A DNA stretch of 64,000 nucleotides from Planococcus sp. SK3692 (GTDB taxonomy: Bacteria; Bacillota; Bacilli; Bacillales_A; Planococcaceae): NCBI RefSeq assembly GCF_028890485.2, contig NZ_JARCHV010000002.1, positions 1,178,001 through 1,242,000 of the forward strand. The letters are read 5' to 3'. Every line of letters begins with the position of its first letter. The first letter of the stretch is position 1. Below are positions 1 to 64,000 of the stretch, one piece after another. Below the pieces are notes generated by a model that was not told the DNA's origin, ran no database searches, and saw nothing but the letters and a program-made list of their open reading frames with translations. The translations under genes were made by a program, and so were the position numbers.

Positions 1-596
<596 letters not shown>

Positions 597-597
<1 letters not shown>

Positions 598-821
598 TGT
601 TATACCCATCCGTTGATAAACTAAAAAGCCGCATCGATTCGAAATACTCCCTGGTCGCCTTGGCGTCCAAGAGAGCTCGCCAATTGCACGAACATGGCGA
701 TGAAAAACTGGATTCCTACGTATCCCATAAAGCGGTTGGAAAAGCGCTTGAAGAAATTGCAGAAGGTGCATTGACGCCGGTTCAGCAAGACGCATCCGCG
801 ATTTACGAAGACGAAATTTAA
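597..821 (+). CDS. rpoZ: RNA polymerase omega subunit
   Basis: A 74-residue protein beginning MLYPSVDKLKSRIDSKYSLV, which matches the omega subunit that helps fold and hold the beta-prime subunit of RNA polymerase. The omega signature of Ser/Lys/Tyr followed by a helix with KRARQL is visible near residues 15-28. The frame is open further upstream, but the ATG at 597 is chosen because it overlaps the gmk stop, sits behind AAAGGAGAA and gives the family length. A terminator-like hairpin follows at 841-879. Confidence 0.94.
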
Positions 822-840
822 CTTATGATCTCAATTGACG

Positions 841-879
841 ACTCCCAGAGCGAAACTGTTCTTTGGGAGTTTGTTGTTT
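841..879 (+). terminator. probable intrinsic terminator after rpoZ
   Basis: Arms ACTCCCA (841-847) and TGGGAGT (864-870) pair around a loop, and the right arm runs into TTGTTGTTT. The stem is short and the T-tract broken, so it may only attenuate transcription into coaBC. Confidence 0.55.
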
Positions 880-896
880 AGAAAGGGTGTTTAGCG

Positions 897-2096
897 GTGT
901 TGGCAAATCGAAAAATCCTATTATGTGTAAGCGGCGGCATCGCCGTCTATAAAGCGGTCGCCCTCGTCAGCAAATTGTCCCAGGCAGGCGCGGACGTGAA
1001 AGTCATCATGACCGAATCAGCAAAGCAATTCGTTCAGCCTTTATCGTTCCAGGTGATGTCCAGAAACGATGTCTATTTTGATACATTCGATGAAAAAGAT
1101 TCTTCTGTCATCGCGCATATCGATTTGGCGGATTGGGCGGATCTTGTGATCGTTGCGCCGGCGACTGCCAATATGATCGCGAAAATGGCCAATGGCTTAG
1201 GCGATGATATGGTGTCAACAGTGCTGCTAGCGACGACTGCACCGATTTGGGTTGCGCCTGCGATGAATGTCCATATGTACGACCATCCGGCAGTGAAACG
1301 CAATATTGATCGTCTGCATCATGACGGCATCCGTTTTATCGAGCCGTCTGAAGGCTTTTTGGCCTGTGGTTATGTCGGAAAAGGACGTTTGGAGGAACCG
1401 GAGAAAATCCCTGAACTGGTTGCCGGTCATTTCACCAAAAACAAGCCCTTGAAAGGCAAGAAAGTCGTCGTGACGGCTGGGCCGACGCGCGAGCGAATCG
1501 ATCCAGTACGTTTTTTGACGAACTTCTCGAGCGGCAAGATGGGCTACGCGATGGCAGAAGCGGCAGCAGAACTTGGCGCGGAGACGATTCTGATCAGCGG
1601 CCCGGTTTCGTTGCCGGTGCCAAGCGGCGTCAAGCGCATTCAAGTCGAAAGCGCACAGCAGATGCTCGAAGCGGTGCTTGGTGAATACGATAGTGCAGAC
1701 TTGGTCGTCAAAACGGCAGCTGTTGCAGATTACCGCCCGGCAGCCATTGCAGGGCAGAAGGTCAAGAAAAAAGAAGGCAATTCAGTCCTTGAGCTGGAGC
1801 GCACGGTAGATATTCTCCAGCAGCTTGGTCAAATGAAGAACCATCAAATACTGGTCGGCTTCGCGGCAGAGACCGATCATGTGGCACAATATGCAAAAGA
1901 TAAGCTCGAGCGGAAAAATGCTGATTATATTATCGCAAACGATGTCAGCGCAGACCAGGCAGGCTTTGACCATGATACGAATGCAGTAACCGTATATGGC
2001 CGCGGAGAATTTGAAAAAACTTTTCCGGTCATGCCGAAAAAAGCGCTTGCGCTCGATTTGCTTTCGCTCATCACTGAAAAGGAATTTAGAAAATGA
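897..2096 (+). CDS. coaBC: bifunctional phosphopantothenoylcysteine decarboxylase / phosphopantothenate-cysteine ligase
   Basis: Carries out two consecutive steps of coenzyme A synthesis: joining cysteine to 4'-phosphopantothenate (CoaB) and decarboxylating the product with FMN (CoaC). The N-terminal flavodoxin-like CoaC half shows GGIAVYKA (13-20), the catalytic His at 74 (AHIDLADWAD), PAMN (121-124) and the substrate-lid Cys at 157 (FLACGYVGKGRL). The CoaB half follows from about residue 188 with TAGPTRERIDPVRFLTN and a C-terminal lysine-rich nucleotide site. Length 399 is normal. The start is a GTG at 897 preceded by AAAGGGTG. The stop overlaps the priA ATG. Confidence 0.95.
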   Translation: MLANRKILLCVSGGIAVYKAVALVSKLSQAGADVKVIMTESAKQFVQPLSFQVMSRNDVYFDTFDEKDSSVIAHIDLADWADLVIVAPATANMIAKMANGLGDDMVSTVLLATTAPIWVAPAMNVHMYDHPAVKRNIDRLHHDGIRFIEPSEGFLACGYVGKGRLEEPEKIPELVAGHFTKNKPLKGKKVVVTAGPTRERIDPVRFLTNFSSGKMGYAMAEAAAELGAETILISGPVSLPVPSGVKRIQVESAQQMLEAVLGEYDSADLVVKTAAVADYRPAAIAGQKVKKKEGNSVLELERTVDILQQLGQMKNHQILVGFAAETDHVAQYAKDKLERKNADYIIANDVSADQAGFDHDTNAVTVYGRGEFEKTFPVMPKKALALDLLSLITEKEFRK

Positions 2097-4489
2097 TTGC
2101 CGAAGTCATCGTCGATGTTGCCGCACATCCGATTGACCGGCCGTTTGATTATGCAGTGCCAGAAAAATTCCAGGCACTTACCGAGCCGGGCATGCGCGTC
2201 AAAGTGCCTTTTGGCAACCGCAAAGTGCTCGGCTTTATTACAAATATCAAAGAAACTTCCGAATTTGATCCGAAACGGCTCAAGCCAATCCATGAATTGA
2301 TGGATGTCGTACCCGTATTGAATGGGGAAATGCTCGAGCTTGCACAGTGGATGAAACGCCAGACGGTGTGTTTTGAAATTGATGCCTTGCAAGTCATGGT
2401 GCCAGCAGCACTTCGCGCCAAATACGAAAAGCGTTTTGTGTTGAATGCGCCTATTGAAGAGTTGCCAAAAGAGCTGCATCCATATTTCGGTACACGTGAC
2501 TTTGTCCGTGCTCAGGAAGCGGAAGCCGTATACGGGCTCATGAAAAAGGAAATGGACAAAGGCACCGTGTTAGCGGATACGAATATTCAGCAGAAAACCG
2601 GCGTGAAAAAAGTGCGCATGGTCCATATTACAGACTCTTTAGAGGATATAGAAAATATTTCCATAAGAGCGAATGCCAAGCAGCAATTGAAGCTGCAGGA
2701 GTTTTTCATGAAGCACGCGGGACAAAGCTTCGAATCGTCCCAACTGCAAAAACAGGCGGGTGTTTCGCTCCCGACGGCCAACGCACTGGCGGAAAAAGGA
2801 TTGGCCACTTTTTCGTCCATGGAATCGTACCGGGACCCTTCACTTTTGACAGCTATTGAACAAAAGATCGCCTTGGATTTGACAGATGAACAGCAAACGG
2901 CTTTCGATGCCATTCAATCCTCGCTCAACACCGAAAAGACCTTTTTGCTTCACGGCATCACCGGCAGCGGAAAAACGGAGATCTATTTGCAGACGATCGC
3001 CCAAGTGCTTGAAGAAGGCAAGGAAGCGATCATGCTCGTTCCGGAAATCTCCTTGACGCCCCAGATGACGATCCGCTTCAAGGAACGTTTCGGCGATTTG
3101 GTTGCCGTACTCCACAGCGGCTTATCAGCAGGGGAAAAATACGATGAATGGCGGAAAATCCAGCGTGCGGAAGTGAAAGTCGTTGTGGGTGCCCGTTCAG
3201 CGATATTTGCGCCATTTCAAAATCTCGGCTTGATCATCCTCGACGAAGAGCATGAATCGAGCTATAAACAAGACGATTCGCCTCGCTACCATGCACGCGA
3301 TGTGGCGATTTGGCGCAGCCAGCAGCATCAATGCCCCGTTATATTGGGAAGCGCAACGCCATCGCTTGAATCCTATGCACGCGCCCAAAAAGGCGTCTAT
3401 GAATTACTCGCGCTGAAAAATCGGGCGAAAAACCAGCCATTGCCTGAAGTCCATATTGTCGATATGCGCGAAGAGCTGCGGACCGGAAACCGGTCGATGT
3501 TTTCCGTGGAATTGGCGGAAGCGATGCGTGAGCGGTTAGCGCGCAAAGAGCAAGTTGTGCTGTTCTTGAACAAGCGCGGCTACTCTTCATTCGTCTTATG
3601 CCGAGATTGCGGGACGGTGCTGCAATGCCCGAACTGCGATATTTCGCTGACCTATCACCGGGCGAGCGAACGCATGAAATGCCATTATTGCGGCTACGAT
3701 GAACCCGTGCCGACGACCTGCCCGGAATGCGAGAGCGACCATATCCGCTTTTTCGGCACAGGGACCCAAAAAGTCGAAGAGGAACTGGCGAAACTCGTTC
3801 CGGACGCGCGCGTTTTGCGGATGGATGTCGATACGACCCGCAATAAAGGCGCACACGAAAAGATCTTGTCAGCGTTCGGTGAAGGAAAAGCCGATATTCT
3901 TCTTGGCACGCAAATGATCGCCAAGGGCCTGGATTTTCCAAATATTACATTGGTCGGTGTTTTGTCGGCGGATACGACTTTGCATTTGCCGGATTTCCGT
4001 GCAGCCGAGAAAACCTATCAATTATTGACGCAAGTGAGTGGGCGCGCCGGACGAGATATACTGCCAGGTGAAGTGTATGTGCAAACCTATACACCGGAAC
4101 ATTATGCGATCATCCTCGCAAAAGACCAATTATATGAACCATTTTACGATCAGGAAATGGCGATGCGGCGAGCGAGCGGATACCCTCCGTATTATTATGT
4201 CGTCAATATCCAGTTCACCCACGAGGATTTGATGACGGTGTCGGGTTATGCCCAGCAGATGACCGAATATCTGCGCCACCGCCTGTCGCCTAAAACCATT
4301 ATTATCGGGCCTTCCGCATCGCTCATTGCCCGTGTGAACAATAGATATCGCTACCAATGTTTGATAAAATACAAAAATGAACCGAAGCTGGCTGAAGTGC
4401 TGCAGCAATTGATTAAAATCTACCGCAGCGACTGGATCAAAACAGGTGCGACCTTGTCCATCGACATGAATCCGACAACAGTCATGTAA
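2093..4489 (+). CDS. priA: primosomal protein N' (replication restart helicase PriA)
   Basis: 3'-to-5' superfamily 2 DNA helicase that recognises abandoned forks and reloads the replisome. The order is an N-terminal DNA-binding domain (about 1-105), winged helix, then helicase: Walker A GITGSGKT at 288-295, Walker B DEEH near 384, SATPSLESYA as motif III, and the helicase C domain ending QVSGRAGR. Between about 502 and 546 lie paired cysteines (CRDC, CPNC, CHYC, CPEC) that bind two zinc ions. Length 798 is typical. Starts 4 bases inside the coaBC stop, so it is probably co-translated. Confidence 0.96.
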   Translation: MIAEVIVDVAAHPIDRPFDYAVPEKFQALTEPGMRVKVPFGNRKVLGFITNIKETSEFDPKRLKPIHELMDVVPVLNGEMLELAQWMKRQTVCFEIDALQVMVPAALRAKYEKRFVLNAPIEELPKELHPYFGTRDFVRAQEAEAVYGLMKKEMDKGTVLADTNIQQKTGVKKVRMVHITDSLEDIENISIRANAKQQLKLQEFFMKHAGQSFESSQLQKQAGVSLPTANALAEKGLATFSSMESYRDPSLLTAIEQKIALDLTDEQQTAFDAIQSSLNTEKTFLLHGITGSGKTEIYLQTIAQVLEEGKEAIMLVPEISLTPQMTIRFKERFGDLVAVLHSGLSAGEKYDEWRKIQRAEVKVVVGARSAIFAPFQNLGLIILDEEHESSYKQDDSPRYHARDVAIWRSQQHQCPVILGSATPSLESYARAQKGVYELLALKNRAKNQPLPEVHIVDMREELRTGNRSMFSVELAEAMRERLARKEQVVLFLNKRGYSSFVLCRDCGTVLQCPNCDISLTYHRASERMKCHYCGYDEPVPTTCPECESDHIRFFGTGTQKVEEELAKLVPDARVLRMDVDTTRNKGAHEKILSAFGEGKADILLGTQMIAKGLDFPNITLVGVLSADTTLHLPDFRAAEKTYQLLTQVSGRAGRDILPGEVYVQTYTPEHYAIILAKDQLYEPFYDQEMAMRRASGYPPYYYVVNIQFTHEDLMTVSGYAQQMTEYLRHRLSPKTIIIGPSASLIARVNNRYRYQCLIKYKNEPKLAEVLQQLIKIYRSDWIKTGATLSIDMNPTTVM

Positions 4490-4507
4490 GAGAAATGAGG
4501 AATAGCA

Positions 4508-5014
4508 ATGGCAATCCGTGAAATAGTAAAACACCCTAATGAAGTATTGGAAGCCCCGTGCAAGACGGTCACTGAATTCGACCGCGAGCTCGCAGTCCTA
4601 TTGGACGATATGCACGAGACAATGCTCGAAGCAGACGGCGTCGGCATTGCCGCGCCGCAAGTAGGAGTCTCGTTGCGCGTCGCAATCGTTGATTTTCAAG
4701 AAGGGCAAGAACCGATTGAAATGATCAATCCGGAACTCGCGCTATTCGAAGGCAAAGAGACGGATATCGAAGGCTGCTTGAGCTTCCCGGGGATTTTCGG
4801 CGAAGTCAAGCGTCACGGCCGCATCAAAATCAAAGCTCAGGAACGCGACGGCTCCTGGTATGAACTGGAAGCAGAAGGCTATGAAGCGCGCGCCATACTT
4901 CACGAAATGGACCATTTGGACGGCGTGCTGTTCACGAGCAAAATCGAGAAATATGTCACCCAGGAAGAATTGGATGAAATGATCCGCCAGCAGGAAGAGG
5001 AGGATTCGCAGTGA
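4508..5014 (+). CDS. def: peptide deformylase
   Basis: Metal-dependent enzyme that removes the formyl group from the N-terminal Met of new proteins. All three signature motifs are present: GVGIAAPQ (44-51), EGCLS with metal ligand Cys90, and HEMDH (132-136) giving the other two ligands and the catalytic Glu133. The protein has 168 residues with an acidic C-terminal tail. It lies next to fmt, which adds the formyl group, and its stop overlaps the fmt GTG, so the two opposite halves of the formylation cycle are coupled. Confidence 0.96.
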
Positions 5015-5943
5015 CCAAAATTGTGTTCATGGGAACGCCGGCATTTTCGGCACCGATCCTGAAGATGCTTGCTGAAGAAGGGTATGACATCGTGTCGGTT
5101 GTCACACAGCCTGACCGCCCTGTCGGCAGGAAAAAAGTTTTGACGCCGACGCCGGTGAAACAACAAGCGCTGGAACTCGGATTGCCGATATACCAACCAG
5201 AAAAGTTGAAAGATCCCGAACAGGCGCAAAAAATCCTTGACCTTAAACCGGATTTGATCGTCACGGCAGCATTCGGGCAAATTCTTCCGACATCCGTACT
5301 GGAAGCACCGAAATTGGGGGCCATCAACGTCCATGCCTCGCTGCTTCCGGAATACCGGGGCGGTGCGCCAATACACCAGGCAATTATTGACGGCAAAACA
5401 GAAACCGGCGTAACGATCATGTATATGGTCGACCGTCTGGATGCGGGGGACATCATTTCGCAAAAAGCGGTGCCGATCGAAGAGACGGACCATACCGGCA
5501 GCATGTTCGAGAAATTGAGTGCGGCCGGTATGGACTTATTGAAAGAAACCTTGCCGTCAATCATTGACGGGACCAATCCGCGGATTTCGCAGGACGAGGA
5601 GCTTGTCACGTTTGCTCGCAATATTTCAAGAGAGCAGGAACGCATCGACTGGAACAAATCGGCACGTGACATCTATAACCAAGTGCGCGGATTGCATCCG
5701 TGGCCGGTCGCGTTCACTACGTTTGGCGGCGCCAATGTCAAATTGTGGTGGGCGGAAATCGCCAACAGCGGGAAAACAGGTGAGCCGGGTGAAATCGTCG
5801 AATTGACAAAAGATGCCATCGTCGTCCAAACCGGCGAAGGCACACTTGCCGTCAAGGAATTGCAGCCGGCCGGGAAAAAACGCATGACAGCTGAAGATTA
5901 TTTGCGTGGGCCGAAATTACAGGCAGGGGATCGATTCGAATGA
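5011..5943 (+). CDS. fmt: methionyl-tRNA formyltransferase
   Basis: Transfers a formyl group from 10-formyl-tetrahydrofolate to Met-tRNA(fMet), making the initiator tRNA. The N-terminal folate-binding domain opens with [14 protein letters not shown]. The catalytic segment [18 protein letters not shown] carries the Asn/His region and a downstream Asp (DAGDII). The C-terminal tRNA-binding beta-barrel covers roughly 205-310. Length 310 is normal. GTG start overlapping the def stop; its own stop overlaps the rsmB ATG. Confidence 0.96.
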
Positions 5944-7295
5944 AAAACAAAAAAATTCACGGCAATGTAAGAGATGCCGCATTGTCGATTCTCTATGCCG
6001 TTGAAAACAAACAGGCATATAGCAATCTCTTATTGAATTCGACAATGGACAGCTACGGCATTTCCGCCAAAAATAAAGGCTTGTTGACGGAAATCACTTA
6101 CGGTACGCTGCAGCATCAAATGACCTTGGATTACTATTTAGAACCGTATATCAAAGGCAAGCTCGATCCATGGGTGCGGACGCTCTTGCGCTTATCGCTC
6201 TATCAGATCGTTTACTTGGACCGCATCCCGTTCCATGCGGTCATCAACGAAGCAGTGGAAATTGCCAAACGGCGCGGCCACGGCGGCATCGCGTCTGTCG
6301 TCAATGGCATCTTACGCTCCGTGCAACGCTCAGGTGTGCGTTCATTCAATGAAATCGCCGACCCGATCGAAAAGATTTCCATCGAAACAAGCCACCCGGC
6401 ATGGATGATCAAGCGCTGGTCTGAACAATTCGGCATGCAAAAAGCCCGCGAGATGGCACTCGAGAACAATAAAGCGCCACTTCAGACGGTGCGTGTCAAT
6501 ACTGTCCAGGCGACTCCTGGTGAAGTGATTGAAATGCTTGAGTCGGAAGGGCTGACTGCCGAACCGAGCAAGATCATTCCGGAATGCCTAGTCGTCACGG
6601 GCGGTCAGCCGGTGCGCACGCAAACATTCGAAAAAGGCTTTATCACGATACAAGACGAAAGTTCGATGCTGCCGGCTTACGCATTGCAAGTGGAACCTGG
6701 GATGACCGTGCTCGATATGTGCGCGGCGCCTGGCGGAAAGACGACACATATCGCCGAAAAGCTTGAAGGACAAGGGAATGTGCTGGCGATGGATTTGCAC
6801 GCCCATAAAGTCAAATTGATTGAACAGACCGCAAAGCGCTTAGGGCACCAAACAATCGAGACCACAGTCGGAGACGGCCGGGAAAGCAGCGAACGTTTCG
6901 GTGAAGAAACCTTCGACCGCATCCTGGTGGACGCACCGTGCAGCGGGCTTGGCGTCATCAAGCGCAAGCCGGATATCAAATACACAAAAACACCGGACGA
7001 TTTTGGGCGTTTGCAGACGATTCAGCTTGCGCTTCTCGATGAAGCGGTGAAGCTCTTGAAGCCGGGCGGCATCCTCGTCTACAGTACGTGTACGATCGAT
7101 ACCGAAGAGAACCGCGGAACTGCCGAAAAATTCATGAAAACACATCCGCAAATGGAGCAGATTCCTGCTGAATTGCCTGCTGCTTTCAAAAGCAAAGGCA
7201 AAGGGTTTGTCCAAGTATTCCCGCAGGATTTCGGGAGTGACGGATTTTTTATCGCAAGCTTCAGAAAAACCGACGGCAAAATTGCCGAAAGCTAA
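5940..7295 (+). CDS. rsmB: 16S rRNA (cytosine-967-C5) methyltransferase
   Basis: SAM-dependent RNA m5C methyltransferase of the Sun/RsmB type. An N-terminal NusB-like helical domain (about 1-140) is followed by a Rossmann methyltransferase domain with SAM motif CAAPGGKT starting at Cys261. The two catalytic cysteines lie in DAPCSGLG (Cys334) and YSTCTID (Cys384). Length 451 is typical. The start overlaps the fmt stop. The position in the def-fmt-rsmB-prpC order of Bacillales supports the call. Confidence 0.95.
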
Positions 7296-7313
7296 AAAGC
7301 GGGGTGTCCACTA

Positions 7314-8063
7314 TTGTTTCAGTATGTAATTGAAAGCGATACCGGTAGAAAAAGAGAAGTCAACGAAGACCGCGTCGCTGTGCTTAAACGCCCCGACGGA
7401 TTATTGCTTGCACTTGTTGCAGACGGCATGGGCGGCCATAACGCAGGAGATGTCGCAAGCCGGCTGACAGTTGATGAGCTTGGTAGAAGATTCATGGAAG
7501 CAGACGAAAAAACGTTTGGGACTGCGGAAGAAAAGACCGCTTGGCTATCTGGCCAAGTGCTGCAAGTCAACCGTCTAGTTTACGAACATTCCATCACCCA
7601 TAGCGAATGCAAAGGGATGGGCACGACTTTGATTGCTGCATTGATTGAAGAGGACGATTGCGTACTATGCCATATCGGCGACAGCCGTGCGTATCTCATC
7701 GGCCCGTCGATGGCGCAAATGACACGGGATCATTCTTATGTCAACGTACTCGTCGATAACGGGGAAATTACACAACAACAGGCAGAAGACCATCCGAAGA
7801 AAAATTGGATTCTGCGCTCACTCGGCACTGAGCCGGACATCGAGCGGGAAATGCACCATTTTTCTCTCGCTGGCACTTCCTATTTCCTTATATGCACAGA
7901 CGGCTTGAGCAATAAATTAAGCGAACGGGACATTTCGTCGATTGTCCGCTCAAAAGCTTCATTGTCACAAAAAGGCAAAGCTTTGATCGCGCTTGCCAAT
8001 GACCTCGGCGGAGAAGACAATATTTCATTTGTATTGTTGACGGCGCTTGGTGAGGAGGTATAG
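7314..8063 (+). CDS. prpC: PP2C-family serine/threonine protein phosphatase
   Basis: Mn/Mg-dependent phosphatase that reverses phosphorylation by the neighbouring kinase PrkC. The PP2C metal-binding motifs are all visible: SDTGRKREVNED near the N-terminus, DGMGGHNAGD around residue 42, GDSRAYL, CTDGLSN and GGEDNISFV at the end. Length 249 matches the short bacterial Stp/PrpC class. The start is TTG at 7314 behind AGCGGGGTG; no better in-frame ATG lies near. Two bases separate its stop from the prkC ATG, so phosphatase and kinase are made together. Confidence 0.95.
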   Translation: MFQYVIESDTGRKREVNEDRVAVLKRPDGLLLALVADGMGGHNAGDVASRLTVDELGRRFMEADEKTFGTAEEKTAWLSGQVLQVNRLVYEHSITHSECKGMGTTLIAALIEEDDCVLCHIGDSRAYLIGPSMAQMTRDHSYVNVLVDNGEITQQQAEDHPKKNWILRSLGTEPDIEREMHHFSLAGTSYFLICTDGLSNKLSERDISSIVRSKASLSQKGKALIALANDLGGEDNISFVLLTALGEEV

Positions 8064-8065
8064 CG

Positions 8066-10042
8066 ATGTTAATCGGAAAACGGATTAATGGCCGTTATAA
8101 GGTGCTTGAAGCGATCGGCAGCGGGGGCATGTCCAACGTCTATTTGGCGCATGACATGATTCTAGACCGCGACGTCGCCATCAAAGTGCTGCGCTATGAT
8201 TTTAGCAACGAAGAGGAATTGCGCCGCCGCTTCAAGCGGGAAGCGCTATCTTCGACAAGTCTTGGCCATCCCAACATCGTCAGCATTTTCGATGTAGGTG
8301 AAGACAACGACTTGCCGTATCTTGTCATGGAATATGTGCCCGGAGATACATTGAAAGAATATATCATTAAGCATTCCCCGGTCGAACCGGAACGCGCAGT
8401 GGAAATCATGACACAATTGACATCAGCACTCGCCCATGCCCACCACAATCATATCGTCCACCGGGATATCAAGCCGCAGAACGTGCTGGTGGACGAAGAT
8501 GGCAATGTCAAAATTTCGGATTTTGGCATTGCCATGGCATTGAGTGCCACTTCCCACACACAGACCAACTCTGTGCTCGGGACCGTGCATTATTTGTCAC
8601 CTGAACAAGCAAGAGGCGGCATGGCGAACAAAAAATCCGATATTTATTCACTAGGTATCGTCATGTATGAGCTATTGACTGGGAAGCTTCCATTTTCAGG
8701 TGAATCGGCTGTAGCCATTGCCTTGAAGCATCTACAGACGGAGACGCCTTCATTGAAGGAAAGCGTACCGGATTTGCCGCAAAGCCTGGAAAATATCGTC
8801 TTGAAAGCGACCACCAAAAATCCGCAGTACCGTTATGCTTCGGCGGATGAAATGGCGGAAGATCTGGCGACCGCTCTCACTTCTGAGCGGATCAACGAAC
8901 CAAAGTTTGCAGTGCCGATAGACGAAGGGGAAACCCGCGCCATGCCAGCGATCAAAGATTCGGGAACGTACGAACAGGCCGATGCGACCAAAACGATGGC
9001 GCTGCCGATTAAAGAAAATAAAAAAACGCCAAAAAAACCAGCTAACAAGAAAAAGCGCAAAAAAACACCGATCGTTCTGACAATTATTGCAGCTGTCGTA
9101 TTGATTGGCTTGATCCTCGCATTCGCTTTCCCTGAGTTGTTCCAACCCCGGCAAGTAGCTGTGCCGGATGTTGCCGGCATGGAACGGGAAGCGGCACATG
9201 AAGAGCTGACCGCAGCAGGCTTTGTCGTGGCAGAAGAATCCGAGCAATTCTCTGAAGAAGTCGATGAGAACCATGTAATCCGCACCATTCCAGAAGCAGG
9301 AAAGATGCGCGATCCGGAGTCGAGCATCAGCTTATTTATCAGCATGGGCAAAGAAACAGCCGAGTTTGGCGATTTTGTGGGCGATTCCCTGGAACAAGCA
9401 CAGCGTATGCTCGAGGGCACAAATTTTGCTTCGCCAGACGTGCGCGAGGAATTTTCCGATGAAGCCACGGGAACGATTTTGAGCCAAAGCCCTGAAGCGG
9501 GAAGTGAAGTCGTCATCAGTGAAACGGAAATTGAATTTGTGGTCAGTAAAGGGCCGGACATGCGCGAAGTGGAAGATTTGAGCGGATATGGCGAAACGGA
9601 ATTGAACGAGTACGCCCGTTCATCGGGATTCAATATTCGCATCGTCCGTGAGCAAGAATCCGATTCCGTAGAAGCGGGGTTGGTGTTGTCGCAAAACGTA
9701 GCGGGCGGAGAGATGCTAGAAGTAGGGAGTACGATTGAAGTCGTCTTGTCTTCCGGCAGTGCGGAACTTCCGGTGAAGACCTATGTCGAAACTGTGGAAA
9801 TTCCTTATGAGCCGGCAGAGCCATCAGAAGAAGGCGAAGACCCGGTCGAGCAGACAATTCGCGTCTATATTCAAGACCAGAACCAAACCATGGTCGAACC
9901 TGTAGAGGAATTTACCATTACGGAGACGACTGAACACCAGATCGAAATGCAAATTGTCGAAGACGGCAGTGCTTCTTACCGAATCGTCAGAGATGCCACG
10001 ATCATTCTGGAAGAGACAGTGGATTATGAGAACGCAGATTAA
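8066..10042 (+). CDS. prkC: PASTA-domain membrane Ser/Thr protein kinase
   Basis: Eukaryotic-type kinase that senses peptidoglycan fragments outside the membrane and phosphorylates cytoplasmic targets. The glycine loop is GSGGMSNVY (18-26), the ATP-binding Lys is 40, HRD is 132-134 and DFG is 152-154. A basic juxtamembrane stretch leads to one membrane segment near 335-357. Outside lie three PASTA repeats (about 363-430, 431-500, 501-570), then a C-terminal domain of roughly 85 residues, consistent with the Ig-like end of Bacillus PrkC. Strong GAGGAGG ribosome site. It is 658 residues long; activation is by autophosphorylation in this family. Confidence 0.96.
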   Translation: MLIGKRINGRYKVLEAIGSGGMSNVYLAHDMILDRDVAIKVLRYDFSNEEELRRRFKREALSSTSLGHPNIVSIFDVGEDNDLPYLVMEYVPGDTLKEYIIKHSPVEPERAVEIMTQLTSALAHAHHNHIVHRDIKPQNVLVDEDGNVKISDFGIAMALSATSHTQTNSVLGTVHYLSPEQARGGMANKKSDIYSLGIVMYELLTGKLPFSGESAVAIALKHLQTETPSLKESVPDLPQSLENIVLKATTKNPQYRYASADEMAEDLATALTSERINEPKFAVPIDEGETRAMPAIKDSGTYEQADATKTMALPIKENKKTPKKPANKKKRKKTPIVLTIIAAVVLIGLILAFAFPELFQPRQVAVPDVAGMEREAAHEELTAAGFVVAEESEQFSEEVDENHVIRTIPEAGKMRDPESSISLFISMGKETAEFGDFVGDSLEQAQRMLEGTNFASPDVREEFSDEATGTILSQSPEAGSEVVISETEIEFVVSKGPDMREVEDLSGYGETELNEYARSSGFNIRIVREQESDSVEAGLVLSQNVAGGEMLEVGSTIEVVLSSGSAELPVKTYVETVEIPYEPAEPSEEGEDPVEQTIRVYIQDQNQTMVEPVEEFTITETTEHQIEMQIVEDGSASYRIVRDATIILEETVDYENAD

Positions 10043-10074
10043 GGAACTTACAAGATAGGATAAGGGGTGGTGCT

Positions 10075-10971
10075 ATGCCGAAAGGTCAGATCAGAAAAGC
10101 ATTAAGCGGTTTCTATTATGTACTTGATGAAGATGGGGAGCGTTATACGCAATGCCGCGGCCGCGGGGTTTTCCGCAATCGCCAAATCACGCCGCTGGTC
10201 GGTGATTTTGTCGAGTACAAAGCAGACAACGATCGCGAAGGGACGATACTCGATATCGACGAACGGAAAAATGAATTAGTGCGTCCACCGATCGCCAACA
10301 TTGATCAAGCAATTCTCGTGTTTTCAGCCAAGCAGCCCGATTTTCATCCGCTGTTATTGGACCGTTTCCTGGTAGCGGTTGAATCGTTCGATATTCAGCC
10401 AGTCATTTGCTTGACGAAAACCGACCTATTGTCGGATGCGGAACGCGAACAATTGGACCGCTATGCAGACGATTACCGGACGATCGGTTACGATGTCATT
10501 GAATCATTCATAGACGATCCAACATTGCAGGAACGGCTGATGCCGGTACTAGAAGGCAAGACAAGCGTTCTTGCCGGACAGTCAGGCGTCGGGAAATCGA
10601 CTTTGCTGAATACGATTTTGCCATCGTTGAAGCTGAAGACCGATGACATCTCGCAAGCCCTGAACCGAGGCAAGCATACAACGCGCCATGTAGAATTGAT
10701 CGAAGTGAACGGCGGCTTGCTGGCAGATACGCCAGGATTCAGCTCATTCGATTTCGAACAACTGGAAAAAGAACAATTATCGGCATGCTTCCCGGAACTG
10801 GAAGAACGTGCAGGCGGCTGTAAATTCCGCGAATGCCTGCATTTAAATGAACCGAAATGTGCCATCAAAAAGGCGGTTGAGACAGGGGACATTCCGGAAT
10901 ATCGCTATAAGCATTACTTGAAATTTTTGGAAGAAATAATGAATCGAAAGCCGAGGTATTCACATGATTAA
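10075..10971 (+). CDS. rsgA: ribosome small-subunit-dependent GTPase A
   Basis: Circularly permuted GTPase that checks maturation of the 30S subunit. Order: N-terminal OB fold (about 1-65), then the G domain with G4 CLTKTDL first, P-loop GQSGVGKS at 168-175 and G3 DTPGFSSF. The C-terminal zinc site is formed by cysteines and a histidine in [17 protein letters not shown]. Length 298 is normal. The last codons overlap rpe by 8 bases. Gene order prkC-rsgA-rpe matches B. subtilis. Confidence 0.95.
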
Positions 10972-11629
10972 AATTGCACCGTCTATTTTAGCAGCAGATT
11001 TCGCCAAACTTGGACAAGAAGTACAAGAAGTTGAAAAAGCCGGAGCCGATTGGATCCATATTGATGTCATGGACGGCCATTTTGTCCCGAATATCACGAT
11101 GGGGCCGATTGTGGTCGATGCGCTTCGGCCATTGACAGAACTTCCTCTCGATGTCCATTTGATGATCGAGAACCCCGATCGTTATATCGAGGATTTTGCC
11201 AAGGCGGGGGCGGATTACATTACCGTCCATGTCGAAGCGTGCCCTCATCTTCACCGCACCATTCAATTGATCCGTTCATTCGGCGTCAAGCCAGGGGTCG
11301 TCTTGAATCCGCACACGCCGATCGAAACGATCCAGCACGTGCTCGAAGATATCGACTTGGTGCTGTTCATGACCGTTAACCCTGGGTTTGGTGGACAGAA
11401 ATTCATCCATTCAGTCGTCCCGAAAGTTGCGGCATTGTCGCAGCTGATCAAAGACAAAGGCTTGTCTGTCGATATTCAAATCGATGGCGGCATCAATGAA
11501 GAAACAATTGTTCCGTGTGCACAAGCAGGGGCGAACGTTTTTGTGGCCGGTTCAGCCATTTTCGGCAAACAAGACCGCACGCAAGTTCTTCAGGCGATCA
11601 AAAAAGCGGGGCAAGGAGTTATCTCGTGA
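10964..11629 (+). CDS. rpe: ribulose-phosphate 3-epimerase
   Basis: Interconverts ribulose-5-phosphate and xylulose-5-phosphate in the pentose phosphate pathway. A TIM barrel opening [15 protein letters not shown], with the metal-ligand [12 protein letters not shown] segment, [20 protein letters not shown] and the phosphate-binding IDGGI followed by AGSAIF. Length 221 is standard. The GTG start of thiN overlaps its stop. Confidence 0.96.
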
Positions 11630-12264
11630 TTGTCGTAATCACAGCAGGAGGTCCGGCAGATGAACTGCCGGACCTTTCTTCATATGCAGGAGCCTCCTAT
11701 ATCGGGGTGGATGCCGGGGTGATGACGCTGCTCGGGATAGGCATTGAACCGGTTGAGGCCATTGGGGATTTTGATTCGGTAACAGACAGCGAGTACGAAA
11801 AAATCCGCTCAGCATTTCCGTCACTCGAACGGTCGCCGGCGGAAAAAGATGAATCGGATACAGAACTAGCCTTGAATAAAGCGATGCATTACAATCCGGA
11901 TACGGTCATTGTCACCGGTGTTACTGGCGGCAGGCTCGACCATTACATGGCTGCCTTGCACATCGTCTTTGACTACCAAAGAAGCTATCCCCACATTGAT
12001 TTCATGATCGTGAATAAGCAGAACCGCATCCGTTTCATGGAACCCGGAACATTTCAGTTGAAAGCGGATCAAGCTTTTAAATACGTCTCCTTTTATCCAT
12101 TCGCCGAAGAAGTGAGTGGCTTTACGATAGAAGGAGTTAAATATCCAGTGAAAGAGGAGCGGATTCCGTTCGGTTCGACACGCTTTATCAGCAACGAATT
12201 GCTGGAGGAGGCAAAGCTTGAGTTCACGGGCGGCCATTTGATAGTCATCGAAAGTTCCGATTGA
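11626..12264 (+). CDS. thiN: thiamine pyrophosphokinase
   Basis: Converts thiamine to thiamine pyrophosphate using ATP. Recognised by [29 protein letters not shown] and [10 protein letters not shown] in the N-terminal catalytic domain, followed by a beta-rich thiamine-binding domain. The frame is open upstream inside rpe, but the GTG at 11626 is preferred: it overlaps the rpe stop, follows GCAAGGAG and gives 212 residues, the family size. The stop lies just before a terminator shared with rpmB. The small sporulation gene spoVM that follows thiN in B. subtilis is not present. Confidence 0.93.
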
Positions 12265-12271
12265 ACGCACG

Positions 12272-12308
12272 AAAAAATGCCAGGCTGACAATTGTCAGAC
12301 CTGGCATT
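12272..12308 (-). terminator. terminator shared by convergent thiN and rpmB
   Basis: AATGCCAGG (12276-12284) pairs with CCTGGCATT (12300-12308) around a fully palindromic 14-base core CTGACAATTGTCAG (12285-12298). Read on the minus strand the stem is followed by a run of T, so it is a good terminator for rpmB. The plus-strand T-tract is short but it may also stop thiN. Confidence 0.8.
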
Positions 12309-12321
12309 ATTCATGAGCGGT

Positions 12322-12510
12322 TTAGACGCGCTCAACTTTTCCTGATTTCAATGCTCTCGCGGAAACCCATACACGTTTCGGCTTGCCGTCTACAAGGATG
12401 CGAACTTTTTGAAGGTTTGCTCCCCATGTACGTTTTGTCGAGTTCAACGCGTGTGAACGGCTGTTTCCTGCACGAGCTTTACGTCCAGATACTGCACATA
12501 CTTTTGGCAT
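12322..12510 (-). CDS. rpmB: 50S ribosomal protein L28
   Basis: A 62-residue basic protein beginning [20 protein letters not shown], the L28 signature, and ending in KSGKVERV. It is the only minus-strand gene in the window, as in B. subtilis. Ribosome site TGAGGAGGG lies 6 bases before the ATG. On the minus strand a TATAAT hexamer (12541-12546) sits suitably upstream, although no convincing -35 was found. It carries a single Cys, so it is not the zinc-binding four-Cys form of L28. Confidence 0.96.
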
Positions 12511-12730
12511 GTAAGTCCCTCCTCACAAGTGAAGCTGAAAATTATAATAGAATTTCAGTTCGTTTTTCGTTTCACATACTTTAATAATTTACCATAGAAA
12601 AAAGACAGGCGCAAGTGAAATTCACAGCCTTTCAAGAAAAAAACCTTTACAGGCTAAAACGTTGACTTTTCTTATAAAGGGCTTTCATGTAGAATGAAAA
12701 GAGTGAAATAGGACTCGAGGAGGAATTTTA

Positions 12731-13093
12731 ATGTCGATTGAGTTGAACAATGAATATGGTCAAATCGATATTTCCAATGATGTGATAGCCCAAATAGCCG
12801 GCGGCGCTGCGATCGAATGCTACGGCATCGTAGGCATGGCGACCAAACACCAGATCCGCGACGGCCTCACGGACATTCTCCGCAAAGAGAACTTTGCCAA
12901 AGGAGTCCTTGTGCGCCAGCAAGATGGCGATTTGATTATTGATATGTATGTAATCATTAGCTACGGAACGAAAATTTCGGAAGTGGCGTATCAAGTCCAA
13001 TCCAAAGTGAAATATACAATTACAAAAACATTGGGCATGCCGGTTAGTGCGGTAAACATTTATGTCCAGGGCGTTCGTGTGACGAACCCGTAA
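12731..13093 (+). CDS. Asp23/Gls24 family envelope stress protein (YloU-like)
   Basis: A 120-residue protein of the Asp23/Gls24 family, recognised by IDISNDVIAQIAGGAAIECYGIVGMA and the C-terminal VSAVNIYVQGVRV. Family members are small membrane-associated or cytoplasmic proteins linked to envelope homeostasis; the precise role is not settled. It lies directly upstream of the FakA-type gene, the same pair (yloU-yloV) as in B. subtilis. Strong ribosome site CGAGGAGGAA. The upstream gap of about 220 bases holds the divergent promoters of this gene and rpmB; a TGTAGAAT extended -10 at 12688-12695 is plausible but its -35 is weak. Confidence 0.9.
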   Translation: MSIELNNEYGQIDISNDVIAQIAGGAAIECYGIVGMATKHQIRDGLTDILRKENFAKGVLVRQQDGDLIIDMYVIISYGTKISEVAYQVQSKVKYTITKTLGMPVSAVNIYVQGVRVTNP

Positions 13094-13111
13094 GAGGAGG
13101 AAAAGTCGGTT

Positions 13112-14764
13112 ATGAAGTCATTAAACGGAGTGAAATTCGCTGAAATGGTGCAGATGGGTTCGCACCATCTATACCAAAATGCGGATTATGTAGATGCATT
13201 GAACGTCTTCCCGGTGCCGGACGGCGATACTGGGACGAACATGAATTTATCGATGACATCCGGTGCGAAAGAAACAGAAGCCCATGCACAAGAGCATATC
13301 GGGAAAACAGCAGGCGCGTTGTCGAAAGGCCTCTTGATGGGTGCACGCGGCAACTCGGGCGTCATTTTGTCCCAATTGTTCCGCGGGTTCGGCAAATTCA
13401 TTGCCGATGAGCAGGAACTTTCTGCGAAAAAGTTGGCGTATGCTTTGCAGCACGGTGTCGAGACCGCTTATAAAGCTGTCATGAAACCGGTTGAAGGCAC
13501 GATTTTGACGGTCGCGAAAGATGCGGCGGCAAAAGGAATGAGCCTAGCAGACAGTGAAGAAGATATCATCGTGCTTTTTGAAGCAATCGTCAATGAAGCG
13601 AAAGCCTCGCTTGAAAGAACACCCGATCTATTGCCTGTGCTGAAAGAAGTGGGGGTTGTCGACAGCGGTGGGCAAGGCCTTGTCTACGTCTATGAAGGAT
13701 TCCTTGCTTCTTTAAAAGGCGAGGCATTGCCTGAGAAACATGTCGATAATTCGATGGATGATTTGGTCAGCGCTGAGCACCATAAGAATATTGCCGGCTT
13801 CATGAATACGGAAGATATTGAATTTGGCTATTGCACGGAGTTCATGGTCAAATTTGAAGACGGCAAACGCTCATTCAACGAAGCCGCGTTCCGGACAGAT
13901 TTGAGCGCTTACGGCGATTCCCTTTTGGTCATTTCAGATGATGAGATCGCAAAAATCCATATCCACTCCGAAGAGCCTGGGAAAGTCCTTACATATGGCC
14001 AGGAATACGGAAGCCTAATCAGCATGAAGATCGAGAATATGCGCCAGCAGCATACCGACATTGTCGGGGAAGGCCATAAAAAGGCTGGGGCAGTTGAAGA
14101 AGCGAAGCATCCATATGCGATCGTCACGGTTGCGATGGGAGAAGGCGTAGCGGAATTGCTTCGTTCGATCGGCGCTTCGTACGTCATCGAAGGCGGCCAG
14201 ACGATGAATCCGTCAACGGAAGATATCGTCAATGCGGTCCGTTCAATCGGGGCAGAGCGCGTGTTGATATTGCCGAACAATAAAAACATCATCATGGCGG
14301 CAGAACAAGCGGCAGAGCTTCTTGATATCGAAGCGGCTGTCGTACCGACAAAAGATGTCCCGCAAGGCATGTCGGCGCTTCTCGCATTCAATCCAGAAGC
14401 GGCTGTCGCAGACAACCAACAAGCGATGGGAGATGCGATCAAGCACGTCAAGTCGGGATCGGTCACTTTCGCGGTGCGCGATACATCGATCGACGGCGTC
14501 TCCATCAAGAAAGACGATTTCATGGGAATTTCAGAAGGCAAGATCGTCGTGTCGGATGAAAGCCTAGAAAAAGTGACAGAAGAACTATGCAAAAAGCTGG
14601 TCGATGCGGAGGCAGAGATCGTTACGATCCTCTTCGGCGAAGATGTCAGTGAAGCGGATGCTGAAAAGCTTGGCGCGTTCATCGAATCATTGAATGGCGA
14701 CGTCGAAGTGGAAATCCACAACGGCAAGCAGCCGCTTTATCCATACATTCTGGCAGTTGAATAA
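13112..14764 (+). CDS. fakA: DAK2-domain fatty acid kinase subunit (FakA/YloV)
   Basis: In Firmicutes this family phosphorylates fatty acids held by a FakB (DegV-type) carrier, feeding acyl-phosphate to PlsX/PlsY. The N-terminal DAK2 domain shows NVFPVPDGDTGTNMNLSM, with the metal-binding Asp residues, and MGARGNSGVILSQLFRG. A middle domain and the C-terminal FakB-binding domain complete 550 residues. Ribosome site AAGAGGAGGAAA. No fakB is in the window. Ends at a terminator at 14771-14816. Confidence 0.93.
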   Translation: MKSLNGVKFAEMVQMGSHHLYQNADYVDALNVFPVPDGDTGTNMNLSMTSGAKETEAHAQEHIGKTAGALSKGLLMGARGNSGVILSQLFRGFGKFIADEQELSAKKLAYALQHGVETAYKAVMKPVEGTILTVAKDAAAKGMSLADSEEDIIVLFEAIVNEAKASLERTPDLLPVLKEVGVVDSGGQGLVYVYEGFLASLKGEALPEKHVDNSMDDLVSAEHHKNIAGFMNTEDIEFGYCTEFMVKFEDGKRSFNEAAFRTDLSAYGDSLLVISDDEIAKIHIHSEEPGKVLTYGQEYGSLISMKIENMRQQHTDIVGEGHKKAGAVEEAKHPYAIVTVAMGEGVAELLRSIGASYVIEGGQTMNPSTEDIVNAVRSIGAERVLILPNNKNIIMAAEQAAELLDIEAAVVPTKDVPQGMSALLAFNPEAAVADNQQAMGDAIKHVKSGSVTFAVRDTSIDGVSIKKDDFMGISEGKIVVSDESLEKVTEELCKKLVDAEAEIVTILFGEDVSEADAEKLGAFIESLNGDVEVEIHNGKQPLYPYILAVE

Positions 14765-14770
14765 TGTTAG

Positions 14771-14816
14771 GCGGAGGTCCGGGCACAAGACACCGGGCTT
14801 CCGCTTTTTTATTTTT
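14771..14816 (+). terminator. intrinsic terminator after fakA
   Basis: GCGGAGGTCCGG (14771-14782) pairs, with two G-U pairs, with CCGGGCTTCCGC (14793-14804), followed by TTTTTTATTTTT. Confidence 0.85.
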
Positions 14817-14925
14817 CCACAATAGAAAAGCGTCGTGCAGAGCGCGGAATTGCGCAAAACAGCAAAAGCCTTTACAAGTGGCAGGAAAAGCCCACGGTTA
14901 AGACGATGTATGCGCTTTATTATTT

Positions 14926-14954
14926 TTGTTTCCTCGGCGCTTTTCATGTAAAAT
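14926..14954 (+). promoter_or_regulatory. predicted sigma-A promoter for sdaAB
   Basis: TTGTTT (14926-14931), a 17-base spacer ending in TG, and TAAAAT (14949-14954). The extended -10 (TG immediately before) partly offsets the weak -35. It lies about 35 bases ahead of the sdaAB ATG. Confidence 0.5.
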
Positions 14955-14989
14955 GAAATTATACAAGACGGAAAGTGAGGGGTTTGAGC

Positions 14990-15652
14990 ATGAAGTTCAA
15001 ATCTGTTTTTGATATAATCGGCCCGGTAATGATCGGGCCATCTTCTTCGCATACCGCGGGTGCTGCACGCATCGGAAGGGTAGCGCGGGATTTGTTTGGC
15101 AGGCAGCCGAAGTGGGCGAAAATCCATTTATACGGCTCTTTTGCCGAGACTTACAAAGGGCATTCGACCGACGTAGCGATTATCGGCGGTTTGCTGGATT
15201 ACGATACATTCGATGAACGCATCAAAACCGCTTTTGAAGAAGCGGAAAAGCTCGGCATGAGCTATGAATTCATCCCGGAAACTGGGAATGTCGATCATCC
15301 GAACACGGCACGCATCGTCATCGGAGATGAAAAATCCGAAATGTCGATGATGGGAATTTCCATCGGTGGTGGCAAGATCGAAATTACGGAACTGAACGGT
15401 TTCCCGCTCAGGTTATCAGGCAACCACCCGGCGATCCTCGTCGTTCACGACGACCGCTCGGGCTGTATCGCAAATGTAGCGAATTGTTTATATAAATACG
15501 ACATCAACATCGGCCATATGGAAGTCTCCCGCAAAGAGCGAGGGGACATGGCGTTGATGGTCATCGAAGTCGATCAGACAGTCGATCAAGAAGTGATGGG
15601 CGAATTGCGTGAGTTGCCGAATATTACACAAGTTACACGGATCGCCGACTAA
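14990..15652 (+). CDS. sdaAB: L-serine dehydratase, beta subunit
   Basis: Beta subunit of the two-chain iron-sulfur L-serine dehydratase, which deaminates serine to pyruvate and ammonia. The characteristic GPVMIGPSSSHTAGAARIGR is at 10-29 and a C-terminal ACT-like domain (about 148-220, AILVVHDDRSGCIANV) follows. The frame is open from a GTG 15 bases upstream, but that codon lies in the GTGAGGGG ribosome site, so the ATG at 14990 is chosen; it gives 220 residues. The alpha subunit follows after 16 bases. Confidence 0.94.
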   Translation: MKFKSVFDIIGPVMIGPSSSHTAGAARIGRVARDLFGRQPKWAKIHLYGSFAETYKGHSTDVAIIGGLLDYDTFDERIKTAFEEAEKLGMSYEFIPETGNVDHPNTARIVIGDEKSEMSMMGISIGGGKIEITELNGFPLRLSGNHPAILVVHDDRSGCIANVANCLYKYDINIGHMEVSRKERGDMALMVIEVDQTVDQEVMGELRELPNITQVTRIAD

Positions 15653-15668
15653 ACTGGAGGTAAGAAAA

Positions 15669-16568
15669 ATGGATGTTTTATTCCGAAATGTAAGAGAACT
15701 CGTCGAACGGGCAGAAAAAGAAGGCAAGCTTATTTCCGAAATCATGATCGAACAGGAGATGCTCATCACAGACCGTTCTCGCGAAGATATCATGCAGCAA
15801 ATGGAGCGCAATTTGACCGTCATGGAAGAAGCGGTCGAAAAAGGGTTAAAAGGCGTTCATTCCGTTTCCGGCTTGACAGGCGGCGACGCAGTGCTTCTCC
15901 AAAAATACATGCAACAAGGCAATAGCCTATCCGGCGATCTGCTGCTCGATGCCGTCAGCAAAGCCGTCGCGACCAATGAAGTGAATGCGGCGATGGGCAC
16001 GATCTGTGCGACGCCGACTGCAGGATCTGCAGGTGTTGTACCAGGCACTTTGTTTGCCGTGAAGAATAAGTTGAACCCGACACGTGAACAAATGATCCGT
16101 TATCTGTTTACATCCGGTGCTTTTGGTTTTGTCGTAGCCAATAACGCTTCAATTTCGGGAGCAGCTGGTGGATGCCAGGCGGAAGTCGGCTCTGCAGCGG
16201 CAATGGCTTCTGCTGCTATCATCGAAATGGCAGGCGGCACGCCTCAGCAAAGTTCTGAAGCTTTTGCCATTACCTTGAAGAATATGCTCGGTCTAGTCTG
16301 CGACCCTGTGGCGGGGCTCGTGGAAGTGCCATGTGTGAAGCGCAATGCGATGGGTGCATCGAATGCCGTCGTCGCTGCCGATATGGCGCTTGCCGGTGTA
16401 ACTAGCCGCATCCCGTGCGACGAAGTCATCAGCGCGATGTTCGAAATCGGGCAAGCGATGCCTAGCGCGTTCCGTGAAACGGCAAAAGGCGGATTGGCCG
16501 CGACACCTACCGGCAAATGGCTGGAATCGAAAATCTTCGGCGGATCGGTAGTCGGCAGTGGACAATAA
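15669..16568 (+). CDS. sdaAA: L-serine dehydratase, alpha subunit
   Basis: Alpha subunit of the iron-sulfur serine dehydratase. Contains the conserved MGTICATPTAGSAGVVPGT block, GGCQAEVGSAAAMASAA, and MLGLVCDPVAGLVEVPCVKRN, whose cysteines are the expected 4Fe-4S ligands in this family. The ATG at 15669 follows ACTGGAGGTAAG and gives 299 residues; an earlier in-frame ATG overlaps sdaAB and has no ribosome site. Its last 11 bases overlap recG. Confidence 0.95.
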   Translation: MDVLFRNVRELVERAEKEGKLISEIMIEQEMLITDRSREDIMQQMERNLTVMEEAVEKGLKGVHSVSGLTGGDAVLLQKYMQQGNSLSGDLLLDAVSKAVATNEVNAAMGTICATPTAGSAGVVPGTLFAVKNKLNPTREQMIRYLFTSGAFGFVVANNASISGAAGGCQAEVGSAAAMASAAIIEMAGGTPQQSSEAFAITLKNMLGLVCDPVAGLVEVPCVKRNAMGASNAVVAADMALAGVTSRIPCDEVISAMFEIGQAMPSAFRETAKGGLAATPTGKWLESKIFGGSVVGSGQ

Positions 16569-18600
16569 AGCACCCGTCTCTTCATTGAAGGGGGTCGGGA
16601 AGCAAGCGGCTGAAACTTTGCGGGACATGAAGATTGAAAGTCTTGAAGACTTGATCATGACTTTCCCGTATCGCCACGAAGATTTTCAGCTCAAAGATCT
16701 GGCTGAAACGCCCCATAATGAACGGGTAACGGTGGAGGGAAGGGTCGAAAACGAGCCTTCCGTCCTTTTTTTAGGGAAAAATAAATCGAGGACGACCGTG
16801 ACGGTGCTTGTCGGCCGCCATCTTGTCAAAGCCGTATTCTTTAACCAGCATTACGTGAAAGCCAAATTACAAATCGGCGCAGTCGTCACCTTGACGGGCA
16901 AATGGGACCGCGGCCGCCAATTGATCACGGTTTCGAGCATGACCATCGGCCCAAGGACAGATGGCGCGGATTTTGAGCCGGTTTACAGCTTGAAAGGGTC
17001 GATGCACCAGAAAACTTTCCGCAAGTTAATGCGCCAGGCGCTGGATGCGACTAAAGGCGGCTTGCAGGATTGTTTGCCGGCTTCCTTACGCACTGAGTAT
17101 CAATTGCTGCCGTTTGAACAAGCTCTTGAGACAGTTCATTTTCCAGAAGATGCCGCATCGCTCAAGCAGGCGCGCCGGCGCTTTGTGTACGAAGAGCTAT
17201 TGCTATTTCAATTGAAGATGCAGGCACTGCGCAAGAAAAATCGCGAAGCGGAGGGCGGTTCGTTCATCGATTATGATCTGAATCGCTTAAAGGCGTTTAT
17301 CGATGCTTTGCCGTTCGATTTGACCAGTGCACAGAAACGCGTCGTCAATGAAATCTGCCGCGATATGAAAGAACCGTTCCGGATGAATCGCCTATTGCAA
17401 GGGGATGTCGGGTCGGGCAAGACCGTTGTCGCGGCGATCGCTTTGTATGCCGCCGTGACAGCCGGCAAACAAGGGGCGCTGATGGCACCGACGGAAATTC
17501 TCGCTGAGCAGCATGCCAATACGCTCGAGGAATGGTTCCGGCCGTTCGGCGTCAGTGTCGCCTTATTGACTGGTTCCGTCAAAGGCAAAAGGCGCAAGGA
17601 AGTATTAAAGCGTTTAATAGACGGCGAAATCGACATTCTGATCGGCACCCATGCATTGATCCAGCCAGAAGTGTTGTTCAAAAGCTTAGGGCTGGTCATC
17701 ACCGATGAGCAGCATCGCTTTGGCGTGGATCAACGGCGCGTGCTGAAAGATAAAGCCTTAAACCCAGATGTTTTGTTCATGACCGCGACGCCAATTCCGC
17801 GGACGCTCGCGATTTCGGCTTTCGGTGAAATGGACGTCTCGATCATCGATGAAATGCCAGCTGGGCGAAAAGAGATTGAAACCTATTGGATGAAAAAAGA
17901 AATGTTCGGCAAGATTGTCGGCCGCATGGAAAAGGAACTTCTTGCGGGGCGCCAGGCGTATGTTATCGCTCCACTGATCGAAGAATCCGAAACCTTGGAA
18001 TACCAAAATGCGGTCGAACTGTACCAGCAATTGACCGTCTATTTTGAAGGGCGTCATACTGTAGGGCTGATGCATGGCCGCCTGCATCCGGACGAAAAAG
18101 AACAGACGATGCGTGAATTTGCGGAAGGAAAAATCGCGGTGCTAGTGTCGACGACTGTCGTCGAAGTCGGCGTCAACGTACCGAACGCGTCATTCATGCT
18201 CATTTATGATGCCGAACGCTTTGGCTTGTCGCAGCTTCACCAATTGCGCGGGCGCGTCGGGCGCGGCAGCGAGCAGTCTTATTGTGTTTTGCTGGCGGAC
18301 CCGAAAACAGAGATCGGAAAAGAGCGCATGAATTCGATGACGGAAACGAACGATGGCTTTATCCTTGCTGAAAAGGATTTGGAGCTGCGCGGGCCAGGCG
18401 ATTTCTTCGGCCGCAAACAAAGCGGCATTCCGGAATTCCGCATGGCGGATTTGGTGCATGATTACCGTGCGCTTGAAGCAGCGAGAAAAGATGCGGAAGC
18501 ATTGATTGCAAGCGAATCGTTTTGGGTCTCGGACGAAACGAAATGCCTGCGGGAGATGCTTGAAGACTCCGGCATTCTCGAAGGCGGAAGGCTTGATTAG
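16558..18600 (+). CDS. recG: ATP-dependent DNA helicase RecG
   Basis: Double-strand DNA translocase that remodels stalled forks and Holliday junctions. The N-terminal wedge/OB domain (about 1-230) precedes Walker A GDVGSGKT near 282-289, DEQH near 383-386, TATPIPRT, and helicase C motifs LVSTTVVEVGVNVPNA and QLRGRVGRG. Length 680 matches. The GTG start at 16558 lies within the end of sdaAA, giving the frame MDNKAPVSSLKGVG that corresponds to the usual N-terminus. Terminator at 18603-18638. Confidence 0.95.
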   Translation: MDNKAPVSSLKGVGKQAAETLRDMKIESLEDLIMTFPYRHEDFQLKDLAETPHNERVTVEGRVENEPSVLFLGKNKSRTTVTVLVGRHLVKAVFFNQHYVKAKLQIGAVVTLTGKWDRGRQLITVSSMTIGPRTDGADFEPVYSLKGSMHQKTFRKLMRQALDATKGGLQDCLPASLRTEYQLLPFEQALETVHFPEDAASLKQARRRFVYEELLLFQLKMQALRKKNREAEGGSFIDYDLNRLKAFIDALPFDLTSAQKRVVNEICRDMKEPFRMNRLLQGDVGSGKTVVAAIALYAAVTAGKQGALMAPTEILAEQHANTLEEWFRPFGVSVALLTGSVKGKRRKEVLKRLIDGEIDILIGTHALIQPEVLFKSLGLVITDEQHRFGVDQRRVLKDKALNPDVLFMTATPIPRTLAISAFGEMDVSIIDEMPAGRKEIETYWMKKEMFGKIVGRMEKELLAGRQAYVIAPLIEESETLEYQNAVELYQQLTVYFEGRHTVGLMHGRLHPDEKEQTMREFAEGKIAVLVSTTVVEVGVNVPNASFMLIYDAERFGLSQLHQLRGRVGRGSEQSYCVLLADPKTEIGKERMNSMTETNDGFILAEKDLELRGPGDFFGRKQSGIPEFRMADLVHDYRALEAARKDAEALIASESFWVSDETKCLREMLEDSGILEGGRLD

Positions 18601-18602
18601 GG

Positions 18603-18638
18603 TGCAGGGAGACCGATTTTCCTTGCATTCTTTTTTTG
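18603..18638 (+). terminator. terminator after recG, overlapping the fapR promoter
   Basis: TGCAGGGA (18603-18610) pairs with TCCTTGCA (18620-18627), one G-U pair, then TTC and seven T. The right arm contains most of the -35 element TTGCAT of the fapR promoter. Confidence 0.7.
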
Positions 18639-18651
18639 TTGTTTATATACT
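18623..18651 (+). promoter_or_regulatory. predicted sigma-A promoter of the fapR operon
   Basis: TTGCAT (18623-18628), 17-base spacer, TATACT (18646-18651). Transcription should begin at about 18658, inside the FapR operator. Confidence 0.65.
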
Positions 18652-18654
18652 CAT

Positions 18655-18673
18655 ATTAGTACCAAGTGCTAAT
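18655..18673 (+). promoter_or_regulatory. FapR operator (autoregulatory)
   Basis: Inverted repeat ATTAGTACCAAGTGCTAAT, which closely resembles the known FapR box built on TTAGTACC and its complement. It overlaps the expected transcription start, so FapR bound here would block initiation until malonyl-CoA releases it. Confidence 0.8.
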
Positions 18674-18689
18674 AGCGGGCGGTGACATA

Positions 18690-19274
18690 GTGAGAAAACC
18701 TAAAAAAGAGCGGCAAGCAGCGTTGGTAGCCTCTATCAAAGACAATCCCTTCGTAACCGATGAAGAATTATCAGCGGAATTTGCCGTCAGTGTCCAAACC
18801 ATCCGTCTCGACAGGATGGAGCTTTCGATTCCTGAACTACGGGAACGCATTAAACACGTTGCCGAGAAGACCTTTGATGATGAATTGAAATCTTTGCCGA
18901 TTGATGAAGTGATCGGCGAGATTATCGATATAGAACTGGACAATAAAGCCATTTCGATTTTCGATGTCAAACCGGAGCACGTTTTTCAGCGCAACCGGAT
19001 TGCCAGGGGGCATCATCTATTTGCGCAGGCGAATTCCTTGGCGGTGGCGGTGATGAACGAAGAATTGGCTTTGACGGTAAAATCGGAATTGCAATTTTTA
19101 AAGCCGGTTAAAGCCGGGCAGCGGGTAGTCGCGAAAGCGCAAGTGACTGACAGGCAGCCGCAAAAGCATCGCGCGTTCGTGAAAGTGGTGTCGACGGTCG
19201 ACCAGGCAGTAGTTTTTATCGGGACATTTGAAATGTACCGCATGACTGAACAAAGTGAAGGTGACAATTCGTGA
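18690..19274 (+). CDS. fapR: transcription repressor of fatty acid synthesis FapR
   Basis: Malonyl-CoA-responsive repressor of lipid synthesis genes. The N-terminal helix-turn-helix ([22 protein letters not shown]) is followed by a hot-dog fold that binds malonyl-CoA ([16 protein letters not shown]). The GTG at 18690 is chosen: it gives MRKPKKERQ, aligns with Bacillus FapR, and sits behind GGGCGGTG. The earlier in-frame GTG at 18666 lies inside the operator. The protein is 194 residues. It overlaps plsX by 4 bases, heading fapR-plsX-fabD-fabG-acpP under its own control. Confidence 0.95.
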
Positions 19275-20263
19275 AAATAGCGATTGATGCAATGGGCGGG
19301 GACAACGCCCCGAAAGAAATTATCGAAGGTGTCAAACAAGCGCTCGACGCGTTCAGCGACGTGGAGATTTTGCTTTATGGGCAACAGGATAAAATCGATG
19401 AGTACATAAAACCGCAAGACCGTTTGACCATTATCCATTGTACTGAAGTGATCGAATCGGAAGACGATCCGGTCCGTTCGGTGCGCCGCAAAAAAGATGC
19501 ATCCATGGTGCGCATGGCGGAAGCGGTCAAGGAAGGAAGCGCGGATGCGGCAGTATCCGCAGGCAATACAGGCGCTTTGATGTCAGCTGGCTTATTCATT
19601 GTCGGCCGCATCGACGGCGTCGACCGCCCAGCGCTCGCCCCGACTTTGCCGACGATGGACGGGAAAGGCTTTTTGATGCTGGACCTCGGTGCCAATGCCG
19701 ATGCCAAGCCTGAGCACCTTGTACAATACGCTATCATGGGCAGCATCTATGCCGAAAAAGTTAGGGGCATCCAAAATCCGACAGTCGGCTTGCTGAATAT
19801 CGGGACAGAAGAGAAAAAAGGCAATGAACTGACGAAGGCGGCATTTCCGTTGCTGAAAGAAGCACCTGTCAATTTTATTGGCAATGTCGAGTCGCGTGAC
19901 TTGCTGAACGGCGCCGCTGATGTCGTCGTCACCGACGGCTTTACCGGCAATATGGTCTTGAAGACGATTGAAGGAACTGCGATGAATGTCTTCGCGATGA
20001 TCAAAGATGTCTTTATGGCTTCAACCAAAACCAAAATTGCGGCAATGCTCGTGAAAAATGATCTAAGCGCGTTAAAAGGCATGCTGGATTACAGCGAATA
20101 CGGCGGTGCAGGATTATTCGGGCTAAAGGCGCCAGTCATTAAAGCGCACGGTTCATCCAACGGCACCGCGTTTTATAACGCCATCCGCCAGGCGCGGACG
20201 ATGGTCGAGCATGATGTGGCCGGCAAGATTTACAGCACATTGAAGGAGGAACAATCGTCATGA
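19271..20263 (+). CDS. plsX: phosphate acyltransferase PlsX
   Basis: Converts acyl-ACP to acyl-phosphate, the acyl donor for PlsY in phospholipid synthesis. Opens [17 protein letters not shown], with [26 protein letters not shown] and the C-terminal [21 protein letters not shown] typical of the family. Length 330. GTG start overlapping the fapR stop (GTGA); its stop overlaps the fabD ATG. Expected to be repressed through the FapR box at 18655. Confidence 0.95.
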
Positions 20264-21198
20264 GAAAGCAAATCGCATTTATTTATCCTGGGCAGGGCTC
20301 GCAAACAGTGGGCATGGGCGAAAGCTTTCTGGAAGATGACAAGAGCCGCCAATTTTACGAAAGCGCCGACCAAGTGCTTGGTATGGGTTTGTCGAAATTG
20401 ATGCTCGAAGGCCCTCAAGAAGAACTGACCTTAACTTATCATGCGCAGCCAGCGCTTTTGACGGTAAGCTCGATGATTACGGAAAGATTGATCCGTGCAG
20501 GCATCCGCCCGGATTATACAGCTGGGCATAGTCTTGGTGAATATAGTGCACTTGTCGCTTCGAATGTCCTGGAATTTCCGAAAGCGGTGGAAGTGGTCCA
20601 CAAGCGCGGATTGTTTATGAACGAAGCAGTGCCTGCCGGTGAAGGCGCAATGGCTGCCATTCTAGGAATGGACGCAGACAAGCTGGAAGAAGTGACGGAT
20701 GATGCGACCGATAGCGCAGGAGTCGTCCAATTGGCAAACTTGAACTGCCCGGGGCAAATCGTAATTTCTGGAACGAAAGCAGGAGTGGAAAAAGCCTGTG
20801 AGTTGGCAAAAGAGCGCGGTGCAAAACGTGCCATCCCGCTCGACGTCAGCGGGCCCTTCCATTCGGAATTGATGCGCTCCGCGTCCCAAGACTTGGCAAA
20901 AGTGCTGAGTGATTCATTCTTGCTCAATGCAAAAATCCCTGTTGTGACGAATTTTAGAGCCGAACCCGAAACAAACGCGACGCAATTGCAGGACATGTTG
21001 ATCCATCAATTGTACTCGCCTGTTTTGTGGGAGCAATCGGTGCGCAAGATGATCGAACTTGGCGTCACTACTTTCGTCGAAGTGGGTCCTGGCAAAGTGC
21101 TGAGCGGCTTGGTGAAAAAAATCGACCGATCAGTCACTGTCATTCCGGTCCATGATTTGGAGTCGTTCGAAAAAGCGGTAGAGGAGTTGACAACATGA
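20260..21198 (+). CDS. fabD: malonyl-CoA:ACP transacylase
   Basis: Moves malonyl from CoA to acyl carrier protein, supplying the extender unit for fatty acid synthesis. IYPGQGSQ is at the N-terminus, the nucleophile Ser91 is in [12 protein letters not shown], and the catalytic His is in GPFHSELM. Length 312 is normal. Overlaps plsX and fabG by 4 bases at each end, indicating tight coupling. Confidence 0.96.
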
Positions 21199-21941
21199 GC
21201 AAATTAACTGGAAAAACAGCTATCGTAACAGGAGCATCACGCGGTATTGGAGCAGCCATCGCTCGCCGCTTTGCTGAGGAGGGCGCGAATATCGTCGTCA
21301 ATTATAGCGGCAGCCAAGAAAAGGCGGAAGCAGTCGTAGCTGAAATCGAGCAAGCAGGCGGAAAAGCCATCGCTGTAAAAGCCAATGTAGCCGATGCGGA
21401 TGCCGTGAAATTACTGGCAGATGCAGCGATGAAGGAATTCGGCTCGATCGATATTCTCGTCAATAATGCCGGCATCACACGCGATAATTTGATGATGCGC
21501 ATGAAAGAAGACGAATGGGATGACGTGATCAACACCAACTTAAAAGGCGTTTTCCTATGTACGAAAGCAGTGACGCGCCAAATGATGAAACAGCGCGCTG
21601 GGCGCATCGTCAATATTGCCTCGATCGTAGGCGTTATGGGGAATGCAGGACAAGCCAATTACGTAGCAGCAAAAGCAGGCGTTATCGGTTTGACGAAGAC
21701 GACGGCGAGGGAACTTGCGAGCCGTGGCATTACCGCAAACGCTGTGGCTCCTGGATTCATCACGACTGACATGACAGAAAAGCTCGGTGACGATGTGCAA
21801 TCGAGCATGCTTGCACAAATCCCGCTTGCCCGTTTTGGCGCACCGGAAGATGTGGCGAATGCAGCATTGTTCCTGGCATCGGACGAAGCAAGTTATGTAA
21901 CCGGACAGACTTTGCATTTGGACGGCGGCATGGTCATGTAG
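21195..21941 (+). CDS. fabG: 3-oxoacyl-ACP reductase FabG
   Basis: NADPH-dependent short-chain dehydrogenase that reduces 3-ketoacyl-ACP during chain elongation. The cofactor motif [12 protein letters not shown], the catalytic Tyr156-x3-Lys160 (YVAAK) and C-terminal LHLDGGMVM are all present. Length 248. The start overlaps the fabD stop; acpP follows 40 bases later. Confidence 0.96.
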
Positions 21942-21981
21942 TTCACAATTATGTATACTGATTTGAGGGGAGGTGACGACA

Positions 21982-22218
21982 TTGTCAACAGTATTGGAAC
22001 GTGTAACCAAAGTAATCGTAGATCGTCTTGGTGTGGAAGAGAGCGAAGTGAAACCTGAGGCATCTTTCACAAACGACCTTGGAGCGGACTCATTGGATGT
22101 AGTTGAATTGGTCATGGAGCTAGAAGACGAATTCGATATGGAAATTTCTGATGAAGATGCAGAAGGCATGGCAACAGTAGGCGACGCAGTAACTTACATC
22201 GAAAAAAAACAAGCTTAA
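21982..22218 (+). CDS. acpP: acyl carrier protein
   Basis: Carries growing acyl chains on a phosphopantetheine attached to Ser37 in [17 protein letters not shown]. Small, acidic, all-helical, 78 residues. The start is a TTG at 21982 ([10 protein letters not shown]), six bases after the strong site GGGGAGGTG. The in-frame GTG at 21973 lies inside that ribosome site and cannot be the start. Last gene of the fapR operon, followed by a strong terminator. Confidence 0.95.
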
Positions 22219-22260
22219 GGTGAATAAACGGGATCCGTCCCAGCTTGATAGCACAAAAGA

Positions 22261-22297
22261 TTGACGCACAGCCTAGCTGTGCGTCAATTCTCTTTTT
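22261..22297 (+). terminator. intrinsic terminator of the fapR-acpP operon
   Basis: A perfect 12-base-pair stem TTGACGCACAGC/GCTGTGCGTCAA (22261-22272 with 22276-22287), 3-base loop, then TTCTCTTTTT. Confidence 0.93.
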
Positions 22298-22357
22298 GCA
22301 CAATGTCTGAAAAACAGGTAAAATCAACAAGAGAACAATAGAGGAAGGCAGATAAAA

Positions 22358-23113
22358 ATGGCGATGAAACGAAAACCGAAACAGATCAAACAAATGGCGC
22401 TTAAAGAAAGCGCGAAACAGGCATTTGAGCAATTGCAAAAAGAGCTGGACATCCAATTTGAACAACCTGCCCTTCTGCAGCAGGCATTTACCCATTCATC
22501 TTATGTGAATGAGCATCGAAGAAGACAATTCACGGACAATGAGCGCCTGGAATTTTTAGGCGACGCCGTGTTGGAATTGTCGGTATCGCATTTCCTCTAT
22601 ATGAAATACCCTGAAATGGCTGAGGGCGAATTGACCAAACTACGCGCCTCGATTGTCTGTGAGCCGTCTCTCGTCCTGTTCGCCAACGAACTGGATTTCG
22701 GCAAATACATTCTGCTCGGCAAAGGTGAGGAATTGACGGGGGGCAGAACGCGCCCGGCACTTCTTGCGGACGTCTTTGAGTCATTTGTCGGCGCCCTTTA
22801 TTTGGATCAGGGCTTGGAAAAGGTCGTGGCCTTTTTAGAGGTAGTGCTATTCCCGAAAGTGGAAGTCGGTGCTTTTTCTCATGCGATGGATTATAAAAGC
22901 CAATTGCAGGAGCTGGTGCAACAGAAAAATACCGGCATCTTGAGTTATGAAATCATCGAAGAAAAGGGTCCTGCACATAGCCGGATATTTGTGACGCGTG
23001 TTTCCTTGGGCGACCAGGAACTCGGTCTTGGCGACGGACGCTCCAAAAAAGAAGCGGAGCAAAAGGCAGCACAGCTTGCCATTCGTAAATTGCAGGAAAC
23101 AGCGGAGGATTGA
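22358..23113 (+). CDS. rnc: ribonuclease III
   Basis: Double-strand-specific endoribonuclease for rRNA precursors, small cytoplasmic RNA and regulatory duplexes. The catalytic signature [14 protein letters not shown] and the acidic [13 protein letters not shown] helix form the nuclease domain; a double-stranded RNA-binding domain covers about 180-250 ([10 protein letters not shown] through [13 protein letters not shown]). Length 251 includes the lysine-rich N-terminal extension seen in Bacillales. Ribosome site AGAGGAAGG. It is followed at once by smc, as in B. subtilis. Confidence 0.95.
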
Positions 23114-23115
23114 AC

Positions 23116-26100
23116 ATGTTCTTGAAAAGATTGGAAGTAATTGGGTTTAAGTCGTTTGCTGACCGCGTCGGCATCGATTTTGTCCCTGGCGTCACCGCCG
23201 TAGTCGGACCGAATGGCAGCGGCAAAAGCAATGTAACCGATGCGATCCGCTGGGTGCTCGGCGAGCAATCCGCAAAATCGCTGCGCGGTGCAAAAATGGA
23301 AGACGTGATATTTGCCGGAAGTGATTCGAGGAAAGCGCTTAATTTTGCGGAAGTTACCTTAATTTTGGATAATACAGACGGCAAGGCCCCTCTCGATTAC
23401 AGCGAAATCAGCGTAACGAGAAGGGTTTTTCGCAGTGGGGAAAGTGCCTATCTGCTGAATAAGCAGGCATGCCGCCTGAAAGACATCACCGATTTATTTA
23501 TGGATTCGGGGCTAGGCAAGGAAGCATTCTCCATTATTTCACAAGGAAGAGTCGATGAAATCCTCAATAGCAAAGCGGATGAGCGGCGGTCAATTTTCGA
23601 AGAAGCCGCTGGGGTATTGAAATACAAACAGCGCAAACGAAAAGCTGAGTTTAAGTTGAATGAAACAGACGAAAATTTAAACCGCGTGCTGGATATTCTT
23701 CATGAACTTGACGGGCGCATGGAGCCATTGCAAATGCAAGCATCCGCAGCGCGCGATTATCTCGACATGAGTGCACAATTGAAAGATGCAGATATTGCAT
23801 TATTGGCACACGATGCGAATGAATTGAAAGCACAGCTTTCGGAGCTGTCGCAAGAAGCGTTGCAACACACAGCGGAAGAACAACGGCTAGCGGGAGACAT
23901 CTCAAAAATAGAACAATTGATTGCGGCTTCGAAGCGGTCGGTGCATGTATTGGACCAAAAAATCGATGCGGCACAAGCTGGGCTAGTAGAAGCGAGTTCG
24001 GAGTCCGAAAAATGGGAAGGCCGCAAGTTGCTGATGTCTGAGAAGAAACATAATGCAGATCGCCAGCGCCAGGCATTGGAAGAGTCGATCAAGCTTGAGC
24101 GAGAAGAAATCGCTAAGCTCGAACAACGGCATTCGGAACAAGTCGCTTCTCTTGAGCAGCAGAAAATGGATCAGCAAAAGACACGTAAGTCGATTCAGCA
24201 GCTAGAAGCGCAATTGAACTTGACGCCTGCCGATATCGACAATGAAATTGAAGCGAAGAAATCCTTCTATATTGAATTGATGAACGAGCAGGCAGGCTTG
24301 AAAAATGAATTGAAAAATATCGATTTCCAACAACAGCAAATGACGGAATCGAGCGGCCGCATTGCCGCGCAACAACAATCGTTTGAAAACGAACTTGCGC
24401 GGCTATTGAAAGAAAAACAGCAAGCGGAAAGAGCATATGAAGAAATCCATGGGGATCTTGACCTCAAACGCCAGCATTTCAAAGAACAGGAAGCTGGTGC
24501 TAAGCAATTAGCTACGGATTACGACCACAAAAAATCTCTATTATTCCAAGCGTACCAATCCCATAAACAGCTATCCGCCCGCATCGAGACCTTGCAGGAC
24601 TTAGAAGCGGATTACTCCGGATTCTTCCACGGGGTGCGTGAAGTGCTGCAGGCAAGAGAGCGGAGTGAACTCAGCGGCATTATTGGGGCTGTAGCTGAAC
24701 TGACCGATGTCCAGAAACCTTATGCCAAAGCGATCGAAACGGCATTTGGCGCAGCCAGCCAGCATATCGTTACGAGTGATGAAAAAAGTGCCAGCGAAGC
24801 GATCCGCTTTTTAAGGACAAAACGCGCAGGCCGTTCCACATTTCTGCCGATGACGGTCATGAAACCGAGGCAGATTTCCCAACAAGTGGTGCAATCGGTT
24901 TCGGCACATCCGGCATTCGTGGATATCGCCGCACAGCTTGTCAGCTATGACGAACAATATGCGATGATTTTCCAAAACCTGCTCGGCAATGTTGTGGTAG
25001 CCAAAGATCTTGAAGGCGCCACATCGATAGCCAAAGCAATCGGCCATAGGTACCGTGTCGTGACATTGGATGGCGACGTCATTAATGCCGGTGGTTCCAT
25101 GACAGGCGGTGCGACGAAAAATCAGGCTTCGTTCTTTACACGAAAGGCAGAACTCGAACAACTGCAACAGCAAGCCGCTGAACTTCAAGGCACTATTACA
25201 CAAGCCGAACAGAAAGTCCGCGAATTGCAATCGCGAGCAGAAATTGCCAAAGATCAATTAGAGCAACTCCGTGCAGAAGGGGAGCGCTACCGGGAACTTG
25301 AAGCGGAAAGTGCGATTCATCTGCGGGAAATCGAAGCGGTATGGAAAACGACCGACAGCCGCTTTACGCTATTCCGTGCAGAACAGCAAACCAAGCAGGA
25401 CCTTTCGGGGCTTGCTTCGCGCAAAGAAGCAGCAGCTAGTCGCATGGACGCAATTGCAAGCGAACTGGAAGATTTGAATGGCGAGATCGAGGAATTGACC
25501 GGCTTTAAGCAGCAAAAAGAAACGGCTAGAGGCGAATTGCTGGCGAAACTCTCGGAATTCAAGTCAGATATGGCGGTCCGCAAAGAGCGCATCGGGCAGC
25601 TCACGATCCAGGTGGATGAATTAATGGAACGTCACACGGCCAGCCGCAACAGGCTCAGCGAGCTTGAACGCGAGCTGGAATGGATTCAATCGGAAGAAGC
25701 TTCAAAAAGCTTTTCGGATGAAGAAATCGAGGCGGAAATCCAGAAATGGTCCAATGCACGAAAATCGGCGAACACGACGGCCGATGCATCACGCAAAGAA
25801 CGCCAAAAACTGCAGCACACGCTTGACGTAGAAGAACAGCAGCTGCGGGAGCAAAGCCGCATCCATAAAGGTTTTACAGAAGCCGTGCGCATTTGTGAAG
25901 TGAAGACGACACGCCTGGAAGTACAATTGCAAGGGCTTCTCGGACAGCTCGAAGATCATTACGAAATGGATCTTGAAGCGGCAAGCAGCTACACGCTAGA
26001 AGGCGAGGAAGCCGCTGTTAGAAAGCAAGTGAAGCTTCTCAAACAATCAATTGAAGAACTTGGCAGCGTCAATATCGGCGCCATCGAGGAATATGAACAT

Positions 26101-26664
26101 GTCGCAGAACGCCACCGCTTCTTGAGCGAGCAGCGGGATGATTTAAACGAAGCGAAAGATACGCTTCGCACGTTAATTGAGGAAATGGACGAAGAAATGA
26201 CGTTGCGCTTTGACGAAACATTCCACGCAATCCGCAGCCACTTCCGCCATGTATTCCGCGAATTGTTCGGCGGGGGTTCTGCCGATCTGGTATTGACCAA
26301 ACCATCGGATCTGCTTATGACGGGCGTCGATATCATCGCACAGCCGCCTGGCAAGAAACTGCAGAATTTGAGCTTGTTGTCTGGCGGGGAACGGGCACTC
26401 ACGGCGATTGCCTTGCTGTTCGCCATTTTGAAAGTGCGCCCTGTGCCATTCTGTGTTCTTGACGAAGTAGAGGCAGCGCTTGATGAATCGAATGTCGTGC
26501 GTTACAGTCAGTACTTGAAAAAATACAGTGAAGACACACAGTTCATCGTCATCACCCACCGTAAAGGCACAATGGAAGGCGCTGATGTGCTCTATGGCAT
26601 CACAATGCAGGAATCCGGAATTTCCAAACTAGTTTCGGTGAAATTGCAGCAAGACATCAAATAA
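23116..26664 (+). CDS. smc: chromosome segregation protein SMC
   Basis: Core ATPase of the bacterial condensin that loads near the origin and extrudes DNA loops. Walker A GPNGSGKS is at 31-38. Two long coiled coils flank the hinge (about 500-670, with GDVINAGGSMTGGA near 650-663). The ABC signature LLSGGERAL lies near 1085 and Walker B VLDEVEAALDESN near 1114. The ATG at 23116 (MFLKRLEVIGFKSF) follows GCGGAGGA; the TTG six bases earlier overlaps the rnc stop and is less likely. It has 1182 residues, close to Bacillus. Its ScpA/ScpB partners are not in this window. Confidence 0.96.
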   Translation: MFLKRLEVIGFKSFADRVGIDFVPGVTAVVGPNGSGKSNVTDAIRWVLGEQSAKSLRGAKMEDVIFAGSDSRKALNFAEVTLILDNTDGKAPLDYSEISVTRRVFRSGESAYLLNKQACRLKDITDLFMDSGLGKEAFSIISQGRVDEILNSKADERRSIFEEAAGVLKYKQRKRKAEFKLNETDENLNRVLDILHELDGRMEPLQMQASAARDYLDMSAQLKDADIALLAHDANELKAQLSELSQEALQHTAEEQRLAGDISKIEQLIAASKRSVHVLDQKIDAAQAGLVEASSESEKWEGRKLLMSEKKHNADRQRQALEESIKLEREEIAKLEQRHSEQVASLEQQKMDQQKTRKSIQQLEAQLNLTPADIDNEIEAKKSFYIELMNEQAGLKNELKNIDFQQQQMTESSGRIAAQQQSFENELARLLKEKQQAERAYEEIHGDLDLKRQHFKEQEAGAKQLATDYDHKKSLLFQAYQSHKQLSARIETLQDLEADYSGFFHGVREVLQARERSELSGIIGAVAELTDVQKPYAKAIETAFGAASQHIVTSDEKSASEAIRFLRTKRAGRSTFLPMTVMKPRQISQQVVQSVSAHPAFVDIAAQLVSYDEQYAMIFQNLLGNVVVAKDLEGATSIAKAIGHRYRVVTLDGDVINAGGSMTGGATKNQASFFTRKAELEQLQQQAAELQGTITQAEQKVRELQSRAEIAKDQLEQLRAEGERYRELEAESAIHLREIEAVWKTTDSRFTLFRAEQQTKQDLSGLASRKEAAASRMDAIASELEDLNGEIEELTGFKQQKETARGELLAKLSEFKSDMAVRKERIGQLTIQVDELMERHTASRNRLSELERELEWIQSEEASKSFSDEEIEAEIQKWSNARKSANTTADASRKERQKLQHTLDVEEQQLREQSRIHKGFTEAVRICEVKTTRLEVQLQGLLGQLEDHYEMDLEAASSYTLEGEEAAVRKQVKLLKQSIEELGSVNIGAIEEYEHVAERHRFLSEQRDDLNEAKDTLRTLIEEMDEEMTLRFDETFHAIRSHFRHVFRELFGGGSADLVLTKPSDLLMTGVDIIAQPPGKKLQNLSLLSGGERALTAIALLFAILKVRPVPFCVLDEVEAALDESNVVRYSQYLKKYSEDTQFIVITHRKGTMEGADVLYGITMQESGISKLVSVKLQQDIK

Positions 26665-26675
26665 GGAGTGATTCG

Positions 26676-27692
26676 ATGAGTTTCTTTAAGAAATTAAAAG
26701 ATAAATTCAGCAATAATGTTGAAGAAGAACAATCAACCGAGAAATACCGCGAAGGCTTAAGCAAAACACGGACCGGCTTTACATCGAAGATCAATGATTT
26801 GGTTGCCCGTTACCGCAAAGTCGACGAAGACTTTTTCGAGGAGTTGGAAGAAGTGCTATTACAGGCGGACGTCGGCTTTGAGACGGTCATCGAACTGATG
26901 GAAGAACTGCGCTATGAAGTGCAGCGCCAGAATGTCAAAGACACTTCCAATGTCCAGTCGGTCATTTCTGAAAAACTTGTCGAAATTTACGAAGCAGGCG
27001 ATCAGGAATTGAGCGAATTGACTTTTGCTGAATCTGGCCCGACTGTCATTTTGATGGTCGGCGTCAACGGCGTCGGAAAAACGACAACCATCGGGAAATT
27101 GGCACAGCGCCTGAAAAATGAAGGCAAGACCGTCATGCTCGCAGCAGGCGACACGTTCCGCGCTGGAGCGATCGACCAACTCGACGTGTGGGGGCAGCGC
27201 GTCGGTGTTGAAACCATCAAGCAAAGCGAAGGCTCCGACCCGGCAGCGGTTATGTACGACGCTGTGCGCGCGGCAAAATCGCGTAATATTGACGTCTTGA
27301 TCTGTGACACGGCCGGCCGTTTGCAGAACAAAGTCAATTTGATGAATGAATTGCAGAAAGTCCATCGTGTCATTGCCCGTGAAATTCCGGGAGCGCCGCA
27401 TGAAGTGCTGCTGGCACTTGATGCGACGACCGGTCAAAATGCCATGATTCAAGCCCAAACCTTTAAAGAAGTGACGGAAGTGACAGGCATCGTCTTGACG
27501 AAACTCGATGGCACTGCAAAAGGCGGCATCGTTCTGGCGATCCGCAACAAGCTCAACATTCCTGTGAAATTTGTCGGGCTCGGTGAAAAACTAGATGATC
27601 TTCAGCCGTTCGATCCGCAGAAGTACGTCTACGGCTTATTTGCTGAAGGTTTGGACCGGGAAGAGCAAGAAGAAATGGACTCAGACAAGTAA
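26676..27692 (+). CDS. ftsY: signal recognition particle receptor FtsY
   Basis: Membrane-associated GTPase that receives SRP-ribosome complexes and passes them to the Sec translocon. A short, charged N-terminal region is followed by the N domain and the G domain: P-loop GVNGVGKT at 129-136, DTAGRLQNK and TKLDGTAKGG. Length 338 is that of Firmicute FtsY, which lacks the long acidic domain of E. coli. It lies 11 bases after smc and just ahead of ylxM-ffh, which encode the other half of the pathway. Confidence 0.96.
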   Translation: MSFFKKLKDKFSNNVEEEQSTEKYREGLSKTRTGFTSKINDLVARYRKVDEDFFEELEEVLLQADVGFETVIELMEELRYEVQRQNVKDTSNVQSVISEKLVEIYEAGDQELSELTFAESGPTVILMVGVNGVGKTTTIGKLAQRLKNEGKTVMLAAGDTFRAGAIDQLDVWGQRVGVETIKQSEGSDPAAVMYDAVRAAKSRNIDVLICDTAGRLQNKVNLMNELQKVHRVIAREIPGAPHEVLLALDATTGQNAMIQAQTFKEVTEVTGIVLTKLDGTAKGGIVLAIRNKLNIPVKFVGLGEKLDDLQPFDPQKYVYGLFAEGLDREEQEEMDSDK

Positions 27693-27698
27693 AATTAC

Positions 27699-27727
27699 TT
27701 GACGGAGGCTTCGGGATTCAGTATGGT
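27699..27727 (+). promoter_or_regulatory. candidate promoter for ylxM-ffh
   Basis: TTGACG (27699-27704), 17-base spacer, TATGGT (27722-27727). The -35 is good and the -10 mediocre; an alternative -10 TATACA at 27727 has too long a spacer. It would place a start about 27 bases before ylxM. Confidence 0.4.
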
Positions 27728-27759
27728 ATACAGGAGTATGAATGGGGTGAGCGTCATTG

Positions 27760-28083
27760 ATGGGACTGGAAAAAACGACACGAATGAACTATCTTTTTGA
27801 TTTCTATCAGGAGCTGCTGACGCCCAAACAGCGCAGCTATATGAGCTTGTATTATCTGGACGACCATTCGCTCGGCGAAATTGCCGAAGAGTATGAAATC
27901 ACCCGCCAAGCGGTGTACGACAATATCCGCCGGACCGAAGCGATGCTTGAAGAATATGAGGAGAAGTTGCAGCTGTTCGAGAAATTCCAGCGGCGTAAGC
28001 AACTCGTCTCGACTTTTGAAAAACAGCCATTCACTGATGACAATGTCCAGAAATTTTTGGACGAATTGAAGGAATGGGACTAG
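27760..28083 (+). CDS. ylxM: SRP-operon helix-turn-helix protein YlxM
   Basis: A 107-residue member of the UPF0122/YlxM family, almost always next to ffh. It has a sigma-70 region-4-like helix-turn-helix ([39 protein letters not shown], about 19-57). It is thought to influence SRP expression or assembly, but the function is not firmly known. The ATG at 27760 ([17 protein letters not shown]) aligns with homologues; the preceding TTG codon is an alternative. ffh follows 13 bases after its stop. Confidence 0.93.
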
Positions 28084-28096
28084 GAGGCGGTATATA

Positions 28097-29455
28097 GTGG
28101 CATTTGAAGGATTATCTGAACGCCTGCAAGGAACGATGACCAAAATCAAAGGCAAAGGGAAATTGTCCGAAGCAGACGTAAAAGAGATGATGCGCGAAGT
28201 CCGCTTTGCCTTGATCGAAGCGGATGTCAACTTGAAAGTCGTCAAATCGTTCATCAAGAAAGTCAGTGAACGTGCTGTCGGCCTTGAAGTGATGGAGAGT
28301 TTGACACCAGGCCAGCAAGTCGTCAAAATCGTTAAAGATGAACTGACGGAATTGATGGGCGGCGAACAAAGCAAAATTGAATTTGCGACACGCCAGCCGA
28401 CCGTTATCATGATGGTTGGTTTGCAAGGGGCCGGTAAGACAACGACGACCGGTAAGCTTGCAGGTGTGCTCCGCAAAAAGAATAATCGCAAGCCATTGCT
28501 CGTCGCAGCGGACGTTTACCGCCCGGCTGCGATCAACCAGCTCGAGACGATCGGCAAGCAATTATCGCTGCCTGTGTTCTCCAAAGGCACGGAAGCAAAT
28601 CCTGTCGATATCGCCCGTGAAGCGATCGAACACGCCAAAGCGGAACATCTCGATACGGTCATTATCGATACGGCGGGACGCCTGCATGTCGATGAGCAAT
28701 TGATGCAGGAATTGAAAGACATCCGATCGATCAAAGAGCCGGATGAGATTTTCCTTGTCGTCGATGCGATGACCGGTCAGGATGCAGTCAACGTGGCGCA
28801 GAGCTTCGATGACGCAATCGGCATCACAGGGGTCGTTTTGACGAAGCTTGACGGCGATACGCGCGGCGGTGCGGCATTGTCGATCCGTACCGTCACTGAA
28901 AAGCCGATCAAGTATATCGGTACAGGCGAGAAGATGGACGCGCTTGAACCATTCCACCCAGAGCGCATGGCTTCCCGCATACTCGGCATGGGCGATATGC
29001 TGTCCTTGATCGAAAAAGCGCAAACGAACGTCGACGAGGCCAAGGCGAAGGAATTGGAAGAGAAATTCCGTACGTCTTCGTTCACGTTCGATGATTTCCT
29101 TGAGCAATTGGATCAAGTGAAGCAAATGGGGCCGCTCGATGAAATTTTGAAGATGCTCCCAGGCGCCAATAAAATCAAAGGCCTTGAAAACGCCAAAGTG
29201 GACGAGAGCCAAATGGGGCGTGTCGAAGCGATCATCCGCTCGATGACGATCCAGGAAAAGACGACTCCTGAAATCATCAACGCCAACCGCAAAAAACGGA
29301 TTGCGCGCGGTTCAGGAACGTCCATCCAAGATGTCAACAGGCTGCTCAAACAGTTTGAAGACATGAAGAAAATGATGAAACAAATGTCCGGAATGGCCGG
29401 CAAAAAGGGCAAGAAAAAGATGTCAATGCCAGGCCTGGACTCGCTTTTCAAGTAA
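28097..29455 (+). CDS. ffh: signal recognition particle protein Ffh
   Basis: GTPase that with 4.5S/scRNA binds signal sequences on ribosomes and docks with FtsY. N domain (about 1-90), G domain with P-loop GLQGAGKT at 108-115, DTAGRLHVDE and TKLDGDTRGG, then a methionine-rich M domain (about 300-452; QFEDMKKMMKQMSGM) that binds signal peptides and RNA. Length 452 is standard. GTG start behind AGGAGGCGG. Confidence 0.97.
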   Translation: MAFEGLSERLQGTMTKIKGKGKLSEADVKEMMREVRFALIEADVNLKVVKSFIKKVSERAVGLEVMESLTPGQQVVKIVKDELTELMGGEQSKIEFATRQPTVIMMVGLQGAGKTTTTGKLAGVLRKKNNRKPLLVAADVYRPAAINQLETIGKQLSLPVFSKGTEANPVDIAREAIEHAKAEHLDTVIIDTAGRLHVDEQLMQELKDIRSIKEPDEIFLVVDAMTGQDAVNVAQSFDDAIGITGVVLTKLDGDTRGGAALSIRTVTEKPIKYIGTGEKMDALEPFHPERMASRILGMGDMLSLIEKAQTNVDEAKAKELEEKFRTSSFTFDDFLEQLDQVKQMGPLDEILKMLPGANKIKGLENAKVDESQMGRVEAIIRSMTIQEKTTPEIINANRKKRIARGSGTSIQDVNRLLKQFEDMKKMMKQMSGMAGKKGKKKMSMPGLDSLFK

Positions 29456-29480
29456 ATTTAGTAGTGTTAAGAAAAAATAC

Positions 29481-29509
29481 TTTACAAACCTTTTAAAGCT
29501 TGCTAATAT
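29481..29509 (+). promoter_or_regulatory. candidate promoter for rpsP
   Basis: TTTACA (29481-29486), 17-base spacer and TAATAT (29504-29509), in an A+T-rich stretch between ffh and rpsP. An overlapping TATAAT (29507-29512) would need a 20-base spacer. Confidence 0.45.
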
Positions 29510-29547
29510 AATATCTTGTGTGAAACTATTCGGAGGTGCTTTATAAA

Positions 29548-29820
29548 ATGGCAGTAAAAATTCGCTTAAAACGTATGGGAGCTAAAAAATCTCCTTTCTA
29601 CCGTATCGTAGTTGCTGACTCACGTGCTCCACGTGACGGCCGTCAAATCAAAACAGTAGGTACTTACAACCCGCTGACAGTTCCAGCTGAAGTTAAAATC
29701 GACGAAGAATTGGCGTTGAAATGGCTTCATGATGGCGCTAAACCATCTGACACAGTACGTAACTTGTTCTCTCAGAACGGCATTATGGAAAAATTCCATA
29801 ACGAAAAACTAAACAAGTAA
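29548..29820 (+). CDS. rpsP: 30S ribosomal protein S16
   Basis: A 90-residue assembly protein of the small subunit, opening [26 protein letters not shown], the S16 signature. The ATG at 29548 is chosen; the GTG 12 bases upstream is part of the CGGAGGTG ribosome site. First gene of the rpsP-khpA-rimM-trmD-rplS group. Codon choice shifts to T-ending Arg and Val codons, as expected for a highly expressed gene. Confidence 0.97.
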
Positions 29821-29832
29821 GGGAGCGTTCTT

Positions 29833-30066
29833 ATGGAGCAGCTGATTGAAACGATCGTCAAGCCGCTAGTTGATTATCCGGAAGCAGTTCGTGTTGAAAA
29901 AGACGAAAACACTAACCGAGTCGTCTACAAGCTTTCCGTGCATCAAAGCGATACAGGGAAAGTCATCGGCAAGCAAGGACGTGTGGCGAAAGCTGTACGC
30001 TCTGTCGTCTATTCAGCAGCAGGGAATTATCATAAGAAGAAAACGTACCTTGATATTGTGGATTGA
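29833..30066 (+). CDS. khpA: KH-domain RNA-binding protein KhpA (YlqC)
   Basis: A 77-residue single KH domain with the RNA-binding loop [12 protein letters not shown] at about 39-50. In Firmicutes KhpA pairs with KhpB/Jag and affects cell division and envelope synthesis, though its target RNAs are not well defined. It lies between rpsP and rimM, the usual place. A hairpin with a T-tract begins one base after its stop. Confidence 0.93.
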
Positions 30067-30098
30067 AAGGAAGGAGCCCCGGTTCCTTCCTTTTTTTT
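30067..30098 (+). terminator. hairpin terminator or attenuator between khpA and rimM
   Basis: AAGGAAGGA (30067-30075) pairs with TCCTTCCTT (30084-30092) around an 8-base loop, running into TTTTTT. It has the form of an intrinsic terminator within what is normally one operon. Confidence 0.75.
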
Positions 30099-30128
30099 CA
30101 GGAAAAAATACAGGAAGGGTGTTTATGC

Positions 30129-30644
30129 GTGGAATGGTTTAACGTAGGAAAAATAGTTAATACCCACGGGATTCGTGGTGAAGTGCGCGTCATGTCCCGT
30201 ACCGATTTCCCGGAAGAACGGTTTGCGGTCGGCAACAAGCTCGGCCTTTTTACGCCAGGCGCAAAAAAACCGGTCATGGTGAAAATAGCAAGCCATCGGA
30301 CACATAAAAACTTCAATCTATTGTCTTTCGAAGGTTATCCGAACATCAATGATGTGGAACCGTTTAAAGAAAGCTACTTGAAAATCGCTGAACATGAGCT
30401 CGGCGATCTAGAGGAAGGCGCTTTTTATCATCACGAAATCCTCGGCTGCCAAGTGTTTTCTGTGGAAGGTGAAGAAATCGGCAAAGTAACCGAAATTTTG
30501 GAAACAGGCGCAAATGATGTGTGGGAAGTAACGCCACTAAAGGGCAAAAAGCATTACATCCCTTATATTGAAGACGTCGTCAAAGAAATCGATATCGATG
30601 AAAAGAAAATCCTCATCGATGTGTTGGACGGCTTGTTATCATGA
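30129..30644 (+). CDS. rimM: ribosome maturation factor RimM
   Basis: Binds S19 and helps mature the head of the 30S subunit. The N-terminal beta-barrel shows [19 protein letters not shown] and the C-terminal PRC-barrel includes [18 protein letters not shown] and [12 protein letters not shown]. The frame is open upstream, but only the GTG at 30129 (MEWFNVGK) aligns with homologues and has a ribosome site (GGAAGGGTG). The protein is 171 residues. It overlaps trmD by 4 bases. Confidence 0.94.
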
Positions 30645-31372
30645 TGAACATCCAAGTGTTGTCTCTTTTTCCGCCCATGTTCGAAGGTGTATTCCAGCAT
30701 TCCATCATGAAAAAAGCCCAGGACAAAGGGGCGGTCACGCTAGGCATCGTCGACATCCGCGAATTTGCCGACAATAAGCGACAAGTGGATGATTACCCTT
30801 TCGGCGGCGGCGCTGGCATGGTGCTGAAACCCGAACCAGTGTTTAATGCGGTCGAGAGCATCACAAATGCTGGCAAGAAGCCGCGCGTCATTTTGATGTG
30901 CCCGCAAGGCGAGCGCTTCACACAAAAGAAAGCGGAAGAACTTGCCCTAGAAGAGGAACTGGTTTTCATTTGCGGCCACTATGAAGGCTACGATGAACGC
31001 ATCCGAGAACATTTGGTCACTGACGAAATTTCCATCGGCGATTTCGTGTTGACTGGCGGGGAGCTGGCAGCTATGACCGTGATCGACAGCGTCGTAAGGC
31101 TGCTCCCGGGTGTGCTTGGCAATAGTGATTCTTCGGTCCGTGATTCGTTTTCGACCGGCCTTTTGGAGCATCCGCATTACACGCGTCCGGCTGACTTCAG
31201 AGGGATGGTTGTCCCAAGTGTTTTGACGTCGGGGAACCACGCCAAAATTGAAGACTGGCGGGAAGAACAAGGTTTGAAGCGCACGCTCGAACGTCGTCCG
31301 GACCTTCTTGACCATGTCGAACTTAGCGATAAACAGCAAACCATATTGGCTCGCTTACAAGCCGAAAAATAA
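30641..31372 (+). CDS. trmD: tRNA (guanine-37-N1)-methyltransferase TrmD
   Basis: Makes m1G37 next to the anticodon, which prevents +1 frameshifting. It is a trefoil-knot enzyme: [28 protein letters not shown] and [15 protein letters not shown] form the SAM knot, and a C-terminal helical domain follows. Length 243. Two ATG codons are in tandem (30641, 30644); the first overlaps the rimM stop, the second matches the Bacillus start, and the choice is uncertain by one residue. Confidence 0.95.
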
Positions 31373-31381
31373 ATCAGGATA

Positions 31382-31484
31382 GCTCTTGCAGGCAGACGCG
31401 TGAAGTGATAGTATGGAGAATGTACTTTTATGTAAAGTACACGAATCACGGTGTTCCGCTGCAAAGATTATGGATTGCAAGAGC
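31382..31484 (+). promoter_or_regulatory. putative L19 leader (ribosomal protein autoregulatory RNA)
   Basis: The 135-base gap between trmD and rplS can fold: GCTCTTGCA (31382-31390) is perfectly complementary to TGCAAGAGC (31476-31484), enclosing a hairpin TGTACTTT/AAAGTACA (31421-31428 with 31434-31441). The position and size fit the L19 leader family described ahead of rplS in low-G+C Gram-positives, thought to let L19 regulate its own mRNA. Fold read by eye only. Confidence 0.6.
31386..31414 (+). promoter_or_regulatory. candidate promoter inside the L19 leader
   Basis: TTGCAG (31386-31391), 17-base spacer, TAGTAT (31409-31414). It overlaps the 5' arm of the leader's closing stem, so a transcript starting near 31421 would lack that arm. 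Confidence 0.45.
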
Positions 31485-31507
31485 ATCTGTAGAAGGAGAG
31501 AAAAAAC

Positions 31508-31852
31508 ATGCAAAACATCATTGCTGAAATCACTAAAGAACAACTTCGTGCGGATCTTCCAAGTTTCCGTCCAGGAGATACTGTTCGCGTCCACGTGAAA
31601 GTTGTCGAGGGAACTCGCGAACGTATCCAGGTATACGAAGGAGTCGTTATCAGCCGTCGCGGAGGCGGAATCAGTGAATCATTCACTGTCCGTAAAATCT
31701 CGTACGGTGTAGGTGTTGAACGTACATTCCCTGTACACACACCGAAAATCGCTCAGCTTGAAGTTACTCGCCGTGGTAAAGTACGTCGTGCTAAATTGTA
31801 CTACTTGCGCAACCTACGCGGTAAAGCAGCTCGTATCAAAGAAATCCGTTAA
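31508..31852 (+). CDS. rplS: 50S ribosomal protein L19
   Basis: A 114-residue protein at the 30S-50S interface, recognised by [35 protein letters not shown] and the C-terminal [25 protein letters not shown]. Ribosome site AGAAGGAGAG. A putative autoregulatory leader precedes it, and two terminators follow. Strong use of optimal codons. Confidence 0.97.
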
Positions 31853-31867
31853 TATCGCAAACAAGGG

Positions 31868-31892
31868 AGAAGGCTTAACGCCTTCTTCTTTT
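31868..31892 (+). terminator. first terminator after rplS
   Basis: AGAAGGC (31868-31874) and GCCTTCT (31880-31886) with a 5-base loop, followed by TCTTTT. Confidence 0.75.
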
Positions 31893-31896
31893 GCAT

Positions 31897-31931
31897 TTAA
31901 AAGGCCCAGGCTTCTCGCCAGGGCCTTTTAA
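31897..31931 (+). terminator. second terminator after rplS
   Basis: TTAAAAGGCCC (31897-31907, with T at 31897-31898) pairs with GGGCCTTTTAA (31921-31931); the T-rich right arm supplies the release tract. It follows the first terminator by 4 bases, giving a tandem stop before lepB. Confidence 0.75.
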
Positions 31932-31990
31932 TGTACTGTTTTCAAGGCGCCAAGAGCACAGCTCATGCAAGGATATGGCTTTTCTTTTCT

Positions 31991-32019
31991 TTGCTAAACA
32001 CCTTGTTTCGCTGTACAAT
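31991..32019 (+). promoter_or_regulatory. predicted sigma-A promoter for lepB
   Basis: TTGCTA (31991-31996), 17-base spacer, TACAAT (32014-32019), about 30 bases before the ATG. Confidence 0.55.
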
Positions 32020-32048
32020 TAAAGCATTAAGCGCGGGGAGGAACACGC

Positions 32049-32606
32049 ATGGAAGCTGAAGGGAAAAAGAAAAATGAAGTGTGGGAATGGTCCAAAGCTC
32101 TATTGATTGCGTTCGGCCTTGCGGCAATTATCCGGTTTTTCCTATTCACACCGATTGTGGTGGACGGGGAATCGATGATGCCGACTCTTGAACACGGCGA
32201 TCGGATGATCGTTAACAAAATTGGCTATAACATTGGTGAACCGGATCGATTCGACATTATTGTTTTTCATGCACCGGAACAAAAAGACTATATCAAGCGG
32301 GTCATCGGACTGCCGGGCGATCATGTTGCCTATGAGGAAGACCAGCTCTTTATAAATGGGGAAGCAGTGGAAGAACCTTATCTCGACCAATATAAGACAG
32401 GCATTACCGGTACTTTGACAGAAGATTTTGTGCTAGAGGATATCACCAGTTATTCCACCATTCCGGATGGCTACGTATTCGTCATGGGGGATAACCGTAG
32501 AGCGAGCAAAGACAGCCGGCATATCGGGCTGGTGCCGATCGAAGAAGTAATCGGCAATACGAATTTTGTTTTTTGGCCGGTGGATGAAGCCGGCATTGTA
32601 AACTAA
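32049..32606 (+). CDS. lepB: type I signal peptidase
   Basis: Membrane-anchored protease that removes signal peptides from secreted proteins. A single N-terminal membrane segment (about 16-35) precedes the catalytic Ser42 in GESMMPTL and the general base Lys83 in [12 protein letters not shown]; the C-terminal box is [12 protein letters not shown]. Length 185 is typical of Bacillus SipS-type enzymes. Ribosome site CGGGGAGGAA. rbgA follows 11 bases later. A genome of this type usually has more than one signal peptidase, so this is one paralogue. Confidence 0.95.
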
Positions 32607-32617
32607 GGAGTGGTAGC

Positions 32618-33493
32618 ATGACGATTCAATGGTTTCCCGGACATATGGCGAAAGCGCGCCGGGAAGTAACAGAAAAACTGAAATTGGTGGATATCATCTT
32701 TGAATTGGTGGATGCACGCCTGCCGTTGTCATCACGCAATCCAATGATCGACCAAGTGATCCAGCAGAAGCCCCGCCTGATCATTCTCAATAAAATGGAT
32801 ATGGCAGACGAGCGGGAAACCAAAAAATGGATCGAGCATTTTGAAAGTGAAGGAACGCGCGCTGTAGCAATCAATTCCTTGGAAGGAAAAGGGCTTCAGG
32901 CAGTCACCAAAGCTTCGAAGGAGATCTTGAAAGAAAAATGGGACCGTATGGAAGCGAAAGGCATTAAGCCGCGCGCCATTCGTGCTATGATCGTCGGCAT
33001 CCCGAACGTCGGAAAATCAACATTGATCAACCGTCTCGCCAAAAAAAGCCTGGCGAAAACGGGTAATATGCCGGGGGTCACAAAAGCGCAGCAATGGATC
33101 AAAGTCGGCAAGGAAATCGAATTGCTCGATACCCCAGGGATTCTCTGGCCGAAATTTGAAGACCAAGAGACCGGCCAGAAGCTTGCGGTGACTGGGGCGA
33201 TTAAAGATTCGGTCATCCAAATGCAGGAATTGGCGATCTATGCGCTGAAGTTTTTGGAAAAGCGCTACCCGGACCGTTTGATGGACCGCTACGGTATTGA
33301 CCACATCGATGAAGATCTGGTGAAGACCTTCGATCATATCGGCAAAAAACGCTATATGATTGGCCCAGACAATGAAGTCGATTATGAAATGACGGCCGAA
33401 ATCATCATCCGCGATATTCGCAACCAGCATCTCGGGCGCATTACATTCGATTACCGGGATGAAATGATTGCAGAACAAGACGAATTGGCATAA
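32618..33493 (+). CDS. rbgA: ribosome biogenesis GTPase RbgA (YlqF)
   Basis: Circularly permuted GTPase needed for late 50S assembly. G4 LNKMDMAD comes before the P-loop [12 protein letters not shown], followed by GVTKAQQW and G3 DTPGILWPK. The N-terminal [12 protein letters not shown] motif and C-terminal ANTAR-like helical domain fit the YlqF/YawG family. Length 291. It ends at a strong hairpin terminator before rnhB. Confidence 0.95.
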
Positions 33494-33496
33494 CAC

Positions 33497-33529
33497 AGCG
33501 GGTCCTAAAACAGGACCCGCTATTTCTTT
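33497..33529 (+). terminator. hairpin terminator after rbgA
   Basis: AGCGGGTCCT (33497-33506) pairs perfectly with AGGACCCGCT (33512-33521) around AAAAC, followed by ATTTCTTT. The U-tract is interrupted. Confidence 0.75.
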
Positions 33530-33549
33530 GTGAAAAGGAAGTGGCAATA

Positions 33550-34320
33550 ATGGAGACGACAGCATCAATCAAGGAAAAACTACGGCAAGCAGAAACCTTC
33601 GAGCCGTGGATGGAAGAATTGAAAAACGATACGCGCAAAAGTGTCCAGCAATTGCTCGCCTCCTGGCAGCGCCGGTTCGACAAAAAGGTTTCCTTGCTGC
33701 AGCACTTGGAAGACAAGCAAAGCTTTGATCGACAGTTCAAAAAACATCCGGGTTCGCTCGTTGCCGGCATTGATGAGGCAGGGCGAGGACCGCTTGCCGG
33801 GCCGGTCGTGACGGCAGCTGTCATCTTGCCGGAAGATTGCAGCGCATTCATCGGATTGGACGATTCGAAAATAATAGCAAAAGCGAAGCGCTATGAATTG
33901 GCCCTGCTCATCAAGCAACAGGCAGTCAGTTGGTCAGTCCATATCCAGCCGCCTGAAGCTATCGACCGGTTGAATATTTACCAGGCGACCAAACAATCGA
34001 TGGAGGCTGCAGCAAACGGTTTGGGCACATCACCGGATATCGTTTTGGCAGATGCCATGAAACTGGCACTCCCGATGCCTTCTGAATCGATCATCAAAGG
34101 CGATGCAAAAAGTTTATGCATCGCCGCCGCATCGATCCTAGCGAAGACCGGCAGGGATGATTTAATGGATGAATACGACGAGATGTATCCACAGTATGGC
34201 TTTTCGAAGCATGCGGGATATGGCACGAAAGACCATCTCTCGGCGCTAGAAGCACATGGTCCTTGCCCAATCCACCGAAAGACCTTCGAACCCGTAAAAT
34301 CGATGGCTGAAAGGCTATAA
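33550..34320 (+). CDS. rnhB: ribonuclease HII
   Basis: Cuts RNA in RNA-DNA hybrids and removes single ribonucleotides from DNA. The first two catalytic acids are in GIDEAGRGPLAGPVV (near 72-73), with LDDSK, VLADAMKL and KGDAKSLCIAAASILAKTGRDDLMD following. It carries the N-terminal extension of about 70 residues usual in Firmicute enzymes. The ATG at 33550 has AAGGAAG at good spacing; the GTG at 33541 lies against that site and is rejected. It is 256 residues long. Confidence 0.94.
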   Translation: METTASIKEKLRQAETFEPWMEELKNDTRKSVQQLLASWQRRFDKKVSLLQHLEDKQSFDRQFKKHPGSLVAGIDEAGRGPLAGPVVTAAVILPEDCSAFIGLDDSKIIAKAKRYELALLIKQQAVSWSVHIQPPEAIDRLNIYQATKQSMEAAANGLGTSPDIVLADAMKLALPMPSESIIKGDAKSLCIAAASILAKTGRDDLMDEYDEMYPQYGFSKHAGYGTKDHLSALEAHGPCPIHRKTFEPVKSMAERL

Positions 34321-34363
34321 GAGATAGAAAATTCGAAGTTTTATGCAGAGTGGCTGTCAGCTG

Positions 34364-34392
34364 TGGACATTCTGTGGCAACTTTAATACAAT
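34364..34392 (+). promoter_or_regulatory. predicted sigma-A promoter for sucCD
   Basis: TGGACA (34364-34369), 17-base spacer, TACAAT (34387-34392), about 50 bases before sucC. A near-palindrome AAAATTCGAAGTTTT (34328-34342) lies just upstream of the -35. Confidence 0.5.
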
Positions 34393-34441
34393 GGTAGAGG
34401 CAATAAAATTAAGAGACAGATGTTTGATTGGAGGATGACAG

Positions 34442-35602
34442 ATGAATATCCATGAATATCAGGGAAAACAGGTCCTGAAACAATATGGCGTATCAGTACC
34501 AGAAGGCCATGTTGCTTTTTCACCTGAAGAAGCAGTCAAAGCAGCGAAAGAACTTGGTTCGGATGTTGTCGTTGTTAAAGCCCAAATCCACGCAGGTGGA
34601 CGAGGCAAGGCAGGCGGCGTCAAGCTGGCGAAAAACTTGGACGAAGTGCGTGAATATGCGAAGGAATTGCTTGGCAAGGTCCTCGTAACGCATCAGACAG
34701 GCCCAGAAGGCAAAGAAGTTAAACGCCTTTACATCGAAGCGGGCAGCAACATCGAAAAAGAATACTATCTTGGATTAGTTCTTGACCGTGAAACTTCCCT
34801 AGTCAACTTGATGGGATCAGAAGAAGGCGGAATGGACATCGAGGAAGTTGCAGCAAACACACCGGAGCGTATCTTCTATGAAGCAATCGATCCCGTTGTT
34901 GGTTTGACTGGCTTCCAAGCCCGCCGTATGGCATTCAACATGAACATCCCGGCTAAGCTTGTCAACAAAGCTGCGAAATTGATGCTAGGCCTTTATCAGG
35001 CTTATGTGGAAAAAGACGCAGCAATCGTTGAAATCAACCCATTGGTTGTTACAGGCGACGGGCAGGTAGTAGCTTTGGATGCGAAGTTCAACTTCGATGC
35101 AAACGCTCTGTACCGTCATCAGGACATCATGGAAATGCGCGATTACGATGAAGAAGATGCAAAAGAAATCGAAGCTTCCAAGTATGACTTGAGCTATATT
35201 TCTTTGGATGGAAACATCGGCTGTATGGTTAACGGTGCCGGCCTTGCTATGGCAACAATGGATACGATTAACTATTACGGCGGCTCACCCGCTAACTTCC
35301 TTGACGTTGGGGGCGGTGCCACCGCTGAGAAAGTAACGGAAGCTTTCAAAATCATTCTTTCTGATAAGAATGTCAAAGGAATCTTCGTTAACATTTTCGG
35401 CGGAATCATGAAGTGCGACATCATTGCGGAAGGTGTTATCCAAGCGGCTAAAGAAGTTAGCCTGGAAGTGCCATTAGTCGTCCGTCTTGAAGGCACTAAC
35501 GTAGAAATCGGTAAAAAACTGCTGAACGAATCAGGTCTGAACATCGTAGCTGCTGGCACTATGGCAGATGGCGCGAAACAGATCGTAGAACTTGTAGGCT
35601 AA
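34442..35602 (+). CDS. sucC: succinyl-CoA synthetase, beta subunit
   Basis: The nucleotide- and succinate-binding subunit of the TCA-cycle enzyme that interconverts succinyl-CoA and succinate with substrate-level phosphorylation. N-terminal ATP-grasp ([31 protein letters not shown]) and C-terminal CoA-ligase domain ([27 protein letters not shown]). Length 386. Ribosome site TGGAGGATG; sucD follows 18 bases later. Codon use is of the highly expressed type. Confidence 0.97.
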
Positions 35603-35620
35603 AGAAGGGCAGGGACAAAA

Positions 35621-36523
35621 ATGAGCGTATACATTAATAAAGACACAAAAGTGCTTGTACAGGGAATTACAGGGTCAACTGCCCTTTTCCACACAAAGCA
35701 AATGCTTGAATACGGAACGAAAATCGTTGCGGGTGTAACACCAGGCAAAGGCGGGACTGAAGTTGAAGGCGTACCTGTCTTCAATACAGTTCAAGATGCC
35801 GTAGAAGCGACAGGTGCCAATGTATCTGTAATTTATGTGCCGGCTCCTTTTGCTGCTGACGCAATTCTTGAAGCAACAGAAGCTGAGTTGGATATGGCAA
35901 TCTGCATCACTGAACACATTCCAGTATTGGATATGGTGAAAGTGAAGCGCTATATGGAAGGCAAGAAAACACGTCTTGTCGGACCGAACTGCCCGGGTGT
36001 TATCACTCCGGACGAATGTAAGATCGGCATCATGCCTGGCTACATTCACAAAAAAGGACATGTCGGCGTTGTTTCTCGCTCTGGTACATTGACGTATGAA
36101 GCGACTCACCAATTGTCTGAAGAAGGTATCGGCCAATCGACTGCTGTTGGTATCGGCGGAGACCCGGTCAACGGAACGAACTTTATCGATGTATTGAAAG
36201 AATTCAATGAAGATGAAGATACGTATGCAGTTGTCATGATCGGTGAAATCGGCGGTACTGCAGAAGAAGAAGCTGCACAATGGGTGAAAGAGAACATGAC
36301 GAAACCTGTTGTCGGCTTTATCGGCGGGCAGACGGCTCCTGAAGGAAAACGCATGGGCCACGCTGGTGCGATCATTTCTGGAGGCAAAGGTACTGCTGCA
36401 GACAAGATCAAAGCAATGAACGCTGCTGGAATCGAAGTTGCAGACACACCTTCCGTTATTGGCGAAACTTTGATCAAAGTGATCAAGGAAAAAGGCCTTT
36501 ACGACGCTTGTAAAACTCATTAA
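35621..36523 (+). CDS. sucD: succinyl-CoA synthetase, alpha subunit
   Basis: Catalytic subunit bearing the phosphohistidine. CoA-binding Rossmann domain [14 protein letters not shown] near residue 14 and His247 in [12 protein letters not shown], the phosphorylated residue of the family. VGPNCPGVI and [11 protein letters not shown] are also conserved. Length 300. Ends at a strong terminator. Confidence 0.97.
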
Positions 36524-36530
36524 TATACGG

Positions 36531-36570
36531 AATCCCCGAAGCATCTTTTTAGATGCCTCGGGGATTTTTT
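36531..36570 (+). terminator. intrinsic terminator after sucD
   Basis: AATCCCCGA-GCATCT (36531-36546) pairs with AGATGC-TCGGGGATT (36551-36567) with one internal mismatch, followed by TTTT. Confidence 0.92.
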
Positions 36571-36680
36571 GGTTTTCTTGACGATTGTCAAAATAGAATT
36601 CGAGCGAATTTGCAGTGGTTTTTGCCAATCATCCTCTATAATGGAATGAATGGCATCATGCGCAAGTAGGAGGGCACAGG

Positions 36681-37424
36681 ATGGAAGCAGAATGGGTTTT
36701 AGGGATAGCGGCAGGGGCAATCGCTGCAGCCTCTGGAATGAAAATGGCGAACAGTAGAGCAAAAAATAAGAAACTGGAACTCAAGGAACAGACAATCATG
36801 AACGAATTCGTCGCACCGTTTCTGCCCGATGTGATGGGGTTTTATCATTTGGAAGTGTTGGGTAAAGATCCGCTTTCAGCAATAGACTGTGAAAAGCTGG
36901 TAGACAAAATTTTTCAACAAAGCCTCACAGAGGAATATCACCGTTTTGACCGCCATGAAGCACTGGGCCAGATGCAAGAAGTGGCACAAGCTGCGAAAAA
37001 TAACCAACTGGAGCTGCTCAAGTTTTTGTTTTGGTACCTCGATTTTTCCAACACCATATTAAAGGATGTGCTGGCACAATCGCACCCATTGCTGCGGGAA
37101 ACCAGGCTGCTAGAGAAACAATTGGCGGTGTGGTGCATTTGTCATGAAGAATTAAAGGAAGATGCACTAGCTAGCGTTTCTGAATTGATCCATCACAGTT
37201 CATATTTTATTGACGCGTTAAAAGAAATGGAAGTGGGCGTGTTCCGCGAACTAATGGCAGATGATGAATTGCGCAACGAGCGCCGTGGAAATTTCGCGCG
37301 CATCATTTTCCAGGCATTTGAAAAGCAAGCGCAAGGGGAAGTGGAGTTAAAAGCAGTCGAGCAATTCCAAGAACATTATAATAAGCGGTATACTCATCGC
37401 AATAAAGGACAAATCCGGTTTTAG
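36681..37424 (+). CDS. uncharacterised helical protein with N-terminal membrane anchor
   Basis: I do not recognise a family. The 247-residue product opens MEAEWVLGIAAGAIAAASGM, a single short hydrophobic segment near 5-21 that could be a membrane anchor or uncleaved signal, followed by a basic stretch (NSRAKNKK). The rest looks helical and charged, with several regular Leu/Glu patterns and a notable KFLFWYLDFSN near 114-124. Two cysteines sit close together at CICH. Ribosome site AGGAGGGCAC supports the ATG. It stands alone between the sucCD terminator and dprA; I recall no counterpart at this position in B. subtilis. Codon use resembles its neighbours, so recent transfer is not indicated. 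Confidence 0.85.
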   Translation: MEAEWVLGIAAGAIAAASGMKMANSRAKNKKLELKEQTIMNEFVAPFLPDVMGFYHLEVLGKDPLSAIDCEKLVDKIFQQSLTEEYHRFDRHEALGQMQEVAQAAKNNQLELLKFLFWYLDFSNTILKDVLAQSHPLLRETRLLEKQLAVWCICHEELKEDALASVSELIHHSSYFIDALKEMEVGVFRELMADDELRNERRGNFARIIFQAFEKQAQGEVELKAVEQFQEHYNKRYTHRNKGQIRF

Positions 37425-37464
37425 CATATTTACGGATTGGGCTTGAAGCTCTATGATGGATGTA

Positions 37465-37483
37465 AGCGCAAGCTTTTTGCGCT
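37465..37483 (+). terminator. weak hairpin between 36681-37424 gene and dprA
   Basis: AGCGCAA (37465-37471) pairs with TTGCGCT (37477-37483). No continuous T-tract follows, so termination is doubtful. Confidence 0.3.
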
Positions 37484-37507
37484 GGTATTTAACGAAGGAG
37501 GACTGTC

Positions 37508-38395
37508 ATGGAAGATGAATTCATTCAACGCCTGCTTGCCCTGCATTATGTATACCCGAAGCCTTTAGACCGCTTATTGCCCTTAATGAAAGATGACCCG
37601 GACCTGGAATACCTGCGTTTTCGGAGCCCCGTCGACCTTGCAGAAACTTTGCAAATCCCACTGGAAAAAGCAAATGCCATGAAGCGCTCATACCTCAACT
37701 ACGTAAACACCCCTTTTTTGAAAATCTACAGCCAACAGCGAATCCATCCCCTAGTTTACCGCGATCCTCTGTATCCATCCTCTTTGCATGATTTGATTGA
37801 CCCACCTGCCGTATTATACTTGAAGGGAGATTCCGCTTTGCTCGATGCACCTGAAAAAATAGCGGTCATCGGTTCTAGAAAAGCTGAAAATTATTCACAA
37901 GCGGTTATTCAGCAATTGCTTCCTCCTTTGCTAGCAGAAGGCTTCGTCATCGTCAGCGGATTGGCAAAAGGCGCTGATGCAATGGCCCATAAATGCGCCA
38001 TCGATGGCGGCGGCAAAACCATCGCCGTCGTAGGGAGCGGCTTTATGCATCGCTATCCAAAAATCAATAATGAGCTGTCTTTTATAATAGAAGAAACTCA
38101 ATTGCTAGTAAGCGAATATCCACCGTATATGCCCCCGAGGAAATGGAATTTCCCAATGCGTAACCGCATCATTAGTGGATTATCGAAAGGGGTCATTGTC
38201 ACACAGGCAGAAGTGAAAAGCGGAACTTGGAGTACTGTTGAGCACGCTCTGGACCATGGGAAAGATATTTTTGCCGTTCCTGGAGATGTCTTTTCGCCGC
38301 TTTCCGGCGGCCCGCATAAATTAATTGCAGAAGGCGCAAAACCCGTCTGGAATGGGGCTCAAGTGCTGGAAGAATACCGCCAATTAAGAAGCTGA
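37508..38395 (+). CDS. dprA: DNA processing protein DprA
   Basis: Protects incoming single-stranded DNA and loads RecA during natural transformation. The Rossmann-like DprA domain shows IAVIGSRKAENYSQ, IVSGLAKGADAMAHKCAI, SEYPPYMPPRKWNFPMRNRIISGLS and the AVPGDVFSPLSGGPHKLI end. Length 295; it lacks the C-terminal winged helix of longer homologues. Ribosome site GAAGGAGGAC. topA follows, as in B. subtilis. Confidence 0.93.
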   Translation: MEDEFIQRLLALHYVYPKPLDRLLPLMKDDPDLEYLRFRSPVDLAETLQIPLEKANAMKRSYLNYVNTPFLKIYSQQRIHPLVYRDPLYPSSLHDLIDPPAVLYLKGDSALLDAPEKIAVIGSRKAENYSQAVIQQLLPPLLAEGFVIVSGLAKGADAMAHKCAIDGGGKTIAVVGSGFMHRYPKINNELSFIIEETQLLVSEYPPYMPPRKWNFPMRNRIISGLSKGVIVTQAEVKSGTWSTVEHALDHGKDIFAVPGDVFSPLSGGPHKLIAEGAKPVWNGAQVLEEYRQLRS

Positions 38396-38419
38396 AAATG
38401 GTCGGTTCGACGAAAAGCC

Positions 38420-38448
38420 TTGCAATCAGCCAAAAACTGTTATACATT
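38420..38448 (+). promoter_or_regulatory. candidate promoter for topA
   Basis: TTGCAA (38420-38425), 17-base spacer, TACATT (38443-38448). Plausible but not strong. The later CCTC...GAGG repeat overlaps the topA ribosome site. Confidence 0.35.
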
Positions 38449-38504
38449 TTGCATCAGGTGATTCTTTACACAATTTGAAGAGACCTCTATGAGGAGGAGT
38501 ATGA

Positions 38505-40574
38505 ATGGCGGATTATTTGGTGATTGTCGAATCGCCCGCAAAGGCGAAGACAATTGAAAGGTATTTGGGAAAAAAGTATAAAGTGAAAGCCTCTCTCGGC
38601 CATTTGCGTGATTTGCCGCGCAGCCAAATGGGGGTAGATGTCGAAAACAATTACGAGCCCCGCTACATCACGATCCGCGGAAAAGGCCCGATATTGCAAG
38701 ACCTGAAAAAAGAAGCGAAAAAAGCGAAAAAAGTCTTTCTCGCGGCTGACCCCGACAGAGAAGGCGAAGCGATCGCCTGGCATTTAGCGAACGCGCTTGG
38801 AGTGGATGTCGAGTCGGATTGCCGCGTCGTGTTCAACGAAATTACCAAAGACGCAGTAAAAGGCGCATTTAAACAACCACGCAAATTAGATATGGATTTG
38901 GTGGATGCCCAGCAAGCTCGGCGCATTCTAGACCGTCTTGTCGGCTATAGCATCAGCCCAATCCTATGGAAAAAAGTGAAAAAAGGATTATCAGCCGGCC
39001 GTGTTCAATCGGTTGCGCTGGGCCTCATCATCGACCGCGAGAACGAGATCAAAAATTTCGAGCCGGAAGAGTACTGGTCGATTACAGGCGAGTTCGAAAA
39101 GGCGAAAAAAACATTTGAAGCACAGTTTTATGGAACTCCTGAAAACAAACTGAAGCTCTCTAATGAAGACGATGTCAAAGCCGTCCTGGCTACGATGAAA
39201 GGCAAGGATTTCCTTGTGAAGAGCGTTGTCAAAAAAGAACGCAAACGCAACCCTTCCCCATCTTTCACCACATCCTCTCTCCAGCAGGAAGCAGCACGCA
39301 AGCTGAATTTCCGTGCCAAGAAAACGATGATGCTCGCCCAGCAGCTCTATGAAGGAATCTCAGTCGGTAAAGAAGGCGTAACCGGTTTGATTACGTATAT
39401 GCGTACGGATTCCACGCGGATTTCCGAGTCGGCTAAGCAAGATACGATCGGTTTTATCCTCGATAAATACGGCGAAGAATATGTAACGCAGAAGCCTGCA
39501 GCTAAACAATCCCAAAAATCACAGGATGCTCACGAAGCTGTCCGTCCGACTAGCGTACATCGCACGCCGGAGTCGCTGAAGAGCATTTTGTCACGTGACC
39601 TTTACCGCTTGTATAAGCTGATTTGGGACCGCTTTGTGGCGAGCCAGATGTCACCCGCTGTTTTGGATACGGTAATGGCGGAGCTGCAAAACGGCGAAGC
39701 GATTTTCCGTGCCAACGGTTCTCAAGTGAAGTTTCCTGGTTTCATGAAGCTTTATATTGAAGGGACCGACGACAAGAAAGAAGAAAAAGACAATATTCTT
39801 CCGGAAATGAAGGAAGGCGATAAAGTCAAAGCGACTGAAATCACGCCAAACCAGCATTTCACCCAGCCGCCTCCGCGTTATACGGAAGCGCGTCTGGTAC
39901 GCACGTTGGAAGAACTCGGCATAGGGCGCCCGTCGACTTATGCGCCGACTTTGGATACGATCCAAAAACGCGGCTATGTGGCGCTGGATGCCAAACGTTT
40001 TATTCCGACCGAACTGGGAGAAATCGTCCATCAATTGGTGCGTGATTTCTTCCCGGATATTCTGAACATCGAGTTTACCGCGAAAATGGAAAACGATTTG
40101 GACAGCATCGAAGAAAGTGAAGTCGACTGGCGCGCAATCATCGATGTTTTCTATAAAGAGTTTGCCAAAGATCTCGAAGTGGCAGAGAATGAAATGGAAA
40201 AAGTCCAAATCAAAGACGAGCCGGCAGGAGAAGATTGCGAAGAATGTGGTTCGCCGATGGTATTCAAGTTGGGGCGCTACGGCAAATTCATGGCTTGCAG
40301 CAATTTCCCGGAATGCCGCAATACGAAAGCGATCGTCAAGCATATCGGCGTCAAATGCCCGACTTGTAAAGAAGGCGAGATTGTCGAACGGAAAAGCAAG
40401 AAGCGCCGCGTGTTCTATGGCTGCGAACGCTATCCGGAATGCGAATTCGTATCATGGGATAAGCCGATCGAGCGCCCATGCCCGAAATGCAGTAGCTTGA
40501 TGGTCGAAAAGAAAGTGAAAAAAGGCGTGCAGATCAATTGCACAGCGTGCGACTACAAAGAAGAAGTTCAATAA
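38505..40574 (+). CDS. topA: DNA topoisomerase I
   Basis: Type IA enzyme that relaxes negative supercoils by passing a strand through a transient break. The Toprim domain opens [15 protein letters not shown] with acidic [12 protein letters not shown]; the catalytic Tyr298 is in [14 protein letters not shown]. The C-terminus (about 575-689) holds three four-cysteine zinc ribbons beginning [18 protein letters not shown] and CPKCSSLMV. Length 689 is normal for Bacillales. Ribosome site TGAGGAGGAG. Confidence 0.96.
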
Positions 40575-40594
40575 TTATATAGAGGTGTTTTATC

Positions 40595-41905
40595 ATGACG
40601 AAAATTGTAAATGTAATCGGTGCCGGACTTGCAGGAAGCGAAGCGGCATGGCAAATCGCCAAACGCGGCGTCAATGTCAGGCTCTATGAAATGCGCCCGG
40701 TCAAACAAACCCCGGCACACCATACGGATAAGTTTGCGGAATTGGTCTGCAGCAACTCGCTGCGCGCCAATTCATTGACCAATGCGGTCGGCGTCATTAA
40801 AGAAGAAATGCGCAAACTGGATTCGGTCATCATCGATGCAGCCGATAAAGCATCGGTGCCGGCTGGCGGAGCACTTGCGGTTGACCGCCATGAATTTGCA
40901 GGGACGGTTACGGAGAATGTCCGCAACCACCCGCTCGTCGAAGTGATCAATGAAGAAGTGACAGAGATCCCGGAAGGCATTACCATCATCGCAACCGGCC
41001 CATTGACTTCACCGGCACTTGCTGAGAAAGTCCGCAAGTTGACTGGGGAAGAATACCTCTACTTCTACGACGCTGCGGCGCCAATCGTCGAAAAAGACAG
41101 CATCGACATGGACAAAGTCTATTTGAAATCACGCTACGATAAAGGCGAAGCCGCTTATCTAAACTGCCCGATGACAGAAGAAGAGTTCCGCCGCTTCCAT
41201 ACGGCTTTGGTCGAAGCGGAAGTTGTGCCGCTCAAAGAATTCGAAAAAGAAATCTATTTTGAAGGCTGCATGCCGGTTGAAGTAATGGCTGCCAGAGGCG
41301 ATAAGACCTTGACGTTCGGCCCGATGAAACCAGTCGGGCTCGAAGACCCGAAAACCGGCGAGCGTCCGTATGCGGTCGTGCAATTACGCCAAGACGATGC
41401 AGCGGGTACGTTGTACAATATCGTCGGGTTCCAGACTCATTTGAAATGGGGAGCGCAAAAAGAAATCCTGCGCATGATCCCGGGGCTTGAAAATGTCGAG
41501 ATCGTCCGTTACGGCGTCATGCACCGCAATACATTCATCAACTCGCCGAACGTGTTGAAGCCGACCTATCAATTGAAAGCCGACCCGAACATCTTCTTCG
41601 CCGGCCAAATGACGGGCGTCGAAGGCTATGTGGAATCGGCGGGAAGCGGCTTGCTTGCAGGCATCAATGCTGCGAAGCTGGCACTTGGCGAGGAGCCGCT
41701 CGTATTGCCGGCAGAAACGGCACTGGGCAGCATGGCGCGTTATATTACCGAAGCGGATTCGAAGAACTTCCAGCCGATGAACATCAATTTCGGCTTGTTC
41801 CCGGATCTCGGCGAACGCATCAGATCCAAGCAGGAGCGCGCTGAACGCCACGCCAACCGTGCGTTGGAATCAATTCAAAATTATATGAATTCAGTGACGG
41901 TTTAA
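40595..41905 (+). CDS. trmFO: methylenetetrahydrofolate-tRNA-(uracil-54-C5)-methyltransferase TrmFO
   Basis: FAD- and folate-dependent enzyme that makes ribothymidine at position 54 of tRNA. FAD-binding [19 protein letters not shown] at the N-terminus, then the specific motif [20 protein letters not shown] containing a conserved Cys, and [18 protein letters not shown] near the C-terminus. Length 436. Between topA and xerC as in B. subtilis (where it was called gid). Ends at a terminator. Confidence 0.96.
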
Positions 41906-41908
41906 TTG

Positions 41909-41949
41909 AAAAAAGCCTCTAAGTATTGGTATACTTTAGAGGCTTTTTT
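41909..41949 (+). terminator. intrinsic terminator after trmFO
   Basis: A-run plus GCCTCTAA pairs with TTAGAGGC plus T-run (41909-41922 with 41936-41949). The symmetrical A and T tracts would allow it to act in both directions. Confidence 0.92.
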
Positions 41950-41974
41950 AATTGCCTGAAAGGCGGCGTGCCAG

Positions 41975-42868
41975 ATGACGAAAGAACAGATGCTCGAATC
42001 GTTCATGAGCTATATCCAATTGGAAAAGAATTATTCCGCCCACACTGTCCACCAGTACCTACAGGATCTGGAGGGTTTTTTTCTGTTCCTGGATCAAGAA
42101 AGCGTGAGCGACCTGCACGAAGTCGAATACCTTCATGCCAGAAATTATGTAACGAAACTATATGAAGCTGAATTATCCAGAACGTCAATCTCGCGGAAAA
42201 TCTCCGCCATCCGATCGTTTTTCCGTTACGGCAACCGTGAATTCGGGCTTAGTGAAGCAGCATTCCGATCGCTGTTCCATCCGAAAAAAGAAGAGCGGCT
42301 GCCGCAGTTTTTCTACGAGGCAGAACTGGAGCAGCTATTCGCCTCACTCACCGGTGAAGATGCACTGTCGCTCCGGAACCGCGCTCTGTTGGAGTTGCTT
42401 TATGCGACCGGCATGCGCGTCAGTGAATGCGTGTCGATCAAAATGAAAGATTTGGACCGCCACATGCACATTGTCAAAGTGCTCGGCAAAGGCCGGAAAG
42501 AACGGTACATCCCATACGGCCAGTTTGCACACGACGCGCTGGAACTTTATATTGATCAATCGCGTCTCAAGTTGATGAAGTCAAAAGAACATGACATGCT
42601 ATTCGTCAATAGCCGGGGGGACGGGGTGACAGACCGTGGCATCCGCCATATCTTAAACGAATGCATGAAAAAGGCATCGCTTAATTCATCCATCTATCCC
42701 CATATGATCCGCCATACATTCGCGACCCATTTGTTGAACAATGGAGCGGATATGCGCACCGTTCAAGAACTGCTGGGCCACGCGCATCTCAGTTCCACGC
42801 AAGTTTATACGCATGTGACGAAAGACCATTTGCGCAATACGTATTTAAAAGCCCATCCAAGGGCATGA
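41975..42868 (+). CDS. xerC: tyrosine recombinase XerC
   Basis: Partner of XerD in resolving chromosome dimers at dif. An N-terminal SAM-like core-binding domain (about 1-90) precedes the catalytic domain: Arg148 in ATGMRVSE, His243-x-x-Arg246 in [18 protein letters not shown] and nucleophile Tyr278 in VYTHV. Length 297. It heads the xerC-hslV-hslU-codY order known in B. subtilis (codV-clpQ-clpY-codY), which favours XerC over an integrase. Confidence 0.94.
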
Positions 42869-42884
42869 GGAGGAGAACCTTACC

Positions 42885-43433
42885 ATGCAGGAATTTCATG
42901 CAACCACGATCTTTGCAGTAAAACATAAAGGCAAGTCAGCGATGGCTGGTGATGGGCAAGTGACATTCGGCAATGCCGTCGTCATGAAACACACCGCGAA
43001 AAAAGTCCGCCGGCTCTATAACAATGAAGTGCTGACGGGATTTGCGGGGTCAGTAGCGGATGCTTTCACGCTGTTTGAAATGTTCGAAGGCAAGCTCACC
43101 GAATTCAACGGCAATCTTCAGCGCGCTGCGGTTGAACTCGCTAAGCAATGGCGCGGCGATAAAATGCTGCGGCAGCTCGAAGCGATGCTCATCGTCATGA
43201 ACAAAGACGAGTTGTTGCTTGTATCAGGCACCGGTGAAGTTATCGAGCCTGACGACGGGATCCTGGCAATCGGCTCTGGCGGCAATTATGCACTCGCAGC
43301 CGGCCGGGCATTGAAGAAATATGCTGGCGATCACATGACGGCAGGGGAAATCGCCCAGTCTGCACTTGAAACAGCTGCTGACATTTGCGTTTACACCAAT
43401 CATCAAATCATCATGGAGGAGTTGTCAGAATGA
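42885..43433 (+). CDS. hslV: ATP-dependent protease subunit HslV (ClpQ)
   Basis: Proteolytic subunit of the HslUV chamber protease. Recognised by [37 protein letters not shown] and [16 protein letters not shown]. Length 182. The E. coli enzyme uses Thr1 exposed by Met removal; here Thr7 (M-Q-E-F-H-A-T7-T-I) aligns with it, and residue 2 is Gln, so neither the Thr form nor the N-terminal Ser form (MSSFHATT) recalled for Bacillus is present. Ribosome site GAGGAGGAGA fixes the ATG. The hslU ATG overlaps its stop. Confidence 0.95.
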
Positions 43434-44827
43434 AAACACAAACCGATTTAACTCCACGACAAATCACTGATCATCTGGATCGTTTCATCGTTGGGCAGAA
43501 AGATGCCAAGCGCTCCATCGCGATTGCGCTTCGCAACCGCTACCGCCGCAGCCGCCTCGATGAGGAAATGCAGGATGAAGTTATCCCGAAGAATATTTTA
43601 ATGATCGGCCCGACCGGCGTCGGGAAAACGGAAATCGCGCGCCGCATTGCAAAACTGACCGGTGCGCCGTTCATCAAAGTCGAAGCCACGAAATTCACGG
43701 AAGTCGGATATGTCGGCCGCGACGTAGAGTCGATGGTGCGCGATTTGGTGGAAGCTTCCGTGCGCATCGTTAAAGAAGAAAAATATGAAGCCGTAAAAGA
43801 TCGCGCAGAAGCCTCCGCTAACGACCGCCTGGTGAAATTGCTGGCGCCGTCGATGAAGAAAAAGCAAACCGCGCAAAATCCGCTTGAAATGTTCTTCGGC
43901 CAAAAACAGGAGCAGGAAGAGGAGGACCCGGAAGCTGAAGTGGAAGTGCGCGTCAAACGTCGCGAGATTGCTGCTGACTTGAAAGCCGGAAAGCTGGAAG
44001 AGGAATGGGTAACAGCCGAAGTGACGGAAAATACGGCTTCCATGTTTGATGCTTTCCAAGGCTCGGGAATGGAGCAGATGGGAGAGAACATGCAAGACGC
44101 CTTATCTTCATTGATGCCAAAGAAAAAGAAAAAGCGCCGCATGCAAGTGAAAGATGCCCGCCGCGTACTGACAGCTGAAGAATCGGAAAAACTGGTCGAC
44201 AGCGAGGAAATCTCGGCCGAGGCAATCCGCCGCGCTGAACAGCATGGCATCATTTTCATCGACGAAATGGACAAAATCGCCAGCAAAAGTTCGACTTCTT
44301 CTGCGGATGTATCGAGGGAAGGGGTCCAGCGGGATATCCTTCCAATCGTCGAAGGCTCGACGGTATCGACGAAATACGGCGCAGTGAAAACGGATTATAT
44401 GCTGTTTGTCGCAGCCGGGGCATTCCATATGTCGAAACCTTCAGACCTGATTCCGGAATTGCAGGGCCGGTTCCCGATCCGTGTCGAATTGACCAAGCTG
44501 GAAGTCGATGATTTCGTGAAGATTTTGACGGAACCGAAACATTCCTTGCTCAATCAGTATAAAGCCCTTCTCGAAACAGAGGGAGTTATGGTACACTTTA
44601 CTGATGCGTCAATCGTCAGACTTGCGGAAATTGCTTATGAAGTAAATCAACAGACGGATAATATCGGCGCTCGCCGACTTCATACAATATTGGAACGCCT
44701 ATTGGAAGACCTATCGTTTGAGGCATCTGAGATTTCACCTGCCCAAATCGATATCACTCCTCAATACGTTAACGAAAAACTTGAAAATGTGGCAAAAAAC
44801 AAAGATTTGTCACAATTTATCTTGTAG
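43430..44827 (+). CDS. hslU: ATP-dependent protease ATPase subunit HslU (ClpY)
   Basis: AAA+ unfoldase feeding HslV. Walker A GPTGVGKT, Walker [12 protein letters not shown], the intermediate domain rich in charged residues (about 120-235), and the C-terminal tail ending SQFIL that docks into HslV. The frame is open 15 codons upstream, but the ATG at 43430 follows GGAGGAG and overlaps the hslV stop. The protein is 465 residues long. Confidence 0.96.
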
Positions 44828-44859
44828 AACGAGGCGTATTGGTTTCATTAAAGTGTAAA

Positions 44860-44874
44860 AACCTTTAGAATATT
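44860..44874 (+). promoter_or_regulatory. possible CodY box upstream of codY
   Basis: AACCTTTAGAATATT matches the CodY consensus AATTTTCWGAAAATT at 11 of 15 positions, 49 bases before the codY ATG. CodY sites often carry several mismatches, but A+T-rich DNA gives chance matches easily. Confidence 0.25.
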
Positions 44875-44922
44875 GAATAAACGGTGCGAAATACGTACGA
44901 ATCATGTAGGAGGTTCATAATT

Positions 44923-45702
44923 ATGAATTTATTGGGAAAAACAAGACGCATTAACTCTATGCTGCAAGCAGCAGCCGGTAAGCCGGTAAACTTTAAGGAC
45001 ATGGCTGAAACATTGAGCGAAGTCATCGAAGCAAATGTCTTCGTCGTCAGCCGCAAAGGGAAGGTTCTTGGCTATGCTGTCAATCAGCAGATCGAAAACG
45101 ACCGCATGAAGAACATGCTGGAAGAACGCCAATTCCCGATCGAGTACACACAAAACCTTTCGAATGTCACAGAAACATCCGCTAATATGGATGTTAGCAG
45201 CGAGCACACAATCTTCCCTGTGGAAGAGCGTGAACTATTCAAAAATGGCTTGACGACGATCGTTCCGATCATCGGCGGCGGCGAACGCCTTGGCACATTG
45301 CTATTGGGCCGTGTCAACGACCAGTTCGGAGACGACGATTTGATCCTTGGTGAATATGGCGCGACAGTCGTCGGCATGGAGATCCTCCGTGAAAAAGGCG
45401 ACCGCATCGAAGAAGAAGCCCGCAGCAAAGCTGTTGTCCAAATGGCGATCAGCTCGCTTTCATACAGCGAACTTGAAGCGATTGAGCATATCTTTGAAGA
45501 ACTAGACGGCAACGAAGGTTTGCTTGTCGCATCTAAAATTGCTGACCGTGTCGGCATCACGCGTTCGGTCATCGTTAACGCACTTCGCAAACTTGAAAGT
45601 GCCGGCGTCATCGAATCACGTTCACTCGGTATGAAAGGGACGTACATCAAAGTATTGAATACGAAATTCCTTGCAGAGCTTGAACAATTGAAAATGAATT
45701 AA
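44923..45702 (+). CDS. codY: global transcription regulator CodY
   Basis: GTP- and branched-chain-amino-acid-sensing repressor of stationary-phase and nutrient-scavenging genes. The N-terminal GAF domain (about 1-155) begins [15 protein letters not shown]; the C-terminal winged helix has [30 protein letters not shown] (about 201-230), the conserved DNA-binding helix-turn-helix. The ATG at 44923 follows GTAGGAGGTTC and gives the standard 259 residues. Ends at a strong terminator; no flagellar cluster follows. Confidence 0.97.
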
Positions 45703-45709
45703 TTCCATC

Positions 45710-45748
45710 GCCGCCCCGGACTATCCAATAGTTCCGGGGCGGCTTTTG
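45710..45748 (+). terminator. intrinsic terminator after codY
   Basis: GCCGCCCCGGA (45710-45720) pairs with TCCGGGGCGGC (45733-45743), with CTA/TAG extending the stem, then TTTT. Confidence 0.92.
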
Positions 45749-45807
45749 CGTTGAAGCTGCATCACGTAGCGATGGGCAAATGCCCAAATCATTAAATATG
45801 TAAATAT

Positions 45808-45829
45808 CAGTTGCAGGCACCAGCAACTG
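45808..45829 (+). promoter_or_regulatory. inverted repeat straddling the rpsB -35 region
   Basis: CAGTTGC (45808-45814) and its perfect complement GCAACTG (45823-45829), 8 bases apart, cover the -35 hexamer and half the spacer. The dyad geometry fits a protein operator, but no known factor is implied. Confidence 0.3.
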
Positions 45830-45840
45830 CGTGGTATAAT
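45811..45840 (+). promoter_or_regulatory. predicted sigma-A promoter for rpsB
   Basis: TTGCAG (45811-45816), 18-base spacer, consensus TATAAT (45835-45840). The start would be near 45847, leaving an untranslated leader of about 110 bases before rpsB. Confidence 0.65.
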
Positions 45841-45958
45841 TTCAAATGGTGTTAAATACACACGCATTCCGATCTGTTCCGCAGGTGCCTGTATGGGTAA
45901 CGGTTCAGAAGCGAAGAGTGCGGAGGCAAACAAAAAACCTATTAGGAGGAAACACATC

Positions 45959-46675
45959 ATGGCAGTAATTTCAATGAAACAATTGCTTGAAGCTGGTGTA
46001 CACTTTGGCCACCAGACTCGCCGCTGGAACCCGAAAATGAAAAAATACATCTTCGTGGAACGTAACGGCATCTACATCATCGACCTACAAAAGACGGTCC
46101 GTAAACTTGAGGAAGCTTATAACTTCATGAAACAAGTGGGCGAAGAAGGCGGTAAAGTCTTGTTCGTAGGAACTAAAAAACAAGCTCAGGACGCGATCAA
46201 AGAAGAAGCAGAACGTTCTGGCAACTACTACATCAACCAACGCTGGTTGGGTGGTACTTTGACTAACTTCGGCACGATCCAAAAACGTGTTAACCGCATG
46301 AAGCAGATCGAACGCATGGAAGAAGACGGCACTTTCGATGTCCTTCCGAAAAAAGAAGTAGTTCAATTGAAAAAACAACACGAACGCTTGGAAAAATTCC
46401 TAGGCGGTATCCGTGACATGAACGGTCTTCCAGACGTAATGTTCGTCGTAGACCCTCGTAAAGAACGCATTGCAGTAGCAGAAGCTATGAAATTGAACAT
46501 TCCTATCGTAGGTATCGTCGATACAAACTGCGACCCGGACGAAATCGATTACGTAATCCCTGCAAACGATGATGCTATCCGTGCAGTCAAACTATTGACT
46601 GGCAAAATGGCTGACGCTCTTCTTGAGTCTAAGCCTGAAGAAGACGAAGAAGTATCAGCGGAAACTGCTGAGTAA
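45959..46675 (+). CDS. rpsB: 30S ribosomal protein S2
   Basis: A 238-residue small-subunit protein: [26 protein letters not shown] at the N-terminus and [15 protein letters not shown] are diagnostic. The frame extends 22 codons further, but the ATG at 45959 has TTAGGAGGAAA at ideal spacing and matches homologues. It has a C-terminal acidic tail. A long leader of about 110 bases and a hairpin before tsf suggest separate control of the two genes. Confidence 0.97.
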
Positions 46676-46689
46676 TTCGCAATGTTTAC

Positions 46690-46728
46690 AGGTGATAAGC
46701 GGCCAACCCCACTTATCACCTTTTTTTG
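46690..46728 (+). terminator. intrinsic terminator between rpsB and tsf
   Basis: AGGTGATAAG (46690-46699) pairs perfectly with CTTATCACCT (46712-46721), followed by six more T. Confidence 0.92.
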
Positions 46729-46762
46729 AGAAAACCAGACAAGTTGAAGGAGGAATTTAATC

Positions 46763-47647
46763 ATGGCAGTTACAGCTCAAATGGTTAAAGAATTGCGCGA
46801 AAAAACAGGCGCAGGTATGATGGATTGCAAAAAAGCATTAGTACAAACAGATGGTGACATCGACGCGGCTCTTGATTTCCTTCGCGAAAAAGGATTGTCC
46901 AGCGCTTCTAAAAAAGCAGACCGCATCGCAGCTGAAGGAATCACTTCGATCCTTGAACAAGGCAACGAAGCAGTCATCTACGAAGTTAACGCTGAAACGG
47001 ATTTCGTAGCGAAAAACGAAGGCTTCCAAACTTTAGTTAAAGAAATTGGCGAGCACTTGCTTGCAACTAAACCAGCGACAATCGATGAAGCAAATGCTTC
47101 TACTATGTCAAACGGTTTGTCAGTAGCGGACCACATCTCAAACGCAATCGCTAAAATCGGTGAGAAAATTACTTTGCGCCGCTTTGAGATCCGCACGAAA
47201 TCAGACAACGACTCTTTTGGCCCTTACTTGCACATGGGCGGCCGCATCGGCGTTCTAGTTGTATTGGAAGGTTCTTCCGATTCACAAGCTGCACGCGATA
47301 TCGCAATGCACATCGCTGCACTTAACCCGAAATACATTTCACGTGACGAAGTGTCTGCTGACGAAGTAGAACGCGAGCGCAAAGTATTGACTGAGCAAGC
47401 GTTGAACGAAGGCAAGCCAGAAAAAATCGTTGAAAAAATGGTTGAAGGCCGTCTTGGTAAATACTTCGAGGACATCTGCTTGCTTGACCAAGCATTCGTC
47501 AAAAACTCTGATCAGAAAGTCCGCGAATTCGCAGCATCTGTTGGCGGTACTGTAGCAGAGTTCATCCGTTACGAAGTTGGCGAAGGCATCGAAAAACGCG
47601 AAGACAACTTCGCTGACGAAGTTATGAGCCAAGTCAACAAAAAATAA
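46763..47647 (+). CDS. tsf: translation elongation factor Ts
   Basis: Guanine nucleotide exchange factor for EF-Tu. The N-terminal UBA-like domain ([19 protein letters not shown]) and core motif [12 protein letters not shown] near 75-86 are diagnostic; dimerisation region follows to 294 residues. Ribosome site GAAGGAGGAA. With a terminator on either side and no clear promoter between, it probably depends on read-through from rpsB. Confidence 0.97.
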
Positions 47648-47669
47648 TCCAATTTTCATAAGAATTATC

Positions 47670-47699
47670 CGGGGAGCACAATGTTGTGTTCCCTGTTTT
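47670..47699 (+). terminator. intrinsic terminator between tsf and pyrH
   Basis: GGGGAGCACAA (47670-47680) pairs with TTGTGTTCCC (47683-47692), one G-U pair, then TGTTTTT. Confidence 0.75.
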
Positions 47700-47726
47700 T
47701 CAATAAACGTGTAACGGAGGGTACCG

Positions 47727-48452
47727 ATGAGTGTTCCAAAATACAAACGCATTGTACTGAAATTAAGTGGAGAAGCGATGGCAGGCGGACAAGGTTTCGG
47801 TCTTTCCCCTGAAATCATCAAATCTGTCGCAGCACAAGTGAAAGAAATCGTAGACTTGGGCGTAGAAGTAGCGGTAGTGGTCGGTGGAGGAAATATCTGG
47901 CGCGGCAAAGTCGGTTCGGAGATGGGCATGGACCGTGCAACTGCAGACTATATGGGGATGCTTGCCACTGTCATGAATTCATTGGCCTTGCAAGATTCGC
48001 TTGAAAAGCAAGACGTGGAAACGCGCGTTTTGTCTTCGATTGAGATGCGCCAAGTCGCAGAACCGTATATCCGCAGAAGAGCCATCCGCCACCTTGAGAA
48101 AAAACGTGTCGTCATTTTCTCGGCCGGCACTGGAAATCCTTACTTCTCGACAGATACGACGGCTGCCTTGCGGGCGGCAGAAATTGAAGCCGATGTTATC
48201 TTGATGGCGAAAAACAATGTCGACGGCGTTTACTCCGCTGATCCAAAAACCGATGTTGAAGCCGTCAAATACGATGAACTGTCGTACTTCGACGTCATTC
48301 AGCAAGGACTTCAAGTGATGGACTCGACAGCTTCCACATTATGTATGGACAATGATATTCCACTCGTAGTATTCTCTATAATGGAAAAAGGTAACATAAA
48401 ACGAGCTGTTCTGGGTGAAAAGATCGGGACAGTAGTGAGGAGATCATTATAA
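47727..48452 (+). CDS. pyrH: uridylate kinase
   Basis: Phosphorylates UMP to UDP; unlike eukaryotic UMP kinases it belongs to the amino-acid kinase fold. [14 protein letters not shown] at the start, [28 protein letters not shown] and [18 protein letters not shown] are typical. Length 241. Allosteric control by GTP and UTP is known for the family. The stop shares a base with the frr ATG. Confidence 0.97.
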
Positions 48453-49009
48453 TGCCGAAAACAATCATGAATGATACGAAAACAAAAATGAGCAATGCCA
48501 TTCAAGCTTTTTCGCGTGATTTGGCTTCTATCCGTGCGGGGCGTGCGACTCCATCATTGCTCGACAAAATTACGGTCGAGTACTACGGTGCCCCGACACC
48601 TATCAACCAAGTAGCAGGTATTTCGGTTCCGGAAGCGCGTTTGATTATGATCCAGCCTTACGATAAAACCGTATTGTCTGAAATCGAAAAAGCGATCTTG
48701 AAATCGGATCTTGGACTCAGCCCTTCAAACGATGGCAACGTCATCCGTCTTGCAGTACCGGCTCTTACAGAAGAGCGCCGCAAAGATTTAGTTAAGCAAG
48801 TGAAAAAAGAAGGCGAAGATGCAAAAGTCGTTATTCGCAATATTCGCCGCGATGCCAACGACGATTTGAAAAAACTTGAGAAAAAGAGCGAAATCACGGC
48901 TGACGATTTGCGCGGCTACTCAGATGATGTGCAAGACATGACAAACACGCATATCACAAAGATTGATGACATGGTCAAAGACAAAGAAACTGAGATCATG
49001 GCAGTTTAA
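48452..49009 (+). CDS. frr: ribosome recycling factor
   Basis: With EF-G it splits post-termination ribosomes. All 185 residues are visible: long three-helix bundle with [30 protein letters not shown] and [33 protein letters not shown]. The start overlaps the pyrH stop by one base. Ends at a strong terminator. Confidence 0.97.
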
Positions 49010-49030
49010 GCGAACTTCATCTATTCCCGG

Positions 49031-49057
49031 GCGTCCTGTATAACAGGACGCTTTTTT
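49031..49057 (+). terminator. intrinsic terminator after frr
   Basis: GCGTCCTG (49031-49038) and CAGGACGC (49044-49051) with loop TATAA, followed by six T. Confidence 0.93.
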
Positions 49058-49161
49058 CATGCCAAAATTTCGGAAGTGCCTTGAAAGTTCACGCACAACG
49101 CACATTTTTTTGATATGATAAGCAATAGACATTCCGATTGGTTACAAGTGGAGGATTAATT

Positions 49162-49956
49162 ATGTTTAATAAACTATTAAAGAGAAATATAGAGCCGGTA
49201 GTGGTGGAATACGGAGAGCGTGCCATGGCTGTAGCCGGTGCGGGCGTGCCATCTCATGTGGCAATCATTATGGACGGCAACGGTCGCTGGGCGAAAAAGC
49301 GTTCCATGCCTCGAGTTGCCGGCCATCACGAAGGAATGAAGACGGTTCGCAAAATAACGAAACTCGCGAGCCATCTAGGCGTCGATGTGTTGACTTTATA
49401 TGCGTTTTCAACTGAAAACTGGAAACGTCCGAAAATGGAAGTTGATTTTCTGATGCGATTGCCGGAAGAGTTTTTATCCAGTTTTTTGCCGGAACTGATC
49501 GAAGAAAACGTTCGCGTGGAAATGATGGGCTATGTAAACGATTTGCCCGCCCACACAATCCAAGCGATTCAAAAAGCGAAAGAGGCGACCAAGCACAACG
49601 ATGGACTGGTGCTGAACTTTGCATTGAATTACGGCAGCCGTGCGGAAATCGTCGACGCTGTGAAGAACTTAGCTGCTTTGGTGCAGGCTGGGGAACTGGA
49701 TCCATCCGAAATTTCAGAAGAAATGATTACGAGCCGCCTCATGACGAGCGGTTTGCCAGAGCCCGATTTATTGATTCGAACGAGCGGGGAGGTTCGTTTG
49801 AGCAACTTTATGCTATGGCAATTGGCTTATACCGAGTTTTGGTTTACCGACACTTTATGGCCAGACTTCGGTGAAGACTGCTTGCTAGAGGCATTTGAGA
49901 TTTATCAGAAACGAAATCGGCGTTATGGTGGCTTGAAGGGGGAAGAAGCAAATTGA
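49162..49956 (+). CDS. uppS: undecaprenyl diphosphate synthase
   Basis: cis-prenyltransferase making the C55 lipid carrier for cell wall synthesis. The catalytic Asp38 is in HVAIIMDGNGRWA; AFSTENWKRP and the C-terminal DLLIRTSGEVRLSNFMLWQLAYTEFWF region are diagnostic. The ATG at 49162 follows AGTGGAGGAT; an in-frame TTG at 49138 lies before that ribosome site. It has 264 residues. It overlaps cdsA by 4 bases. Confidence 0.96.
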   Translation: MFNKLLKRNIEPVVVEYGERAMAVAGAGVPSHVAIIMDGNGRWAKKRSMPRVAGHHEGMKTVRKITKLASHLGVDVLTLYAFSTENWKRPKMEVDFLMRLPEEFLSSFLPELIEENVRVEMMGYVNDLPAHTIQAIQKAKEATKHNDGLVLNFALNYGSRAEIVDAVKNLAALVQAGELDPSEISEEMITSRLMTSGLPEPDLLIRTSGEVRLSNFMLWQLAYTEFWFTDTLWPDFGEDCLLEAFEIYQKRNRRYGGLKGEEAN

Positions 49957-50744
49957 AGCAACGCATTATTACAGGAGCGATAGCAGCTGCTCTATTTATT
50001 CCATTTGTCATTATCGGCGGAATTCCGTTTATTCTTTTGGTATACGTTCTTGCAACAATTGGTTTTCAGGAATTGCTTAAAATGAAAGGCCGGAGCCTCA
50101 TGAGCGTGCCCGGCCTTATTTCTCTTGTGGCCTTGTATGCTTTCATGTTGCCAGGCGAGTGGTCTCAGCAAGTATATGAATGGACCGGCTATTTGAAAGT
50201 GGAATTCGTCTTCATGGCGGTTATCTTGCTCTTGATACATACGGTGGTCGTCAAAAACAGCTTTACCTTTGACGATGCCGCGTTTGCAATCCTCGGCACG
50301 CTTTATGTGGGCCTTGGGTTCTATTACTTAATCGAAACACGGGAATCAGGGCTTGCGGTATTGATTTTTGCTTTGCTTGTCGTCTGGTTTACCGATTCTG
50401 GCGCTTACTTTACAGGACGCAAAATTGGGAAGCGCAAATTGTGGCCGGAAATTTCGCCAAATAAGACCATAGAAGGTTTTGTCGGCGGCATCATCTGGGC
50501 GCTTGGCATCGCACTTGTTTTTGCCTATTTTGCAGGGATGGAACAGCCTTTGCTATTAGTCATCATCGTTGCAATTGTCGCTTCGATTTTCGGCCAATTG
50601 GGCGATTTGGTGGAATCGGCTTTGAAACGCCATTTTAACGTCAAAGATTCCGGAAAAATGCTGCCTGGGCATGGAGGCATTTTGGACCGTTTTGACAGTA
50701 TTCTTTTTGTCATGCCGTTATTGCACTTCTTGCATTTTATTTAA
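49953..50744 (+). CDS. cdsA: phosphatidate cytidylyltransferase
   Basis: Integral membrane enzyme that makes CDP-diacylglycerol, the branch point for phospholipids. About seven hydrophobic segments are visible, and the C-terminal signature SALKRHFNVKDSGKMLPGHGGILDRFDS is complete. Length 263. TTG start overlapping the uppS stop, preceded by AGGGGGAAG. Confidence 0.96.
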   Translation: MKQRIITGAIAAALFIPFVIIGGIPFILLVYVLATIGFQELLKMKGRSLMSVPGLISLVALYAFMLPGEWSQQVYEWTGYLKVEFVFMAVILLLIHTVVVKNSFTFDDAAFAILGTLYVGLGFYYLIETRESGLAVLIFALLVVWFTDSGAYFTGRKIGKRKLWPEISPNKTIEGFVGGIIWALGIALVFAYFAGMEQPLLLVIIVAIVASIFGQLGDLVESALKRHFNVKDSGKMLPGHGGILDRFDSILFVMPLLHFLHFI

Positions 50745-50762
50745 GAGGGGATTGTTTCATAG

Positions 50763-51905
50763 ATGAAAAAAATCATATTGCTCGGAGCGACGGGCTCAAT
50801 CGGCATCCAGACAGCGGATATTATCCGGGAGCATCCCGAAGAATTTTCACTGGTCGGATTGGCTGCTGGTAAAAACATGGAAAAAACACGCGAGTTGATT
50901 CAAGAATTCCAACCAGAAATCGTTTGTGTCCAGCTTGCTGAAGATGCACGACAGCTGCAGCAGGAATTCAAAGGCATTCTATTCGTTCACGGCAACAAAG
51001 GCCTGATTGATGCTGCGACTTATGAAGCGGATATATTGGTCAATGCAGTAATCGGGAGCGTTGGGCTTGAACCGACTTTGGAAGCGATCAAGCTCGGCCG
51101 AACGATTGCCATTGCCAATAAAGAAACGCTGGTAACAGCAGGACATTTGGTCATGCAAAGTGCCAAAAAGTACGGCGCTGATATCCTACCGGTTGACAGT
51201 GAACATTCGGCTTTGTTCCAGTCGCTTAACGGCGAGAAGCTCGAGCAGGCAAGCCGATTGATCTTGACCGCTTCAGGCGGCAGTTTCCGTGATAAAACGC
51301 GCGATGAACTCGCGGATGTCACAGTGGAAGATGCGCTCAATCACCCAAACTGGTCGATGGGATCTAAAATCACAATCGATTCCGCGACGATGTTGAATAA
51401 AGGATTGGAAGTCATCGAAGCGCATGTCTTGTTCGATTTTGCCTATGACGATATCGATGTGTTATTGCACCGGGAGAGTATTATCCATTCCCTAGTTGAA
51501 TTCCAGGATACGAGCGTCATGGCGCAGCTCGGTACACCTGATATGAGAGTGCCGATCCAATATGCGCTGTCTTATCCAGATCGCCTGCCACGCCCAGCTG
51601 CCAAACGGCTGGACCTGGCAGAAATCGCCCAACTGAATTTCCGTGCGATGGATTACGAACGGTTTCGCGCATTGCAGCTTGCATTCGACGCCGGACGGGA
51701 AGGCGGCACGATGACGACTGTCTTGAATGCTGCCAATGAGCAGGCGGTCGCAATGTTCTTAAACCGGCAAATCGGCTTTTTGCAAATCGAGGAATTTATC
51801 GAACGGGCAATGCTTGCCCATCAGACGATTGCTTCGCCGGATCTCGAAACGATTCTCGCGGCAGATTCTGAAACGAGAAAAACTGTTGAAAACATGCTAA
51901 AATAG
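50763..51905 (+). CDS. dxr: 1-deoxy-D-xylulose 5-phosphate reductoisomerase
   Basis: Second enzyme of the MEP isoprenoid pathway, using NADPH. The cofactor motif [12 protein letters not shown] at 5-16 is followed by ANKETLV, the metal-binding [19 protein letters not shown] and [23 protein letters not shown]. Length 380. Its location next to uppS supplies isopentenyl units used by UppS. Confidence 0.96.
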
Positions 51906-51949
51906 CGACAGATTAAAACCGAATAAGGTTTATGAAGGATGGGTTCAAA

Positions 51950-53209
51950 ATGGAGACAGTATTAGCGTTCATCATCATTTTCGGCGCATTAGTGTTTTTC
52001 CACGAGCTGGGCCATTTCCTGTTCGCTAAGCGGGCTGGGATTCTTGTTCGTGAATTCGCTATCGGAATGGGCCCTAAGATTTTAGGCATTACACGAGGCG
52101 AAACGCTGTATACGATTAGATTACTTCCAATTGGCGGTTATGTCCGCATGGCGGGAGAAGAAATGGATGCCATCCATCTGCAGGCAGGTCATCGCATTGG
52201 ATTGTTATTGGATGAGGAAGGGAAGGCTAAGAAAGTTATCCTTAACCAAAAACATGTGTATCCCGACATCCTTTTCCTGGAAGTCGAACAAGCAGACCTC
52301 GAAAAAGACCTTTTCATAAAAGGGTACGATGAGGACGAGCAATTGGTAAATGTCAAAGTTGCCCGCGATGCGGTTGTGGAAGAAAACGGCCGTGAAACGA
52401 TTTTGGCGCCTTATGACCGCACATTCGATGCGAAAAATTTGCCGAACCGCTTCATGACGATTTTTGCCGGGCCGTTCTTCAACTTTATTCTGGCCTTTTT
52501 CATCTTTACGGCAATCGGCATGATGCAGGGAGTTCCAACTTTTGAACCGGTTATTTCTGAAGTGACTGAAGACAGCCCTGCTGAACAGGCAGGTATGCAA
52601 GACGGTGATTTGGTGACGGAAATCGAAGGCCAACCGATTAGCACATGGGACGAGCTGGTGGAATCTGTTCAAGACAGTGCAGGAACAGCGCTCGACTTCC
52701 AAGTGGAACGTGATGGCGAGCCTCTTGATTTCACGATTACGCCCGAACTGTCTGAGCAATCGGCAGAACAAGTTGGTGTCATCGGGGTCTTGTACCAAAG
52801 CCCGGTGGAAAAAGACTTTTTCGGCTCATTCGCTTATGGTGCTGAACAGACAGTCTTTTGGTTTAAAGAAATATTCCGCTTGCTTGGCATGCTCGTGACA
52901 GGCCAATTTACGATCGATGCCCTGTCCGGACCTGTCGGCATTTACAAAACAACTGAAGAAGTCGCTCAATATGGTATCTTTACGCTTATGAGCTGGGCAG
53001 GCATGCTCAGCATCAACTTAGGAATCATGAACTTGTTGCCGCTGCCAGCACTTGATGGCGGCCGACTCATGTTCTTTTTCCTTGAAGCGCTAAGAGGCAA
53101 ACCGGTCGATAAGCAAAAAGAAGGCATGGTTCATTTTGTGGGGATCATGCTGTTGATGCTCTTGATGATTGTCGTCACTTGGAATGACATTCAGCGATTT
53201 TTCTTTTAA
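51950..53209 (+). CDS. rseP: site-2 protease RseP/RasP
   Basis: Intramembrane zinc metalloprotease that cleaves anti-sigma factors and remnant signal peptides. HELGH (18-22) in the first membrane segment binds zinc with a later NLLPLPALDGGRL. A PDZ domain (about 200-270; EDSPAEQAGMQDGDLVTEIEG) lies between membrane segments. The ATG at 51950 is preferred over that at 51932, because AAGGATGGG precedes it at good spacing and homologues start here. It is 419 residues long. Confidence 0.94.
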   Translation: METVLAFIIIFGALVFFHELGHFLFAKRAGILVREFAIGMGPKILGITRGETLYTIRLLPIGGYVRMAGEEMDAIHLQAGHRIGLLLDEEGKAKKVILNQKHVYPDILFLEVEQADLEKDLFIKGYDEDEQLVNVKVARDAVVEENGRETILAPYDRTFDAKNLPNRFMTIFAGPFFNFILAFFIFTAIGMMQGVPTFEPVISEVTEDSPAEQAGMQDGDLVTEIEGQPISTWDELVESVQDSAGTALDFQVERDGEPLDFTITPELSEQSAEQVGVIGVLYQSPVEKDFFGSFAYGAEQTVFWFKEIFRLLGMLVTGQFTIDALSGPVGIYKTTEEVAQYGIFTLMSWAGMLSINLGIMNLLPLPALDGGRLMFFFLEALRGKPVDKQKEGMVHFVGIMLLMLLMIVVTWNDIQRFFF

Positions 53210-53214
53210 TGAAT

Positions 53215-53247
53215 GAAAGGGAAGCGTTTATCGCTTTCCTTTCTCTG
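53215..53247 (+). terminator. possible terminator between rseP and proS
   Basis: GAAAGGGAAGCG (53215-53226) pairs with CGCTTTCCTTTC (53232-53243), one G-U pair. The tract after it (TCTGC) is poor in T. Confidence 0.45.
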
Positions 53248-53295
53248 CTACATAGTGAGTTAAAAATACAATAACCAGTCGAGGTGCATTCGGAT

Positions 53296-54999
53296 ATGAA
53301 ACAAACATTAAGCTTTATCCCGACTTTGCGGGAAACTCCAGCTGATGCGGAAGTGAAATCGCATCAATTATTGCTGCGGGCAGGATTCATCCGCCAAAAT
53401 ACAAGCGGGATCTACTCATTCCTGCCGCTTGGAAAACGCGTATTGCACAAAGTCGAGAAAATCATCCGCGAGGAAATGGAAGCGATCAATAGCGTCGAAG
53501 TGTTCATGCCTGCCCTTCAGCAAGCTGAACTTTGGCAAGAGACAGGACGCTGGTATTCTTATGGCGATGAATTGATGCGGTTGAAAGACCGCAACGACCG
53601 CGAGTTTGCGCTAGGCGCAACGCATGAAGAAATTATCACGAGCTTGTTGCGCGACGAAATCAAGTCCTATAAGAAATTGCCGCTGACTTTGTACCAGATC
53701 CAGTCGAAGTTCCGCGACGAAAAACGCCCGCGCTTCGGTTTGCTGCGTGGACGCGAATTCCTCATGAAGGACGCCTACTCTTTCCATGCGACAACTGACA
53801 GCTTGGACAAGACCTATGACGATATGATGCAAGCCTACAGCAATATTTTCAGCCGCCTCGGATTGAATTTCCGTGCCGTTATCGCCGACTCAGGCGCTAT
53901 CGGCGGTAAAGACAACCATGAATTCATGGTGCTGTCAGAAATCGGAGAAGACACGATCGCCTATTCCGATAGTTCTTCTTATGCCGCCAATATCGAAATG
54001 GCAGCGGTGAATATGGAGTATCCGAAATCCGATGAGCAAGCACGCCCAGTTGAAAAAGTCTCAACGCCTGATCAAAAGACCATTGCTCAAGTGGCGGATT
54101 TCCTTGAGACAACACCGGAGAACTGCATCAAGACGCTTGTGTTCAAAGCTGACGACGAACTCATCGTTGTGTTGTCGCGCGGCGACCATGAAGTGAATGA
54201 CGTGAAAGTCAAGCATATTTCAGGTGCGAAGCTAGTCGATATGGCGACTCCAGAAGACGTGCGTGAATTATTGTCTTGCGATATTGGATCGATCGGTCCG
54301 GTGGGCTTGCCTGAAGGCACTCGCGTATTTGCGGACAACGCTGTCAAATCGATCGTCAACGGCGTCACTGGCGCCAATGAAGAAGGTGTCCATTTGAAAA
54401 ATGTTACACCTGATGAAGATTTCGCGGTAGAAGCATATGGTGATTTGCGATTTGTAAAAGAAGGCGATGCATCCCCAGATGGCCAGGGCACAATCCAATT
54501 TGCCAAAGGTATTGAAGTCGGCCATATCTTTAAGCTCGGCACGACTTATAGCGAACCGATGAAAGCAACATTCCTTAACGACCAAGGCAAGGCGATGCCT
54601 TACATCATGGGCTGCTATGGAATCGGCGTTTCACGAATTGTCGCAGCTGTCGCTGAACAATTCCAGGATGATTCCGGCTTTACTTGGCCGACTGCAGTTG
54701 CGCCGTATGAAATTCATGTCGTGCCGGTCAACGTTAAAGATGATGTGCAGCGCGAAACTGGTGAAGAAATTTACGAACAATTAAAAGCCCAAGGATTTGA
54801 AGTGTTGCTCGATGACCGCAAAGAGCGCGCCGGCGTCAAATTTGCCGATGCCGATTTGATTGGCTTGCCGATCCGTATCACTGTCGGCAAACGTGCCGCT
54901 GAAGGAATTTTGGAAGTGAAGATCCGTCAAACCAACGAAACGGTTGAATGGCATAAAGATGAAGTGCAAGACAAGGTACGCGAATTCTTTAAGAAATGA
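53296..54999 (+). CDS. proS: prolyl-tRNA synthetase
   Basis: Class II synthetase of the bacterial type with a large editing insertion. Motif 1 [17 protein letters not shown], motif 2 [21 protein letters not shown], motif 3 [12 protein letters not shown]; the YbaK-like editing domain lies at about 230-390, and the anticodon-binding domain after 465. Length 567. The ATG at 53296 follows CGAGGTGC; the in-frame GTG at 53284 is part of that ribosome site. Confidence 0.96.
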
Positions 55000-55020
55000 A
55001 TAATAATCTGATATGATGGA

Positions 55021-55053
55021 AGGAAAGTACAAACGTACTTTCCTTTCTTTTTC
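55021..55053 (+). terminator. intrinsic terminator after proS
   Basis: AGGAAAGTAC (55021-55030) pairs with GTACTTTCCT (55035-55044), loop AAAC, followed by TTCTTTTT. Confidence 0.9.
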
Positions 55054-55079
55054 TGAAATAAATGGCGAAGGGGATAATC

Positions 55080-58000
55080 ATGATAAATGAGCAAGACGCC
55101 AAAATGAGATTTAAATTGCTGCTGCAGCATTTGGAGTTAACTGACGATGTCCACATGCCATATTTTGAAGGGGCGGAATTGACGCGCATGACGGTCCATA
55201 AAAAAGACCGGGCATGGCGCTTTATTGTCAAACTCAAGCAAGTGCTGCCGCTTGAGTTATTCGTTATTTTCCGCGAGCGGCTGCAAACCAAGTTTTCATC
55301 AATTGCAAGCGTTCAAGTGTATATAGAAACACCCACGCAACAAGCGCAAGGTGAGCAAGTTTCCGCGTACTGGCGGCATGTTGTCGACGAATTGGCGGAT
55401 ATGGCACCGCCTCTTAGAGAGCGTCTATTGTCGCAAGCGCCTGTATGGAACGGCAATAAACTGGTGGTAGACTGCTGCCATGAACATGAAATGATGGCAT
55501 TGAAATCGAAATACACCGAAAAACTGAGCCAGGTTTTCCAGCAATTCGGGTTCCCGGCATTTTCAATCGATTTCCAGCTATCGGCAGAAGACCAGCAAGA
55601 AGCACGCGCTGCCTTTATGGAAGAGCGTAAAGCCGAAGAAGAAGCGATGGCGAAGCGTGCTGTCGCGGATATGAAGAAACGCGAGACCGAACGCAAAGAA
55701 AATGGCGCGCCATCCGGTCCATTCCAGATGGGTTCTGCCATCAAACCGGATGAGCCGATTGTCGAGATCCGTTCGATTGTCGACGAAGAACGCCGCGTGA
55801 CTATCGAAGGCTTCGTTTTTGATGTCGAAGTTCGCGAGCTGCGCAGCGGCCGTTCGCTATTGACTGTCAAGATGACCGATTACACGGATTCGATTCTCGT
55901 CAAAATGTTCTCGCGTGATAAAGAAGATGCGGAGCTCATGGCCCAGGCAAAAAAAGGCATGTGGCTAAGAGCAAGAGGCTCAATCCAAACCGATACATTC
56001 GTCAGGGACTTGGTCATGATGTCCAATGACATGGTCGAGATCAATCCGTCCGTCCGCAAAGACACTGCCGAAGTGAAACGGGCAGAATTGCACCTGCACT
56101 CTCCGATGAGCCAGATGGATGCTGTGTCATCCATTGAGTCCATGGTCGCCCAAGCGGCGAAATGGGGCCATCCGGCGATTGCAGTCACGGACCATGCCGG
56201 CGTACAAGCTTTTCCTGATGCATATGCTGCGAGCCAAAAGCACGGCATTAAAGCGATATTTGGACTAGAAGCGAATTTAGTTGACGACGGCGTGCCGATT
56301 GCTTATGAAGAACGCCATGCCTTGCTCGAAGAGGAAACCTTCGTCGTCTTTGACTTGGAGACAACCGGATTATCCGCCGTCTATGACACGATCATTGAGC
56401 TGGCAGCGGTCAAAATCAAGGGTGGAAATATCATCGAAAAGTTCGAGCGTTTTGCCAATCCGCACCATCCGTTGTCCGCCACGACAATTGACTTGACGGG
56501 CATCACGGATGATATGGTCCGGAACGCACCCGAAGTCGAAGAAGTCATCCGCGAATACCACGAATGGGCAGGCGATCATATCATGGTCGCCCATAACGCA
56601 TCATTTGATATGGGCTTTTTGTATGTTGCCTATAAGAAATACGGCATCGATAAAACACATGCCACGATCGATACGCTAGAACTTGCCCGCATGCTTCACC
56701 CGGAAATGAAAAACCACCGTTTGAACACGCTGGCAAAAAAATTCAATATTGAACTGACTCAGCATCACCGCGCCATTTACGATACGGAAGCGACCGCTTA
56801 TTTGTTGACGCATCTATTAAAAGAAGCAGACGACAAAGGCATTCTCTACCACGATCAATTGAATGATTATGTCGGGACGGGAGATTCCTATAAGCGCTCA
56901 CGGCCGACGCATTGCACGCTTTTGGCAAAAGACCAAGAAGGCTTGAAAAACCTGTTTAAGCTCGTGTCGGCATCGCACATCAATTATTTCTACCGCGTCC
57001 CGCGCATCCCGCGTTCGCTGCTTCAACGCCACCGCAAAGGCCTGCTTGTTGGTTCGGGCTGCGATAAAGGTGAAGTATTCGAAGCGGTCATGCAAAAATC
57101 GATGGAAGAAGTGGAACGCGTTGCACAATTCTATGATTATTTGGAAGTACATCCGAAAGAAGTCTACCAGCCACTAATCGACCGCGAATTAATACGAGAC
57201 GAGTGGAATCTAGAGGACATCATCCGCAAATTGGCCAAAGTGAGCCGCAAGCTTGATAAGCCGTTGGTCGCAACAGGAAATGTCCATTATCTCGATGAAA
57301 CGGATGCCATCTTCCGCCAAGTGCTGATCGGTTCACAAGGCGGGGCAAATCCGCTGAACCGTTCGACCTTGCCAAAAGTGCATTTCCGGACGACCAATGA
57401 AATGCTCGATGCTTTCGATTTTCTCGGGGAAGAGACGGCACGTGAGATTGTTGTCGACAATTCCTTGAAAATCGCCGATATGATCGATGTCGTCAAACCG
57501 ATCAAAGACGAATTGTATACACCGAAAATTGAAGGCGCGGATGAAGAAGTCCGTGAACTCAGCTATACGATGGCGCGTTCGATTTACGGGGACGACTTGC
57601 CGGAAATCGTTGAAGCGCGCATCGAGAAAGAATTGAAGTCGATCATCGGCCATGGTTTCGCAGTTATTTATTTGATTTCGCACAAACTGGTGAAAAAATC
57701 GCTTGATGACGGCTATCTTGTTGGCTCACGGGGATCTGTCGGATCGTCTCTTGTTGCTACGCTAACCGAGATTACGGAAGTCAACCCGCTGCCACCTCAT
57801 TATGTATGCCGCAAATGCAAGAAATCCGAATTCTTCGATGACGGCTCTGTCGGTTCAGGCTTTGACTTGAAAGATAAAGATTGCCCGGATTGCGGAATTC
57901 CGTATAAAAAAGACGGACAGGACATCCCGTTTGAAACCTTCCTTGGATTTAAAGGCGACAAAGTTCCCGATATCGATTTGAACTTCAGTGGCGAATACCA

Positions 58001-59387
58001 GCCGCAAGCGCATAATTACACGAAAGTGCTGTTCGGCGAAGACAATGTCTTCCGCGCGGGCACCATCGGTACCGTGGCAGAAAAAACAGCCTACGGTTAC
58101 GTGCGCGGCTATGCCAACGACCGCGATATGACGATGCGCGGTGCGGAAATTGACCGTTTGGTTCAAGGCTGTTCTGGCGTCAAGCGCAGTACAGGCCAGC
58201 ACCCGGGCGGGATTATTGTTGTGCCGGATTATATGGATATCTACGATTTCTCGCCGATCCAGTTTCCAGCGGATGCACAGGATTCCGAATGGAAGACGAC
58301 CCATTTTGACTTTCACTCGATCCACGATAATTTATTGAAGCTCGATATTCTCGGGCACGATGACCCGACCGTGATCCGCATGCTCCAGGATCTGTCCGGC
58401 ATTGACCCGAAAACGATCCCGACAGATGACCCGGAAGTGATGAAGATTTTCGCAGGCCCTGAATCGCTCGGCGTCACAAAAGAGCAGATCGGCTGCAAAA
58501 CCGGAACACTTGGCATCCCCGAGTTTGGAACGCGATTTGTCCGCCAAATGCTCGAAGATACAAAACCGACGACGTTTTCGGAACTCGTGCAGATTTCCGG
58601 ATTGTCACACGGTACGGATGTTTGGCTCGGCAACGCCCAGGAATTGATCCACAACGGAACATGCCAGCTGTCCGATGTGATCGGCTGCCGGGATGACATC
58701 ATGGTCTACTTGATCTATCAAGGGCTCGAGTCATCACTAGCGTTCAAGATCATGGAATCCGTGCGGAAAGGGAAAGGCTTGACCCCAGAGATGGAAGCGG
58801 CGATGAAAGAAAAAGCCGTTCCGAACTGGTATATCGAATCATGCAAAAAGATCAAATACATGTTCCCGAAAGCGCACGCCGCCGCTTACGTTTTGATGGC
58901 GGTCCGCATCGCTTATTTCAAAGTCCATTTCCCGGTTCTGTACTACGCTGCGTACTTTACGGTTCGGGCGGAAGATTTCGATGTCAACGCCATGGCAAAA
59001 GGATCCCAATCAATCCGTGCCAAAGTGGATGAAATCAATTCACGGGGGCTGGAAGCTTCAACGAAAGAGAAAAACTTGCTGACAGTCATGGAACTGGCGC
59101 TTGAAATGGTCGAACGCGGCTATTCATTCCAAAAGGTCGATTTGTATAAATCGTCCGCAGATCAATTCCTGATTGAAGGCAATACCTTGATCCCGCCATT
59201 CAATGCCATTCCTGGTCTTGGCACGAATGCCGCAAAATCGATCGTTGCCGCTAGAGCGGAAGGCGAATTCCTGTCGAAGGAAGATTTGCAGCAGCGCGGC
59301 CGCGTTTCAAAAACGATCATCGAGTACATGGATGACCATGGCTGCCTAGAAGGAATGCCCGATGCCAATCAGCTCTCCTTGTTCTAG
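55080..59387 (+). CDS. polC: DNA polymerase III PolC-type alpha subunit
   Basis: Main replicative polymerase of low-G+C Gram-positives, with built-in proofreading. Order: N-terminal domain, OB fold (about 230-320), PHP domain start ([17 protein letters not shown] near 336), DEDD exonuclease beginning [10 protein letters not shown] near 422, rest of PHP, then the polymerase with a four-Cys zinc site (CRKCKKSEF...CPDCGIP) and active-site PDIDLNFSG near 963. The ATG at 55080 has GAAGGGGAT; the one at 55062 has no ribosome site. There are 1435 residues, as expected. Confidence 0.97.
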
Positions 59388-59391
59388 TCAG

Positions 59392-59420
59392 TTGCAGAGA
59401 GGCGGGAAGCATGGTATTAT
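59392..59420 (+). promoter_or_regulatory. predicted sigma-A promoter of the rimP-nusA-infB operon
   Basis: TTGCAG (59392-59397), 17-base spacer, TATTAT (59415-59420), immediately after the polC stop. Transcription would begin near 59427, ahead of the hairpin at 59453-59481. Confidence 0.6.
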
Positions 59421-59452
59421 TGTAATAACATTTACTGATAGCTCTGTCGCAG

Positions 59453-59481
59453 AAGAGTGGGTTCTCCCGCTCTTTTCTGTT
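59453..59481 (+). terminator. terminator-like hairpin in the rimP leader (attenuator candidate)
   Basis: AAGAGTGGG (59453-59461) pairs with CCCGCTCTT (59466-59474), loop TTCT, one G-U pair, followed by TTCTGTTT. It lies downstream of the predicted promoter and upstream of rimP, so it can act on operon transcripts as well as end polC. Confidence 0.65.
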
Positions 59482-59513
59482 TGTTATGGCATATTATTGG
59501 CAGGAGGCATTTT

Positions 59514-59993
59514 ATGAGCAAAATTACTGAACAAATCGAAGCAATGGCACAACCAATCATCGATGAGCTGGAACTTGAACTGGTCGATGTCGAGTTTGTG
59601 AAAGAAGGAAAGAACTGGTTCTTGCGCGTTTATGTGGACAATCCACAGGAACCGATCGATATCGATCAATGCGCAATCGTCAGCGAACGCTTGAGCGAAG
59701 AACTCGATGCAACCGATCCGATCGAACAGAACTATTTCCTTGAAGTATCTTCACCGGGTGCAGAGCGTCCATTGAAGAAAGAAAAGGATTTCGAAAAAGC
59801 TTTGGAGAATTTCATCTATATCAAAACGTATGAGCCGGTGGAAGATGCTAAAGAATTCGAAGGTTACTTGAAGTCGTATGATGAAGAACAAGTGGAAATC
59901 GAGGTCAAGATCAAGACCCGCAGAAAAACCATCAGCATCCCGAGAAATAAAATTGCCATGATCCGTCTGGCGATCGATTTTTCTGCAAGCTGA
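59514..59993 (+). CDS. rimP: ribosome maturation factor RimP
   Basis: Helps early assembly of the 30S subunit. The N-terminal domain shows LELVDVEFVKEGKNWFLRVYVDNP and the conserved VSSPGAERPLKKEKDFEKA; a C-terminal Sm-like barrel follows. The ATG at 59514 follows CAGGAGGCA and gives 159 residues, although the frame is open for 19 more codons through the leader hairpin. First gene of the rimP-nusA-rnpM-rplGA-infB group. Confidence 0.95.
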   Translation: MSKITEQIEAMAQPIIDELELELVDVEFVKEGKNWFLRVYVDNPQEPIDIDQCAIVSERLSEELDATDPIEQNYFLEVSSPGAERPLKKEKDFEKALENFIYIKTYEPVEDAKEFEGYLKSYDEEQVEIEVKIKTRRKTISIPRNKIAMIRLAIDFSAS

Positions 59994-60019
59994 ATAGAAG
60001 AATTTAGGAGTGAATAACT

Positions 60020-61147
60020 ATGAGCAGTGAGCTATTGGATGCTTTAGAAGTATTGGAGAAACAAAAAGGAATATCACGTGATGTGCTGATCGAAGCGATC
60101 GAAGCAGCGCTTGTCACCGCTTATAAGCGCAATTTCAACCAAGCGCAGAACGTCCGTGTCGATTTAAACCTCGATACCGGAACGATGCTAGTCTACTCCC
60201 GCAAAGATGTTGTCGAGGAAGTCGAAGATGACCGCCTGCAAATCTCATTGGAAGATGCGCATGCACTCAACCCGGTTTATGAAATCGGCGATATCGTGGA
60301 AGAAGAAGTGACTCCGCGTAATTTCGGCCGCATCGCTGCTCAAACTGCGAAACAAGTCGTCACACAGCGTGTGCGTGAAGCAGAGCGCGGATTGATCTTT
60401 GAAGAGTACGTAGACCGTGCAGACGATATCGTCAACGGGATCGTCGAACGCATGGATGCCCGTAACCTCTATGTCGGCTTAGGCAAAGTCGAAGCGGTCT
60501 TGCCGCAGACGGAACAAATGCCGAATGAAAGCTACCAGCCACATGACCGCATCAAAGTCTATATCACGAAAGTCGAACGCACGACTCGTGGCCCGCAAGT
60601 GTTCGTATCACGGACTCATCCAGGGCTTTTGCGCCGTTTGTTCGAGAACGAAGTGCCGGAAATCTATGACGGCATTGTCGAAATCAAATCGATTGCACGT
60701 GAAGCGGGAGACCGTTCGAAGATTTCCGTCCACGCAAACGACGAGGAAGTGGATCCAGTCGGTTCATGTGTCGGATCACGAGGCGGCCGAGTGCAAACCA
60801 TCGTCAACGAACTGGGCGGCGAGAAAATCGACATCGTGGAATGGTCGGAAGATCCGGTCGTCTTCGTAGCGAATGCGCTCAGCCCATCCAAAGTGTTGGA
60901 TGTGCAAGTGAGTGATGACGATAAATCGACGACAGTCGTCGTACCTGATTACCAATTGTCTCTTGCGATTGGCAAACGCGGGCAAAATGCGCGTTTGGCG
61001 GCGAAATTGACAGGGTGGAAAATTGATATCAAGAGTGAAACGGATGCCCGTGAACTAGGGATTTATCCGCCTGAAGGCGCGGTAATCGTGAAGTCGGATG
61101 CTGAAACTGATACAGATGACTTTGATTTTTACGACGAAGAAGAATAA
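60020..61147 (+). CDS. nusA: transcription termination/antitermination protein NusA
   Basis: RNA polymerase-associated factor that modulates pausing, termination and antitermination. N-terminal polymerase-binding domain (about 1-125), S1 domain (about 135-200; [23 protein letters not shown]), two KH domains ([24 protein letters not shown] and [25 protein letters not shown]), then a short acidic tail. Length 375 is typical of Firmicutes, which lack the repeats of E. coli NusA. Ribosome site TTAGGAGTGA. Confidence 0.97.
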
Positions 61148-61166
61148 GCTGAGAAGGTGATATCCG

Positions 61167-61448
61167 TTGGCTATGCAAAAGAAAATTCCGCTGAGAAAAT
61201 GCGTTGCGACCGGTGAAATGTATCCAAAAAAGGAAATGATCCGCGTTGTGCGTTCCAAAGAAGGAGAAGTATTCGTCGACCTTACCGGCAAAAAGTCAGG
61301 TAGAGGCGCTTATGTTTCCAAATCGGAAGATGCCATTGAATTGGCACGCAAAAAGAAGGTTTTGGACAAGCAGCTTGAAGTGAAAGTTCCAGGCGAAATT
61401 TACGAAGAGCTCGTCCATGCCGTACGCAGAGAGCAGCTGAAATCATGA
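61167..61448 (+). CDS. rnpM: YlxR/RnpM family RNA-binding protein
   Basis: A 93-residue member of the YlxR family, recently described in B. subtilis as a modulator of RNase P; that role is from memory of the literature and not visible here. Diagnostic IPLRKCVATGEMYPKKEMIRVVRSKEG and GRGAYVSKS. The TTG at 61167 is chosen because AGAAGGTGA sits 6 bases before it; an ATG two codons later is possible. Overlaps rplGA by 4 bases. Confidence 0.92.
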   Translation: MAMQKKIPLRKCVATGEMYPKKEMIRVVRSKEGEVFVDLTGKKSGRGAYVSKSEDAIELARKKKVLDKQLEVKVPGEIYEELVHAVRREQLKS

Positions 61449-61753
61449 ATAAAGAAAAAATCCTGCAGTTTTTAGGGCTTGCCACGCGTGCGCGCAAGCT
61501 GGTGACCGGTGAAGAACTGGTCATTAGCGAAGTGCGCCGCGGCAACGCGAAATTAGTCATTTTGGCTGAAGATGCGTCTGAAAACACGAGAAAAAAACTG
61601 CACGATAAATGCAATTCCTATAATGTCCCAATGCGCATAGGCGCCAGCCGCTATGAGATTGGCCATGCAATAGGAAAAGAAGCACGCGTCGTCCTGGCGA
61701 TTACCGATAACGGTTTTGCCAAGAAAATGACGAGCATGTTTGACGAAAACTAA
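61445..61753 (+). CDS. rplGA: L7Ae-family ribosomal/K-turn binding protein (YlxQ)
   Basis: A 102-residue L7Ae/L30e-fold protein, expected to bind kink-turn [24 protein letters not shown] and [17 protein letters not shown] are typical, as is the central placement between ylxR and infB. Its RNA targets in Firmicutes are unclear. Start overlaps the previous stop. Confidence 0.92.
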
Positions 61754-61767
61754 CCGGGGGTGAGCAG

Positions 61768-64000
61768 ATGACCAAAATTCGAGTACATGAATACGCTAAA
61801 AAAGTAAATAAACCGAGCAAAGACATCATTGACGAATTATCAAAAATGAATATTAAAGTTAATAACCATATGGCTACACTAGAAGATACTGCTGTAACGA
61901 AATTGGACGGCATTTACAAAAAACCTGCACAAGGAAACCGTGCCCAAAGTTCACAATCACGCCCGCAAGGCCAAAACCAGCGCCGTGGGCAAAGTGGACA
62001 AGCAAGCCAAGGCGGACAAAACCGCTCACCAGGCGGGCAATCCCGTCCTCAAAGTGGACAGGGCCAAAACCGTACAAGCGGACAAGGCGGGCAAAACCGT
62101 ACACAAGGCGGCCAGGGCAGCCAGGGTAGCCAGAACCGTACGCAATCCACGCAGCAAGGAACAAGCCAAGCAGGGCGCGGTTCCAACTTTACGCCAAAAG
62201 CTGCAAAACCGGCTCCAGGACCAGGCCAACGCGGCCGTTCAAACGGACCGGGGCGCGGCGGGCAAAACCGCAACCGTAAAGGCAAACAGCAGCGTCCGGT
62301 GAACCCGATGCCGCCAATGCCGAAGCGAGAAAAAGAATTGCCGTCAAAAATCACATTTAGTGAATCTTTGACTGTTGGCGATTTGGCGAAAAAACTCGGC
62401 CGCGAGCCTTCAGAAATCATCAAAAAATTGTTCATGCTAGGTGTTATGGCAACCATCAACCAAGAATTGGATAAAGATGCCATTGAACTTGTCTGTGCAG
62501 AATACGATGTGGAAGTAGAAGAAGAAATCTTGGTCGATAAAACCGATTTGGAAGTCTACTTCGAACCTGAAGAAGAAGCTAAAAAAGAAGAACGTCCATC
62601 TGTCGTTACGATCATGGGCCACGTCGACCACGGGAAAACGACATTGCTGGATTCAATCCGCCACACGAAAGTGACTGCTGGAGAAGCAGGTGGGATCACA
62701 CAGCATATTGGTGCTTACCAAGTCGAAGAAGACGGTAAAAAAATCACGTTCCTGGATACGCCAGGCCACGCAGCGTTCACGACGATGCGTGCGCGCGGTG
62801 CGAAAGTAACGGATATTGCTATCATCGTTGTTGCTGCTGATGACGGTGTTATGCCGCAGACAGTCGAAGCGATCAACCACGCAAAAGCTGCAGAAGTTCC
62901 GATCATCATCGCAGTCAATAAAATGGATAAACCGTCCGCTAACCCGGACCGTGTCATGCAGGAATTGACCGAGCACGGTCTTGTACCTGAAGCATGGGGC
63001 GGCGATACGATTTTCGTTCCGCTTTCCGCATTGACTGGAGACGGCATTGATACACTTCTTGAAATGATCCTTCTGGTTTCTGAAGTTGGAGAATTGAAAG
63101 CAAATCCTGGCCGCCGTGCAATCGGTACGGTCATTGAAGCGGAACTTGATAAAGGCCGCGGATCTGTCGCGACTTTGCTCGTGCAGGATGGCACTTTGCA
63201 TGTCGGCGACCCAATCGTTGTCGGCAATACATTCGGACGCGTGCGTGCAATGGTCAACGATCTTGGCCGCCGCGTGAAAACAGCTGGCCCATCTACTCCA
63301 GTTGAAATTACAGGACTCAGTGATGTGCCGCAAGCAGGCGACCGTTTCGTTGTCTTTGAAGACGAGAAAACGGCCCGTCAAATCGGTGAAGCGCGTTCGG
63401 CTACGGCCTTGCAGGAGATGCGTTCTGAAAAGAACCGCGTTACATTGGATAACTTGTTTGATCAATTGAAGCAAGGCGAAATGAAAGAGTTGAACTTGAT
63501 TGTCAAAGCTGACGTTCAAGGTACAGTGGAAGCCATGGCTGCTTCACTCTTGAAAATCGATGTGGAAGGCGTCAACGTCAAAGTCATCCATACAGGTGCC
63601 GGCGCCATTACGGAATCCGATGTTTCACTAGCTGCAGCATCAAATGCCATCATCATCGGCTTTAACGTCCGCCCGGATGTCAATGCTAAACGTGCAGCAG
63701 ATGCAGAAGGCGTCGATATCCGCTTGCACCGCATCATCTATAAAGTGATCGAAGAAATCGAAGCAGCGATGAAAGGTCTCTTGGACCCAGAGTTCGAAGA
63801 GAAAATCATCGGCCAAGCGGAAATCCGCAGCACGTTCAAAGTGTCTAAAGTCGGGACGATTGCCGGAAGCTATGTAACGGAAGGCAAGATCACCCGCGAT
63901 AGCGGTGTACGAGTCATCCGCGATGGCATCGTTGTGTTCGAAGGCGAGATCGATACGTTGAAACGCTTCAAAGATGACGCAAAAGAAGTTGCCAAAGGCT
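61768..64000 (+). CDS. infB: translation initiation factor IF-2, 3' end cut off by window edge
   Basis: GTPase that brings fMet-tRNA to the 30S subunit. The 744 complete codons visible read: N-terminal domain (1-50, [20 protein letters not shown]), a low-complexity Q/G/N/R/S-rich linker (about 53-195), a second IF2-N domain ([19 protein letters not shown]), then the G domain with P-loop GHVDHGKT at 284-291, DTPGH near 330 and NKMD at 384-387, followed by domains II, III and part of IV. Ribosome site GGGGGTGA before the ATG. The frame is open to the last base; the C-terminal residues lie beyond the window. Confidence 0.97.

Follow-up and report, generated by a model that had tools for sequence, protein, structure and literature searches.

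The window analysed here, a stretch of 64,000 nucleotides of Planococcus DNA, contains the boundary between polC and rimP, and the promoter, leader elements, and genes described below are all on the + strand. The TAG stop codon of polC is located at 59385-59387 and the ATG of rimP at 59514-59516. The rimP gene (59514-59993; Pfam RimP_N and RimP C-terminal SH3 domain) is followed by nusA (60020-61147; NusA_N, S1, and KH_5), ylxR (61167-61448; YlxR), and a ylxQ-like gene of the L7Ae family (61445-61753; Ribosomal_L7Ae). According to the Pfam assignments, RimP, NusA, YlxR, and the L7Ae-family protein are encoded consecutively. The RimP encoded here shares 100% identity with the RimP of an uncultured Planococcus. 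The rimP frame also extends upstream of the ATG, through the leader hairpin as far as position 59457, where a GTG is found. The likely start is the ATG at 59514, which is preceded by the ribosome-binding site GGAGG at 59503-59507. Elsewhere in the window, a ribosomal protein L19 leader (Rfam RF00556) scores above cut-off at 31448-31489.

In the leader between polC and rimP, a promoter can be recognized from the sequence at 59392-59420. It is composed of a -35-like TTGCAG (59392-59397), a 17-base spacer, and an extended -10 element, TGG TATTAT, in which TGG (59412-59414) supplies the last three spacer bases and TATTAT occupies 59415-59420. Transcription is predicted to start at about 59427. Past this predicted start, an ATAG block identified by family comparison (59438-59441) precedes a terminator hairpin of 11 pairs, AGAAGAGTGGG-TTCT-CCCGCTCTTTT, which spans 59451-59476 with stem arms at 59451-59461 and 59466-59476 and TTCT as the loop. 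This assignment draws on the sequence, the fold, the comparison of relatives, and compensatory changes. A broken U-tract, TTTTCTGTTTGTT, is located at 59473-59485 by sequence and comparison, and RNA 3' ends are predicted at about 59478-59485. The initial annotation had already placed a hairpin with a U-tract before the rimP ATG; both are present, although the limits given for them, 59453-59481, were slightly off, as the element extends over 59451-59485. The initial annotation noted one G-U pair in the stem; the stem contains U59458-G59469 and also G59452-U59475.

As seen in the single sequence, the -35 element agrees with the consensus at only 3 of 6 positions, which is poor, and the whole promoter at 8 of 12. 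For this reason, the promoter was not listed by a promoter scan that demands 9 of 12. The number of terminator-like sites in 58500-64000 was 6, compared with 7.4 expected from shuffles. Single-sequence scans alone therefore set neither the promoter nor the terminator apart from chance and prove neither. The leader at 59427-59485 folds better than 200 of 200 shuffles (z -3.6). The hairpin pattern, with its loop left open and up to 3 mismatches permitted, is expected 0.04 times per shuffled window, an expectation for a pattern that was derived from the hairpin itself. In the fold of the own leader, the leader also pairs with the ribosome-binding site (z -1.9), and the distance from the hairpin to the ATG varies widely among relatives. 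No family of Rfam release 15 reached the gathering cut-off at the leader; matches at E<=5 were limited to the L20 leader and, on the opposite strand, a viral hairpin, each far under the cut-off. The boxA sequence GYTCTTTAANA (PMC5725501) was not matched, the 3' arm giving GCTCTTT only; GYTCTTT itself occurs in 105 of 110 family hairpins but in only 10 of 83 class hairpins.

The initial annotation had further argued that this is the kind of weak terminator that depends on NusA. The U-tract is indeed broken, but this is no sign of special weakness, because 8 of the 11 terminator-like hairpins in the window likewise have no run of at least 6 T (the 11 include the rimP-leader hairpin, and one was counted on both strands). 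The stem, at -14.8 kcal/mol, is moderately stable.

In the family Planococcaceae, RimP was found in 150 of 151 genomes, and the leaders were read in 110 of these 150. A hairpin of the rimP-leader kind is present in all 110 leaders. The 5' arm reads GAGTGGG in 108, a G stands opposite the U of this arm in 105, and the exact string CCCGCTCTTTTCTGT is found in 92. The promoter is also backed by this comparison. TTGC in the -35 region and a TG before the -10 element are each found in 109 of 110 leaders; the promoter finder rewards such a TG, and the controls taken 130 bases further upstream show it in 15 of 102. The distance from the -10 element to the GAGTGGG core is 33-35 bases in 97 of 110. Thus, the promoter proposed by the initial annotation, TTGCAG-17-TATTAT starting 4 bases past polC, is borne out. 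Identity within the family reaches 98-99% in the arms and 92% in the tail, compared with 28-52% in the other windows around them. The stretch from the -10 element to the hairpin reaches 44-52%, and the promoter spacer and the stretch after the tail 29%, near background. In 84 of 110 leaders, the ATAG block precedes the core by 16 or 17 bases; no pairing partner for it was found. Median hairpin stability is slightly lower in the family (-14.3 kcal/mol) than in other Bacilli (-15.7 kcal/mol).

Beyond the family, the leaders of all 84 class genomes outside it were read, the family genome G018 being left out of the class counts. A hairpin of the rimP-leader kind was matched in 83 of 84 with patterns that had been widened after misses in the first scan (79 of 85). 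These matches comprise 72 with GAGTGGG, 6 with GAGTAGG, 3 with GAGTGAG, and 2 with a divergent stem (G191 and G204); the only unmatched leader, that of G174, carries a comparable divergent stem on visual inspection. In one genome, G178, the hairpin is far upstream, more than 300 bases from the RimP match. The phylum sample was chosen by RimP alone (1 of 71 genomes was without a match), and the leader was read in every one of the 67 RimP-matching genomes outside the class. The strict pattern GAGTGGG..CCCRCTC is found in 54 of these 67 leaders; visual inspection reveals a related hairpin in 12 of the 13 remaining leaders and none in G348. A T-rich tail behind the hairpin, with 5 to 8 T in 9 bases, was counted in 193 leaders, and a tract opening with at least 6 consecutive T occurs in 0 of 193 family and class leaders. 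By these counts, a predicted attenuator hairpin is present in nearly every Bacillota leader sampled and is unusually fixed in sequence.

The leaders with divergent stems, L217 (G174), L218 (G204), and L225 (G191), all belong to one family, f24, and carry a different stem around GGCG..CGCC before rimP. This family is presumably Streptococcus-like. In these three genomes, the stem sequence has thus been replaced and a predicted hairpin has remained.

A second conserved terminator-like hairpin, AAATTTCACCA-loop-TGGTGGAATTT and then CTGTTTTT, is observed in some relatives between the first hairpin and the rimP ATG. A stem scan detected it in 24 of the 110 family leaders, and a looser motif raised the count to 26. 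The carriers include L026 (G070), L025 (G125), L061 (G015), and L091 (G019), and among them are Ureibacillus terrenus and Lysinibacillus odysseyi. The strict pattern of this second hairpin occurs once per genome in 7 of 7 carrier genomes tested and is absent from the own genome. In the consulted portion of the 2010 survey (PMC2965389), tandem terminators are described for Gammaproteobacteria only.

At the RNA level, the 11-pair stem was compared across 144 distinct hairpins, in which 95.5% of cells are paired. Compensatory changes, for which the initial annotation had proposed a leader alignment, were found: 7 stem pairs have changed on both sides, and 0 of 500 shuffles, which take no account of relatedness, reach the observed values. 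Sliding the partners cuts pairing to at most 68.6%. A slide of +1 gives 42 cells changed on both sides (vs 39 for the real register) and as many pair types (19), although pairing falls to 63.3% of cells and the covariation score to half. Across the 144 hairpins, the U of the 5' arm is opposite G in 77 and opposite A in 65, the 2 others being unpaired, and C-G is never seen at this pair. The 3' partner switches within at least 5 families (f1, f8, f13, f14, and f32) with the 5' U held constant, and the loop varies in length. The nearly symmetric and highly conserved sequence could also be read as a DNA operator for a dimeric regulator and not as an RNA hairpin. The U-G pairs, however, keep the RNA stem but break the palindrome of the DNA in 77 of 144 hairpins, which indicates that the stem works as RNA, and the variable loop and the T-rich tail counted behind the hairpin also argue against an operator. 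This reading is thus considered extremely improbable.

The hairpin is located about 65 bases past the polC stop and must act on polC transcripts too. It might be a plain terminator of the upstream polC operon, with an incidental promoter match and with rimP transcribed by read-through. RimP is present at 52 of the 54 loci tested. At 24 of these 52, from 23 distinct genomes, polC is missing from the flank and the hairpin is kept; some of these loci had been chosen by the hairpin model itself. Of the 25 class loci chosen by RimP and tested for polC, 9 have none in the flank, and the hairpin is found at each of these 9, 5 of which come from one genus (g24). The hairpin is therefore not merely a polC terminator, as it stays with rimP where polC is absent. 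The nearly fixed distance of the promoter upstream of the hairpin across the family also speaks against such a reading, which is held to be very unlikely. This linkage to rimP without polC, together with the deep conservation, upholds the earlier view of a terminator placed between the promoter and the first gene of the nusA operon.

The specificity of the element was examined with a covariance model that was built from the distinct hairpins and searched on the own genome. One strong site was found, at 47 bits, and the next is about 15 bits weaker (32.3); 27 matches were obtained up to E 5, and the nine weaker sites examined resemble ordinary terminators or attenuators of other genes. Outside the class, 22 of the 24 top-scoring phylum matches are located before rimP. 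One other site, L258 (G000:C4:618804-618849, minus), has a GGGGTGGGG..CCCCACCCC hairpin and a T-run directly before a gene whose translation resembles phosphoglycerate kinase; it is possibly another attenuator or an intergenic terminator.

The promoter, the hairpin, its pairing at the RNA level, and its linkage to rimP are thus supported by comparison of the genomes. From these, a mechanism can be proposed. RNA polymerase would start at the promoter just past polC and make about 24 bases before transcribing the hairpin and the broken U-tract. Part of the transcripts would stop there, leaving a leader RNA of about 55 bases, and the remaining transcripts would run on into rimP, nusA, ylxR, and the L7Ae-family gene. 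While bound to the polymerase, NusA would aid formation of the hairpin and stimulate release, and more NusA would therefore mean more termination and less expression of rimP-nusA. Most likely, the attenuator lets NusA limit its own production, by analogy with a control already described in other bacteria. For Planococcus, we infer NusA dependence, and NusA-stimulated attenuation as the working mechanism, from that analogy, in which termination within this leader comes from S. agalactiae and the NusA feedback from B. subtilis. The whole account, a rimP-leader attenuator with NusA feedback on rimP-nusA expression, is regarded as probable.

Several other forms of control were considered. The roughly 24 bases from the predicted start to the hairpin leave no room for a leader peptide. 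A long helix that would pair the transcript's 5' end with UGUUGUU downstream of the U-tract (11 pairs in G012) found no support, as 288 of 2000 genus-level permutations scored as high, and neither did a small upstream hairpin as antiterminator, with 905 of 2000 permutations as high. Given the lack of space for a leader peptide, the absence of an Rfam family at its cut-off, and the failure of these two alternative structures in the permutation tests, a factor-modulated or a constitutive terminator remains. A constitutive attenuator would let a fixed fraction of polymerases read through with no feedback, and it agrees with the permutation tests, which support no antiterminator. Such strong conservation would, however, be unexpected for an element of fixed value, and feedback has been reported for B. 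subtilis, as stated in a 2025 review (PMC12288461). A constitutive attenuator is therefore judged unlikely, and modulation by NusA is preferred.

The conservation of the sequence nevertheless seems to go beyond the apparent need of a plain NusA-stimulated terminator, and the model of NusA feedback does not explain it. The constancy of the U in the 5' arm, whose partner switches between A and G, suggests that this arm is recognized by its sequence too. The hairpin could be a sequence-specific RNA site at which NusA, RimP, YlxR, or the L7Ae-family protein reads GAGUGGG and decides termination. Feedback would then act by specific binding and not by general stimulation, which refines the preferred explanation more than it opposes it. 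The constant U facing G or A but never in C-G, the partner switches within at least 5 families, and the retention of GAGTGGG in 54 of 67 leaders outside the class are in keeping with such a site. In their survey, Naville and Gautheret also inferred protein recognition from the conserved GGG..CCC, with NusA as the best candidate (PMC2965389). On the other side, another stem sequence occupies this position in G174, G191, and G204, six class leaders carry GAGTAGG and three GAGTGAG, and contacts of RNA polymerase might hold the arm instead. Such a site is possible, and it is put forward tentatively. With similar reserve, it may be conjectured that the leader is a dedicated RNA switch read by its sequence and not only a weak terminator aided by NusA. 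NusA or a further operon-encoded protein would recognise GAGUGGG, which is kept in most Bacillota sampled, and the Lysinibacillus/Ureibacillus branch would have a second hairpin of equal specificity. The concrete question raised is which factor reads the fixed 5' arm GAGUGGG. The review (PMC12288461) puts the share of intrinsic terminators that NusA stimulates in B. subtilis at about 75%, and a switch that sets the NusA level would thus bear on much of the transcriptome.

As a class of element, the Planococcus leader is, judged from its sequence features, the rimP-leader attenuator published by Naville and Gautheret in 2010. In that survey, the rimP-leader is described as the most ubiquitous transcription attenuator, found in Firmicutes and Gammaproteobacteria; rimP is placed first among attenuation-regulated genes, and NusA is proposed as the likely sensor (PMC2965389). 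The published element is a terminator hairpin with GGG in the 5' arm, CCC in the 3' arm, and a T-stretch, located in the 5' UTR of the rimP-nusA-infB operon in most species (PMC2965389). The Planococcus element likewise lies in the 5' UTR of rimP in a rimP-nusA operon, with GGG at 59459-59461, CCC at 59466-59468, and a T-stretch, TTTTCTGTTTGTT, that is broken; its motif is specific to rimP leaders, as indicated by the own-genome search and the best phylum matches. The published description reports no antiterminator and places the gene start 4-130 bases downstream, and the distance in Planococcus is 37. The inner c..g pair of the published notation (GGGc..gCCC, PMC2965389) is absent from Planococcus, in which the loop is TTCT; the lower-case letters are taken here to mark a position of lower conservation that does not define the motif. 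Across the genomes analysed, conservation covers a longer stretch, AAGAGTGGG..CCCRCTCTT, than in the published motif (PMC2965389), a difference that may be a matter of notation only.

For B. subtilis, the review (PMC12288461, citing Mondal et al. 2016) describes NusA as limiting its own synthesis through termination that it stimulates in its 5' leader, which bears out the precedent named in the initial annotation. The review also notes that the contribution of NusA is greatest where hairpins are weak and U-tracts interrupted. In both species, the transcript that encodes NusA carries an intrinsic terminator in its leader, a predicted one in Planococcus, and the NusA effect, reported for B. subtilis, is presumed for Planococcus. 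The suggestion of the same logic in another genus was right in kind but not new, since the 2010 survey had already found it widespread. For the rimP-nusA operon of S. agalactiae (gbs0413-gbs0418), an RNA-seq study reports a short and a long transcript from one start (PMC4448216). A terminator shortly past the operon start is thus shared with Planococcus, with termination 31 bases past the start in S. agalactiae compared with about 55 predicted here. The E. coli metY-rimP-nusA leader (L266) also has a hairpin (GGGC-loop-GCCC) with a T-run before rimP. Unlike that of Planococcus, it has no GAGTG extension and is preceded by the tRNA gene metY and a further hairpin with a T-run. Repression of the E. 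coli operon by NusA is mentioned in PMC2965389, and in a study of E. coli 3' ends, a rimP fusion was expressed lower in a rho mutant (PMC7815308), which is neutral for the rimP-leader reading. In the main text of the NusA and NusG Term-seq paper (PMC8060035), ylxS and rimP are absent, and PMC12820379 contains no rimP. Among the titles listed in the literature searches, none names a rimP leader in Planococcaceae. The kind of element found in Planococcus is already known from these systems, and the Planococcus rimP-leader itself is a new member.
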